Shown: positions 1 through 48,154 of the stretch, piece by piece
Layout: every line of letters begins with the position of its first letter
Numbering within the stretch: position 1 is the stretch's first letter
Assembly (NCBI GenBank): GCA_018335795.1
Contig: JAGXRP010000045.1
Coordinates: 1 to 48,154, forward strand
Direction of reading: 5' to 3'
Source of the DNA: Desulfobulbaceae bacterium
GTDB lineage: Bacteria; Bacteroidota; Ignavibacteria; Kapaibacteriales; UBA2268
Length of the DNA: 48,154 nucleotides
Notes under the pieces: model-generated
Seen by the model: the letters and a program-made list of their open reading frames with translations, nothing else
Database searches by the model: none
What the model was told of the DNA's origin: nothing
Translations under genes and position numbers: made by a program

Positions 1-1
1 T

Positions 2-75
2 GGGCTCTTAGCTCAGTTGGTTAGAGCGCTACGTTGACATCGTAGAGGTCGCCGGTTCGAATCCTGTAGAGCCCA
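2..75 (+). tRNA. tRNA-Val (anticodon GAC)
   Basis: A cloverleaf can be drawn directly. The acceptor stem is GGGCTCT (2-8) with AGAGCCC (68-74), and A75 is the discriminator. The D stem is GCTC/GAGC (11-14, 24-27). The anticodon stem is CTACG/CGTAG (29-33, 41-45) with loop TTGACAT, placing GAC at 36-38. The T loop is TTCGAAT (56-62) on a stem with one C-T mismatch. CCA is not encoded (CAAAA follows the discriminator). GAC reads valine codons GUC/GUU. Confidence 0.95.
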
Positions 76-180
76 CAAAATTCTAAGTTTTTCGTATCAA
101 TACACCATAACCCAAGAACTGCCGAAAACATAGCCCATAAATTTATTCGTGGGGATTTTGGTTATATTGACTACTTTCCC

Positions 181-533
181 GTTCCGTCAGTTGTTCTAAT
201 GTTAGTGTATCGGCAAATGTTACAACCAACGACTATATTACAAATTCATCCCTATCCATTAGTTGCAACAACTGACGGGACATGTACACCAAATTCATAT
301 TTTAGTGTTCCGTCAGTTGTTCCCAAGTTAGTGTATCGGCAATTATTGCAACTTACGACTATATTACAGATTCATCCCTATCCATTAGTTATAACAACTG
401 ACGTGACATGTGCACCAAATTCATATTTTAGTGTTCCGTCAGTTGTTCCCAAGTTAGTGTATCGGCAATTATTGCAACTTACGACTATAATACAGATTTA
501 ACCCTATCCATTAGTTGCAACAACTGACGGGAC
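181..533. repeat. 126-bp tandem repeat (3 copies) with inverted ends in each unit
   Basis: Three direct copies with a 126-bp period start at 181, 307 and 433; the third lacks the last 25 bp. Within each copy a left arm GTTCCGTCAGTTGTT (for example 181-195) is matched about 70 bp later by its inverted counterpart AACAACTGACGGGAC (267-281, 393-407, 519-533). Each copy is therefore a roughly 101-bp element with 15-bp inverted termini, followed by a 25-bp spacer. The block lies between tRNA-Val and a convergent lipoprotein operon. An open frame runs through it because 126 is divisible by three, but its translation is only an echo of the repeat and has no start context, so it is not called a gene. 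Apart from the repeat, the stretch 76-617 shows only AT-rich spacer. Confidence 0.9.
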
Positions 534-617
534 AAAAAACTATTTTTTCACAATGCAAATGTTGATTAAATAATACAAATATTAAAAATGACAAATAAAA
601 ATATTTCATATTTTCTC

Positions 618-1070
618 CTAATATTTATATAAGACTAATTTATTTGAAGTTGTGTGTCCATTATTTTCAACTTCTATATTCAAATCCCCATTTGGTAAAT
701 CATTCACGAGACACTGTAAAGTTATCGTTGAGTGCTTCATAATTAATTTTACTTTCTCATCGTCAGAATTAAAACTACCGATTATTCTATTATTTGGTTC
801 AAGTTTATGTTTATCATACAAACCTATTACAATCAAAGTATCATTTTTGCTATATTTGACTTTAAAATCATTTAGATTATCAGTTTTTATAGCATATTGA
901 TAGTAATTAAGCCCTAACGTTAAAGTATCATTGTTGCTTATTGGGTTTGGGTATAAAATTGTCATTTCAAAAACAGAAGGTACTGGCAGTATATCATCAT
1001 CATTTTCGCAACTCTGAAAGTACATAAAAGCAATCAAAGTATAAATTAGAAGTTGATTTTTCGATTTCAT
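618..1070 (-). CDS. small lipoprotein of unknown function
   Basis: A 150-residue protein with a lipoprotein signal peptide: basic N-terminus, hydrophobic stretch, then a lipobox-like FQSC with Cys21, followed by acidic residues. The mature part is predicted beta-rich. It appears to be a distant paralogue of the next gene upstream (1067-1525). Both have a short segment ending in LYP or LAP after the lipid anchor, a central D-x-L-x-VIG motif and a C-terminal (L/F)(N/D)(I/L)EV strand. The start overlaps the stop of that neighbour by four bases (ATGA), so the two are probably translationally coupled. It is the last gene of the operon that begins near 2052. The function is not recognisable. Confidence 0.75.
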   Translation of the reverse strand: MKSKNQLLIYTLIAFMYFQSCENDDDILPVPSVFEMTILYPNPISNNDTLTLGLNYYQYAIKTDNLNDFKVKYSKNDTLIVIGLYDKHKLEPNNRIIGSFNSDDEKVKLIMKHSTITLQCLVNDLPNGDLNIEVENNGHTTSNKLVLYKY

Positions 1071-1525
1071 AATTTTACGCCCTTTGTACTTATAGTTAAT
1101 TGTTCACTGCTTTTTGCTCGATGATTCCCGATGATGACCTCTAAATCGAACGCACCGGAATATAGTCTTGTTGGTTGGCAATTTATAATGATTGCAAACT
1201 CGGTTAATGGTTCTATCCCTAATGATTCATAATTACCCAATAGCTCAACATCATTACCGTTTTTCTTCAATATTCCGATAACCGAAAGTGAATCATTAAT
1301 ATCTTTGTTACTTATCAAAACCTTCACATCACTAAGGGAGCTAATGTTGATATTGTTTTTAGGTACATCTAATACTACTGATAATTGACCGGTTCCATTG
1401 ATTACAAATGGAGCCAACATTCGTATTTTGAATGGTTCATCATCAGAAACGACAGATTTTTCGCAACCCGTAAATTGTAAAGTTACTAACAGTAACAATA
1501 AAATTGACATTACATTATATTTCAT
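1067..1525 (-). CDS. small lipoprotein of unknown function
   Basis: A 152-residue predicted lipoprotein. The hydrophobic signal is followed by FTGC (Cys21) and then charged residues. The mature domain is beta-rich and resembles the downstream neighbour at 618-1070, which suggests a tandem duplication. An AAAGGA Shine-Dalgarno sits inside the end of the upstream gene (stop at 1530-1532), five bases before this ATG, so the genes are tightly coupled. As the second gene of the operon, its expression should follow the leader and microsatellite at 1983-2052. No known family is recognised. Confidence 0.75.
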   Translation of the reverse strand: MKYNVMSILLLLLVTLQFTGCEKSVVSDDEPFKIRMLAPFVINGTGQLSVVLDVPKNNINISSLSDVKVLISNKDINDSLSVIGILKKNGNDVELLGNYESLGIEPLTEFAIIINCQPTRLYSGAFDLEVIIGNHRAKSSEQLTISTKGVKL

Positions 1526-1529
1526 AATT

Positions 1530-1952
1530 TTATTCCTTTTGACTGATAATCTTTTTTATTTCTTCATTTTCATTTTTTAGTTCGATGATGTATAGTGTAA
1601 GTTCTTCAATTTTTTTCAATAAGCGGGCTTGCATATCGCCAATTTCTACACCATTATTTGCTACTTCTTGAGCATTGGGAATTCCGGGCAAATGCTTGTT
1701 TGTTTTTATGAAATCTTCAAGTTCACTGAGAGATTTTAACTTATAGTCATTTTCGAAAACATAATCGGGACAACATGGTTCGCCAGAAAGTGATACTCTA
1801 ACTTCCTTAGCGCAAATGGTACCATCAACTACTAATCTCTCTGCAGGATTTTCCACACCACCAATCCCCACATGTCCACCAAGTGGAAAAATATTGGGAC
1901 AAGATTGTGCCTCTGTAAATGAATAGTTCGCAAAAAACATTGCTATTACCAT
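1530..1952 (-). CDS. exported protein with S74/endosialidase-chaperone-like C-terminus; start depends on an 8-bp microsatellite
   Basis: From the nearest ATG (1952) the protein has 140 residues. The region after about residue 55 carries a motif familiar from many Bacteroidota surface proteins: PDYVFENDYKL, then HLPGIP, then a final coiled coil (EIGDMQARLLKKIEELTLYI and on). This resembles the S74 peptidase/tail-spike intramolecular chaperone tail. The N-terminus from 1952 is hydrophobic and ends in FTEAQ, like a signal peptide, but has no basic n-region. The hydrophobic stretch extends in frame upstream of 1952 as QGPYIAVNIA, with no start of its own until the leader ATG at 2052, which is one base out of frame in this sequence. 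The true start is therefore probably 2052 when the octanucleotide count at 1983-2028 permits. First gene of a three-gene operon. Confidence 0.7.
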   Translation of the reverse strand: MVIAMFFANYSFTEAQSCPNIFPLGGHVGIGGVENPAERLVVDGTICAKEVRVSLSGEPCCPDYVFENDYKLKSLSELEDFIKTNKHLPGIPNAQEVANNGVEIGDMQARLLKKIEELTLYIIELKNENEEIKKIISQKE

Positions 1953-1959
1953 TGCAATA

Positions 1960-2052
1960 TTAACTGCAATGTAAGGTCCTTGTACTCTTGTACTCTTGTA
2001 CTCTTGTACTCTTGTACTCTTGTACTCTACTTTGTTGACCCGCTTGTTTCAT
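1960..2052 (-). CDS. 30-codon leader reading frame running through the octanucleotide repeat
   Basis: The ATG at 2052 follows AAAGGG with good spacing. The reading is MKQAGQQSRV, then a QEYKSTRV-type repeat, ending TLHCS and a TAA at 1960-1962. Its first codons match the leaders at 21357 and 22253 (MKQ-K-(G/D)-QLNRE). Three octamer units equal eight codons, so the repeat translates as an eight-residue basic period. The distance from this ATG to the ATG at 1952 is 100 bp. Adding one unit (108) or losing two (84) puts them in the same frame and would add a charged n-region to the signal peptide of the downstream gene. It is read here as the out-of-frame state of a longer gene rather than an independent peptide. 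Confidence 0.6.
   Translation of the reverse strand: MKQAGQQSRVQEYKSTRVQEYKSTRTLHCS
1983..2028. repeat. octanucleotide microsatellite, 5 full units plus a partial
   Basis: Five perfect copies of TACTCTTG (CAAGAGTA on the coding minus strand) occupy 1983-2022, followed by TACTCT at 2023-2028. The tract lies inside the translated leader of the minus-strand surface operon. An 8-bp unit changes reading frame with each gain or loss, which is the usual design of slipped-strand contingency loci. Confidence 0.95.
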
Positions 2053-2188
2053 GGGTATCCCTTTATAAATGTAAAAAATATATTATAGGCTTCCGCCTCT
2101 TACAATTTACCAAATATAAAAATCTTTTCTAATAATGTACTCTCCCTAAAAGTAATGACAGTTGAAAGAGTAAAAAGTTACAGGAGAA
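2053..2188 (-). promoter_or_regulatory. leader copy A: promoter-like block, UTR hairpin and RBS
   Basis: Read on the minus strand, 2188-2103 matches plus-strand 21220-21306 at about nine of ten positions by eye. The shared block contains a TATATTTG box (2118-2111), which fits the Bacteroidota TAnnTTTG -7 element, so transcription would start near 2104 with a UTR of about 50 nt. The UTR has the hairpin AGGC-GGAA-GCCT (2098-2087) and an AAAGGG Shine-Dalgarno just before the ATG at 2052. The stretch 1953-2295 is otherwise only this leader, the microsatellite and the short thyX upstream region. Confidence 0.7.
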
Positions 2189-2271
2189 AGGAAAATATTT
2201 TCACTTCCATATTTTCTCCCCAAATTTTTCATAATCGAAAATAAATACTTATGTTTGTTATCTTGTAAAAG

Positions 2272-2279
2272 TATATTTG
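2272..2279 (+). promoter_or_regulatory. possible -7 element for thyX
   Basis: TATATTTG matches the Bacteroidota TAnnTTTG -7 consensus and lies 16 bp before the TTG start of thyX, giving a very short UTR. A TTTG at 2254-2257 is closer than the usual -33 spacing, so the assignment is weak. Confidence 0.3.
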
Positions 2280-2295
2280 AATTTAGAAATCTTGA

Positions 2296-3144
2296 TTGGA
2301 TGACAAATTGGAAAATGAAATAAAATGCCTCGATAAGGGCTTTGTGAGATTGGTGGACGTGATGGGCGATGATTCGTCAATCGTCCAAGCGGCTCGTGTG
2401 TCCTATGGCAAAGGCACTAAGACTGTGAATGAGGACCGCGGTTTGATACGGTATTTGATGCGTCACAAACACACTACCCCATTCGAAATGGTTGAGTTTA
2501 AGTTCCACGTTAAGCTGCCGATTTTCGTTGCTCGACAATGGATACGACATCGCACAGCTAACGTGAACGAGTATAGCGGCAGATATTCCGAGATGAAGGA
2601 CGAATTTTATTTGCCTTCAACGGAGCAAATCCGCACCCAAAGCGTAATCAATAAGCAAGGTCGTGCAGATGAAACGCTTCCGTCAGAGCATACAGCGGAG
2701 ATATTGGATTCTACCCAAGCTCACTACGAGACCTCTTTTGAATTGTATCAATCGCTACTCGAAAAAGGGCTAACGCGTGAGCTGTCCCGCATGGTACTTC
2801 CGGTCGCGAACTATACGGAATGGTATTGGAAAATTGATTTGCACAATCTTTTCCACTTCCTGAAATTGCGTTTGGATACTCATGCTCAGTACGAAATCAG
2901 AGTCTATGCTGAAGCTATGGCAGAGCTCGTGAAGGCAATTGTACCTCTTGCATGGGAGGCTTACGAACATTATATGCTGAATTCGATAATGCTGACTCAA
3001 GGTGAATTGTCAATTTTAGCAGATATGCTTCCACCGACCGAGCTTGATGTAGAGCAGTGTTTAAAGTATGGTCTGAGCAAACGCGAAGCCGGAGAATTTG
3101 TTGATAAATATAATAAAATCAAGAAATTATCATCGAATGAATAA
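2296..3144 (+). CDS. thyX: flavin-dependent thymidylate synthase ThyX
   Basis: Makes dTMP from dUMP with methylene-tetrahydrofolate, using FAD and NADPH instead of the ThyA mechanism. The ThyX signature RHRx7S is present as RHRTANVNEYS (residues 84-94), followed by GRYSE. The family-typical VQAARVSYGKGTK and TPFEMVEFKFH are also seen. The 282-residue length is at the long end of normal. The start is taken as TTG at 2296, because a TGA lies in frame immediately upstream and the conserved GFVRLVDVMGDD begins by residue 15. The next ATG, at residue 23, would cut into the conserved region. No strong Shine-Dalgarno is visible. Nothing in the window suggests a second thymidylate synthase. Confidence 0.96.
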   Translation: MDDKLENEIKCLDKGFVRLVDVMGDDSSIVQAARVSYGKGTKTVNEDRGLIRYLMRHKHTTPFEMVEFKFHVKLPIFVARQWIRHRTANVNEYSGRYSEMKDEFYLPSTEQIRTQSVINKQGRADETLPSEHTAEILDSTQAHYETSFELYQSLLEKGLTRELSRMVLPVANYTEWYWKIDLHNLFHFLKLRLDTHAQYEIRVYAEAMAELVKAIVPLAWEAYEHYMLNSIMLTQGELSILADMLPPTELDVEQCLKYGLSKREAGEFVDKYNKIKKLSSNE

Positions 3145-3201
3145 CTTTTATCGGTTTGAAACGTTAATAAGTGTGTTTAAAATGTAATTGGAGTATTAAT
3201 A

Positions 3202-3909
3202 GTGAATAAATTTTTGTTAAGTCTATTTTTGGTATGTTTGGTTTCAAATTTTGCATGGTCAGCTGAAAAAGTGTCTGTAGAGCAAGTAATGGAACGATTC
3301 ATGAAAGCGAAGAATTTCGACAAACTTGCTGAATTAAAAGATTTTCATGCTATAATGGAACAATCGGCAGAAGCTCGTGCTACAAAAATTAATTATTATT
3401 TTTTAAAAGAGTACTACCATAGATTGAATATCACCGGTCCTGCTCCGATTCATGCAGTATATGATGGCGAAAAATCATGGGTGAAACCGGCAGCTATGTC
3501 TACAATCCCGGGTGATCCGGAAATAGAGAGCCAATTAGTATTGATGTATGAAATCATTTTCACACCTATTTACGGAAAATTGGAAACATTGAAGTTTGAA
3601 TTATCTGAGTTGAGCACCTTTGGTGGCGAGAACTTTTATCATATTTCGATGATAGATAATGACGGAATCTTCACAGAATTGTACATAGATACTGTGAATT
3701 ATGATTTGCGAAAAGTAGTCAAATTGATACGATACCAAGAAAATGATGTACCATTTGAAATGTATTTGGATGATTACCAAGTTGTAAACGACATCCGAAT
3801 TCCTTTCCAAGTTGTCGCATCACGCATCAATGAGCCACTGAAATTTAAGATAATCGAAATCAAATTCGACTTAGGAATGAATAAATTTGATTTCAGAAGA
3901 CCACAATAA
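3202..3909 (+). CDS. exported protein, LolA-fold (outer-membrane lipoprotein-sorting) type
   Basis: A 235-residue protein with a clear Sec signal peptide ending near AWSA (residue 21), translated from GTG at 3202. The mature chain has alternating beta-strands with phrases such as HAVYDGEKSW, FYHISMID, ELYIDTVNYDLRKVV and DDYQVVNDIRIPFQV, as in the LolA/LolB-like superfamily where a beta-sheet binds lipid or acyl groups. The next gene (3936) has the same fold pattern, so the two look like a tandem pair 26 bp apart. The exact substrate is unknown, and a role as a true lipoprotein carrier is not demonstrated by the sequence. Confidence 0.75.
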   Translation: MNKFLLSLFLVCLVSNFAWSAEKVSVEQVMERFMKAKNFDKLAELKDFHAIMEQSAEARATKINYYFLKEYYHRLNITGPAPIHAVYDGEKSWVKPAAMSTIPGDPEIESQLVLMYEIIFTPIYGKLETLKFELSELSTFGGENFYHISMIDNDGIFTELYIDTVNYDLRKVVKLIRYQENDVPFEMYLDDYQVVNDIRIPFQVVASRINEPLKFKIIEIKFDLGMNKFDFRRPQ

Positions 3910-3935
3910 TTTAATTTAATTTAGGAGTTTTTATT

Positions 3936-4661
3936 ATGCGCATATTAGCAACAACAATTTTACTTTTATTTACATTATCATTTGTATCAGTCCAAGCCAA
4001 TGATGTTACTGATATTCTTGAAAAATGTTATAAAGCAACCGGTGGAAAAGAAAAAATCAATTCCATCGAATCCGTTAAAATTAAAGGTGTAATGGATTTA
4101 CCATCTCAAGGTTTGAGTGTTGGCATATATTATGTCTCAAAAAAGCCCAAAATGTACATGGAAAATGAAGTAATGGGTATGAAAATCACTTCCGCATATG
4201 ACGGAAATGAAGTATGGAACATTAATCCCATGGCAGGGAACGAACCAAAAGTACTTACCGGTCCCGAAGCAGACATGACGAAATCACAGTTAGAAGGGTT
4301 TTTGAATTTGGCGGCATTGCCATTCGATGGATATGTAGAGCAAGGCATCAAAGCCGAATATAAAGGTATTAAGTTGGTTGATAGTACCAAATCATGCCAT
4401 GTTATCACCTTTATCGAAACTGACGGTAGTACAGCTGATGTTTATTTCGATGCTATAACCTTTCTAATGTACAAAACTCAACAAAATGTCGGTGGGCAAA
4501 ACGTTGAAACTTTTGTCTTAGACAGATTGAAAAACAAGGGTATTATTTATCCAAAATCTATCGAAATCAAGACTGATGGTGTTATTTCTCAAAAATTGAA
4601 TTTCTCGGAAATAGACACAAATTTTGATGTAGATGATAATATATTTAAAATGCCAAAATAA
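3936..4661 (+). CDS. exported outer-membrane lipoprotein-sorting-like protein
   Basis: A 241-residue protein with a signal peptide (RILATTILLLFTLSFVSVQA, cleaved near residue 21). The next segment, DILEKCYKATGGKEKINSIESVKIKG, is the typical opening of Bacteroidota outer-membrane lipoprotein-sorting-like proteins. Later strands include TSAYDGNEVWNINP and ADVYFDAITFLMYK. A good GGAG Shine-Dalgarno (TTTAGGAGTTTTTATT) precedes the ATG. It follows the 3202 gene in the same direction and is closed by a strong terminator at 4683-4720. The fold suggests binding of lipid or acyl chains in the periplasm; the precise role is unknown. Confidence 0.78.
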   Translation: MRILATTILLLFTLSFVSVQANDVTDILEKCYKATGGKEKINSIESVKIKGVMDLPSQGLSVGIYYVSKKPKMYMENEVMGMKITSAYDGNEVWNINPMAGNEPKVLTGPEADMTKSQLEGFLNLAALPFDGYVEQGIKAEYKGIKLVDSTKSCHVITFIETDGSTADVYFDAITFLMYKTQQNVGGQNVETFVLDRLKNKGIIYPKSIEIKTDGVISQKLNFSEIDTNFDVDDNIFKMPK

Positions 4662-4682
4662 TCAGACCATTTAATAGTCTTT

Positions 4683-4720
4683 AAGACGAATTTACATGAT
4701 AGTAAATTCGTCTTTTTTTT
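4683..4720 (+). terminator. rho-independent terminator
   Basis: A 12-bp perfect stem AAGACGAATTTA / TAAATTCGTCTT (4683-4694, 4703-4714) with an 8-nt loop runs into a T tract. It closes the two-gene unit 3202-4661. Confidence 0.92.
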
Positions 4721-4777
4721 GTTATTTTGATATAAAAATTTTGTAAAATAAAAATAAAATATTGAGGAGAAATCCAA

Positions 4778-6520
4778 ATGCGTGTAGAAGTGGTAATGCC
4801 AAAAATGGGCGAGTCTTTGCAAGAAGGGACAGTTACAAAATGGATGAAGAAAGTTGGTGAAAAAGTCGAACGTGACGAGATGATACTCGAAATCTCGACT
4901 GATAAAGTTGATACGGAAGTTCCCTCGCCTAACGAAGGCGTTTTAGCTGAAATACTTGTAGAAGAAGGCGAAACTGTCGAAGTTGGAACCGCAATAGCTA
5001 TTATCGAAACAGATGCTTCAGAATCAGCAGAATCAAAGACCGAGACACCAAAAGAAGAACCAAAGGCTCCTTCGGAATCCAAAGAAAACCCCAAAGCAGC
5101 TACGGAACCTAAGCAAGAAAAGGAAGCACCTAAAGCAAGCGTCAAAGGCGGAAAAATTACTGAAGTTGTGATGCCTAAGATGGGTGAATCACTTCAAGAA
5201 GGAACTGTTACCAAATGGCTCGTCAAGGTTGGCGAAAACGTAGAACGTGACCAGATGATACTTGAAATTTCGACAGACAAAGTTGACACAGAAGTTCCAT
5301 CACCTGTGGACGGTATTTTAGCTGAAATCATGGTTCAAGAAGGCGAAACAGTCGAAGTTGGAGTACCTATTGCAAAAATCTCGAGTGGTGGCACAGTTGG
5401 AGAAAAATCGGCACCAGTTTCTACTGCTGGGGAGTCACAAGAAGTAAAAGCTGAAACAAATAATGAATCAAAAGCCGAAACTAAATCGGCACCACAAGCA
5501 AGTATCACAGTACCCGCCGGAGGTGGCACTAAAGAGATCCCACCTCGCGATGGCGAAAACTTCTACTCACCATTAGTTAGAAAAATTGCTCAAGATAACG
5601 GAGTTACACTCGAGGAACTCAGACAAATCAAAGGCTCTGGCGTGGAAGGTAGAATTAACAAAAATGATATTTTGGATTATATCGAAAATCGTAGCTCGGC
5701 TCCTGCTCCTAAAGCTGCACCTTCCGCACCGGCTGCAGCGGCTCCAAAAGCAACTTCTACTGTGCCTGCTACACCTTCAGCACCGCAAATTTCATTGCCT
5801 ACAGGTGATGATGTTGAAGTTATTCCTATGAATAGGATTCGCCAGCTGATTTCAGACCATATGGTATATTCCAAGCATACATCAGCACATGTTACAAGTG
5901 TTGCAGAGGTTGACGTGACAGGTATTGTTAACTTTAGGAATAAATTCAAGCAAGAATTTGAAAATCGAGAAGGATTCAAGCTCACTTACACACCTTTCTT
6001 TGCTCAAGCTGTAATTGATGCAATTCGTCAATTTCCGATGGTTAATATTAGTGTTGACGGGAAAAATATTCTTCGCCATAAGAGAATAAATCTGGGTATT
6101 GCTACAGCACTTCCCGATGGCAACTTGATTGTGCCCGTAATTAAGGGTTCCGATATGCTCAATATCACCGGAGTAGCACGCTCAATTTATGATTTGGCGA
6201 ACAGAGCACGCAATAAAAAATTAAGCCCTGACGAAATTCAAGGCGGAACAGTCACTTTGACTAATGTCGGCACTTTTGGTACTTTGTTCGGCACTCCGAT
6301 TATAAACCAGCCACAATGTGCTATATTTGGTGTTGGTGCAATCAAGAAAAGACCAATGGTTAAAGAAATCGAAGGAAACGATTTGATTTTAGTTCGTCAA
6401 ATGATGTATGCGTCAATAACATACGACCACAGAGTGATTGACGGTATGTTAGCCGGGCAAACATTGGCTGCAGTGGTTAAAAATCTTGAAAGTATGAACG
6501 AAAAAACAATTGTTATTTAA
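4778..6520 (+). CDS. dihydrolipoamide acyltransferase (E2) of a 2-oxoacid dehydrogenase complex, two lipoyl domains
   Basis: A 580-residue E2 core enzyme that passes acyl groups from the E1 decarboxylase to CoA via lipoyl-lysine. Two lipoyl domains (about 1-77 and 126-202) each carry the lipoylation motif DKVDTEV, with Lys43 and Lys168. They are joined by Ala/Pro/Glu/Lys-rich linkers. A peripheral subunit-binding domain lies at about 262-303 (YSPLVRKIAQ, then GRINKNDIL). The C-terminal catalytic domain contains HRVIDG (His551, Asp555). The opening PKMGESLQEGTVTKW is typical of 2-oxoglutarate or branched-chain enzymes, and the sequence does not settle the substrate. E1 and E3 are not adjacent. 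A GAGGAG Shine-Dalgarno precedes the ATG. The two lipoyl domains are nearly identical, pointing to internal duplication or gene conversion. Confidence 0.95.
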   Translation: MRVEVVMPKMGESLQEGTVTKWMKKVGEKVERDEMILEISTDKVDTEVPSPNEGVLAEILVEEGETVEVGTAIAIIETDASESAESKTETPKEEPKAPSESKENPKAATEPKQEKEAPKASVKGGKITEVVMPKMGESLQEGTVTKWLVKVGENVERDQMILEISTDKVDTEVPSPVDGILAEIMVQEGETVEVGVPIAKISSGGTVGEKSAPVSTAGESQEVKAETNNESKAETKSAPQASITVPAGGGTKEIPPRDGENFYSPLVRKIAQDNGVTLEELRQIKGSGVEGRINKNDILDYIENRSSAPAPKAAPSAPAAAAPKATSTVPATPSAPQISLPTGDDVEVIPMNRIRQLISDHMVYSKHTSAHVTSVAEVDVTGIVNFRNKFKQEFENREGFKLTYTPFFAQAVIDAIRQFPMVNISVDGKNILRHKRINLGIATALPDGNLIVPVIKGSDMLNITGVARSIYDLANRARNKKLSPDEIQGGTVTLTNVGTFGTLFGTPIINQPQCAIFGVGAIKKRPMVKEIEGNDLILVRQMMYASITYDHRVIDGMLAGQTLAAVVKNLESMNEKTIVI

Positions 6521-6545
6521 TTATATTTAGCATTAAATAAATTCA

Positions 6546-6577
6546 AAAGGGGTTATTACTATAATAACTCCTTTTTT
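6546..6577. terminator. terminator between convergent genes
   Basis: The stem AAAGGGGTTATTA / TAATAACTCCTTT (6546-6558, 6562-6574; one G-T pair) has a 3-nt loop and T tract. It lies between the convergent E2 and glycogen phosphorylase genes; A residues on the other side allow action in both directions. Confidence 0.85.
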
Positions 6578-8579
6578 ATTTTTTATAAATTGAGTTGTAT
6601 TCTTCGAGCATCCTATGAGACGAAAACTTTTTTAAGACAGTATTCATGGAATATCGCATAATTTTATACCATTCACCGCTCGTGGTATTTCTCGAATAAT
6701 AAAGCGGGATAATTGTATTTTCGAGCCTATCATAAATTGAATTTGCAAGCTCCAAATCCCTCAAACCATTTACATTTTGGTCACCGATTGCCCAACCGTT
6801 TGTTTCATCAAATGCTTCATCCCACCAACCATCAAGAATACTAAAATTTATTCCACCATTCAAAGCAGACTTCATGCCCGATGTTCCGCTTGCTTCTAAT
6901 GTACGAATCGGCGTATTCAGCCATATGTCACAAGCACATACCAAATGCTTTGCAATGCGTATGTCATAATTCTCTAAAAATATTATTTTATCCTCAAGAG
7001 AATATTTTTGTATTTTTTTTATAATATTTTTAATTAATAGCTTCCCATCAATGTCCGCCGGATGTGCCTTTCCTGAAATTAATAGTTTTACGGGCATAGA
7101 TTGATTATTTAATATTCGAATTAATCTATCCATATTATCGAAAATCAATTCTGCTCTTTTGTAAGGGGCGAATCTTCTCGCAAAGCCTATGAGAAGTGCA
7201 TCTTCCGAAATATCAACGCAAATATCCCTAAACTTATCTCGTTTGATATAAGCAGGAGGATTGGAATATAAATAATTAACAAAGTACTCTACTAAATGTA
7301 ATTTTGCAGATTTCCTCGCAGAATCTAATTCATTATTGGATATATTTTCTAAAATATTTGAATAATCAATATTATAATTATCAAGATAATTATCACCAAG
7401 GTATTGTCGGTATAACTTGTCAAAATATTTTGAAACCCAAGTTCGGAAATGAATCCCATTTGTAATTGATTGGATTTGAATTTTCTTTTTCTCAAGTATT
7501 TTATTCCACATTTTATTAGAAGTCACCGCATGTAATTTACTTACAGCATTGACATTATTGGATAAATTGAGCGCCAAAACTGTCATCGAAAACATTATTT
7601 TGCCATTTTGAATCAAGCCCAATTTCATGAAATCATTTGGATTCATCATTTTAGGCAATAATTTTCCAGAAAAATATCTCTGTACTAATTTCGGTTTAAA
7701 TTCCTCATTACCATGTATGATTGGAGTATGAGTCGTGAAAACAGATTCACTTTTGACTTTTTCAAGTGCTTGGGTGAGACTTAAATTTGATTTTTCGATG
7801 AGCTGTTTTGCTTTTTCTAATAGTGCAAAAGCAGCGTGACCTTCGTTAATGTGAATGCAATCGGGTTCAATGCCGAGTTCAACCAGAGCCTTCATGCCGC
7901 CGATTCCCATGACAATTTCCTGAAGCAATCTCGTTTCCCTATCACCAACATACAAATGGTGAGTGATATTTCGCAAATCCCCGTTATAATCGCAATCCGT
8001 ATCAAGCAAGATTATGAAAGTATTGCCAAATTTGACTTTGTAAAGCAAGACCTTTAATACATAATTGGGCAAATCAATCATAATAAATCTGTGTGAACCA
8101 TTTTTATCAAGAATAGGCTTAATGCCACTAATCTCAGGAATAATTTTATTATATTCAGCATTTTGTGTTCCGGATTTTGATATTTTTTGCTTAAAATAGC
8201 CGTAACGATAGTTCAAGGTAATGGCAATCATTGGGATTTTCATATCCGAAGCAGATTTTAAATGGTCGCCGGCAAGAATTCCCAAGCCACCTGCATATGC
8301 AGGGATTGATTGGTTAATTGCTATTTCAGGGCTAAAATATGCTATAACATTTGCTCCGACGTCTAATAATTCATTATTTTTTATATTCAGCGCATCCATT
8401 TCACTTTTGAAATTTTTATATAATGCCGTTTGCTCGATAATTTTTTCATCAATCACTTTTTGAATAACAAATTCATTCGGATTGTGGTTTATCTTTTCCC
8501 AAAGTTTGGCATCGAGCTCTCGAAAAATGTCACCAAATGTATCTAAGGATGATAAGTAATGGTCATCAAAAATTTTCAT
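6576..8579 (-). CDS. glgP: alpha-glucan (glycogen/maltodextrin) phosphorylase, GT35
   Basis: Cleaves alpha-1,4-glucans with phosphate to give glucose 1-phosphate, using pyridoxal phosphate. The short, non-classical phosphorylase type (667 residues) is indicated by IAYFSPEIAINQSIPAYAGGLGILAGDHLKSA near residue 80 and HINEGHAAFALLE in the middle. Near the C-terminus, IRTLEASGTSGMKSALNGG contains the PLP-binding lysine (in GMKS), followed by LDGWWDEAFDETNGWAIG. The N-terminal allosteric region of classical enzymes is absent, as expected for this subgroup. It stands alone on the minus strand, divergent from the TsaC-type gene. No glgA, glgB or glgC is in the window. Confidence 0.94.
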   Translation of the reverse strand: MKIFDDHYLSSLDTFGDIFRELDAKLWEKINHNPNEFVIQKVIDEKIIEQTALYKNFKSEMDALNIKNNELLDVGANVIAYFSPEIAINQSIPAYAGGLGILAGDHLKSASDMKIPMIAITLNYRYGYFKQKISKSGTQNAEYNKIIPEISGIKPILDKNGSHRFIMIDLPNYVLKVLLYKVKFGNTFIILLDTDCDYNGDLRNITHHLYVGDRETRLLQEIVMGIGGMKALVELGIEPDCIHINEGHAAFALLEKAKQLIEKSNLSLTQALEKVKSESVFTTHTPIIHGNEEFKPKLVQRYFSGKLLPKMMNPNDFMKLGLIQNGKIMFSMTVLALNLSNNVNAVSKLHAVTSNKMWNKILEKKKIQIQSITNGIHFRTWVSKYFDKLYRQYLGDNYLDNYNIDYSNILENISNNELDSARKSAKLHLVEYFVNYLYSNPPAYIKRDKFRDICVDISEDALLIGFARRFAPYKRAELIFDNMDRLIRILNNQSMPVKLLISGKAHPADIDGKLLIKNIIKKIQKYSLEDKIIFLENYDIRIAKHLVCACDIWLNTPIRTLEASGTSGMKSALNGGINFSILDGWWDEAFDETNGWAIGDQNVNGLRDLELANSIYDRLENTIIPLYYSRNTTSGEWYKIMRYSMNTVLKKFSSHRMLEEYNSIYKK

Positions 8580-8679
8580 TATCTTAAGATTTTATAAAAC
8601 AAATTTCTAAGTAACAAAAATAATATTTTTGCGTTAGAAATGTCTATTATTTTTGTTAATTAATTATTAATATAAGTTA

Positions 8680-9315
8680 ATGAATATTAGAACAAAGATA
8701 CTCGATGGATTGAATGAGTTTGAAAAATCCTTAAAATCTTCCGCTGAATTGATTTCAGACGGTCAACCAATTGTATTCCCGACAGAAACAGTTTACGGAC
8801 TTGGTGCTTCAATCTATGATTTGAAAGCTATTGATAAGATTTTTGAAATTAAGGGCAGAGATAAAAGCAACCCTTTAGCAGCTCACGTATGCAGCATAGC
8901 ACAAGTTGAATTGCTTTGCAAAGACATTCCGATTTTGTTTTACAAACTTGCCGAAAAATTTTTACCCGGTCCTCTTGCAATTATAATGAAGCGCTCTGAC
9001 GCTATCAATCCAATTGTAAGCTCAGGATTGTCCACTTTATCCATAAGGTATCCATCAAATAAGATGTGCCTCGAACTAATCAAAATGGTGGGTTCGCCAT
9101 TAGCAGCCACATCAGCAAATTTAAGTGGAGAAAAATCTGCCATAAATGCTCAGCAAGCGTTTACAAGCCTTAAGGGCAGAGTGCCCATAGTTTTAGATGG
9201 TGGTAACACAGAATTTGAATTGGAATCAACCATCATTAGCATCGTTGATGAGCCAAAGATACTAAGGGTCGGTGTAATTAGCCCCGATGAGATTTATAAT
9301 GTTTTGGCTATGTGA
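8680..9315 (+). CDS. L-threonylcarbamoyladenylate synthase (TsaC/Sua5/YrdC family)
   Basis: Forms threonylcarbamoyl-AMP from threonine, bicarbonate and ATP for the t6A37 modification of ANN-decoding tRNAs. The family opening GQPIVFPTETVYGLGASIYD is present, followed by IFEIKGRDKSNPLAAHV (the K-x-R and S-x-N nucleotide/substrate motif) and LAATSANLSGE. At 211 residues it is the short TsaC-like form without the Sua5 C-terminal domain. Start ATG 8680 has only a weak upstream Shine-Dalgarno. It is divergent from glgP across a 100-bp AT-rich gap. Confidence 0.92.
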   Translation: MNIRTKILDGLNEFEKSLKSSAELISDGQPIVFPTETVYGLGASIYDLKAIDKIFEIKGRDKSNPLAAHVCSIAQVELLCKDIPILFYKLAEKFLPGPLAIIMKRSDAINPIVSSGLSTLSIRYPSNKMCLELIKMVGSPLAATSANLSGEKSAINAQQAFTSLKGRVPIVLDGGNTEFELESTIISIVDEPKILRVGVISPDEIYNVLAM

Positions 9316-9396
9316 TTTGAGCTGGTGAAATCAGTTGTTTGCTTAATTTTCAAATCTTGCACAAAAAAACAATTGATATTATTCTGTAAATTACTT

Positions 9397-9404
9397 TATA
9401 TTTG
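9397..9404 (+). promoter_or_regulatory. possible -7 element for ptsH-ptsI
   Basis: TATATTTG fits the TAnnTTTG consensus and lies 28 bp before the ptsH ATG. No convincing -33 TTTG is seen at standard spacing. Confidence 0.3.
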
Positions 9405-9432
9405 TAGTTTATTAATATTTTGATTTGTTTTG

Positions 9433-9705
9433 ATGATAATATTTGAAAAAGAAGTTACTGTTAAAAATAGAGCCGGATTGCATACAAGACCTGCGGCATC
9501 ATTAGTTAAGTTATCTTCAAGGTTTGATTCCGAAATTTTTTTGATACGAGATGGGTTTATGATTAATGGCAAAAGCATCATCGGTGTTATGACATTAGCT
9601 GCCGAAAACGGGTGTGTGTTGACAGTTAGGGCTGAAGGTGAAGATGCAGAAGCTGCGGTTAACGAAATTGCAGAATTGTTTGAGAGAGGATTTGGAGAAA
9701 TTTGA
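9433..9705 (+). CDS. ptsH: HPr phosphocarrier protein
   Basis: A 90-residue HPr. The phosphorylatable histidine is His17 in AGLHTRPA. The regulatory serine is Ser48 in MINGKSIIGVM, the type used by HPr kinase/phosphorylase. The ATG at 9433 is chosen over an in-frame TTG one codon earlier because it gives the normal HPr N-terminus. It takes phosphate from enzyme I, encoded immediately downstream with overlapping ends. No EII permease component occurs in the window, so it may serve regulation or a distant transporter. Confidence 0.95.
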   Translation: MIIFEKEVTVKNRAGLHTRPAASLVKLSSRFDSEIFLIRDGFMINGKSIIGVMTLAAENGCVLTVRAEGEDAEAAVNEIAELFERGFGEI

Positions 9706-11465
9706 ATTTGTTTGCAGACTTAAAAATAGAACTACCCTTCTTTAAGGAAAAAAACTCTGCAATGATTGCAACAGGTTTCCTGAAGGGAATTCCGTCGTCT
9801 CCCGGCATTGTTATATCTAAAGCTCTCGTTATTCAGCCTGAGATTTTCATCTCATCTAACGATAAAGTTTCATCCGAAGCGATTCCGATTGAAATTGAGA
9901 GGTTATCCCAAGCATGGAAAGATTTGAATTTGGAATTTAAAGCTGTAATGGAAAGGATTCCGGAATCCAATCCCGGAGCAGTCAATATTTTGGAAACTAA
10001 TCTTCTCATAATCAAAGATGAATATTTACAAAAATCAATCAATACGTTTATTTATGAAGGTTATACCGCTGAAAGTGCAGTGATACGTGAATTTGAAAAG
10101 CAGAAAGTCTATTTGCTTAATTCTCGAGATAAAATATTGCGAGAACGTGCAACTGAATTAGACCACGTCAAAACGCATATACTTTCAGCTCTTAAGCAAA
10201 GGTGTTTGCAATATAGTATTGCTAAGGATAGAGTATTGATTGCGCAATCTCTTACAACTACAGATTTTGTTAATTACAAAGAATCAGGCGCTGTAGCAGT
10301 TGTTACAGAAGCCGGTGGAATTGCTTCGCATGTTTCAATTCTTGCTCGTTCGTTTGAAACACCCGCTGTGATTGGTGTAAAAGATGCTACGGGAATCATC
10401 AAAAATGATGAACTTGTTATTATTGATGGATTTACCGGACTTGTGATTTATAATCCGAATAAAGAATTGATTGACAAATATCAGGACAAAATCGAGAAAA
10501 TCGAAAAGCATCGTATCGCACTTGGCAAATTAGCTAAAGAACCCGCTATAACCGCTGATGGAAGAAAGATTCATTTAATGGCAAATGTGGATAGACTGGA
10601 CGATATTGATTCGGCAAATCTGGTTGGTGCTGAAGGAATTGGTTTAGTCCGCTCAGAGAGCTTGATAATTAATTATTCTACTATACCGGGTGAAGAGCTA
10701 CAAAGTAAATGGTATAGAGAGATTGCTGATAGGATATATCCTAATCCTGTAACTATTCGAGCATTTGACATTGGCAGTGATAAATATGTAGAGGGTATGC
10801 CAAATATTGAATCGAACCCTGCGCTTGGATTCAGGGGAATACGTTATTTACTGTCGAGAACTGAACTTTTCAAAACTCAAATCAGAGCTGTGTTAAAGGC
10901 ATCAGTTAATAAAAATATAAGATTCATGTTGCCGATGATAAGTGATACATCAGAATTGGTCAAATCACTTCAAATTATTGATGATTGCAAAAAAGAATTG
11001 TCCGATGAGCAAATTGATTTTGATGCAAAAATACCTATTGGTATTATGATTGAAACGCCGTCTGCAGCTATGATGGCTGATGAATTAGCCGAGCTATCTG
11101 ATTTTTTCAGCATAGGAACAAATGACTTGACTCAATATACTTTGGCAGTAGATAGGACAAATGAGCTTGTTTCTGATAGATTTGATTCGTTCAATCCCGC
11201 TGTATTGAAATTGATAGCTATGACTGCTGCGGCTGCTGCCAGAAAAAAAATCCCTGTTGGAATATGTGGCGAACTTGCCGGACATTCAGCAGCTACTACA
11301 ATTTTAGTTGGTATGGGAATTACAGAATTGAGTGTAGTACCTGCTATGGTGTTGGAATTGAAGAATAGAATAAGAAAAATGAAGTATTCTACCGCTAAGA
11401 AGAATACTTTAAAATTATTGAAATTACCTGATTCGTATCAAATCTTAAAAATCTTAGAACAATAA
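9702..11465 (+). CDS. ptsI: PTS enzyme I (PEP-protein phosphotransferase)
   Basis: Transfers phosphate from PEP to HPr. All domains are present. The swivelling domain has the active histidine in TEAGGIASHVSILAR (His210 in this numbering). The PEP-binding barrel has EGIGLVRSE, GFRGIRYLL, FFSIGTNDLTQYTLAVDR and the acid-base cysteine in PVGICGELAG (Cys522). From TTG at 9702 the protein has 587 residues and the start overlaps the HPr stop (TTGA), with GGAG just upstream. The ATG at 9762 (MIATGFLKGIPSSPG) matches the usual enzyme I N-terminus and has AAGGA upstream, so it is a good alternative. The stop abuts the stop of the convergent gene with no spacer. Confidence 0.94.
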   Translation: MNLFADLKIELPFFKEKNSAMIATGFLKGIPSSPGIVISKALVIQPEIFISSNDKVSSEAIPIEIERLSQAWKDLNLEFKAVMERIPESNPGAVNILETNLLIIKDEYLQKSINTFIYEGYTAESAVIREFEKQKVYLLNSRDKILRERATELDHVKTHILSALKQRCLQYSIAKDRVLIAQSLTTTDFVNYKESGAVAVVTEAGGIASHVSILARSFETPAVIGVKDATGIIKNDELVIIDGFTGLVIYNPNKELIDKYQDKIEKIEKHRIALGKLAKEPAITADGRKIHLMANVDRLDDIDSANLVGAEGIGLVRSESLIINYSTIPGEELQSKWYREIADRIYPNPVTIRAFDIGSDKYVEGMPNIESNPALGFRGIRYLLSRTELFKTQIRAVLKASVNKNIRFMLPMISDTSELVKSLQIIDDCKKELSDEQIDFDAKIPIGIMIETPSAAMMADELAELSDFFSIGTNDLTQYTLAVDRTNELVSDRFDSFNPAVLKLIAMTAAAAARKKIPVGICGELAGHSAATTILVGMGITELSVVPAMVLELKNRIRKMKYSTAKKNTLKLLKLPDSYQILKILEQ

Positions 11466-12446
11466 TTACATCTCTCTGATTGCTCTTTTCATATATTGCA
11501 ATCTTTCCAAAATCGGAGTGTTGGACTCTTGTAATGCAATATGCCCTTTGAAAGATTCGATATTTTCAAAACCTTTTTTCTCCATCCATTCTATTACACC
11601 CGCATTTAGTTCCTTGATGTGATTTATGCCGTGCTTGTAAACTACTGAGCAAACTTGGACAGCATCAGCTCCTGCAAGTATATACTTAATTATGCCTGCT
11701 GCATCATGAACACCGGTTGAACCTGCTATAGAACATTTTAATTTCCTTTTCATCAATGCTATCCAACGCAAGGATTCCGTTATTTCATTCGGATGACTCA
11801 AATCAGAATTCGATATAAGTTCGACAGTTTCAATATCAATATCCGGTTTGAAATAGCGGTTGAAAAGCACAACTGCATCTGCACCGGCAGATTCCAATAA
11901 AGACAAAGACAAACCTAAGTTAGAATAATGGTTTGAAACTTTGACTGCAATCGGAATAGTGCAATGATTACTAACATCACTGACTACTTTTATTTGACGT
12001 TCCAAAACATCATCATTTGAAATATCGTGGTCTGTCGGTGAAACTGCTATGTTCAGTTCAATGGCATCTGCACCTGCATTTTCGAATATGATTGCATATT
12101 GGGGCCATTGGTGATAAGTAATGCAATTGATGCTTGCTATCACAGGAATATCAATCCTTTTCTTAGCTTCGGATATTAAAGACAAATAATTTTCCAAATA
12201 AGAATCAGGAGTCGTTTTGACGGAATATTCGTATGAATCAATCGAAGAAAATTCCTTCAATTTATATGATGTTCCAAGACCTGCATCACGCAAAATCTGT
12301 TCTTCGAAAAGTGATTTCAAAACAACAGCGCCTGCTCCGGAATCTTCGGCTATTACGAGATTACCAATATTTTCACTCAATCCGCAACTTGCTAATACAA
12401 TAGGACTTTTGAGTTCAAATTGCAAGTATTTGGTTTTCAAATCCAT
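11466..12446 (-). CDS. dihydroorotate dehydrogenase-like flavoprotein
   Basis: A 326-residue FMN barrel of the PyrD/PreA superfamily. Supporting phrases are SPIVLASCGLSE at the N-terminus, AGAVVLKSLFEEQI, IPVIASINC, ADAIELNIA, IPIAVKVSNHYSN, ADAVVLFNRY, IAGSTGVHDAAGIIKYILAGADAVQVCS and a C-terminal EWMEKKGF. This matches the group usually annotated dihydroorotate dehydrogenase-like, distinct from biosynthetic PyrD, and its substrate is uncertain. It follows rex by 17 bp on the same strand, so the two likely form one transcript and Rex may control it. Its end meets the ptsI stop exactly. Confidence 0.85.
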   Translation of the reverse strand: MDLKTKYLQFELKSPIVLASCGLSENIGNLVIAEDSGAGAVVLKSLFEEQILRDAGLGTSYKLKEFSSIDSYEYSVKTTPDSYLENYLSLISEAKKRIDIPVIASINCITYHQWPQYAIIFENAGADAIELNIAVSPTDHDISNDDVLERQIKVVSDVSNHCTIPIAVKVSNHYSNLGLSLSLLESAGADAVVLFNRYFKPDIDIETVELISNSDLSHPNEITESLRWIALMKRKLKCSIAGSTGVHDAAGIIKYILAGADAVQVCSVVYKHGINHIKELNAGVIEWMEKKGFENIESFKGHIALQESNTPILERLQYMKRAIREM

Positions 12447-12463
12447 AAAAACTCCGTGATGTA

Positions 12464-13087
12464 TTATTCTTTATCTTTTTGTTTATTTACTACATAAATC
12501 AAATTTTCGAGCTCATGAACGATATTAATGTTGTTAATGGTTAATTCGGCTGTACTTTGGAATTTAATAGGAGTAAAGTTCAATATACCGCCAATACCGG
12601 TGGCAGAAAGCAGATCCACAGTATGTTTTGCAACCATTTGTGGAACAGTCATGATGCAAATTTTGATGTCATTTTCCTTTATAAAATCCGCGATTTTATC
12701 GTTATGCAAAACTGGAGGGTTGCCTTCGGTATTAATTCTACTCGGGTCAATGTCGAATCCGGCAACGATTTGGATTCCTTCTTTCATAAACCCCTGATAT
12801 TTCATCAAAGCTTCGCCAATTCTACCAACGCCAATCACAACTACTTTTTGGATTTCATCTTTTCCCAAAATATCGTCAATTTTTCCTAAAATTGAATCAA
12901 TTTCATATCCGCCTTTGCGATTTCCTGTAATACCGAAATTCCCGAAATCTTTCCTGACCAATGAAGATGATATTTCTAAAGTGTCGGAGATGTTATCTGA
13001 AAACACTTTCTTGAAGCCTAATGTTTGAAGGTGCTTTAACAAATTCTTGTAGTTCAGTAATCTTAAAATCTGTCCTTTGTTAGTCAT
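12464..13087 (-). CDS. rex: redox-sensing transcriptional repressor Rex
   Basis: Senses the NADH/NAD+ ratio and represses fermentation and respiration genes when NADH is low. The N-terminal winged helix contains LEISSSLVRKDFGNFG, the Rex DNA-recognition segment, followed by GGYEIDSI. The Rossmann NAD(H)-binding part carries VVVIGVGRIGEAL and AGFDIDPSRI, and the C-terminal tail has the swapped-dimer helix. At 207 residues it is of normal size. A GGAG Shine-Dalgarno precedes the ATG. A Rex-operator-like sequence 67 bp upstream suggests autoregulation. It probably forms an operon with the flavoprotein downstream. Confidence 0.94.
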   Translation of the reverse strand: MTNKGQILRLLNYKNLLKHLQTLGFKKVFSDNISDTLEISSSLVRKDFGNFGITGNRKGGYEIDSILGKIDDILGKDEIQKVVVIGVGRIGEALMKYQGFMKEGIQIVAGFDIDPSRINTEGNPPVLHNDKIADFIKENDIKICIMTVPQMVAKHTVDLLSATGIGGILNFTPIKFQSTAELTINNINIVHELENLIYVVNKQKDKE

Positions 13088-13508
13088 AAAATCTCCAAAA
13101 TAATTTGTATTTTAACATGTTAATGTCTTGTTTACGATACTTAGCATTCAATATTGTTAAGTTTTTCACATAAATTTTTATAATCCGTATCTACCAGTGG
13201 TACAAAATAACTTAAAATTTAGAACTATGCAAACAAAAAATCATAATGTTGAAAAATAATTCTACATTTACTATCATATTGACATTATATTTACGTTATT
13301 GTTAGTAATTATATTTAATAACATGCTATATAAGACCTCTTTTAAGATAATTTTAAAAATTCTTTAGCTATTACTAATAATTGAAACCGTTTTACGTTAA
13401 TAAAATTTTCGTTTTGTTTTAGTAGCTTTATTGTGCATGATTATGTTTGGAACGTTTATAAATTGGTTCAAATAAAATTGCAATAGCGAGCATTTCGGAA
13501 ATAGTAAA
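13088..13508. other. 421-bp divergent intergenic region
   Basis: Very AT-rich spacer between rex (minus) and the lipoprotein/TonB pair (plus). It contains the Rex-operator-like site at 13154-13171. No riboswitch signature (for example a B12 box) is visible before the TonB pair, and no reading frame with coding character is seen. Confidence 0.6.
13154..13171. promoter_or_regulatory. Rex operator-like palindrome
   Basis: TTGTTAA-GTTT-TTCACAT matches the Rex consensus TTGTGAAnnnnTTCACAA at all but two of the 14 defined positions and lies 67 bp upstream of the rex start. Rex autoregulation is known in several phyla, so the assignment is plausible but untested here. Confidence 0.6.
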
Positions 13509-14048
13509 ATGAACTTCAAAAGTTATAGGATTATCGATAATTTGATGAGAAATGACAAATATTTACCAATTACCATAGCTTTATTGCTAACTTTTTGTCT
13601 GTTATCTTGTGATGGTGGTTTGGCTCCTAAGCCTGAATCAGAAAAATCATATTTAAATGGCACACTCAGATTTGTAAATGGCATCGCTGATTGGCCTCAC
13701 GAAGATTCAATCTTGGCAGTCAGAGTGGTAGCATTTAAAAAATTCCCTGATTCTACAGGAATCTTCGCAGATATTTTATCGGGCAATGCTTATTTTACAT
13801 TAGCCTCACTACCACTTTTTGTAGATAGTTCGAGATTCGCTTTCGAGATTACCGATTCACCTACTGATTTAGTCTATATCGCTGCTATCCAGCAATTCGA
13901 TACTTTGATAACTTCACAAAGAGTAATCGGATTGTACAACATTTCTGATGAAAAACACAAGCCATCAACTATTCGCATTGAACCGGGCAAACATTACGAC
14001 ATAACAATTGATATTGATTTTAAAGATTTACCACCAATGCCATTTTGA
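13509..14048 (+). CDS. lipoprotein preceding a TonB-dependent receptor
   Basis: A 179-residue predicted lipoprotein: hydrophobic stretch LPITIALLLTFCLLSC with the lipobox cysteine at residue 34, counted from ATG 13509, then DGG. A start at 13545 (MRNDKYLP) would give a more compact signal, but GGAA lies at good distance from 13509. The mature part is predicted as a beta sandwich (WPHEDSILAVRVVAFKKFP, and a C-terminal TIRIEPGKHYDITIDIDF). The stop lies two bases before the TonB receptor ATG, so the two are coupled and may act together at the outer membrane. The family is not recognised and the ligand is unknown. Confidence 0.75.
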   Translation: MNFKSYRIIDNLMRNDKYLPITIALLLTFCLLSCDGGLAPKPESEKSYLNGTLRFVNGIADWPHEDSILAVRVVAFKKFPDSTGIFADILSGNAYFTLASLPLFVDSSRFAFEITDSPTDLVYIAAIQQFDTLITSQRVIGLYNISDEKHKPSTIRIEPGKHYDITIDIDFKDLPPMPF

Positions 14049-14050
14049 TT

Positions 14051-16264
14051 ATGAAAAAAAATCTTTACATTTTGCTAATCATATTTTTAGGCTCAACGGC
14101 ATATTCGAATGCTGAAGTTATTTCAGGAAACGTGTATGATGCTGTTTCCGGTGATGTATTATCCGGAGCTACAATCAGAGTGGAAGGCACTGCATACGGT
14201 GCAATTGCTGATAGAAACGGAAAATTCACAATAAATCTCAAAAACCCGAAAAGTAATCTGACACTAATTATTTCGATGATTGGTTACGAAACACAAAAAA
14301 TGCAAATTGATTTTAATAATGATAAGATTGATGTTCAAATTATATTGAAAAGCCAACCTCTACAAACCGGAGAAGTTGTTGTTTCTGCTAATAAAAGGGT
14401 GCAAGCAGTTCAGGAAGTGCCAATTTCAGTTTCTGTAATAGATAAGAGGCAACTTGACGCTCGTGGTGTAAGCACATTGGATAGAGCCTTAGAGTACGTT
14501 CCGGGATTGGAAATGAATCAGGATAATGTCAGCATACGCGGCTCATCTGGATTTTCTTTTGGAATTGGCTCAAGAGCAGCGCTGCTTTTGGACGGTAACC
14601 CTTTATTATCAGGTGATAATGGTGATATGAAATTCGATGCATTACCGATGTACAACATAGACAGAATTGAAATTGTAAAAGGTGCAGGCTCGGCTTTATA
14701 TGGTTCAGGGGCTTTAGGTGGTGTTGTTAATTTAATTACCGAGCAACCCCGCGATAAAGCCGACATCAGATTCCGTACTTATGCAGGGTTTTATACTAAG
14801 CCGAGGCACGAGCAATGGGTTTTCACTGATGATTTGCAACATCGTTCGGGATTGAGTGGCTCTTTTTCCCAAAAACTTGGTAAAGTCGGGGTGCTTCTGT
14901 CCGGAGGATATTATAATGATATGGGATACAGAGATTATGATAATACGTATCGAACAAGTATGTTTGGCAAAATCAACTATGATTTTACCGATAGGACAAA
15001 CTTATCAATACTTTTGAACGGTGCCTTTTCTGATGGTAGCGATTGGGTGTATTGGAATAGCCTTGATAGTGCCACACGTCCACCGACTGATACCGATAGG
15101 GAAGTGAGGATCAATTCAGACAAATTTGCTGTTTTTGGGAATTTAAATCATATTTTCAATTCAAACTTTTTTGTTTCTGCCAGAGCGGGCTTCTATCTCA
15201 CTGAATACAGCAATACTTTGCCCACTGACGACTTTGAGCATAGACAATCAAAAGCGATTGCTTTGAATTCTGAAATTCAAGCAAATTATAGTATCACATC
15301 CAGATCAGCTCTAACTTTTGGACTAAATTCAACAAATACTACAGTAAGTTCGATAACATATGGCGACCAAAGGCAGGATATTTACGCAGCATATATTCAG
15401 AATGAATCTAAAATTACGCAAGATTTCCTTATGACTTTAGGTGTAAGGGCAGACTACGAAGATTTCAAGACCAATGAAAGCAATGGTGATTTAGCAGACG
15501 GCGAGCTTGTCTTATCTCCTAAACTTGGTTTAGCCTATAATTACTCTCCAATATTACATTTTCGTGCTTCAGCAGGAGCGGGATTTCGTGCTCCATCTGT
15601 AGCTGAAAGGTTTTCGTCAGTATCCTTCCAAGGATTTGAAGTTCTCCCAAATCCTCAGCTAAAAGCAGAAAAAAGTTGGTCTTTTGAAGTTGGGGCAAAT
15701 TACACAGTTGAGTTTTATGACACTCCAATATATTTTGACATCGCTTTTTTTCAAAATGATTTGTACGATTTGATAGAACCTTCCTTCGTTAGCCCAACGT
15801 CGGCTACCATATTATTTCAAAATGTGACAAGAGCTAAAATTCAGGGGTTAGAATTCGCCACAAAATCATTCATAGCCGGCTTTCTTGGTTTAGAAAGTTC
15901 ATTAACATACATGAACCCAAGAAATTTGGCAAATGATGAAATTTTGAATTATCGTTCAGAAATTTTGTGGTATAATCGCTTATTAATACCTTATGGTGAT
16001 TTTGAATTGCAAGCTGATTACCGCTTCAAATCAAGAGTAAAGAATATTGACCCCCAGTTAGGCATTCTTGTCAGAGACGCTGACGCACGGGTTGATATGC
16101 ACGTTGTAGATGCAAGATTGATATACGATATGACAAACTTAACCGGACAGCAACTAAAACTTACAATGAACATAAGCAACGTATTTGATTATTATTACAC
16201 GACAATGGTCGGAAACTTAGGAATCACTCGGATGATTTCTCTCATGCTCGAAGCGCAGTTTTGA
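14051..16264 (+). CDS. TonB-dependent outer-membrane receptor
   Basis: A 737-residue receptor starting at ATG 14051; an in-frame TTG two codons earlier is less likely. After the signal peptide (ending near SNAE), a carboxypeptidase-regulatory-like domain occupies about 20-110 (SGNVYDAVSGDVLSGATIRV and on, then MIGYETQK). Next comes the plug domain (EVVVSANKR, VPISVSVID, VPGLEMNQDNVSIRGSSG, DRIEIVKGAGSALYGSGALGGVVNLIT), and then a 22-strand-type barrel ending in the aromatic-terminal ISLMLEAQF. It imports a ligand with TonB energy; candidates include siderophores, haem or cobalamin, but the sequence does not decide. Its last 48 bp overlap the convergent CPBP protease gene. Confidence 0.93.
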   Translation: MKKNLYILLIIFLGSTAYSNAEVISGNVYDAVSGDVLSGATIRVEGTAYGAIADRNGKFTINLKNPKSNLTLIISMIGYETQKMQIDFNNDKIDVQIILKSQPLQTGEVVVSANKRVQAVQEVPISVSVIDKRQLDARGVSTLDRALEYVPGLEMNQDNVSIRGSSGFSFGIGSRAALLLDGNPLLSGDNGDMKFDALPMYNIDRIEIVKGAGSALYGSGALGGVVNLITEQPRDKADIRFRTYAGFYTKPRHEQWVFTDDLQHRSGLSGSFSQKLGKVGVLLSGGYYNDMGYRDYDNTYRTSMFGKINYDFTDRTNLSILLNGAFSDGSDWVYWNSLDSATRPPTDTDREVRINSDKFAVFGNLNHIFNSNFFVSARAGFYLTEYSNTLPTDDFEHRQSKAIALNSEIQANYSITSRSALTFGLNSTNTTVSSITYGDQRQDIYAAYIQNESKITQDFLMTLGVRADYEDFKTNESNGDLADGELVLSPKLGLAYNYSPILHFRASAGAGFRAPSVAERFSSVSFQGFEVLPNPQLKAEKSWSFEVGANYTVEFYDTPIYFDIAFFQNDLYDLIEPSFVSPTSATILFQNVTRAKIQGLEFATKSFIAGFLGLESSLTYMNPRNLANDEILNYRSEILWYNRLLIPYGDFELQADYRFKSRVKNIDPQLGILVRDADARVDMHVVDARLIYDMTNLTGQQLKLTMNISNVFDYYYTTMVGNLGITRMISLMLEAQF

Positions 16265-17116
16265 TTTGAAGAAGTACTTATACAATAAGCTAATTGTTAA
16301 TATAGCGACCAAAGCAAGTCCAAGCTCTCTAAACATATCGTTATTATCTTGAATTACTTTCATATATGACGTTGAATCAAAGGTCATAGTGATAAAGGTG
16401 ATTGCATTGTTGATGAAATGGATAATTATTGCGGGGTAAATACTTCCTGTGATAATTACCGTGATCCCAAGATAAAATCCTATGATGAATAACATTATAA
16501 AGCTTACAGGTTGGAAATGGATAGCCGCGAATAATAATGATGTCAAGATGAGCGATGAGCGTATGGAAATATATTGCTGAGTTTTTGAAAGCAACATTCC
16601 TCTGAAAAACAACTCTTCGCATATTGCAGGAGTTGCTGCTCCTGCTAAAAGAACAATCCAAATTTGGACAAAATTTGCGCTATCTAATTTAAAAATTCCT
16701 CGATAAAAATTATCTAAAGTTTCAAATTGATTAGCTAACCATGCTCCCATTTCGTTAGGTAACAAGTATATTGCAAATGTTATAATCGAACTTTCGAGTA
16801 CAATTATTGCAAGCCAACCCAATGCAAGGGGTGCAATCCAAATTATAGGAAAATTCCAATTCAATTTAAGACTTTCTTTTAAATTACCGGAACGTTTAGC
16901 TATAACTACTGCCAGTAAAAAGAAAGTTCCAAATTGAGACAGTACTATCCACGGTAAATCAATATTCAAATTGAAATCAGTATCCGATGAATCAATCAAG
17001 AATGTAAAAGCAACTTGAACGAATGCAAACATAATTGTAAGCGCAATTAATACACATACGATTTTCAGGTAAAATTTGGCTAAAGTTGACTGAGGTTTTT
17101 CGAAATTTTCTTGCAT
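16217..17116 (-). CDS. CPBP-family intramembrane metalloprotease
   Basis: A 299-residue polytopic membrane protein of the CPBP (Abi/CAAX-protease) family. The three motifs are present: EELFFRGMLL, the LLFAAIHFQP histidine and IIIHFINNA. The ATG at 17116 (MQENFEKPQST) is chosen because a longer frame up to 17272 would overlap the divergent gene at 17220 and adds an implausible extra hydrophobic segment. The C-terminus (KSKLRFEHERNHPSDS) lies antisense to the end of the TonB receptor gene (16217-16264). Targets of such proteases in this group are unknown; roles in prenyl-protein processing or self-immunity are only known elsewhere. Confidence 0.88.
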   Translation of the reverse strand: MQENFEKPQSTLAKFYLKIVCVLIALTIMFAFVQVAFTFLIDSSDTDFNLNIDLPWIVLSQFGTFFLLAVVIAKRSGNLKESLKLNWNFPIIWIAPLALGWLAIIVLESSIITFAIYLLPNEMGAWLANQFETLDNFYRGIFKLDSANFVQIWIVLLAGAATPAICEELFFRGMLLSKTQQYISIRSSLILTSLLFAAIHFQPVSFIMLFIIGFYLGITVIITGSIYPAIIIHFINNAITFITMTFDSTSYMKVIQDNNDMFRELGLALVAILTISLLYKYFFKSKLRFEHERNHPSDS

Positions 17117-17219
17117 ACTGTCCAATAAGCTAAAATTTAATACTTCGTTAATACAAATATAATTTAAATTTGTTAAATTGCAGATTGGGTTATGATTAAA
17201 AATATAAATTGTTATTAGT

Positions 17220-20200
17220 ATGAAAAATTTCGTCATTACTATATTTGTTTGTTTTGCGACATACAACGCCACACTAAGTCAGCCTGTATTGATAAGTGAA
17301 TATTTGATTGGTAGTTTAGAATGGACAGAGCTTCTAATTATAGAAGACAACGTATCACTTGTCGGGTATAAAATCCGTGATAACAGCCAAGATGAAAGTT
17401 GGATGGGAGGAGTAATATTTAAAGATCATCGTCTGTGGCGAAATTTAAGACGCGGGACTGTTATAATAATCAACCACCAGGGATTTTCAGTTGATGAAAA
17501 TAAAGATGATGGGTATATTGAAATTGGTAAACAAAGCGGTTTGCATTTCACTCCCTACATGGAAGATGGAAGTTTGACTGATTGGGCAGATAGAGGACTT
17601 AATTTGAATTTCACAAGCGATATGATTCAACTACTTGACCCTGATGGCAATCATGTTCATGTTTTAGCTCACGTCAGTCTCGCCGATAAACAAGCATTAT
17701 TTGCAAGCCTTCCCAATCCTAAAATTGGAGTCCAAGGCGCATCGCCCGGGCAGGGTTATTCTTTACGTGTTGTGCCGGGCGCAAACAAATCTCAATACGG
17801 TGGCGGACTTAGCAACACACTTGCAGCGCTGGATAATACTCATATTTCAAAGGGAAAAGCTAATAATTCTAATTTGAGCAAAGATATTAATCAGTTGTAT
17901 TGGCGTGAATTGAGACAACCTGATTGGACCAATCCTGCTATGACCGGAACTCAAATTGTAGGTCCAAACAAAGACCAGATTCGCTTAGAATGGACAGCTG
18001 CAAGCTCGATTTCCGACCCAATCGAAGGATATATGATTCTCCGCTATGTGGACAATGACAGTTTCGAGCCTACAATCGAAGATGGAAAAATATATACTAT
18101 TGGTCAAACTTGGGGACCTTATACTTTGATTGGATATGTGACTGATTTGACAAAGACTGAATTTATTGATAAATTTGATGCAATCCCGGGTGTAAAATTT
18201 GAATGCGGTAGGAAATACGGTTATCGTGTATATGCTTATAGATATAATCGAAGCGATTTTGAAGCCGACTTAATTGATGTACAAATAACTAATGGTAGAG
18301 GCAGGTCATACAACGAAAATCAATTTGCTCAATCGGTTGGCATTTCTAAAGCAATTCCGCCGAAACCTGTCATTACATCCCTTGGTGACATTACAACTAT
18401 TTGTAGCAATGTTGAACTTGAATTGACATCAAGTATTAAGGATTTAACAAAATATTCGTTTCAATGGTTTAACACAGCCGATGCGAGCTTCACAAGCACC
18501 GAACATACTGTAATTGTAAAAAAATCGGGGCATTATTATTTAGAAATTACCGATAAAAATTCCGGTTGTATATCAGGTTCAAACACAATCACAATAACTG
18601 TGCTTGATGCACCTGAAGTATATGTCACCGACCCATTGACATTCAAAACTTTTGCTAAAGATACGATTATTCAGCTTTGTATAGGTCAAAATCAAATACT
18701 ACGCGGTTTAGTCACTCCGACTCAATCTGATGGATTTTACTGGTTAAAAGATGGAAATGAATTTTCTCGAAATAATGAGATTGTTGTTGCCCAGGACGGC
18801 GTTTATCAATTCGTTGCAGTTAAGAGCGGATTATGCAGTGATAGTTCTTACCGAATTGAAATCAGAATTATTAACCCTGATTTTACTTTGAGTGACGCAT
18901 CTCTGAGTTTCAATGCCGATACAGACCCGGAAAAAGACTTAACAATCACGAATAATACTAACAAAGATATTATTTTTAGTGCAAGCGATGTGATTATCAC
19001 AGGTGACGGCTTTACGATTGTTTCTCCACAACCGGAACCGATTAAAAATATTTACACAATTCCTGCAAATTCTTCTATTGTTTTCAAAATTAGATTTGCA
19101 CCTGTTGGTTTTGGAACACGCGACGGTCAAATCGCGTTTAGAGGACCATGCAATGTAACAAAAGTTACATCAATGACCGGACTCAGACCTAATCAAGGTG
19201 TATCAGTTCTTGACCCAGCCCCGAGAGATATTAACTTTGGTATAGTTCCTTTGAATTGCGATCAATTGATGGATTCTTCTATAACATTATTCTCTACAGG
19301 ACCTGATAAATTCATGATTTCAAAACCTGTAATGATGTTTGGTTATTTTGATGTTTCATCACCAAGATTTAACAATCCAAACGAGAAAACGGTCTTAAAT
19401 GAAAATAACCAGATGGCATTAACTGTCAGAGTTTTGGCTAACACTCCCGGAATTTATATTGACACAGCCTTAATCGCTTATCATGTAATAACTGAGCCGA
19501 ATAAAGTTGATACAATGAAAATACATCTATCAATCGAAATTATTGACCCTAAATTAGATTTCAGCACATTAGTGTTCGATTTTTCCAATTTGCCGACTTG
19601 CGTTTCCGAAATTGATACTTTTATTACAGTTTCAAATAACACTACTTATCCTTTCAATTTGAACAAGCAAGGAGCGGATAATCGCTTTTTAATTGTTGAG
19701 GCTTTCCCGATTGTGATCGGGGCTAACTCGCAAGTAGATGTGAAAATCAAAATCAGATTTACTACAACCGATACTTACTTCGTAAATATTCCTTATTTGC
19801 CTTGCACCATGTTATCTCCACAAATTGCAATTATTCCACCACAAATCGAACTCGAAATTACAGTTAAGAACGAAATTGATTTCGGAATAATAAAGAATTG
19901 CGAAGAATCCGGAACAGTTACATTGGATTTTGATATAAATGCCTCAAATATAGGTGGATATATTGGAAATATCATTCATTCAGGAACTCACTTTTCTTCG
20001 AATGTAACTCAAAATAAAATTTTGAATCAAAACTCTAATAAATTCACTGTTACATTAGACCAAACTGTGCCCGGTATTTACCTTGATTCACTTGTATTTG
20101 TAATCAAACCTTGTGATGAAAGAATTGTGATTAAGTTAAAAGCGGAGCGCACAAATCCATTGTCACCTCAAATTGAGGGGCTTTTAATTACTTTTGGTTC

Positions 20201-21212
20201 TGATGCCTTAGGAGTTGTCGAACAATTCAATCAAACATGGACAAATCCAGACCCAACTGAAGATTTGATCATCACATCCATTACAGTTCCGGCACCTTTT
20301 GAGTTGATTTCTCACACACCGGCTGATTTTCCTTTGATAATTCCGCCTCAAGGCAATATCATTATTGTATATGAATTCAAACGTTTAGTAGGTGGAGATT
20401 ATACCGATTATGTCACAGCAAATGTTGCTCAGCCCTGCAATTTGACAATTGAATTCGGCATAACCGGCGAAGCCGTTGATGATAGAATGGTAAGAATAGA
20501 TTCGGAAATACGACCATCAAACATCGTTGCCGAATTGGGTGCAGTTTTCGATATTCCGATATTTATGTTTGTGCAGGACGGATTCGCTATCAACGGCACG
20601 GGAGCAGAATCATTGAGCCTTTATATAAGCTATGAGCCAACAATGCTCTACCCTGAAAACGTAGTTGTTAGTGCAAATTACATTAATAGTATCACACAAG
20701 CCTCTATAATTGAAAGCCAACCCGGTAAATTAATCGTTAATGCAAATTTGAGTAATTTGGAAAATCTCGTCTCCGGTAATTGGTTCAATATCCGTGCTCA
20801 AGCCCTGTTAGGCAATAAAATTGTAGGACCATTAGTAATTGACAGTGTAGTTTTCACATCAATTATTATGATTGACGTTGAAGAGTTTGAAGGGCAATTG
20901 CAAATAGTCGGGAATTGTGATTTGGACAGCCGATTGTTGGATTTATCCGGCAACGTAGGAATGGTACTGACAGGTGCGAACCCACTTTCGGGAACAACGG
21001 AACTTGTGTATAGCACCGTAACAGAGGATTTGACTGCAATCAAGATTTACAATTCCTTTGGTGAATTAGTCGAGACGCTCGTAGAAGGAAACTTCAAACC
21101 CGGCAACTACACAATAACAATAGACGCCGCGAAATATTCGAGTGGCGCATATTTAATTAGGATGATAAGCGGAATGGCAGTCCGCACCGAAAAACTGATA
21201 ATATTGAATTAG
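17220..21212 (+). CDS. 1330-residue T9SS-exported surface protein with repeated beta-sandwich domains
   Basis: A secreted protein with signal peptide ending near LSQP (residue 21). An N-terminal lamin-tail-like domain covers about 20-160 (ISEYLIGSLEWTELLII, GYKIRDNS). A fibronectin-like segment follows, then an Ig/PKD-like part (ITTICSNVELELTSS, then GCISGSNTITITV). Several ASPM-SPD2-Hydin-like repeats include LTITNNTNKDIIF and SIVFKIRFAPVGFGTRDG. A cohesin-like region lies near 1105-1240. The last 80 residues form a Por/T9SS type A sorting domain (IKIYNSFGELVETL, GNYTITIDAAKYSSGAYLIRM, KLIILN). It is therefore probably a cell-surface or secreted adhesion/scaffold protein. No catalytic motif was noticed. 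Confidence 0.88.
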   Translation: MKNFVITIFVCFATYNATLSQPVLISEYLIGSLEWTELLIIEDNVSLVGYKIRDNSQDESWMGGVIFKDHRLWRNLRRGTVIIINHQGFSVDENKDDGYIEIGKQSGLHFTPYMEDGSLTDWADRGLNLNFTSDMIQLLDPDGNHVHVLAHVSLADKQALFASLPNPKIGVQGASPGQGYSLRVVPGANKSQYGGGLSNTLAALDNTHISKGKANNSNLSKDINQLYWRELRQPDWTNPAMTGTQIVGPNKDQIRLEWTAASSISDPIEGYMILRYVDNDSFEPTIEDGKIYTIGQTWGPYTLIGYVTDLTKTEFIDKFDAIPGVKFECGRKYGYRVYAYRYNRSDFEADLIDVQITNGRGRSYNENQFAQSVGISKAIPPKPVITSLGDITTICSNVELELTSSIKDLTKYSFQWFNTADASFTSTEHTVIVKKSGHYYLEITDKNSGCISGSNTITITVLDAPEVYVTDPLTFKTFAKDTIIQLCIGQNQILRGLVTPTQSDGFYWLKDGNEFSRNNEIVVAQDGVYQFVAVKSGLCSDSSYRIEIRIINPDFTLSDASLSFNADTDPEKDLTITNNTNKDIIFSASDVIITGDGFTIVSPQPEPIKNIYTIPANSSIVFKIRFAPVGFGTRDGQIAFRGPCNVTKVTSMTGLRPNQGVSVLDPAPRDINFGIVPLNCDQLMDSSITLFSTGPDKFMISKPVMMFGYFDVSSPRFNNPNEKTVLNENNQMALTVRVLANTPGIYIDTALIAYHVITEPNKVDTMKIHLSIEIIDPKLDFSTLVFDFSNLPTCVSEIDTFITVSNNTTYPFNLNKQGADNRFLIVEAFPIVIGANSQVDVKIKIRFTTTDTYFVNIPYLPCTMLSPQIAIIPPQIELEITVKNEIDFGIIKNCEESGTVTLDFDINASNIGGYIGNIIHSGTHFSSNVTQNKILNQNSNKFTVTLDQTVPGIYLDSLVFVIKPCDERIVIKLKAERTNPLSPQIEGLLITFGSDALGVVEQFNQTWTNPDPTEDLIITSITVPAPFELISHTPADFPLIIPPQGNIIIVYEFKRLVGGDYTDYVTANVAQPCNLTIEFGITGEAVDDRMVRIDSEIRPSNIVAELGAVFDIPIFMFVQDGFAINGTGAESLSLYISYEPTMLYPENVVVSANYINSITQASIIESQPGKLIVNANLSNLENLVSGNWFNIRAQALLGNKIVGPLVIDSVVFTSIIMIDVEEFEGQLQIVGNCDLDSRLLDLSGNVGMVLTGANPLSGTTELVYSTVTEDLTAIKIYNSFGELVETLVEGNFKPGNYTITIDAAKYSSGAYLIRMISGMAVRTEKLIILN

Positions 21213-21219
21213 ATATTTT

Positions 21220-21356
21220 TTCTCCAGTAACTTTTTACTCTTTCAACTGTCTATACTTTTAGGTAGAGTATATTCTTTGGAAAAGTTTTTTATATTTGGG
21301 AAATTGAAATAGGCTAAAAACCTGATTTACTTTTGAAAATTTAGAAAGGTGAACCC
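21220..21356 (+). promoter_or_regulatory. leader copy B: promoter-like block, UTR hairpin and RBS
   Basis: Positions 21220-21306 match leader A (minus 2188-2103), and 21299-21386 match leader C (22195-22283). It contains a TATATTTG box at 21291-21298, the hairpin AGGCT-AAA-AACCT at 21311-21323 (one mismatch) and an AGAAAGGTG ribosome-binding site before ATG 21357. The block begins eight bases after the stop of the preceding T9SS cargo gene. Confidence 0.7.
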
Positions 21357-21455
21357 ATGAAACAAAAGGGTCAACTGAATAGAGAAGGAGATTACACAGG
21401 TAGAAAGAGTACAGAGGCGGTTCAAAAACACAACCTGCACCCAATTTATTTATAA
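21357..21455 (+). CDS. 32-codon leader peptide or remnant (MKQKGQLNRE type)
   Basis: An ATG with a good ribosome-binding site opens MKQKGQLNREGDYTGRKSTE, followed by AVQKHNLHPIYL and a TAA. The first ten codons match the start of the gene at 22253 almost exactly and resemble the leader at 2052. The middle part, GRKSTEAVQ, recalls the YKSTRVQ period of the microsatellite leader A. No signal peptide follows. The next gene (21484) has its own start 28 bp later. This could be a decayed head of a surface gene, or a short translated leader. The peptide itself has no recognised function. Confidence 0.45.
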   Translation: MKQKGQLNREGDYTGRKSTEAVQKHNLHPIYL

Positions 21456-21483
21456 TAAGTATAATTTATTAAAGGACTTTGAA

Positions 21484-22116
21484 ATGAAACGATTTATTCT
21501 TGTGATGTGTACTTTTTGTTTCATTCTTATCGCTTGTGAGAAAGGAACTACACCCCAAATTATTGACACAAGCGTACTGATACCACTAAAATTGGGCAAT
21601 TCTTGGGTTTACAAAGAGATTGATTATTGGAATCCGGTAGCTACAACAAGTCAATTTTCATTAACTGTGGATTCCGCTGTTCAATTTCAGGGAGAAACAC
21701 ATTATAAGATGAGAATTACAGATATTCAAACTGATGAAACTATGATAATTGACGCATATTTCATCAACAAAGCTGACGGTCATCATTTTATTTATATACC
21801 GGAAGATGGGGAACCGGATGTGACATTATTTAAATACCCAACTTTCGATGGTGAGATAATCAGTGAAGACGAGTATTTTAAATTTTATGTTGAATCGGTT
21901 AATGCTGAATATACCACTCCTGCCGGCAAGTTTAAGTGCATCAAGTATGTTTCAATTGTAACAATTGACGGCAAAGAATATGAAAAAACAATCAACTATA
22001 TTGCTCCTGGGATAGGGAGGATTGCAGATGAGACATATGATAAATCTCCAAATCTTGAAGATGCACCTTGGAATCTCACGAGTATTTCAACTTTGATGTC
22101 CTATAAGCTAAAATAA
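21484..22116 (+). CDS. lipoprotein of unknown function
   Basis: A 210-residue predicted lipoprotein (KRFILVMCTFCFILIAC, lipobox Cys18). The mature chain begins with a segment seen in many Bacteroidota surface lipoproteins, VLIPLKLGNSWVYKEIDYW, followed by predicted beta-strands. PAGKFKCIKYVS and NYIAPGIGRIADE near the C-terminus also recur in that loose family. ATG 21484 follows AAAGGAC at good spacing. It lies downstream of leader copy B and would share its transcript. The function is unknown. Confidence 0.75.
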   Translation: MKRFILVMCTFCFILIACEKGTTPQIIDTSVLIPLKLGNSWVYKEIDYWNPVATTSQFSLTVDSAVQFQGETHYKMRITDIQTDETMIIDAYFINKADGHHFIYIPEDGEPDVTLFKYPTFDGEIISEDEYFKFYVESVNAEYTTPAGKFKCIKYVSIVTIDGKEYEKTINYIAPGIGRIADETYDKSPNLEDAPWNLTSISTLMSYKLK

Positions 22117-22194
22117 GCTCTATAAGCATACGGTGCAAGCGGAGACATGATTTTTTTGTCTGCATTTGTTTAAAACTGACTAAATAGAATTTGT

Positions 22195-22252
22195 GAAAAT
22201 TGAAATAGGTTAAAAACCTGATTTACTTTTGAAAAATTAGAAGGGTGTACCC
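22195..22252 (+). promoter_or_regulatory. leader copy C: UTR hairpin and RBS
   Basis: Near-identical to 21299-21356, and the identity continues through the first eleven codons of the gene. The UTR hairpin AGGTT-AAA-AACCT (22207-22219) is perfectly paired here. AGAAGGGTG before the ATG is the ribosome-binding site. The upstream promoter block of copies A and B is not clearly present. Confidence 0.65.
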
Positions 22253-22915
22253 ATGAAACAAAAGGATCAACTGAATAGAGAAGTACTAAAATTCATTTTG
22301 CTCGCTATTATATTCGCGATGCTTGGCTCGAGCATCGCTTATACTGATGATTGGAGAGCTGATTCGATTAGAATACAACCTGTTGATAAAGTAGCTGATA
22401 CGACTTCTAAATGGCCAGGTATTATATTAATTGGTGGGGGTGGGATTGCTTATTTCAGTGAGTACATCTCATATTATTTTCATAAAGCTCCCGTTGTAAA
22501 TTTAGGAATCGAAATCCCATTTACAAAATCACACATATACGCTCTTGAAATTATGACTCATTCATGGTTAGCTCGTGTTAAAGATTCCGCCTATAAAGGA
22601 GATTACTTAAACAGAAATTATTTCCAATATAATCAGAATCATTACACACAAATTGGTATTTCTGCAGTTTTAAGAGGTTATATAGTTGCTTCTAAAGTTT
22701 CCAAGTTTCGTGTATTTTGGCATTTCGGTTGGCTTTTTTGGGGTAAAAAGGATTATAATTCTCTTGACTTGGGATTAGGCTTAAATTATAAATTCACTGA
22801 TGTTTTAAGACTACAGTTTAGCTATCGAATCTTGTCTGGGATTCCAAATATTGCTGATGGTTCTACATTTACAACCCCAAATTTACTATTATTAAATGTT
22901 TGTTATAAATTATAA
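22253..22915 (+). CDS. exported protein, probable small outer-membrane beta-barrel
   Basis: A 220-residue protein beginning MKQKDQLNREVLKFILLAI: the shared leader residues lead straight into a signal peptide hydrophobic core (FILLAIIFAMLGSSIAYT), cleaved near residue 34. The remainder has alternating hydrophobic/aromatic strands (PVVNLGIEIPF, YTQIGISAVLRGYIV, LDLGLGLNYKF, LRLQFSYRILSG, LLLLNVCYKL) ending in an aromatic/Leu C-terminus, as in 8-strand outer-membrane barrels. It shows how the leader serves as the n-region of a signal peptide when no repeat tract intervenes. The function is unknown. Confidence 0.7.
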   Translation: MKQKDQLNREVLKFILLAIIFAMLGSSIAYTDDWRADSIRIQPVDKVADTTSKWPGIILIGGGGIAYFSEYISYYFHKAPVVNLGIEIPFTKSHIYALEIMTHSWLARVKDSAYKGDYLNRNYFQYNQNHYTQIGISAVLRGYIVASKVSKFRVFWHFGWLFWGKKDYNSLDLGLGLNYKFTDVLRLQFSYRILSGIPNIADGSTFTTPNLLLLNVCYKL

Positions 22916-22938
22916 TTGAGATTGTTGACCTAAACTGT

Positions 22939-22955
22939 AAACCTTCCGAAGGTTT
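22939..22955. terminator. hairpin between convergent genes
   Basis: AAACCTT-CCG-AAGGTTT is a perfect 7-bp stem with 3-nt loop in the gap between the convergent genes 22253-22915 and 22991-23620. There is no strong T tract, so terminator function is tentative. Confidence 0.4.
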
Positions 22956-22990
22956 AAATCATCTTGTTTCTCCCAAAACATAACGAGAAT

Positions 22991-23620
22991 CTACAAACTT
23001 ATCGGCAGCACTACAAATATCAGAACGTCCCAAACGGCATGAGATATGATTCCCGGGACTACATTCCGATATTTGGCGTACATCAAACTCCAATGTATGC
23101 CCAACACCAAAGCCGCTAAAAGCAACATGGGATTGAGTGCCCAAATATGCACCATCGAATAAAGCACAATTGCGATTATCATTCCGCCTTTGACGCCAAT
23201 TTTTTGGATTAGTCGCTCTTGGATGAATCCGCGCCAGAAAATCTCCTCTGCCGGTGCTATCAAAAAAAGAAGCAATGTTGCAATGAGCAACGGGTCAGCT
23301 TGTGTCCGCGTTTGGTAAATTGCTTGAATTTGGGGTATTGTCCAATCAAAAAATTGCACAAACAACCACACTCCAAATCTCGACAGCATATAAAGTAAAA
23401 CCGCATGGGCTAATCCAATCCACAAATATTTCCACTCAAATTTGAACAGTTCTTTCAATCTGTGCTTCTCGTTGAAGAGTGCAAAAATTGCCAATCCGGT
23501 AGCAGCCGGTGTCATCACATGCCAAAAGTACTTGTGGTGTATGAGATGGGTTAGCGCTGTAAATCCCGCAAACATCAAAAACCAAAGTATAAATGCGGCT
23601 GCGATTCCGACTATTAGCAT
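22991..23620 (-). CDS. CPBP-family intramembrane metalloprotease
   Basis: A 209-residue polytopic membrane protein with the CPBP motifs: PAEEIFWRGFIQE (glutamate pair and arginine), a histidine in YSMVHIWALNP, and a final histidine in GIISHAVWD. This is the second CPBP protease in the window and is more compact than the one at 16217, with limited similarity beyond the motifs. It stands alone on the minus strand. Its substrate is unknown. Confidence 0.88.
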   Translation of the reverse strand: MLIVGIAAAFILWFLMFAGFTALTHLIHHKYFWHVMTPAATGLAIFALFNEKHRLKELFKFEWKYLWIGLAHAVLLYMLSRFGVWLFVQFFDWTIPQIQAIYQTRTQADPLLIATLLLFLIAPAEEIFWRGFIQERLIQKIGVKGGMIIAIVLYSMVHIWALNPMLLLAALVLGIHWSLMYAKYRNVVPGIISHAVWDVLIFVVLPISL

Positions 23621-23680
23621 ATAAGCGTCAAATTATGTTGAACAAACAAAATTTAACGCTTAATGCCGCAAGTTTATTTT

Positions 23681-23716
23681 AAAAAAAAATCCCTTCACAT
23701 GAATGCAAAGGGATTT
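23681..23716 (-). terminator. rho-independent terminator for hppA
   Basis: Read on the minus strand, AAATCCCTT / AAGGGATTT (9-bp stem, 23716-23708 and 23695-23687, 12-nt loop) is followed by a run of nine or more T. It lies 20 bp after the pyrophosphatase stop. Confidence 0.9.
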
Positions 23717-23735
23717 AAAGTATATCAATTGTGTG

Positions 23736-25925
23736 TTAAATCACTGTAGCCAAAACAAGTGCAACAATTGAAATCAATTTTATTAATATATTAATCGAAG
23801 GTCCTGATGTGTCTTTAAATGGGTCGCCGACAGTATCACCGGTGACTGCTGCTTTGTGAGCTTCCGAGCCTTTGTAATACATCACGCCATCAATATTGAC
23901 GCCTTCTTCGAACATTTTCTTAGCATTATCCCATGCACCACCGGCATTGGATTGGAATATCGCCATCAACACACCCACAACTGTAACGCCAGCCAACATT
24001 CCGCCTAAGGTTTCGGCTCCAAATGAGAATCCGACAACTATCGGAGCAGCAACAGCGAGTAAGCCCGGTAACATCATTTCCTTGATTGAAGCTTTGGTTG
24101 AAATTTCAACACATTTTGCGTATTCGGCTTTGCCTTCAGCTTCGTGGTAAACACGTTTGTCGTCATTAGACCAAGTATCGAATTCTTTACCATCATTTTT
24201 GCGAAGTACAGTAAGCGCAGCCTTTAGTTGAGGAATTTCGAGGAATTGGCGTCTAACTTCCTGAATCATAGATTTGGCGGCTCTACCCACAGCACCCATA
24301 GCGAGTGCCGAGAATACGAACGGCAACAAGCCACCCAAGAAGAGCCCGACAATGACGTTTGCTTTTGAAATATCAATAGTTTTGATTCCGGCAGCAGTCA
24401 TGTATGCACCAAAAAGTGCTAATGCTGTAAGTGCAGCCGAACCAATTGCAAAACCTTTGCCAATTGCGGCTGTAGAATTTCCTACTGCGTCTAATTTATC
24501 TGTGCGTTGTCTGACTTCTTTCGGCAATTCTGCCATTTCGGCAATACCGCCGGCGTTGTCAGAAATTGGTCCATAAGCATCAACAGCTAATTGGATACCT
24601 GTTGTAGCAAGCATACCAACAGCGGCAATTGCGATACCATATAAATTAGCAAAATGGAAAGAAACGAGAATTGCGATTGAAATTAATATAATCGGACCGG
24701 CTGTAGAAATCATACCTGTTCCAAGTCCGGCAATAATATTAGTAGCCGAGCCTGTTAGCGATTGTTCTGCAATTTTACGAACGGGAGGTTTGCCCAATCC
24801 TGTGTAATATTCTGTAATTAAGCCAATTCCAACACCTGCAATTAGACCTACAATTGTTGATAAAAATATGCCGAGTGAAGTAATTGTTAGTGTAGTTCCA
24901 TAAAGTGGGTCGTTGAACACCCAAGTAGCGGGCAACACCCAGGAAATAATTCCATAGGAAGCGATTATCATAAGGATTGAAGCAATGAAAGTACCTTGGT
25001 TGAGAGCTTTTTGTGGGTCGCCTCCTTCTTTAACATTCACGAAAAATGTACCTGCAATAGAGACGATAATTCCTACAGATGCTAAAAGTAGAGGCAAAAC
25101 GATTGCACTTAATCCGCCAAAAGGCGTGCCTTGGAATTCCGGCAAAGCGTAGAATGCTACACCAAGAACCATTGTTGCCAAAATTGAACCAACATAAGAT
25201 TCGAACAAGTCAGCACCCATACCTGCAACATCGCCAACGTTATCACCGACGTTATCGGCAATAGTAGCGGGATTGAGTGGATGGTCTTCGGGGATTCCGG
25301 CTTCAACCTTTCCAACTAAGTCCGCACCTACGTCAGCTGCTTTAGTGTAAATACCGCCACCAACTCTTGCAAATAATGCAATTGAAGATGCACCAAATGA
25401 AAAGCCTGTTAAAATAGCAATAATTTGATTGACATTATGAACATCATCAACACCCATTATAGAAGAATAAATCAAGAATAAAACACTTAGACCCAATATT
25501 CCGAGCCCAACTACACCCATACCCATTACAGAGCCGCCTGTGAATGCTACCTTCAAGGCTTGATTCAAGCTGGTTCTGGCTGCATTTGTCGTTCTGACAT
25601 TCGCTTTGGTAGCTACATTCATGCCGATTTTCCCTGCTAATCCTGAGCAGAGTGCGCCGACGATAAACGAAAGTGCAATAAGTGGTGAAGAATCCGGAAC
25701 ATTTGCTCCTTGGACAGCTAATAAAGCAGCTACAACAATTACGAAGTAGAATAACACCTTATATTCTGCTTTCAAAAATGCTTTAGCTCCGTCTGAGATG
25801 AATAATGCAATATTTTGCATCTTTTCATTTCCGGGATCTTGTTTGCTTACCCATTGGGCTTTTATATAGGTGAAAATGAGGGCTATAAAACCCGTGGCGG
25901 GCACTAAGTACAGCAATTCAATCAT
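23736..25925 (-). CDS. hppA: membrane-bound ion-translocating pyrophosphatase
   Basis: Hydrolyses PPi to pump H+ and/or Na+ across the membrane. The 729-residue chain has about 16 membrane segments. It carries the PPi-binding signature [19 protein letters not shown], followed by [27 protein letters not shown], with a second DNAGGIAEM and a C-terminal [14 protein letters not shown]. The motif [11 protein letters not shown] has Ala where K+-independent enzymes have Lys, so it should be the K+-dependent type. Whether Na+ or H+ is carried cannot be read safely by eye. Single-gene unit closed by the terminator at 23681-23716. Confidence 0.96.
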
Positions 25926-26095
25926 ATCGTTGTTAAATTTGTATTATGGAACATATTTGTAAATTTACTTGCCAATTTTTATTAAATTCATATATTTCAA
26001 TCAAATCAAAATCAAACATTTAACTTCTTAATTGTCTATTAACCTATCATTTAGAAAAATATTGTTTACTGTGGATAATAATTTTCTATGTTTAA

Positions 26096-26680
26096 TCAAA
26101 TTCTCAAACTAAGTGCGGCTTTTATTTGCCTCAAAGCGTCACCACGGTGGCTAAGTTTATTCTTTGAAATGCTATCCATCTCTGCAAAAGTTATGTCATA
26201 ATTATCGGGGATAAATATCGGGTCGTAGCCAAATCCCATGCTACCACGCTCATCGTTAATGATTTGCCCTTCAACTTTGCCGTTTGCAAAAATTGTTTGA
26301 GTGCCGTCAAAATAACAAATTACACATCTGAACCGAGCCGAAACAAGTTCTGCAAAATTTAATTCTGATAGTAATTTCGTCCGATTAGCTTTATCGTCAA
26401 CGTCAATACCAGCGTATCGGGCGGAATTGATGCCGGGCTTTCCATCCAATTGGTCAACTTCCAATCCTGAATCATCTGCTATTACAGGAATTCCTGCAAC
26501 TTCATAAAAGGCACGAGCTTTGATTTCTGCATTTTGTTCGAAAGTCGTTCCGGTCTCATTGGGATTGATATTTATTCCCAAATCTATTGGAGTCACTATT
26601 ACAATTCCGTCAATATCTGATAGAATAGCCTTGATTTCTTCGATTTTATGATGGTTATTTGTAGCTGCTAAAATTGTCAT
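26096..26680 (-). CDS. rdgB: XTP/dITP diphosphatase (RdgB/HAM1)
   Basis: Removes non-canonical purine triphosphates (ITP, dITP, XTP) from the nucleotide pool. It has the opening ILAATNNHHKIEEI, the TFEQNAEIKARAF helix, ADDSGLEVDQLDGKPGINSARYAG (the family signature), GSMGFGYDPIF, TFAEM and the final KNKLSHRGDAL. At 194 residues it is full length. Its ATG overlaps the meaB stop (ATGA), so it is translationally coupled as the last gene of the prfB-to-rdgB run. Confidence 0.96.
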   Translation of the reverse strand: MTILAATNNHHKIEEIKAILSDIDGIVIVTPIDLGININPNETGTTFEQNAEIKARAFYEVAGIPVIADDSGLEVDQLDGKPGINSARYAGIDVDDKANRTKLLSELNFAELVSARFRCVICYFDGTQTIFANGKVEGQIINDERGSMGFGYDPIFIPDNYDITFAEMDSISKNKLSHRGDALRQIKAALSLRI

Positions 26681-27774
26681 AGTTGATAGTTTTTAAGTAA
26701 TTCGGCAACTGCTTGAGTAGGGGTAATAATTCCTGCAAGTACATTTTTTTCAATTTCGGGGCGTAATTCTGTGATTATTTTGTTATTATAAAATCGATTT
26801 TTGATATCTTCTTCAATCATTGCATAAATCCAATCTATAACTTGTTTTTTTCGTCTCGATTCGAAAATGCCCGATGACTTGACATTAATGAGAAATTCGT
26901 TAACGGCAGTCCAAACTTCGGAAACACCTGTTTTGTTCAATGCCGAGCATGTAAAGACTTTTGGTTTCCAACCTTCAGTTGCGGGAGTAAGAAGTTGTGT
27001 TGCGTTTTGGTAGGCACTTTGTGTCAATTTGGCGCGTTCGAGATATTTTCCTTCAGCTTTGTTAATCACTAATATGTCGGCTAATTCTACGACACCCTTT
27101 TTGATACCTTGTAATTCATCGCCTGAACCAGGCAATAAAAGCAATAAAAAGCAGTCCACCATCGAACGGACCGTGATTTCACTTTGTCCTACACCAATCG
27201 TCTCGATTAAAATGACATCGAAACCAGCGGCTTCACAAGCTATGATTGATTCTTTTGTTTTACGAGCAACACCACCGAGAGTGCCACCGGAAGGAGAAGG
27301 ACGGATAAATGCGTTTTCTTGGTTGCTTAGTTCCTCCATCCGAGTTTTGTCGCCCAAAATAGCACCTTTGGAAATCGTACTACTCGGGTCAATTGCCAAT
27401 ACTGCAACTTTTGACCCATTGCGACTCAAATAAGTACCCAATGTTTCTATAAATGTGCTTTTACCGGCTCCGGGAGGTCCTGTAATACCGATTCTGACAG
27501 ATTTCCCTGAATGAGGGAGAAGATGCTTCAGCAATAATTGTGCTTTGTCAATATGGGCTTGAAGATTGCTTTCAATCAAAGTAATAGATTTTGACAATAA
27601 TACTCTATCGCCACTAATCACACCTTGGGCTAATGTTTCAATATCAAAAGCCTGTATCTCGGTTCTTTTGGCTTTTTTGGGTGAACTATTAAGTGAAATT
27701 CCCGGCATGACAGATGTTGTGAATTCGACACCACTGCCATCAGGGACCCATTCGGGCATTACTTTCTTTTTCAT
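26677..27774 (-). CDS. meaB: methylmalonyl-CoA mutase-associated GTPase MeaB (ArgK family)
   Basis: A G3E-type GTPase that guards cobalamin loading and reactivation of methylmalonyl-CoA mutase. The Walker A GPPGAGKST is at 99-107. It is followed by VAVLAIDPSSTISKGAILGDKTRM, FIRPSPSGGTLGGVARKT, VILIETIGVGQSE, LLLPGSGDELQGIKKG and the base motif VINKAEG. At 365 residues it includes a short N-terminal extension before the core. The ATG overlaps the stop of the upstream dehydrogenase gene by one base (TAATG) and its own stop overlaps rdgB. The mutase genes themselves are not in the window. Confidence 0.93.
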   Translation of the reverse strand: MKKKVMPEWVPDGSGVEFTTSVMPGISLNSSPKKAKRTEIQAFDIETLAQGVISGDRVLLSKSITLIESNLQAHIDKAQLLLKHLLPHSGKSVRIGITGPPGAGKSTFIETLGTYLSRNGSKVAVLAIDPSSTISKGAILGDKTRMEELSNQENAFIRPSPSGGTLGGVARKTKESIIACEAAGFDVILIETIGVGQSEITVRSMVDCFLLLLLPGSGDELQGIKKGVVELADILVINKAEGKYLERAKLTQSAYQNATQLLTPATEGWKPKVFTCSALNKTGVSEVWTAVNEFLINVKSSGIFESRRKKQVIDWIYAMIEEDIKNRFYNNKIITELRPEIEKNVLAGIITPTQAVAELLKNYQL

Positions 27775-29174
27775 TAATTCAATATAAGTTTTTCGCTAAT
27801 CAGTTTATTTCCATATTTCAAAATTACGTAATAAATACCTGAAACGAAATTTTGTTTATCGAGAAAAACCGAATGTGAATTATTCAAATCCAAAGTAAGA
27901 TTCGATGCTTTATACTTGACATTGCCCAAGAAATCAACTATTTCTATATCTCCATCTATTATTAAATCGCTTGCTTTGATTTTCAATTCACGGCTAGTAG
28001 GATTAGGATAAATTCGTAGAAAATCAATACTACCTGAGCTGTTTGGTTTAACAGATTGAACATTAGATACTAACTCAATGATTCTATCATCTTCAGCTTT
28101 GGGGGAACCTCTGCCATCTCTGTTGCTTGTGGAAATGAAAATCCTTCCGTTGGGGGAGGTACAAATATCACGAAGCCTTCCAAATTGTCCGTCAATAACA
28201 TTTTCCTCGCTTGTGACGCTTCTTCCATCGGGAGATAATTTCAAAAGAATCAATTTTTGTGCTTTGAGTGTTGTGAGTAACAGAGAATTTTTCCAAGTAG
28301 GGAACAAGTCGCCATTATAGTAATCTAATCCTGCAGCAGCTACTGTATAGCTTGGATATAGAGATTTCATTGATTCAACTACATTATTCGCTTCGCAAAA
28401 TGCAATTTCCTGGGGTGTGTCACAGTACCCGTTTACATAGGGCCATCCGTAATTGCGACCTTTTTCGATGATGTTTAATTCATCATCAGTTCCGGGACCA
28501 TGTTCGGAAGAATATAAAATTCCGTTTGCTATGACTAAGCCCTGAGGGTTACGATGCCCAAAACTCCAAACTAAACTTCCCGGAAAAGGATTATCTGAAG
28601 GAATGCTACCATCAAGATTCATTCTTAATAATTTACCGTTTAAACTTTCAAGATTTTGAGCATATGCAGTATTTCCGGCATCTCCAATTGTTGCAAATAA
28701 TTTTAAATCCTCGTCTATCCATAACCTTGCACCGTCATGAATTCCTGCACCCGGAATATTTTCAAGTATTGTTATAGGAGATTCTAACGTGCTACCATTA
28801 AATGTGAGCCTGATAATTCGTATCTGAGTTGCTGTATTATTGTTGATGCTGTATGTATAAACTACATATACATAAGGCTCGGTGGCAAAGTTTGGGTGCA
28901 ACGCCATTCCCATCAAACCACGTTCACTACCCTGCATAACGTCACCGATAATATACAATGGTTGTAATACACCCGTCTCAGGATTGACTCTGCTAATTCT
29001 GCCGTATCTTTCAGTCATCCAGATGAAACCATCCGGTCCCCATAATATTTCCCATGGGGTATTTAAATTAGTTACCACATTTCTTGTGGTGAAAGTTTCC
29101 TGGGCATGGTTGGTTTCGCAAGCACAGAATATGACAATTAAGCAAGCAAACAATAGTGATTTATAAGTTTTCAT
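27774..29174 (-). CDS. PQQ-type sugar dehydrogenase-like beta-propeller with T9SS sorting domain
   Basis: A 466-residue exported protein. The glucose/sorbosone dehydrogenase propeller shows NLNTPWEILWGPDGFIWMTE, GLMGMALHPNF, VYVVYTYS, the histidine in IPGAGIHDGARL, NPQGLVIANGILYSSEHGPGTDDELNII and NYGWPYVNGYC. The last 75 residues form a Por/T9SS sorting domain (DFLRIYPNPTSRELKI, GIYYVILKYGNKLISEKLILN). The signal region contains FCAC, which could be a lipobox, but SPase I cleavage after HAQ is equally possible. ATG 29174 is preferred over an upstream in-frame TTG. It probably oxidises a sugar at the cell surface; the electron acceptor is unknown. It is cotranscribed with meaB. Confidence 0.88.
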   Translation of the reverse strand: MKTYKSLLFACLIVIFCACETNHAQETFTTRNVVTNLNTPWEILWGPDGFIWMTERYGRISRVNPETGVLQPLYIIGDVMQGSERGLMGMALHPNFATEPYVYVVYTYSINNNTATQIRIIRLTFNGSTLESPITILENIPGAGIHDGARLWIDEDLKLFATIGDAGNTAYAQNLESLNGKLLRMNLDGSIPSDNPFPGSLVWSFGHRNPQGLVIANGILYSSEHGPGTDDELNIIEKGRNYGWPYVNGYCDTPQEIAFCEANNVVESMKSLYPSYTVAAAGLDYYNGDLFPTWKNSLLLTTLKAQKLILLKLSPDGRSVTSEENVIDGQFGRLRDICTSPNGRIFISTSNRDGRGSPKAEDDRIIELVSNVQSVKPNSSGSIDFLRIYPNPTSRELKIKASDLIIDGDIEIVDFLGNVKYKASNLTLDLNNSHSVFLDKQNFVSGIYYVILKYGNKLISEKLILN

Positions 29175-29208
29175 AATCAAAATCTTTATTTGTGTGAACT
29201 AAATAAAT

Positions 29209-30594
29209 TCACGTTTTGATTTGGGCATTATTATTTTTAGGCAGCAAAAAAGCCAAAAAAACGACGAAAATTCCAATTACACTAATATATAGAAATGAAC
29301 TCATATAGCTTTGAACGCTATTACCCATACTTGTAATCAAGGCTCCCAGCAGTGCTGCACTGATGATTTGCCCGGTTCCCGTAGAAACAGTGACTACGCC
29401 TTGCCCTGATGCCCTCATACTCCTGACGGTGTTGCTATTTACTAAAAATCTGAGCGGTGCCCCTAATAATGCAGCCAAACTGAGCCCAATCAAAATTCCG
29501 CCCGAATACATCCAAAAAAGCTCGTCGCCTTTAAATCCTACAATAATGAATCCTAATGAAGTCAATAAACCTGCAATCATTAGCGTTAATCTTGGTCCGA
29601 TTTTATCAGTAGCTTTGCCGGAAAGTAATGCTCCAATCAACATCGCGACTACCATCGGTATCAACATGAAACTTGCATTTGATTCCGATACACCAAAGGT
29701 TTTAGTCAACATCGAGGGTACAAAAATTACCGCAGCTTCTGCCAGTCCGGCACTAAGCCCCAGAAGAAATGTTAATCTTAAAACAGGATTTCTTAGTAAT
29801 TCAATTTTGATGATTCCGTCTTCGACTTTTCCTTCTACTTTGTAGAATATTGGTAAAGCTATTATTGCATAAAGCACAAACGGCAAAACTTGCAATGATA
29901 CAAGGCTATTTAAAAAGTTATCAGATTCGATTCTGTTGATTCCGATTGATAATGCTGCGAGAGCACTAATCAGTAAAAAAGTACCGAGTAAGTCGAATTT
30001 CTTTCTTTCTGTTTTGACAAGTGAGGGGACTAAAGTCCTTGAAAAATAAATAATAACGATAGCAATTGGAATATTGATTACGAATATAAATTGCCAATTA
30101 TACATCAGCAGAAGTCCGCCAATAATTGGACCAATTATGAAAGCTAATCCGAATACAGCCCCAATCAAACCAAGAGCAGAGCCTTGTTTTTCTTTCGGGA
30201 ATGTATCGCCAATGACAGCAGAAGCAACCGGAAATATCCCGCCGGAGCCGAATCCTTGTATCGCTCTGCCAATCAAAACGGTCATGAAATCAGGCGCTAA
30301 TGCAATAACTACAGAACCGATACCAAACAAAGCAACATCTATGATATAAATCATGCGTCTTCCGTGAATATCGGATAATTTTGACATCAACGGTGCAGAC
30401 AACATATTCATCAACAAATATATATTGATGACCCAAGATGCATCTCTGGTGGAGATATTAAATGCAGATTTAATCGCAGGGAGTGCAGGTCCGATTATAG
30501 CTATATCCAACGCACCCATAAGCACCCCCGTGAAAAGGAGTGCCATTAGCTTATAATTTACTTTAACTTCAGGTGACTTTTTAGAAAGGGACAT
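29209..30594 (-). CDS. MFS drug/metabolite exporter (DHA2/EmrB-like)
   Basis: A 461-residue major-facilitator transporter from ATG 30594 (MSLSKKSPEVKVNYK). TM1 carries GVLMGALDIAIIGPALPAI, motif A is LSDIHGRRMIY, and the TM5 antiporter motif C is present as GLAFIIGPIIGGLL. About 12-14 helices are expected. The start overlaps the end of the DUF3127 gene by 14 bp in another frame, and the longer frame that reaches further upstream lies entirely within that gene. The substrate is unknown; export of drugs or metabolites is typical for the family. Confidence 0.87.
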   Translation of the reverse strand: MSLSKKSPEVKVNYKLMALLFTGVLMGALDIAIIGPALPAIKSAFNISTRDASWVINIYLLMNMLSAPLMSKLSDIHGRRMIYIIDVALFGIGSVVIALAPDFMTVLIGRAIQGFGSGGIFPVASAVIGDTFPKEKQGSALGLIGAVFGLAFIIGPIIGGLLLMYNWQFIFVINIPIAIVIIYFSRTLVPSLVKTERKKFDLLGTFLLISALAALSIGINRIESDNFLNSLVSLQVLPFVLYAIIALPIFYKVEGKVEDGIIKIELLRNPVLRLTFLLGLSAGLAEAAVIFVPSMLTKTFGVSESNASFMLIPMVVAMLIGALLSGKATDKIGPRLTLMIAGLLTSLGFIIVGFKGDELFWMYSGGILIGLSLAALLGAPLRFLVNSNTVRSMRASGQGVVTVSTGTGQIISAALLGALITSMGNSVQSYMSSFLYISVIGIFVVFLAFLLPKNNNAQIKT

Positions 30595-30937
30595 CTTCGT
30601 TTTCGGGTACAACAATACCGTCATCAAAAGGTCTTGTCTCTTGGTCTGTGTCATTTTCAATTCGCCAAGCATCTAACATATTGAAATACATCGTATTACC
30701 GTCTTTTTCCCACTTTCTGCCTTTTAAATTAAAGTGCACTTTGACAGAAGAACCGACACTAAAATTATCAATCAATGCACATTTGTCCTGTACTAATTGA
30801 AATTTGAGGAAATCAGTATAAGTTGAGGCATTATTATAGGAACTGACCTCAATCACGAATTCTCGCTTTTTGAATGTATCATTTACTTGTTGTTCATCAA
30901 ATTTTTCTACTAATTTACCTATAACATCAAATGACAT
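30581..30937 (-). CDS. DUF3127 protein (OB-fold, SSB-like)
   Basis: A 118-residue protein of the Bacteroidota DUF3127 family. It opens GKLVEKFDEQQVNDTFKKREFVIE, continues with YTDFLKFQLVQDKC and VGSSVKVHFNLKGRKWEKDG, then YFNMLDAWRIE, and ends in an acidic tail VPENEDVPF reminiscent of the acidic tips of single-strand-binding proteins. The family is thought to be OB-fold, and nucleic-acid binding is plausible. A strong GGAGG precedes the ATG. It lies between hutI and the MFS gene in the same operon; the functional link is not obvious. Confidence 0.88.
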   Translation of the reverse strand: MSFDVIGKLVEKFDEQQVNDTFKKREFVIEVSSYNNASTYTDFLKFQLVQDKCALIDNFSVGSSVKVHFNLKGRKWEKDGNTMYFNMLDAWRIENDTDQETRPFDDGIVVPENEDVPF

Positions 30938-30949
30938 AAAACCTCCGTA

Positions 30950-32203
30950 TTAATAATTAATTTTATTACCACCAATCCAAGTTGAATCTACATGGTTGAT
31001 GCCAAAATGATAAAAAATATCTGTATAAGAATCGCAATTACAAATTATGAAATCTGCATCCTTACCAATTTCTAGACTTCCCTTTGTTGATGAAAGTTCT
31101 AAGGCTCGTGCTCCGTGTAATGTGGCGGCAACAATTGCTTCCTCCGCAGTCATTTTCATATTGATTACAGACAGAGATAAAATCAGTTGCATATTTTCCG
31201 TAAAACTCGAACCCGGATTTGTATCGGTAGATATTGCAACTATCAACCCCGAATCAATCATTTTTCTTGCATCCGCATAAGGCATACGTATAAAATAGGC
31301 TGTACCGGGCAATAAACACGCAACAGTTTGGCTTTGTTTTAGTGCTTCGATTGATTCGTCCGATACGAATAATAAATGGTCTGCCGAAATTGCTCCTAAC
31401 TCTGCGGCTAATTTTGCAGCCGAAACATCTGCAAGCTCATCTGCATGTACTTTCAATTTTAATCCGTACTCTTTTGCTGTTTTGAGTACTTTTTCGCCTT
31501 GCTCGAGAGTGTAATATCCTTTGTCAATAAATACATCGCAATATTCAGCTATTCCTTGCTCAACAACAGTGGGTATCATCTCATTGCAAATTAAGTCCAC
31601 ATATCCTTCACGGTCGTTTTTGAATTCGGGAGCAAAATCATGTGCGCCCAAAAAAGTCGCCTTGACATTTATTGGCAATTCGTCAGCCAACATCTTTATA
31701 GCCGATAATTGGTTCAATTCCCCAAGCAAATTAAGAGAATATCCGCTTTTAATTTCAATTGTGGTTGTTCCATATTTCATTGCAGAAATTGCAAGTTTTC
31801 TCCCGTTTTGAAACAATTCTTCTATGCTGGCATTTCGTGTGGCTTTTACTGTTGTCTGAATTCCGCCACCTTCTTCAGCGATTTGTTGATATGTCACGCC
31901 TCTTAATCTTCGAGCAAATTCGGTTGAACGATTGCCGGCAAATACAATATGCGTATGCGAATCTACAAAACCCGGGAGAATGGTTTTTCCCTTAGCATCA
32001 TAAGTTTCAATCAAATGTATTTTGTTTGCTCTTATGTAATCTAATGCGTCATGAGTAGAACCGACGAAACGAATTGTTTCATCAAATAATATGGCACCAT
32101 CATTGATTTCGCCGATATTATTCATATCCGCACCGATTTTTTCGGTTTTTCCACAAGCGTCAACCGTAACTAAAGAACTTATATTTTTAATGAATTTCAT
32201 CAT
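30950..32203 (-). CDS. hutI: imidazolonepropionase
   Basis: Third step of histidine degradation: opens imidazolone-5-propionate to N-formimino-glutamate. The metal-site opening KTILPGFVDSHTHIVFAGNRSTEFARR is present, as are the family-specific YQQIAEEGGGIQTTVKATR, TTTIEIKSGYSL, LGAHDFAPEF, the histidine in KVHADEL and ISTDTNPGSS. The 417 residues are full length. Start is ATG 32203, or the adjacent ATG at 32200. The other hut genes (hutH, hutU, hutG) are not nearby, so it is uncoupled from the usual cluster and sits 15 bp after prfB. Confidence 0.94.
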   Translation of the reverse strand: MMKFIKNISSLVTVDACGKTEKIGADMNNIGEINDGAILFDETIRFVGSTHDALDYIRANKIHLIETYDAKGKTILPGFVDSHTHIVFAGNRSTEFARRLRGVTYQQIAEEGGGIQTTVKATRNASIEELFQNGRKLAISAMKYGTTTIEIKSGYSLNLLGELNQLSAIKMLADELPINVKATFLGAHDFAPEFKNDREGYVDLICNEMIPTVVEQGIAEYCDVFIDKGYYTLEQGEKVLKTAKEYGLKLKVHADELADVSAAKLAAELGAISADHLLFVSDESIEALKQSQTVACLLPGTAYFIRMPYADARKMIDSGLIVAISTDTNPGSSFTENMQLILSLSVINMKMTAEEAIVAATLHGARALELSSTKGSLEIGKDADFIICNCDSYTDIFYHFGINHVDSTWIGGNKINY

Positions 32204-32218
32204 GTTACAAATTTATAA

Positions 32219-33314
32219 TTAATTTCCTAACAGCAAAAATGCTTTTATAAAATCATCAATATCGCCGTCCATTACAGCGTGTATATCAGTTCGTTTAAAT
32301 TCGGACCGATGGTCGTTAACCATAGTGTAGGGTTGGAACACATACGAGCGAATTTGGCTACCCCATTCTATTCTTTTTTTAGTTCCCTCAATTGCAGCTT
32401 TTGCAGCTTCTTCTTCTTCGCGGTTTTTTTGATAAATGCGAGATTTCAGCATTTTAATAGCCCGTTCGCGGTTCTGAAATTGTGAACGTTCTTCTTGGCA
32501 AGCTACGACTATGCCTGTTGGTAAATGTCGCAATCTGACAGCAGTTTCCACTTTGTTTACATTTTGACCGCCCTTGCCGCCTGCTCTGAAAGTATCCCAA
32601 TCCAAATCAGCAGGGTTGATTTCGATTACAACGTCATCATCAACTTCGGGAAATACAAAAACTGAGGCAAAAGATGTATGGCGTCTGGCATTACTATCGA
32701 AAGGGGATATTCGTACTAATCTGTGTACTCCGTTTTCCGCTTTAAGATATCCAAAGGCAAATTTACCCTGAAATTCTAAAGTTGCAGACTTAATCCCTGC
32801 ACCGTCTCCGTCCAATCTGTCAAGTAGTGAAACTTTGAATTTTCTGCGTTCGCCCCATCGGATATACATCCTCATAAGCATTTCAGCCCAATCTTGAGCC
32901 TCTGTACCACCCGCACCTGCATTTATATTTAAGAGCGCAGTTTTGTCGTCATCTACTCCACCTAACATATTTCGTACTTCGAGTTCTTCTACCAAATCAT
33001 TTGCTTTCTTGATTTCATCGTTGATTTCTTGCTCAAGCGAATTATCATCGGTTTCATTTGCTATTTGCCACATTGTCAGGGCATCTTCAATTGCGTCTGC
33101 CATTTCTTGCCAATCGTCAACCCATTCTTTTAGCTCAGAAGTTTGCTGCATAAGCTTTTTGGCTTTTGCAGTATCATTCCAAAAATCCTCGGATTCGCTT
33201 AGTTCGCGATTTGCTTCAATAATTGATTGTTTGCCGTCAATGTCAAAGGAACCTCCGCAAATTGTTCGAGCGAGTTTGTAAGTCTTTTATCAGTTCTTTT
33301 TGTGGTTCAAACAT
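32219..33314 (-). CDS. prfB: peptide chain release factor 2, with programmed +1 frameshift
   Basis: Releases peptides at UGA and UAA. The full protein of 364 residues is made from two frames. Codons 1-23 run from ATG 33314 to CTT at 33248-33246. The ribosome then slips forward over the T of TGA (33245) and continues in frame from GAC (33244) to the stop at 32219. The slippery CTT-TGA-C and a GGAGG stimulator upstream match the classic RF2 autoregulatory site. Downstream, SPF ([15 protein letters not shown]) is the RF2 codon-recognition tripeptide, and [12 protein letters not shown] contains the catalytic GGQ. Without the frameshift only a 310-residue fragment from an internal ATG would be seen. 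First gene of the operon. Confidence 0.95.
33242..33256 (-). promoter_or_regulatory. RF2 programmed frameshift site
   Basis: On the minus strand GGAGG-TTC-CTT-TGA-C: an internal Shine-Dalgarno three bases before the slippery CTT, followed by an in-frame UGA and C. Low RF2 slows termination at this UGA and favours the +1 shift, giving feedback control of RF2. Confidence 0.95.
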
Positions 33315-33522
33315 TTGAATTCACCATCTTTTATAATTTCACATTTAACAAATACAAGACGAGAACATTCCGAATATTGTGTTATTGGGAATATAGTAAT
33401 CTCAATTTCATAGCTCTTTGATTGCTTAATTAATTTATTGCTATCAAATTCACTTTGAATATAGAAATGTCTCAAAAATTGAGTAATTTTGTATGAATTT
33501 ATAATAATAATTGACAGAAAAA

Positions 33523-34422
33523 ATGATGTCCGAAATAAAAATTCATGAAGTAGGATTGCGAGACGGATTGCAAAATGAATCAAAAATTCTACCTACTCAA
33601 AATAAAATCGAATGGGCTGAAAAGTTGGCTCAATCAGGCATTGACATTTTACAAATAGGGTCTTTCGTACATCCTACAAAAATGCCTCAAATGGCTGATA
33701 CAGATGAAATTTTAGAATATTTCAAATCGCATAAGCCTACTGTAACGCTTTCTGCATTGGTTCTCAACGAAAAAGGTCTTGAACGTGCTTTCGCTTCGCA
33801 AGTTGATTTGATATGTATGGGAGTTTCTGCAAGTGAAACTCACTCGCAAAAAAACACGGGAATGAGCGTAAGCAATGCTTTAGAACGAATAACTAAGATG
33901 GCGATTGACGCTAAAAGCAAGGGCAGTCAAGTTCAAGTTTCGGTACAATCTGCTTTTGGTTGTGGATTTGAAGGTAAAATTAGCGAAAGTGTAGTGTTGT
34001 CAATCATCGAAACCTATTTCAATTCAGGTTTAATGAATATTTCTCTTGCCGATACTGCAGGACACGCTTATCCACAGCAAGTTGAGCGATTAATTCAAGA
34101 AATTTACCGAATGAATAATGATGCCAAAATCACCGTCCATTTCCATAATACTTACGGACTTGGCATTGCAAATTGTTATGCAGCAATGAATTGCGGAGTG
34201 CAAACTTTCGAGACAGCATTTGGCGGTTTAGGCGGTTGTCCCTTTACTAAAGTAGCTGCAGGAAATGTTTCTACTGAAGATTTTGCGCATTTACTTCACA
34301 GAAATGGATTGAGAAGTGACATAGGAATTGAAAGAATTTCTGCAGTTTCAAAATTTGCTGAAGCATTTTTTGAGAAAGGATTGCAAAGCTATGTTTACAA
34401 TACAGGTATAATAAATTATTAA
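33523..34422 (+). CDS. hydroxymethylglutaryl-CoA lyase-like enzyme (DRE-TIM family)
   Basis: An approximately 299-residue aldolase-type barrel. Near the N-terminus, KIHEVGLRDGLQNES carries the metal-binding and catalytic Arg-Asp. Later segments include LQIGSFVHPTKMPQMADTDE, VSASETHSQKNTGMS, LADTAGHAYP, and HFHNTYGLGIANCYAA with metal-ligand histidines. GGLGGCPFTKVAAGNVSTED contains the catalytic cysteine. This is typical of HMG-CoA lyase and its citramalyl-CoA-type relatives. The start is ATG 33523 or the adjacent 33526; an in-frame TTG at 33511 is less likely. The CoA-transferase 11 bp downstream suggests the pair first activates and then cleaves a branched hydroxy-acid. Confidence 0.9.
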   Translation: MMSEIKIHEVGLRDGLQNESKILPTQNKIEWAEKLAQSGIDILQIGSFVHPTKMPQMADTDEILEYFKSHKPTVTLSALVLNEKGLERAFASQVDLICMGVSASETHSQKNTGMSVSNALERITKMAIDAKSKGSQVQVSVQSAFGCGFEGKISESVVLSIIETYFNSGLMNISLADTAGHAYPQQVERLIQEIYRMNNDAKITVHFHNTYGLGIANCYAAMNCGVQTFETAFGGLGGCPFTKVAAGNVSTEDFAHLLHRNGLRSDIGIERISAVSKFAEAFFEKGLQSYVYNTGIINY

Positions 34423-34433
34423 TAGGCAAAAAA

Positions 34434-35627
34434 ATGAAAATTTTAGAAGGAATTCGCGTTTTAGATTTAACAAACGTTTTGTCAGGACCATTTGCAACGC
34501 TTCATCTTGCATGGCTCGGCGCAGAAGTTATCAAAGTTGAAAATCCCGTTGGTGGAGATTTGGCTCGTAATCTCGGATGCGTCAAGGAATATAACGATAT
34601 GCTCATGGGTACGAGCTTTATAGCCCAAAATTGTAACAAGAAATCTATGACTTTGAACTTGAAAAAAGCTAAAGCAAAAGATATTTTTATCGAATTAGTA
34701 AAAATATCCGATATTGTTGTCGAAAACTTTCGCCCGGGAGTTATGGATAGACTTGGTCTGGGATATGATGAATTGAAAAAGCATAATCCTAAGCTGATTT
34801 ATTGCGCTATATCAGGCTTCGGTCAAACCGGTCCCGATGCCAACAAACCTGCATACGACCAGATTATTCAAGGTTTGAGCGGCGTGATGGCAATCAATGG
34901 CGACGAAACGCTCAATCCATTGCGTGCCGGATTTCCCGTCTGTGATACTGTGGGCGGACTAAATGCTGCATTTGCAATTATGTCGGCAATGTATCATCGG
35001 GAGCGAACAGGCGAGGGGCAATTTATTGATGTGGCATTGATTGATTCCACAATGCCATTGCTTGGCTGGGTCGCCGCAAACTTAATGATTGGAGGGCAAG
35101 AGCCACCATTGTTGGGCAATGACAATTTTTCTTCTGCACCGAGTGGAACTTTCAAAACTAAGGACGGTCACATAAATATTGCTGCAAATAAGCAAGAACA
35201 ATGGGAAGATTTAGCTGATATTTTGGAATTATCCGCATTGAAAGACGACCCAAGATTTAAAATTCGAGACCACAGGAAAAAACATAGATTTGAGCTCACT
35301 CCATATATTAACGATAAACTTCAAGCCAAAGAAACGAAATATTGGGTTGAACTGTTGAACAAATCCGGAATTCCGGCAGGGGAGATTTTAAAACTTGCCG
35401 ATGCCCTTGACAGTCCTCAAATTAGACATAGAAATACTTTTACAAATGTTGAAATTGACGGAATCGGAACAGTCGCAGCGTTTAACTCAACAGCTAAGTT
35501 CAGCAAAACAGAATCGAATGTAACTAAGGCTCCACCGAAACTTTCTGAGCATACTACAGAGATTTTATCATTAATTGGTCTCAACGACGAAGACGCTTCA
35601 AAGCTGAAATCTGAAGATGTAATATAG
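34434..35627 (+). CDS. family III (CaiB/BaiF) CoA-transferase
   Basis: A 397-residue family III CoA-transferase. Supporting segments: ILEGIRVLDLTNVLSGPFAT, GAEVIKVENPVGGDLAR, VENFRPGVMDRLGLGYDELK, ISGFGQTGPDANKPAYDQIIQGLSGVM (the Asp in PAYD is the usual CoA-carboxyl carrier), TGEGQFIDVALIDS and FKTKDGHINIAANKQEQW. The 11-bp gap after the lyase gene implies an operon. By analogy with SUGCT-type enzymes it may load CoA onto hydroxymethylglutarate, citramalate or a similar acid for the lyase, but this is inference. Confidence 0.92.
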   Translation: MKILEGIRVLDLTNVLSGPFATLHLAWLGAEVIKVENPVGGDLARNLGCVKEYNDMLMGTSFIAQNCNKKSMTLNLKKAKAKDIFIELVKISDIVVENFRPGVMDRLGLGYDELKKHNPKLIYCAISGFGQTGPDANKPAYDQIIQGLSGVMAINGDETLNPLRAGFPVCDTVGGLNAAFAIMSAMYHRERTGEGQFIDVALIDSTMPLLGWVAANLMIGGQEPPLLGNDNFSSAPSGTFKTKDGHINIAANKQEQWEDLADILELSALKDDPRFKIRDHRKKHRFELTPYINDKLQAKETKYWVELLNKSGIPAGEILKLADALDSPQIRHRNTFTNVEIDGIGTVAAFNSTAKFSKTESNVTKAPPKLSEHTTEILSLIGLNDEDASKLKSEDVI

Positions 35628-35698
35628 CTTTACAAGCAATTTATTATCGTTAAAAGCGTGTTCATAGCGTTGTTGAAAGTTTAGTATTGATATCGAAT

Positions 35699-36775
35699 AT
35701 GAAAAAAGCAGTTTTATGTGAATTCGGAGAATCTCATGACGACATATTTTTCGCTCAATTTGAATTTTTGAAACAATCAGGTTACGAAACTTTTTTCATT
35801 GGCAATTCGATTTTTCGCGATAGATTGAAAAATTACACAAACATTGACAATCAATTTTTTTTGGAATTTGGCAAAGGGAAAATTAGCGATTTCAAACAAA
35901 TCCGTGAAACTTGGAGAATAATTAAGCAAAATGACATCAATAATATCATTTTGAACACGATAGGCGGTACTGCTGTCAGAAATTTTTGCTTATTTTCATT
36001 TGGCAATAGAAAAGTTGCCGGTATAATACATAATGCCGGAAATCTGACAAGCAGAAGTTTCACTTATAATAGAATCATTAAGCCAAAAATCAAAAAAATA
36101 TTCGCCTTAAATAACTATATTTGGGAGAATGTTAAAACTGACCCAAAGTTAAATAAATCATGGATTTATCCGATATCATATCCCGACTTCAAACCTAATG
36201 TCAACAAGCCAAGCGATGAATTTTGGATAGTTGTTCCGGGATTAGTCGAATCCGACAGACGAGATTATTTTCATTTGTTAGATTCCCTCATAGCAAGGAG
36301 ATTGCCCGAAAATATTAAATTAATTTTATTGGGCAAATCTCAGCATTCAAAAGGGTGTGGCAAGGAAATCCGAAAAATAATTGATGATAATAATTTACAT
36401 AAAAATGTAATCATGTTTGATGAATTCGTAGATTGGGATACATTCCGCTCGTATATTAGCAATGCTGATTTGTTGGCGACGCTTATCCATCCTGAATATG
36501 CCAATTTCGATAATTACTCGACAAACAAAATCAGCGGAACATACCTTTTATCTTTCGGACATAAAGTTCCATTACTGAGCCACGAACACTTCATGACCTA
36601 TGATGATATCAAGACTTCATCGCTATTTTACAATCAACGAAATTTAGCCGAAACGATTGATTATTTATACCAAAATCGCCAATACGTCGAAAAAGTCAAA
36701 TTGAATATGAAAGCCAATCCTAATTTCGATTTTCAATTCAATAAAAATAAATATATTTCACTCATAGAAAGTTAA
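35699..36775 (+). CDS. glycosyltransferase-like protein (GT-B type)
   Basis: A 358-residue cytoplasmic protein from ATG 35699; the in-frame TTG four codons upstream is less likely. The N-terminal half looks Rossmann-like (KAVLCEFGESHDD, NNIILNTIGGTAVRNF, KVAGIIHNAGNL). The C-terminal half looks like a second Rossmann domain (FWIVVPGLVESDRRDYFHLLDSL, NIKLILLGKSQ, NVIMFDEFVDWDTFRSYISNADLLATLIHP). That arrangement, with the acidic residue cluster and Asn-Ala-Asp before a LATL strand, resembles group 1-type glycosyltransferases. No close family is recognised. It follows the CoA-transferase after 71 bp without visible promoter or terminator. Confidence 0.55.
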   Translation: MKKAVLCEFGESHDDIFFAQFEFLKQSGYETFFIGNSIFRDRLKNYTNIDNQFFLEFGKGKISDFKQIRETWRIIKQNDINNIILNTIGGTAVRNFCLFSFGNRKVAGIIHNAGNLTSRSFTYNRIIKPKIKKIFALNNYIWENVKTDPKLNKSWIYPISYPDFKPNVNKPSDEFWIVVPGLVESDRRDYFHLLDSLIARRLPENIKLILLGKSQHSKGCGKEIRKIIDDNNLHKNVIMFDEFVDWDTFRSYISNADLLATLIHPEYANFDNYSTNKISGTYLLSFGHKVPLLSHEHFMTYDDIKTSSLFYNQRNLAETIDYLYQNRQYVEKVKLNMKANPNFDFQFNKNKYISLIES

Positions 36776-36973
36776 AATAATTTAATAAAATATTTCACTT
36801 TTTATTTATAATTTCTCCAATATGCTTTGCATCTGAAATATGGTTGTTAATTAAGTTCTATAAGAAAACGACATTAAATTCATAATTAATCATAAATGAA
36901 TAAAAAATTGCTTGATTATGAATAAAAAATTAAGTATTTTTACTTTATGTTGTCCTATTTATTGGAATTTATA

Positions 36974-39514
36974 ATGAAACATTCTCTACTCGTCATTCTT
37001 ATGACATTATTCAGTTCTAGCTTTTGCTATTCTAATATTACTATTGAAAACGTGGATTTGCTACCATTTGGCGAAAAAATCAAAAATCCCATATTGCTAT
37101 CCGAAGAACTTCCGGATGATTTCCCAATCATTGTAATTGATACTGTTAGTAATCCAAAATCCGGATTTATCTTAATGGAATGCTTTGAAGCTTCGGCAGC
37201 TGACCCAAACTATATAATGGTAATTGATGAACTTGGTCAAGTCGTTTACTATGACAAACCCGCTGACCAAGGTGTGGATTTCAAATTACAACCGAACGGC
37301 AGATTTTCTTACGCTTCCCGTGTCAAACTTGGAGATAAATACCAAGCTGGACCAATCAATGTCCAGAATATTTATGTTCAACATAAGATTTTAGATGAGG
37401 AGTTCAAAGTTATTGATTCGGTTCAGATGCAGAACGAATATTTAGCCGATATGCACGATTTCAGAATTTTACCTAATGGGAATTACTTACTTATAGCATA
37501 CGAACACGTCCATGTTGATATGAGTAAAATAGTTCCCGGGGGCAATCCAAATGCAATAGTAGTTGGCACTGTAATTCAGGAATTGGACAAAAATAAAAAC
37601 TGTGTGTTCCAGTGGCGAAGCTTGGATTATATCCCGATTCTCGCTACAAAAGATGACCCAAGAAAGGCTATATTCGAACATGTCCATGGGAATTCACTTT
37701 TTATTGATAAAGATGGAAACTTGATAACATCTTTCCCGACAACTTTTGAAATTGTGAAAATTGATATGACAAGCGGAGAATTAATTTGGAGATTTGGAGG
37801 CGACAACAACGATTTTCAAATTACCGGCGATAATCAAGCTGATGCACCTTATTTTTTCAGAATGCAACATGATGCTCACAGATTGCCAAACGGAAATTTG
37901 CTATTCTACGATAATGCTGTCAATAAAAAATCCGGATGGAACTCACGAGCTGTAGAATATTCCTTCGATGAAGAAAATCGCAAAGCTCACATGGTTTGGG
38001 AGTTCAAACATAACCCGCCAATATCTGCTTTTGCGATGGGGTCTGCCCAAAGATTATCAAATGGAAATACATTTATCAATTGGGGACTTATTTTCATGGG
38101 TTACTACAGAACCATGACTGAAGTAACTTCGGACAAGGAAACTGTTTTTGAATTATCCATGCCAAAGACAACATTTAGTTACAGAGCTCAGAAAATAGAT
38201 TTGCCTGCGTGCCAGCCAATTGCAAACGTCGATAAATTTGAGATGCTTGAAGGAAATGACTATCTTTTCAACGAAGAAGACCAAAAAACAGATCTTGAAA
38301 TTCATTTCATCGAATTAGATGCATTTATGTATAATATGATAAATGTAAAAAAATATGATTGCTCACCATTGAACCCTCAATTCGATGGTGAAGCACCTGT
38401 CTTGCTAAATGGCAGGTATTTCATCGAATCAGCAATGGTTTATTCTCACAGGAGCCAAATCAGCATTGATATAAATTCGATAGCACCACGTTCATCAGCT
38501 GAAAATTTGATTGTTTTTTACAGACCTAAAGAAGGTGAGGGAGTTTTCACACTTTTACAAACAAATTATGATGCTTCCGAAAAACAGTTAGTCTGCGAAA
38601 CGACCGAGTATGGTGAGTTTGTAATTGGTTTTGTTCGCGATGCTTATGAAATTATGGCTCCCACTTTAATGACTCCACCCAATAACAAAATCTTTGTCAA
38701 CGATGACACAGTTAAGCTCATTTGGAGCGCCACAGGACGATATGATGCATTCCAATTGCAAATAGCAACAGATAATAATTTTTCTGAAATTGTTTTTGAT
38801 TCATCAAACATAAAAATTTCGATTGTTAACAAAGGCGATTTTGAACCCGGCAGAGAATATTTTTGGCGAGCAAGATCATTTTATCGTGATTCCGACAGCG
38901 AATGGTCATCAACAAGGATGTTTGCATTCGACCAATCCTTCATAAACCTCACATACCCCAATGGAGGCGAACATCTCACAAAAGATACAACAATCGTTAT
39001 CAGGTGGGAAAGCAATTTATCAGATTCCGTTTCAGTAAAATTGCTTAAAAATCAGGAACCCGTACTTACAATTTCCGACGGTATATACAGCTATTCAAAT
39101 GCAATTGCTTGGAAAATCCCCAATACATTGCCCGACGGAAATGATTACACAATCAAAGTCGAGAGCATAAAATCTGGAGAAATGCAGTCCCAAAGCCAAG
39201 ATTTCTTCACTTTGCAAAGTGCAGTCAGCGTATCAGACTATCCTGTAATTGACAACATACCTCAAATTGAGCTTTCACCAAATCCTGCAAATCAAAATTT
39301 GACAATGAGTTTGCTTATGAACGAAAGTGGATATATCCGGCTCTCAATTTTCGACCACCTTGGGATTGAGCAAAAATTAGTGCTGAATACATACTTAAAC
39401 GAAGGCTCATACAAAATCCCATTAAACGTTACGAATCTATCCACAGGCGTTTACTACTGCACGCTTAATACCGGCAAAAGTTCCCAAACCACAAAACTCT
39501 TAATAATCCGCTAA
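36974..39514 (+). CDS. arylsulfotransferase-like beta-propeller with T9SS sorting domain
   Basis: An 846-residue exported protein from ATG 36974 (MKHSLLVILMTLFSSSFCYS signal peptide). Residues of about 40-420 match the arylsulfotransferase (ASST, Arylsulfotran_2) propeller: IDELGQVVYYDKPADQ, DMHDFRILPNGNYLLIAYEH, VFQWRSLDYI, EHVHGNSLFIDKDGNLITSF, RMQHDAHRLPNGNLLFYDN, RAVEYSFDEE and SAQRLSNGNTFINWG. Two Ig/Fn3-like domains follow (LIWSATGRYDAFQLQIATD; NLTYPNGGEHLTKDTTIVIRW). A Por/T9SS sorting domain ends the protein (LSPNPANQNLTMSL, GVYYCTLNTGKSSQTTKLLIIR). The catalytic histidine of ASST enzymes is plausibly one of the propeller histidines, but activity is not proven. Confidence 0.85.
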   Translation: MKHSLLVILMTLFSSSFCYSNITIENVDLLPFGEKIKNPILLSEELPDDFPIIVIDTVSNPKSGFILMECFEASAADPNYIMVIDELGQVVYYDKPADQGVDFKLQPNGRFSYASRVKLGDKYQAGPINVQNIYVQHKILDEEFKVIDSVQMQNEYLADMHDFRILPNGNYLLIAYEHVHVDMSKIVPGGNPNAIVVGTVIQELDKNKNCVFQWRSLDYIPILATKDDPRKAIFEHVHGNSLFIDKDGNLITSFPTTFEIVKIDMTSGELIWRFGGDNNDFQITGDNQADAPYFFRMQHDAHRLPNGNLLFYDNAVNKKSGWNSRAVEYSFDEENRKAHMVWEFKHNPPISAFAMGSAQRLSNGNTFINWGLIFMGYYRTMTEVTSDKETVFELSMPKTTFSYRAQKIDLPACQPIANVDKFEMLEGNDYLFNEEDQKTDLEIHFIELDAFMYNMINVKKYDCSPLNPQFDGEAPVLLNGRYFIESAMVYSHRSQISIDINSIAPRSSAENLIVFYRPKEGEGVFTLLQTNYDASEKQLVCETTEYGEFVIGFVRDAYEIMAPTLMTPPNNKIFVNDDTVKLIWSATGRYDAFQLQIATDNNFSEIVFDSSNIKISIVNKGDFEPGREYFWRARSFYRDSDSEWSSTRMFAFDQSFINLTYPNGGEHLTKDTTIVIRWESNLSDSVSVKLLKNQEPVLTISDGIYSYSNAIAWKIPNTLPDGNDYTIKVESIKSGEMQSQSQDFFTLQSAVSVSDYPVIDNIPQIELSPNPANQNLTMSLLMNESGYIRLSIFDHLGIEQKLVLNTYLNEGSYKIPLNVTNLSTGVYYCTLNTGKSSQTTKLLIIR

Positions 39515-39544
39515 AGAATCTATAGCCAAATCAAAATCATAAAC

Positions 39545-39577
39545 AAAGTGCCACACTGAATCAGTGTGGCACTTTTT
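39545..39577 (+). terminator. rho-independent terminator
   Basis: A 15-bp perfect stem AAAGTGCCACACTGA / TCAGTGTGGCACTTT (39545-39559, 39561-39575) leads into a T tract after the arylsulfotransferase-like gene. It is nearly symmetric and could also affect transcription from the converging cytochrome operon. Confidence 0.93.
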
Positions 39578-39648
39578 GGTTTTAGAAATTAACTGTTATA
39601 ATAAAAATATTAAAGCATTATTTGAATGATAATAGTTATTCTTTTTCC

Positions 39649-41898
39649 TCACCTCTTCGACATCCCGTTTGCTGTTTTCTTCTGCTTGGTTTGCGAATCA
39701 TCAGTGATTTTCATGTTATTCAGCTCTTCGAGATATTGCAAATCTTTGACTCTGGCGGGGCTATAGCCGAGTGCTTCGAAGTCCATGATTCCGTTAGGGG
39801 AGTGGCAATCTTTGCATTCGAATGCTTTGCCGGTTATTCCGTGGTTGACCATCAATGTGCCGAATTGTCGCATCCAATTTGGTTCAACGTTTACGAGTTT
39901 GCCGTCTTTTAGTGGATATTCTGTTTTCCAACCATCAACACCGAAGTAGTACATAAACTCATTCATCATATACAATTGGAATGGTGTTTCGTACATTCGC
40001 TTTACTATTGGATGTTGAATTGCTTGGATTACAGCATTTCTTGTTTTGCCCGTTTGATAATATGTCGGGTAATCGAATGGTAATATCATCGCCCCGTAAG
40101 GTCCTTGATTGGTCATATCTTCATACATCTGTGCATTAAACATTTTGAACGGATAAATCTTACTTTTTCCTTGTTTCATAATTGAACGAAGATTTTTCTC
40201 AATCATTTCTGCCCGCTTTTTAACAGTTTCCGGTGGAAGCACGCTCAAAGTATTCGTAACGCGCTCTACGTATTTGTCTATGTCAAGGTCAGGATATTGC
40301 TTTTTGAGTTCTATTGCGGCAGTTCTGACTGCGAGTATGATTTCCGGGTCTGTGATTTTTGTCAATTGATTCATCAATGGATTGTATAGTCCCAGCCCAT
40401 TTGGATTATCGCCCAAGGCATTTGCAAGAAAAGTTCCATTTCCGTTGAACCATAAATAAGTAAATCCTTTGCCTGCTTGACCGGAACGATAAATATCAGT
40501 CGGCGTGTACATGCCTTCTTCCTTTTCATAAGTTGGATAGACCCAATCTCGGAGCACAACATTTTTATTTTCAAGATGTGTTATATGGCAGGTTTCGCAG
40601 GCTAAACGATTTACGTGACCGTTCAAAATCACTCTGAATTGTTTGCTGCGAGTGTGCGGAGCATCAGTGTGGCAATTTTCGCAAGCTACTTCTACGCCCG
40701 GCAAATCATTTGAAACGAGGTCTGTACCTTTTGTTCCGCGTGGCAATTTGTGCCCCTGTGGCACATGACAATCAGTACATTGCAGACCTGCTTTGTAATG
40801 CACGTCGTTTTCGTAGCTAAAGGGGTTTCCACGCTTTGCTCCGGGATGTAGTAATCGCTGATTTTTGTAGCCCAAACTTTTTGCGGAGAGATTATTTTCG
40901 TACAAATCACCACCCATATTGTGTTGGTGACAATTTAAACAGTTGTCATTTTTTGGCTTGCCAACTGTCAACGCGGCGCGCATTGTTCTATCTTGGTTCC
41001 AACGAGTGCCATTTTCATCTTTTATTACATATTTATAATTCATGTCGTATGATTGGGAGTGGCATATTAGGCAATCAATTCCGTCTTGGACAAATGTTGG
41101 TATGTCTCCAATCGGCATCATAAGTTCTGTTGCAGGGTGATAGTTTCCGCCAATGTGACATTGCCCGCAACCTTCGCTTCGCCAAACAGTTTTTGATGAT
41201 TTGGATACTTCGCCATTTTCGTCATGATGTTCGGGACTTGTCTCTACTAATGCTGCCCATCCTGTCCACGAAAAGCTGCCGGGTATTCCGCAAGCTCTGT
41301 CTATTTTCCCAACAGGAATTTTTTGCATTCCTTCGTTGACTTTTCTACCATCGTAACCATATGTCGAGAAAACATCTCCGGAACTTTGGAATTTAAAGTG
41401 AACAGTCGAAAGGACGTCTTCCATTGTGTTTACCTTTTTGGTGCTTCCATCAGGCAATCTGACATTCATTGTTTCATGGCATTGCAAACATGTTTTGGGT
41501 CCCTCGTACTGTCTGATTCCGGCATCACGGAAGTATTTGATGTGGCTGAATTCGTTTTTTTGCTTATAGGAACGTGTTTGCATCAAAGAATTGATTCTTA
41601 CGCTTCTCGAAAATTCATCTTCCTCGCCAATAGCCAAATTTGCCCTTTGGAGCCTTAATTCCTTAGTCAAATCTTCGGCTAATGCCTCGAATTCTGAATC
41701 TGTAAGTTCGACAGAAGTGTCAAATGTAAGCGGTGCATTGGTAACTCCTGTGTAGGCTTCAAAGATTGGATTGTAAAGAAATGTCATAAAAAGCAATGCG
41801 AATAAGCCAATTGCGATTAATGAATATGCTGCCCAAGCTCTTTTGTTTCTCGGTTTCAAAAGCGAGAAGAAATTTGAAAATTTTTCTGTGGATTTCAT
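39649..41898 (-). CDS. membrane-anchored octahaem cytochrome c
   Basis: A 749-residue periplasmic multihaem cytochrome held by one N-terminal membrane helix (about 21-42, AWAAYSLIAIGLFALLFMTF). It has eight CxxCH haem sites: CLQCH 137, CGQCH 244, CLICH 276, CLNCH 320, CTDCH 374, CENCH 406, CETCH 434 and, far downstream, CKDCH 695. The long haem-poor stretch 440-690 is unusual. No CxxCK is present, so it is not a NrfA-type haem-lysine motif. It could be an octahaem reductase (tetrathionate/nitrite/hydroxylamine relatives) or an electron conduit. It is coupled to the heptahaem gene upstream by a one-base gap. The substrate cannot be assigned from sequence alone. Confidence 0.88.
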   Translation of the reverse strand: MKSTEKFSNFFSLLKPRNKRAWAAYSLIAIGLFALLFMTFLYNPIFEAYTGVTNAPLTFDTSVELTDSEFEALAEDLTKELRLQRANLAIGEEDEFSRSVRINSLMQTRSYKQKNEFSHIKYFRDAGIRQYEGPKTCLQCHETMNVRLPDGSTKKVNTMEDVLSTVHFKFQSSGDVFSTYGYDGRKVNEGMQKIPVGKIDRACGIPGSFSWTGWAALVETSPEHHDENGEVSKSSKTVWRSEGCGQCHIGGNYHPATELMMPIGDIPTFVQDGIDCLICHSQSYDMNYKYVIKDENGTRWNQDRTMRAALTVGKPKNDNCLNCHQHNMGGDLYENNLSAKSLGYKNQRLLHPGAKRGNPFSYENDVHYKAGLQCTDCHVPQGHKLPRGTKGTDLVSNDLPGVEVACENCHTDAPHTRSKQFRVILNGHVNRLACETCHITHLENKNVVLRDWVYPTYEKEEGMYTPTDIYRSGQAGKGFTYLWFNGNGTFLANALGDNPNGLGLYNPLMNQLTKITDPEIILAVRTAAIELKKQYPDLDIDKYVERVTNTLSVLPPETVKKRAEMIEKNLRSIMKQGKSKIYPFKMFNAQMYEDMTNQGPYGAMILPFDYPTYYQTGKTRNAVIQAIQHPIVKRMYETPFQLYMMNEFMYYFGVDGWKTEYPLKDGKLVNVEPNWMRQFGTLMVNHGITGKAFECKDCHSPNGIMDFEALGYSPARVKDLQYLEELNNMKITDDSQTKQKKTANGMSKR

Positions 41899-41899
41899 T

Positions 41900-42838
41900 T
41901 TATACTCTTTTAATTTTATTTTTATTAGTTATTATTCTTAGTATTATATGGAAGGCGATTCCGCTCATAGTGGCGATTAGGATGATTAAACTCAACATAT
42001 CGAGTGTTGCATTCCTTGTTGAGCCAATTACATAAGCGCGACTGAGCAATGAACCGTTTACAAAGCCGTAACTTTTGCGGTCCTCGCTCAAAGTATAGCG
42101 ATATAGTTTATCGAAAAGCTTGGTATCCTTTGTATGGCAATTCTCACAGTTTCTGAGTGCCTTGTCTTTGCTCAAAATATTGTGCGACAGATTTGGTGCA
42201 TCGTAAGAGCTATGGCAATCCACGCATCTTACAGTTGCTAAATGTTTATTGATATTTGGCAACCACATATGCGTAGAATTTATATCGGGCATTGACCTCG
42301 CAGTAAGGCTCACGAATTTTTCTGTCTGAGTATGACAATTGAGACACATTGCATTGTCCGAGCTGATTTTATCGAAATTTGGCAGACGATTTCTCTCAAA
42401 AACATGAGGGTCATGACAACTAAAGCATGAAAATTTGTCGCCTAATTTTGAAAAATGAACTGAGGAATTGAACTCAGATTGAATATCGTTAAAATACAAC
42501 TCCGATTTTTTTGGAGAATATTCAGCTTTGTCAGAGAAAAAAATCGAGCCCGACGAGTGGCACGACAAGCAGGTTATCGATTTTGTCGAATCATTTTTAT
42601 GGGGCCACATACCATACTCGCCTTTGTGGCAAACTATGCAATCTAATTTTGCATGATTTGAGTTTGAGAAACTTGCTTTATCCACATGGTAGCTTTTTAT
42701 GTAGCCTATATCAGGAGAAAGTACCGACAATGTAGGCGAATTGTGGCATTTGAAGCATTTGTCATTTTGAACACTATCCAAAGCTACGACTTTTGTCGTC
42801 AAAATTATGAGCATTATAGTTATCAATGCACTTTTCAT
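41900..42838 (-). CDS. heptahaem cytochrome c with C-terminal membrane anchor
   Basis: A 312-residue protein with a signal peptide (SALITIMLIILTTKVVA, about residues 3-19). Seven CxxCH sites follow: CFKCH 28, CIVCH 67, CLSCH 90, CFSCH 138, CLNCH 165, CVDCH 205 and CENCH 231. A single C-terminal helix at about 280-302 (LSLIILIATMSGIAFHIIL) and a basic tail anchor it to the inner membrane. The spacing of His residues between motifs suits bis-His c3-type haems. It is the first gene of a two-gene operon with the octahaem protein; the pair offers 15 haems and two anchors, consistent with quinol-to-periplasm electron transfer. Confidence 0.88.
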   Translation of the reverse strand: MKSALITIMLIILTTKVVALDSVQNDKCFKCHNSPTLSVLSPDIGYIKSYHVDKASFSNSNHAKLDCIVCHKGEYGMWPHKNDSTKSITCLSCHSSGSIFFSDKAEYSPKKSELYFNDIQSEFNSSVHFSKLGDKFSCFSCHDPHVFERNRLPNFDKISSDNAMCLNCHTQTEKFVSLTARSMPDINSTHMWLPNINKHLATVRCVDCHSSYDAPNLSHNILSKDKALRNCENCHTKDTKLFDKLYRYTLSEDRKSYGFVNGSLLSRAYVIGSTRNATLDMLSLIILIATMSGIAFHIILRIITNKNKIKRV

Positions 42839-43079
42839 AAATTTATATTGCCAATCAGTAATATTTTAAATGCAATATACTACATGTTACAGAAATAACA
42901 ATAAAAAAGTTGAAAATAATTGAAGAATTTTTCTGATAGGTCAAGGTAGATGAAAAGATTAACGTCAGGAATAAAATATATTAGCAAAACGAGTTTTCAA
43001 TGATTATTCATTTTTTACTAGGCATCTTGCATTTTTTCTTTATTTTTGATTTTGAAATTACAAATTTTGGAGTCTTGAA

Positions 43080-44282
43080 ATGTTAAAAATATTTGCTCTG
43101 ATAGCCATCGTCTTAATTAATATATCAGTATTATCAGCTCAACAAACAGTTGGCACCGGAGATATTTTACTTACACGTGGCACTTCCCCGATTATCACTG
43201 GGGTTGGCGGAGCCGGTGTTGCTTTCCCGGTTGCTGATGCTACTTCTTTTTCCTATAATCCGGCACACCTCGGTACTCTCATGCGGGAGGGTAATTTTTT
43301 ATTTACATACAGTACAAATACTATGAATCCGTCCGAAATCCCTTTTAAAAATATTGCTTTGAATATCGGTTATAATTTCGACGAGCATATCAATTTTCCC
43401 GTAACAGTAGGGATGGCGATCATGTTTCAAGATGCTGACTATGGAGAATATACAAAAACTGACCTAAATGGGAATATATTGGGAAAATATTTGTCAACGG
43501 AATCTGCAAGGTCATTTGCAATAAGTGCTTCGGCTGAGTATTATGCTCTATTTTCGATTGGTTTGACTTATAAAATTGTCAGCTCCGAATTAGAACCCCT
43601 GAATTTCAATCAAAGTAGGGAATCCGGAACCGGTAATGCTATTGATTTTGGGGCTTCTGTTAGCATTCCCATTGTAAAAAAAGCTGAATTGTTGGATAAT
43701 ATATTTGTAGATGTTGGAGCAAATCTTGCTTGGGCAATGCTGAACGTAGGGTCTGAAATTGATTATCTTGATTATACAGAGCCATTTCCCAAGACTTCCT
43801 CTACAGGATATAGTCTGTCAGCGGGGATGAACTATGAAAAAGATGATTTCGAGCTCGAACTTATGAAAATCAGCTGGTCGGCTGCAGCGATGGAATCGCT
43901 AACATACTACGATTCCACAGGTTTTTCGTATGATTATCCTTTCAACGAAATCAGCTTTGTAGATAACTTGATTTTGATGAGGGCAAATTCTTACGTCAGA
44001 ACCGGATTCGGTTGGAATATTTCCTTACTCGAAACAGTTTCAATTTTAAAGGGTTGGTCATACACAAGCAATACTATGTTTCCTTCTGATGGAGTTGTCA
44101 TTTCGTCAAGTGGGATTACAAAACTATTAAAATCTAAATATAATTCCAAGCTTTTGAACTTCATCGCCGAGCATATTAGCATTAATTATTGTTTGACAAA
44201 GATTATAATTCCATTTTCAGACGATAATGATATTTGGCTTTATGATACTTTCAAAGGAATCAATGTAGCATTCCGATTATGA
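43080..44282 (+). CDS. PorV/PorQ-like outer-membrane beta-barrel protein
   Basis: A 400-residue protein with a signal peptide ending near LSAQ (residue 21). The mature start GTGDILLTRGTSPIITGVGGAGVAFPVADATSFSYNPAHLGTL has the G-x-GGAGVA and D-x-x-x-x-xYNPA pattern of PorV/PorQ family (FadL-like, UPF0164) barrels. The family includes the T9SS shuttle PorV and PorQ, and many paralogues with unknown roles. The rest alternates beta-strands to a terminal INVAFRL. The presence of three T9SS cargo proteins in the window makes a secretion role plausible but not shown. It is monocistronic as far as can be seen. Confidence 0.78.
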   Translation: MLKIFALIAIVLINISVLSAQQTVGTGDILLTRGTSPIITGVGGAGVAFPVADATSFSYNPAHLGTLMREGNFLFTYSTNTMNPSEIPFKNIALNIGYNFDEHINFPVTVGMAIMFQDADYGEYTKTDLNGNILGKYLSTESARSFAISASAEYYALFSIGLTYKIVSSELEPLNFNQSRESGTGNAIDFGASVSIPIVKKAELLDNIFVDVGANLAWAMLNVGSEIDYLDYTEPFPKTSSTGYSLSAGMNYEKDDFELELMKISWSAAAMESLTYYDSTGFSYDYPFNEISFVDNLILMRANSYVRTGFGWNISLLETVSILKGWSYTSNTMFPSDGVVISSSGITKLLKSKYNSKLLNFIAEHISINYCLTKIIIPFSDDNDIWLYDTFKGINVAFRL

Positions 44283-44496
44283 GGGTTAATTAACCATTTA
44301 TTGACAGTATTAACATTTAATTTAATTGATTGCCTTCCAATGGGCTTAAAACGAATTACCTCTTAATAAACATCATATTTAAAAAATCAATTTTTGGCTA
44401 ACAAAAAAAACATTTTGTTAGTATTAAAACTATTGTTATGTTTGCATATGGAGAAGAAATGTTTTAATTTTTTTTACAAAAATATAGGATTCAGAG

Positions 44497-45678
44497 ATGA
44501 ATAAGCTGGTGATTGCTATTTCATTCGCATTATTGGTTTTGCTTTTTAATTCATGCGAAACAAATTTGCCTGTAGATTCCTCATCTACAAAATCAGCAAA
44601 TTTAAATGACAATATTTATATTGTCATTGTCGAAACAACTGACGAGTTACAGCGGAATAGCGGACAAAACCCGTTAATGAACATACTGAAAGACAACAAT
44701 ATTGATGTAACGAATATTACTCATACTTACACTTCACTTTTCTTTGGGTTTGCCGCGAAGTTAAATTCTGAACAGGTCAACTCTTTAAACCATGACAAAA
44801 GAGTTATCAGCATTGAACCTGACCAAGAATATTTCTTGATTGATGATTTGATTAGTATTGATAATGAAAGTGGTAAAAGTCCTGAATTGCAAAGCCAATC
44901 AACTCCTTGGGGTATCACTACTGTTGGCGGATTTGTCACGGCAAATTCAAATACAGGTGTAGCTTGGGTTGTTGATACAGGTATTGACTTAGACCACTTA
45001 GACTTAAATGTTGACTTAAATTTAAGCAAAACATTTGTCAATAGAGGCGATGATGCGACTACACCTGATGATTTTCATGGGCATGGCACACATGTCGGCG
45101 GTACGATTGCAGCCTTGAACAATAGCTACGGAGTAGTGGGAGTTTGTGCCGGTGCAGCACTTATCGCTGTTAAAGTTTTGGATTACAATGGCAGTGGATA
45201 TATTTCTGAAATCGTGGCAGGCTTAGATTACATTGGGGCAAATTTGGTGTCAGGAAAAGCGAACGTGGTCAACATGAGTTTGGGTGGCAGTGCTTCGACT
45301 ACACTTGACAATGCAGTTAAATCATTAGCATCTAAAGGGGCTTATATTATTATTGCAGCAGGTAATTCAAGAAGACCTGCTTCTAATTATTCTCCTGCAA
45401 GAGTTGATGCTGTAAATGTTTTCACTATTTCTGCTTTTGACAATAAAGGGAACTTCGCTTCTTTTTCAAATTATGGAAACCCGCCTATTGACTATTCTGC
45501 TCCGGGCGTTAGCGTCCAATCAACATATAAGGGCGGACAATATGCTACAATGTCAGGCACTTCAATGTCCGCACCACACGTTTCGGGGATTGTACTTGCC
45601 AATAATGGTACAATAAATTGGAGCGGTACTGTGAAGAGGGACAAAGATAAAACACCGGATAAAAAAGCTGTTCGATAA
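44497..45678 (+). CDS. subtilisin-like serine protease lipoprotein (S8, with I9 propeptide)
   Basis: A 393-residue protein. The lipobox LLFNSC places Cys20 as the anchor. An inhibitor-I9-like propeptide covers about 38-115 (IYIVIVETTDELQ, THTYTSLFFGFAAKLNSEQV, VISIEPDQ). The S8 domain has the complete triad: Asp160 in AWVVDTGID, His196 in HGHGTHVGGTIAA and Ser356 in SGTSMSAPHVSG. The oxyanion Asn lies in IIIAAGNSR. After the Ser motif the domain ends early (about 37 residues), with a basic tail KRDKDKTPDKKAVR. It is probably an active surface protease. A terminator follows at 45702-45737. Confidence 0.93.
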   Translation: MNKLVIAISFALLVLLFNSCETNLPVDSSSTKSANLNDNIYIVIVETTDELQRNSGQNPLMNILKDNNIDVTNITHTYTSLFFGFAAKLNSEQVNSLNHDKRVISIEPDQEYFLIDDLISIDNESGKSPELQSQSTPWGITTVGGFVTANSNTGVAWVVDTGIDLDHLDLNVDLNLSKTFVNRGDDATTPDDFHGHGTHVGGTIAALNNSYGVVGVCAGAALIAVKVLDYNGSGYISEIVAGLDYIGANLVSGKANVVNMSLGGSASTTLDNAVKSLASKGAYIIIAAGNSRRPASNYSPARVDAVNVFTISAFDNKGNFASFSNYGNPPIDYSAPGVSVQSTYKGGQYATMSGTSMSAPHVSGIVLANNGTINWSGTVKRDKDKTPDKKAVR

Positions 45679-45701
45679 TCATTTGAATTTAAAATAATTA
45701 T

Positions 45702-45737
45702 GGACTGTTTGAATTTCAAGCAGTCCCTTTTTTTATT
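45702..45737 (+). terminator. rho-independent terminator
   Basis: The stem GGACTGTTTG / CAAGCAGTCC (45702-45711, 45717-45726; one G-T pair) with a 5-nt loop and T tract follows the subtilase gene. Confidence 0.88.
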
Positions 45738-45776
45738 TTATGACAACCGTTTTTAAAACTGTTAATCAAACTTACT

Positions 45777-46700
45777 TCAATCTATAGATACTCCAAGCCA
45801 TAATTTGAAAAGCTTGATTTTCATTTTGCTTTTTAGCATATATCGCTTTTTGACAGTCAAAATCGAAACTAAAAACTCTTTGAATGCTAAAGCAAGGTAA
45901 TGTGAACATTGAGCATATTTGAAAAAACGTGTTTCAAATTTTGAACAGTGTTTCAAAAGGTATTTGATTTTACTTTCAGCAAGCATTTTTTCCTTTTGGA
46001 AGACGACAAAATCTTGTGTAGAACTTGCTCCTCTATAATGAGTTATCGTTGCTTTCGGGTTAACCACAACTCTATATCCCAAATCCCAAACTCTTCGGCA
46101 AAAGTCAGCCTCTTCGGTGTAGAAAAAGAAATCTTCGTCAAAACCATTCAGCATTTCAAACACATCTCGCCTGATAAGCAGACACGCTCCATCAGCATAT
46201 TCAACTTTATGAATTTTTGTCGAATTGATTTTATTTTTCCTGCTTATAATATGCAGATTGTCTCTTATTCCTCGTATAAAGAACATATCCATAAAAGCGA
46301 GTTTATAGCCCGGAAAATACCCAAAACTTCGTTGGGGCTTACCTCCGGGGTAAAATTCATAAAATCCCGATACACCGATTTTTTCATCATCAGAAAGTGC
46401 TTGTTCAGCAATATGCAGACTATCAGAATGAAATTCCACATCTGCATTACTTACGAGCACTAATTTGGAATTAGTTGCCCGCACTCCAACGTTTACGGCA
46501 AAAGAGTAGCCTCTGTTTTGCTCATTTTTGATAATCTTCACATCAGGAAAATTCTTGCAAATAGTTTGAACAGAATCATCCGGCGACGCATTATCCACAA
46601 CCACAATCTTAGCATCTGCGCTATAAGTATCAAAAATTGATTTGATACAACTACACGTCAAGTCTCCGGTTTTATAATTGATTATAACAAAATCTATCAT
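45777..46700 (-). CDS. GT2-family glycosyltransferase (rhamnosyltransferase-like)
   Basis: A 307-residue GT-A enzyme. It opens DFVIINYKTGDLTCSCIKSI, with VVVDNASPDDSV as nucleotide-sugar-binding motif. NRGYSFAVNVGVR and LVLVSNADVEF follow, the last carrying the DxD-like metal site. YADGACLLIRRDVFEMLNGFDEDFFFYTEEADFCRRVWDLGYRV is diagnostic for WbbL/rhamnosyl-type GT2 transferases, with catalytic EEAD-like residues. It probably adds a sugar in O-antigen, exopolysaccharide or surface glycan synthesis. It stands alone in this window, facing the subtilase gene. Confidence 0.9.
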   Translation of the reverse strand: MIDFVIINYKTGDLTCSCIKSIFDTYSADAKIVVVDNASPDDSVQTICKNFPDVKIIKNEQNRGYSFAVNVGVRATNSKLVLVSNADVEFHSDSLHIAEQALSDDEKIGVSGFYEFYPGGKPQRSFGYFPGYKLAFMDMFFIRGIRDNLHIISRKNKINSTKIHKVEYADGACLLIRRDVFEMLNGFDEDFFFYTEEADFCRRVWDLGYRVVVNPKATITHYRGASSTQDFVVFQKEKMLAESKIKYLLKHCSKFETRFFKYAQCSHYLALAFKEFLVSILTVKKRYMLKSKMKIKLFKLWLGVSID

Positions 46701-46841
46701 TAATTCATCATATTTTCACAAACAAGCATTACAAAAATAGGATAATTTCGCTAACGAGATGTGGCATAAATTATCAACGTTTCAACCTTAGAAAATAAAT
46801 TCTATGAAATGAAAAATCTAATTCATAATTGGTTTGAAAGT

Positions 46842-46889
46842 CAAAAAAAAAAATAAGGGCTGTTTTTTATTAAATTACAAAAACAGCCC
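46842..46889 (-). terminator. rho-independent terminator
   Basis: On the minus strand GGGCTGTTTTT / AAAAACAGCCC (46889-46879, 46867-46857) is followed by a long T tract at 46853-46842. It closes the lipoprotein gene pair ending at 46909. Confidence 0.9.
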
Positions 46890-46908
46890 ATATATGAAAA
46901 TTCATGAA

Positions 46909-47352
46909 TTATAAAAACGGATGCACATCACATTGATGAACCAAACACTCATATATAATATCACCAACGTTATCATCGCAACTTTTAGGAGAAACAAATC
47001 CTCTACATTCTATAAATCTTGAATAAATCGGTTGACCTGGCCATGCACTGCAAGCTTCAAAATATAATATTTCTATCATGACTTTTTTACAACACTCTAT
47101 CTTGATTCTTTGCGATCTAGAAATATCAAAATTGTGTACTTCACCAATTTTTTTATCATTTTGATCGGTAATTTCAATAGACCGATTTAATATTAATGGA
47201 TTGCCAGATGGGAATAACGGTGGAATTGTTATATAACATTCGTTACAATTACAATTTCCTGGTTTAGGCAAATCACCAAAATAATCATAACCACCACAAT
47301 TTGTGCAAATCAATGCGACAATCAGTAAGCAACCCCAAATTAATTTTTTCAT
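46909..47352 (-). CDS. small cysteine-containing lipoprotein of unknown function
   Basis: A 147-residue predicted lipoprotein (KKLIWGCLLIVALICTNC, Cys19 as probable anchor; the -1 Asn is unusual). The mature part has a Cys-rich start (NCNCNEC) and further cysteines (ECCKK, EACSAW, FIECRG, SCDD, YECLVHQCDVHP), suggesting disulfides in the envelope. AAGGTGATT before the ATG is a ribosome-binding site. It is 19 bp downstream of the IS-truncated gene 47372-47941 and ends at the terminator. The function is unknown. Confidence 0.7.
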   Translation of the reverse strand: MKKLIWGCLLIVALICTNCGGYDYFGDLPKPGNCNCNECYITIPPLFPSGNPLILNRSIEITDQNDKKIGEVHNFDISRSQRIKIECCKKVMIEILYFEACSAWPGQPIYSRFIECRGFVSPKSCDDNVGDIIYECLVHQCDVHPFL

Positions 47353-47371
47353 ATAATCACCTTTATATTCC

Positions 47372-47941
47372 TTATTTTAAATAGTAATTAGTTCTACAAC
47401 TTACAATGCATGCTGTCACAAAATCTTTGTCATTGATGGATTTGATTTTATAGCGTGCTCCAACGATTTCAATAGTCATATAAGTATCAGAAGTAAAAGT
47501 CTGAAAAAAGAAAGCTGGTAAATGAATTGTTCCATTATTGGGCACTATAAAACCATTACTATATGAAATGCCTGAATCCCAATTACTACTATCAATTGTT
47601 GAAGATAAACCACGATTAAATCTTGCATATACAGCAACGCTATCAATTCCATTTAGTGTGGTATAATTTATAGAAACACCAAGATTCTTATAAATAGTAT
47701 CATGAGCTAAAGGAGTTGTAATCTGAAAGGTATTCAAAGATTGTATCGTATCTGAGTATGATGGTATTTGTTGATTACCCGTAACGACCCAAATATGATT
47801 TGTATTCCCGTCAAATGTAACATTATCATTGTCAGTTCTTTGAGATATTTGATTTCCATTTAACGTAATAACATCAGCAGGATGATAGTTCAATGAATTA
47901 TCGTAAAAATAAGTGTGACCTTCCCCTAATAGAGTGGACAT
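47372..47941 (-). pseudogene. exported/lipoprotein gene missing its 5' end at an IS insertion
   Basis: The reading continues to 47941, but the first residues (MSTLLGEG) are encoded by what looks like the left terminus of the adjacent IS3-like element. Host sequence begins about 47913 (HTYFYDNSLNYHPAD). There is no signal peptide, whereas the beta-rich remainder (TFQITTPLAHDTIYKNLGVSINYTTLNGIDSVAVYARFN) looks like the C-terminal part of a surface protein. The 5' half should lie beyond the element, outside the window. Expression of the downstream lipoprotein may also be altered. Confidence 0.6.
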
Positions 47942-48154
47942 TAGGAAAAGAGATGAAAACTAGTTAGATTTGAGAAAAACGGAGGTCAAAAATGGAAAAA
48001 GTAAAAAGAACATACGACAAAGAATTTAAAATAAATACTGTAAAACTGATATTAAGCAAACAAAAGCGAATATCGGAATTATCAAGAGAACTTGGTATAA
48101 ACGAAAATACCTTGCATCTCTGGAAGCAACGGTATTTGAAAGATGCTGAAGGTG
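47914..48154 (+). mobile_element. left end of an IS3-family-like insertion sequence (continues beyond window)
   Basis: The element is inferred from the transposase OrfA start at 47992 and from a terminus-like sequence TGTGACCTTCCCCTAATAGA at 47914, followed by GTGGACATTAGG. This resembles the TG-start and GTTGGACA-like ends of the IS150 group as recalled. The gene it enters is truncated at the same point. The right end is outside the window, so target duplication cannot be checked. Confidence 0.6.
47992..48154 (+). CDS. IS3-family transposase OrfA (partial, runs off the edge)
   Basis: Only the first 54 codons are present: MEKVKRTYDKEFKINTVKLI, then SKQKRISELSRELGINENTLHLWKQRY. This is the HTH_Tnp_1 helix-turn-helix that opens IS3/IS911-type OrfA, which binds the IS ends. 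A strong GGAGG at 47981-47985 precedes the ATG. OrfB with the DDE core would follow outside the window, usually expressed by -1 frameshifting. Confidence 0.88.
   Translation, partial: MEKVKRTYDKEFKINTVKLILSKQKRISELSRELGINENTLHLWKQRYLKDAEG

Follow-up and report, generated by a model that had tools for sequence, protein, structure and literature searches.

The question raised by this locus is how the gene of a putative exported protein is translated, when its open frame runs upstream of its first ATG through a perfect octanucleotide array and meets the frame of another ATG one base out of phase. The locus lies in a stretch of 48,154 nucleotides (the window), which lies in contig C45 of a 3.53 Mb genome. 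The elements around the array, together with one gene further along the window that has the same kind of leader, are listed here.

1979-2028, minus strand: octanucleotide array, unit GAGTACAA (= CAAGAGTA), 6.25 units, all perfect
1953-2052, minus strand: leader reading frame MKQAGQQSRV(QEYKSTRV)n from the upstream ATG 2052, out of frame here
2058-2064, minus strand: AAAGGGA, Shine-Dalgarno-like, identical in 7/7 array-bearing leaders compared (the C22 copy, whose contig breaks off before the motif, is left out of this count)
1960-1962, minus strand: TAA at which the leader frame ends with the unit number of this assembly, 7 nt 5′ of the internal ATG
1530-1952, minus strand: body of the head gene (140 aa when counted from the internal ATG), comprising a hydrophobic export segment and a conserved C-terminal domain
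1067-1525, minus strand: predicted lipoprotein gene beginning 4 nt behind the head gene; neither Pfam nor NCBIfam gives a family
618-1070, minus strand: predicted lipoprotein gene, 4-nt overlap with the previous gene, no Pfam family above cut-off, no NCBIfam family
22253-22915, plus strand: repeat-free gene of 220 aa, leader MKQKDQLNREV joined directly to the signal peptide

The array covers 50 bp with a period of 8 and 100% matches, begins 24 nt past the first base of ATG 2052, and written in the other register reads AGAGTA + 5 × CAAGAGTA + CAAG. When units of 5-12 bp were scanned, no other perfect array in the 48 kb window reached 3.5 units and 22 bp, and because it also recurs at orthologous and paralogous genes, a chance origin is excluded in practice. 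The sequence ttataAAGGGAtaccc stands just 5′ of ATG 2052, and the leader frame that follows reads MKQAGQQSRVQEYKSTRVQEYKSTRTLHCS, which is 30 residues before the TAA at 1962-1960. The distance from ATG 2052 to ATG 1952 is 100 nt (1 mod 3), which places the two ATGs one base out of frame, and a leader of 108 nt (one unit more) or 84 nt (two units fewer) would join the frames. The open frame of the head gene comprises 172 codons and continues upstream through the array, and 1952 is the first ATG of its own. These data reproduce what an earlier sequence-only reading had described, namely an ATG at 2052 with a ribosome-binding site leading through five units to the TAA, a spacing of 100 bp that 108 or 84 bp would correct, and an exported-protein frame that extends upstream of 1952 without a start codon. 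Two features that define contingency loci based on simple sequence repeats (SSR) are present here: a short tandem repeat that runs without interruption within the 5′ portion of an ORF, and a unit of 8 bp that shifts the frame, with one phase giving the full protein (465 aa in locus L024 and 463 aa in locus L011, both described below).

The two forms of the head protein that could start at 2052 or at 1952 were compared by hydropathy and by eye, as were all signal peptides considered in this study. The long form has a 12-residue core with a mean hydropathy of 2.53 and six lysines or arginines ahead of it, which fits the earlier description of a signal peptide with a basic n-region, while the corresponding core of the short form has a hydropathy of 1.57 and no lysine or arginine ahead of it. 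No Shine-Dalgarno-like sequence is present before the internal ATG 1952 (gttaatattgcaATG). The gene at 22253-22915 passes from its leader straight into the signal-peptide core FILLAIIFAMLG, and because this array-less gene has the same leader fused to a signal peptide, the leader ATG 2052 is very likely a genuine translation start. The coordinates of the head gene and of the two genes behind it agree with the earlier statement that the lipoprotein genes overlap or abut; their lipoprotein nature was judged by eye from the motifs LQFTGC (1067-1525) and YFQSC (618-1070).

We consider that the array is a slipped-strand phase-variation switch acting on translation, and we give this reading, which is drawn from sequence comparison, a probability of about 0.8. 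According to this model, ribosomes would start at ATG 2052, and the array would encode a basic, polar n-region (QEYKSTRV repeated) that enters the hydrophobic core YIAVNIAMVIAMFF. Slippage during replication would add or remove 8-bp units and so shift the frame, with one unit number in three giving the exported head protein and the other two phases running into stops near the internal ATG. The window copy would be OFF in this assembly. Because both wrong phases stop close to the internal ATG, weak re-initiation at 1952 could be possible in them and would give a poorly exported form. The two lipoprotein genes behind the head gene may follow the switch as well, as the earlier reading proposed. 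At least four loci with 6.25, 11.25, 10.1, and 8.1 units could display combinations of surface proteins, and switching among these would presumably be of benefit.

Other copies of the array were searched for in the own genome and beyond it. Three exact octamer units were found at only three places in the own genome, which are the window, the right end of contig C22, and the start of contig C49. Among 60 genomes searched (relatives and the own genome), three units were present only in the own genome and in G001, a sister species of the same genus, while the genome G002 of this genus has neither the array nor a head homologue. In a scan of a genome collection, outside which near relatives may possibly lie, four exact units were present only in the metagenome-assembled genome Bacteroidetes bacterium CROMO_A_117, and viral contigs gave no exact 3-unit match. 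CROMO_A_117 is 100% identical to the own genome over 1865 bp of C22 and 257 bp of C49, and it was therefore treated as the same population and not as an independent strain; its contigs supply the full loci where C22 and C49 are cut (L011 1792 and L012 7798). The leader-like matches in C57 of the own genome and in C20 and C4 of G001 were dropped as short frames in another context, and so were two more matches with three mismatches, at neither of which there is a leader. The arrays with their unit numbers, the distances from the leader ATG, and the resulting phases are given below, all lengths here and for homopolymers being values from assembled contigs.

Window array: 6.25 units, 100 nt, out of frame
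C49 = L012 7798 (one locus, two assemblies): 8.12 units, 116 nt, out of frame, other phase
L011 1792 (completes C22): 11.25 units, 140 nt, out of frame
L011 6873-6953: 10.12 units, 132 nt, in frame, 463 aa
L024 (G001, sister species): 5.38 units, 93 nt, in frame, 465 aa

One more array, in L012, is truncated because the contig begins there. Among the six arrays with complete flanks, two are in frame (L024 and L011 6873-6953) and four out of frame (the window, L010, L011 1792, and L012 7798), with all three phases represented; since L010 and L012 7798 are one locus in two assemblies, two of five loci would be ON. At least four array-bearing loci belong to the window's species (the window, C22 = L011 1792, L011 6873, and C49 = L012 7798). 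The repeat number was not fixed among relatives, where the earlier reading had placed its own refuting check, as it amounts to about 5.4, 6.25, 8.1, 10.1, and 11.25 units; all three phases were seen among the copies, and in the sister species the predicted long protein is in frame (465 aa). The number varies among paralogues and between species, and it was equal (8.12) at the one same-locus comparison (C49/L012). The flanks of the 8-unit and 10-unit loci are identical over 115 upstream and 33 downstream bases, and because these 148 bases are identical while two whole units differ, the change of whole units outruns point change. The G001 copy is in frame partly through a 1-nt difference outside the array (93 nt is 5 mod 8, the others 4 mod 8). 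The gene behind L011 6873 has further start codons and its own signal peptide after the leader, and it may be ON independently of that leader.

The array-bearing leaders have roughly 90 to 190 bp of upstream sequence in common, while the bodies behind them differ. They are of a 441/465 aa type, a short type of 140 aa without the variable middle part (the window and L012, either of which could be decaying), or a divergent protein of 463 aa, which has 28% overall identity and the same C-terminal domain. Lipoprotein-like genes come after the head genes, and judging by what C22, L011, L012, and C49 have in common, three or more operons may stand in tandem in a single island. A promoter scan 5′ of the leader gave no more matches than in shuffled sequences. 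Pfam searches found no family up to E 0.5 for three head proteins and NCBIfam likewise names none; their C-terminal domain matches no named family in either collection, and neither places a type IX secretion system (T9SS) C-terminal sorting domain on the head protein. Such a sorting domain was found above cut-off on three neighbouring genes (L011 2349-4826, L012 3887-6706, and L012 517-3120). Tail-fibre profiles of PHROG matched in part residues 25-172 of the 441 aa L011 protein (best E 3.3e-10) and did not match the window protein or the 463 aa L011 protein. The predicted structure of the 441 aa protein had a mean pLDDT of only 29.9, and a profile search against solved structures gave only two matches, both at chance level. 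In the window itself, two further parts of the cassette were delimited.

2053-2188, minus strand: conserved promoter-side part of the cassette; alignments with other copies stop at 2143-2188
21222-21455, plus strand: diverged array-less copy of the upstream region and leader (MKQKGQLNREGDYTGRKSTEAV...), with a frame of 32 aa

Similarity to the thyX region of the sister genomes begins at 2199-2209, just beyond the promoter-side part. The 19-kb stretch 2209-21214 matches two sister species at both ends, with the same order and spacing, and on either side of it stands a copy of the leader cassette (about 2052-2188 and 21222-21440), the two being in inverted orientation. In the sister species thyX comes after a gene of a CPBP-type protease (here 22991-23620), directly in G001, while in G002 the two are separated by two inserted lipoprotein-like genes (L084 4039-5277) of the type seen behind the L012 head gene. 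This arrangement is consistent with an inversion of the 19-kb stretch between the cassette copies, and surface genes may have entered repeatedly at the CPBP-thyX junction. At positions 181-534 a 126-bp unit stands roughly three times in tandem, and its two ends (GTTCCGTCAGTTGTT and AACAACTGACGGGAC) form inverted repeats. G002 has a comparable element adjoining thyX, and a related but shorter motif was seen 5′ of other copies of the cassette.

Homologues of the head protein, searched for with the G001 head protein as a query, were found in 15 of 54 genomes of the family, and a tightened cut-off applied to the order gave 35 of 123 genomes. The genes fetched were 26 from the family outside the genus and 39 from outside the family, and of these 22 + 39 = 61 were used, with G011:C41:2480, G011:C41:5589, G024:C201, and G035:C217 left out as truncated or very small. 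The 5′ end was complete in 56 of the 61, and the five rows cut by the start of their stretch, one of which (L225) begins inside a CCACT array, were not included among the 56. Units of 1-12 bp were scanned, and a repeat was counted if it fell between −150 and +200 nt relative to the open-frame start; the loci picked for their arrays were kept out of this enrichment test. The data showed a repeat near the frame start in 16 of the 56 homologues versus 0 of 86 other ORFs of at least 100 codons in the same stretches (Fisher p = 7.7e-8, which is a guide only, as the genes were taken as independent though they are related and more than one may come from a single genome), while 40 of the 56 had no repeat by the thresholds used. 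One positive row has an unread run beside its heptamer units, and without it the count is 15. An earlier, smaller test had given 6/19 versus 0/56 (p = 1.3e-4, with one homologue among the controls), and an earlier test with looser thresholds 5/13 versus 1/27, the one being the front part of the G058:C61 gene. This gene, which was scored as repeat-free in the 56, has a 10-unit CCGCAGA array before its signal peptide, out of frame and in a separate upstream frame.

The repeat lies inside the open frame in 13 of the 16 positive homologues. Counted by gene, these repeats are poly-G (six), poly-C, TA, and TC (one each), and the longer units TTCAA, CTCACGG, GCTCAAC, and GACCGCA (one each, the last beside the unread run). 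The other three homologues have the repeat upstream of the frame, which is AATAAC in G011:C39, AAGTT in G018:C64, and poly-G in G052:C6. The unit lengths inside frames are 1, 2, 5, and 7 (8 in the window's genus), never a multiple of three, and the sole hexamer of the census stands 5′ of its frame. No stop occurs in any of the three sense frames of the penta-, hepta-, and octamer units located inside frames, whereas the two promoter-side units do contain stops. Five of the 13 inside-frame repeats connect in frame an ATG before the repeat with the hydrophobic segment, seven do not, and one is undecidable. Two rows that a mechanical rule would call ON, which are the row holding the unread run and G023:C20, whose qualifying ATG follows that of the signal peptide, were not counted as such; L200 and L201, both from one genus, were counted as ON, and each also has a second, out-of-frame upstream ATG. 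The G006 paralogues L133 and L136 have the leader ...KSGLSRLQFN in common, one with 4.4 TTCAA units, in frame, the other with about two units, out of frame.

Judged from this census, it is the position of the repeat, and not its sequence, that recurs across the order. The types that would have replaced each other are the octamer, three heptamers, two pentamers, TA, TC, poly-G, and poly-C, and we regard it as rather likely that a surface-protein family has been kept phase-variable at a fixed signal-peptide place, while the repeat was replaced again and again. The proposal of the sequence-only reading, a slip-strand octamer switch inside a signal-peptide leader, thus gains support from the unit numbers, the phases, and the repeats in homologues.

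Homopolymers were surveyed in 14 chosen genomes of the family, which were those of the own genus and those with homologues. G/C runs of at least 10 are rare, with 39 in the 14 genomes, and 16 of these stand at the 5′ end of an ORF with the frame of an upstream ATG reading into the run. This leading frame agrees with the downstream frame in three of the 16, and in a fourth (G023:C20) only through a later ATG. The other 23 tracts did not score as lying at gene starts: 21 have no abutting ORF of 120 aa, one is inside a gene, and one runs into an ORF of another kind; three of the 21, at contig ends, resemble the gene-start tracts. The own genome has poly-C tracts before hydrophobic segments in C1 and C82, and similar tracts at the contig ends of C25 and C43. 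In the window's genus, poly-C or poly-G was also seen just before a signal-peptide-like hydrophobic segment in L176, L151, L152, L162, and L169. The window's species seems to use more than one repeat type at signal peptides, and the set of switchable genes in the genus is probably larger than the octamer family.

The weightiest alternative to a translational switch is that translation starts, or restarts, at ATG 1952 in every phase, so that the array only tunes the amount or the export of the protein and there is no full ON and OFF. A stop codon this close to a start is typical of translational coupling. The TAA of the window copy lies 7 nt before ATG 1952, and the other out-of-frame phase stops just after the internal ATG (ATGGTAA) in L010, L011 1792, and L012. 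We nevertheless think this unlikely, as nothing resembling a Shine-Dalgarno sequence precedes the internal ATG, from which the signal peptide would lack a basic n-region, and as most homologues with poly-G or poly-C at the signal peptide (13 of the 18 rows in which an ORF abuts the tract) show, in the downstream frame, no ATG at the tract or before it. A start at 1952 is also compatible with the switch model, as slippage would remain the cause. A passive origin, in which the array is a fixed remnant spread by copying of the cassette, its length changes are old, and the OFF copies are pseudogenes, appears improbable to us. The cassette copies are alike enough for duplication, and the window head gene is short, but the two loci with identical flanks differ in length faster than in letters, the arrays are uninterrupted, the downstream frames of the OFF copies are open, and unrelated repeats occupy the same place in homologues.

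The repeats inside frames also bear on the idea that the repeat works at the level of DNA or RNA, through spacing, structure, or as a recombination hotspot for cassette exchange, with the reading frame being incidental. The three positive homologues with a repeat just upstream of the frame would suit such a role, as would the apparent inversion between cassette copies relative to the two sister species. The in-frame repeats have frame-shifting unit lengths only, the sense frames of the longer units contain no stops, and all these repeats sit in or beside signal-peptide codons, which leaves this explanation little room. It is very improbable that the unit numbers and frame breaks are assembly errors. 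Four of nine repeat sites of the own genome are at most 30 nt from a contig end (C22, C1, C25, and C43), although a single locus split in two may account for both C1 and C25, and sequencing stutter could break contigs at repeats. Such breaks are likewise expected from real mixtures of lengths; the two assemblies agree at the one comparable locus, and arrays of 43-90 bp would fit inside ordinary short reads.

The mechanism of the proposed translational switch most resembles that of Neisseria opa, the resemblance being in the working only. In the opa genes, as described in PMC4534519 and PMC3960869, CTCTT repeats in the leader (signal-peptide) codons shift the frame, several loci are present per genome, and a clone expresses none, one, or two of them. 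The locus of the window is similar in having a short repeat, with a unit that is not a multiple of three, in the leader codons of a multi-locus surface-protein family. It differs in that the unit is an octamer and not a pentamer, the head protein has no Pfam family and is unrelated to the Opa outer-membrane barrel, and the head gene precedes lipoprotein and T9SS-type genes; among relatives the unit changes while the place is kept, and the switching at the present locus is a proposed one. Poly-G tracts of Campylobacter and Helicobacter are also frameshift switches. In Listeria inlA, a 5′ poly-A homopolymer shifts the frame (PMC2831843). Such homopolymer switches have in common with the present family a tract at the 5′ end of a coding gene, while here poly-G, poly-C, TA, TC, and penta-, hepta-, and octamers alternate in one protein family. 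In Haemophilus influenzae, hmw and other loci with hepta- to nonanucleotide SSR link long-unit repeats to phase variation, and the octamers described there lie upstream of genes and not in signal-peptide codons (PMC2651432). Surface traits of Bacteroides, as described in PMC11868660, phase-vary through DNA inversion by an invertase, which is likewise surface phase variation in Bacteroidetes, with inversion there and putative repeat slippage here. Among the matches listed in the open-access literature, there was no report of repeat phase variation in this group, which argues only weakly that none exists. The octamer in signal-peptide codons, the multi-locus cassette, and the turnover of repeat types at one place across the order appear to be new features.

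Switching of surface proteins by repeat slippage is best documented in host-adapted pathogens, where it is usually tied to immune escape. The phase-variation examples drawn from PMC11868660 are also mostly of this kind. CROMO_A_117 probably comes from serpentinite groundwater, as its name implies, and since escape from host immunity is unlikely in such a setting, phages, predators, or competition are candidate drivers. OFF copies of these genes are likely to be annotated as truncated genes or with a late start codon. If the proposed reading is true, surfaces would be diversified within populations in a manner similar to opa, probably in groundwater as well, and selection would act on switchability and not on any particular repeat. 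Since the unit differs while the place stays, the pattern would offer a natural test of selection for switchability itself.
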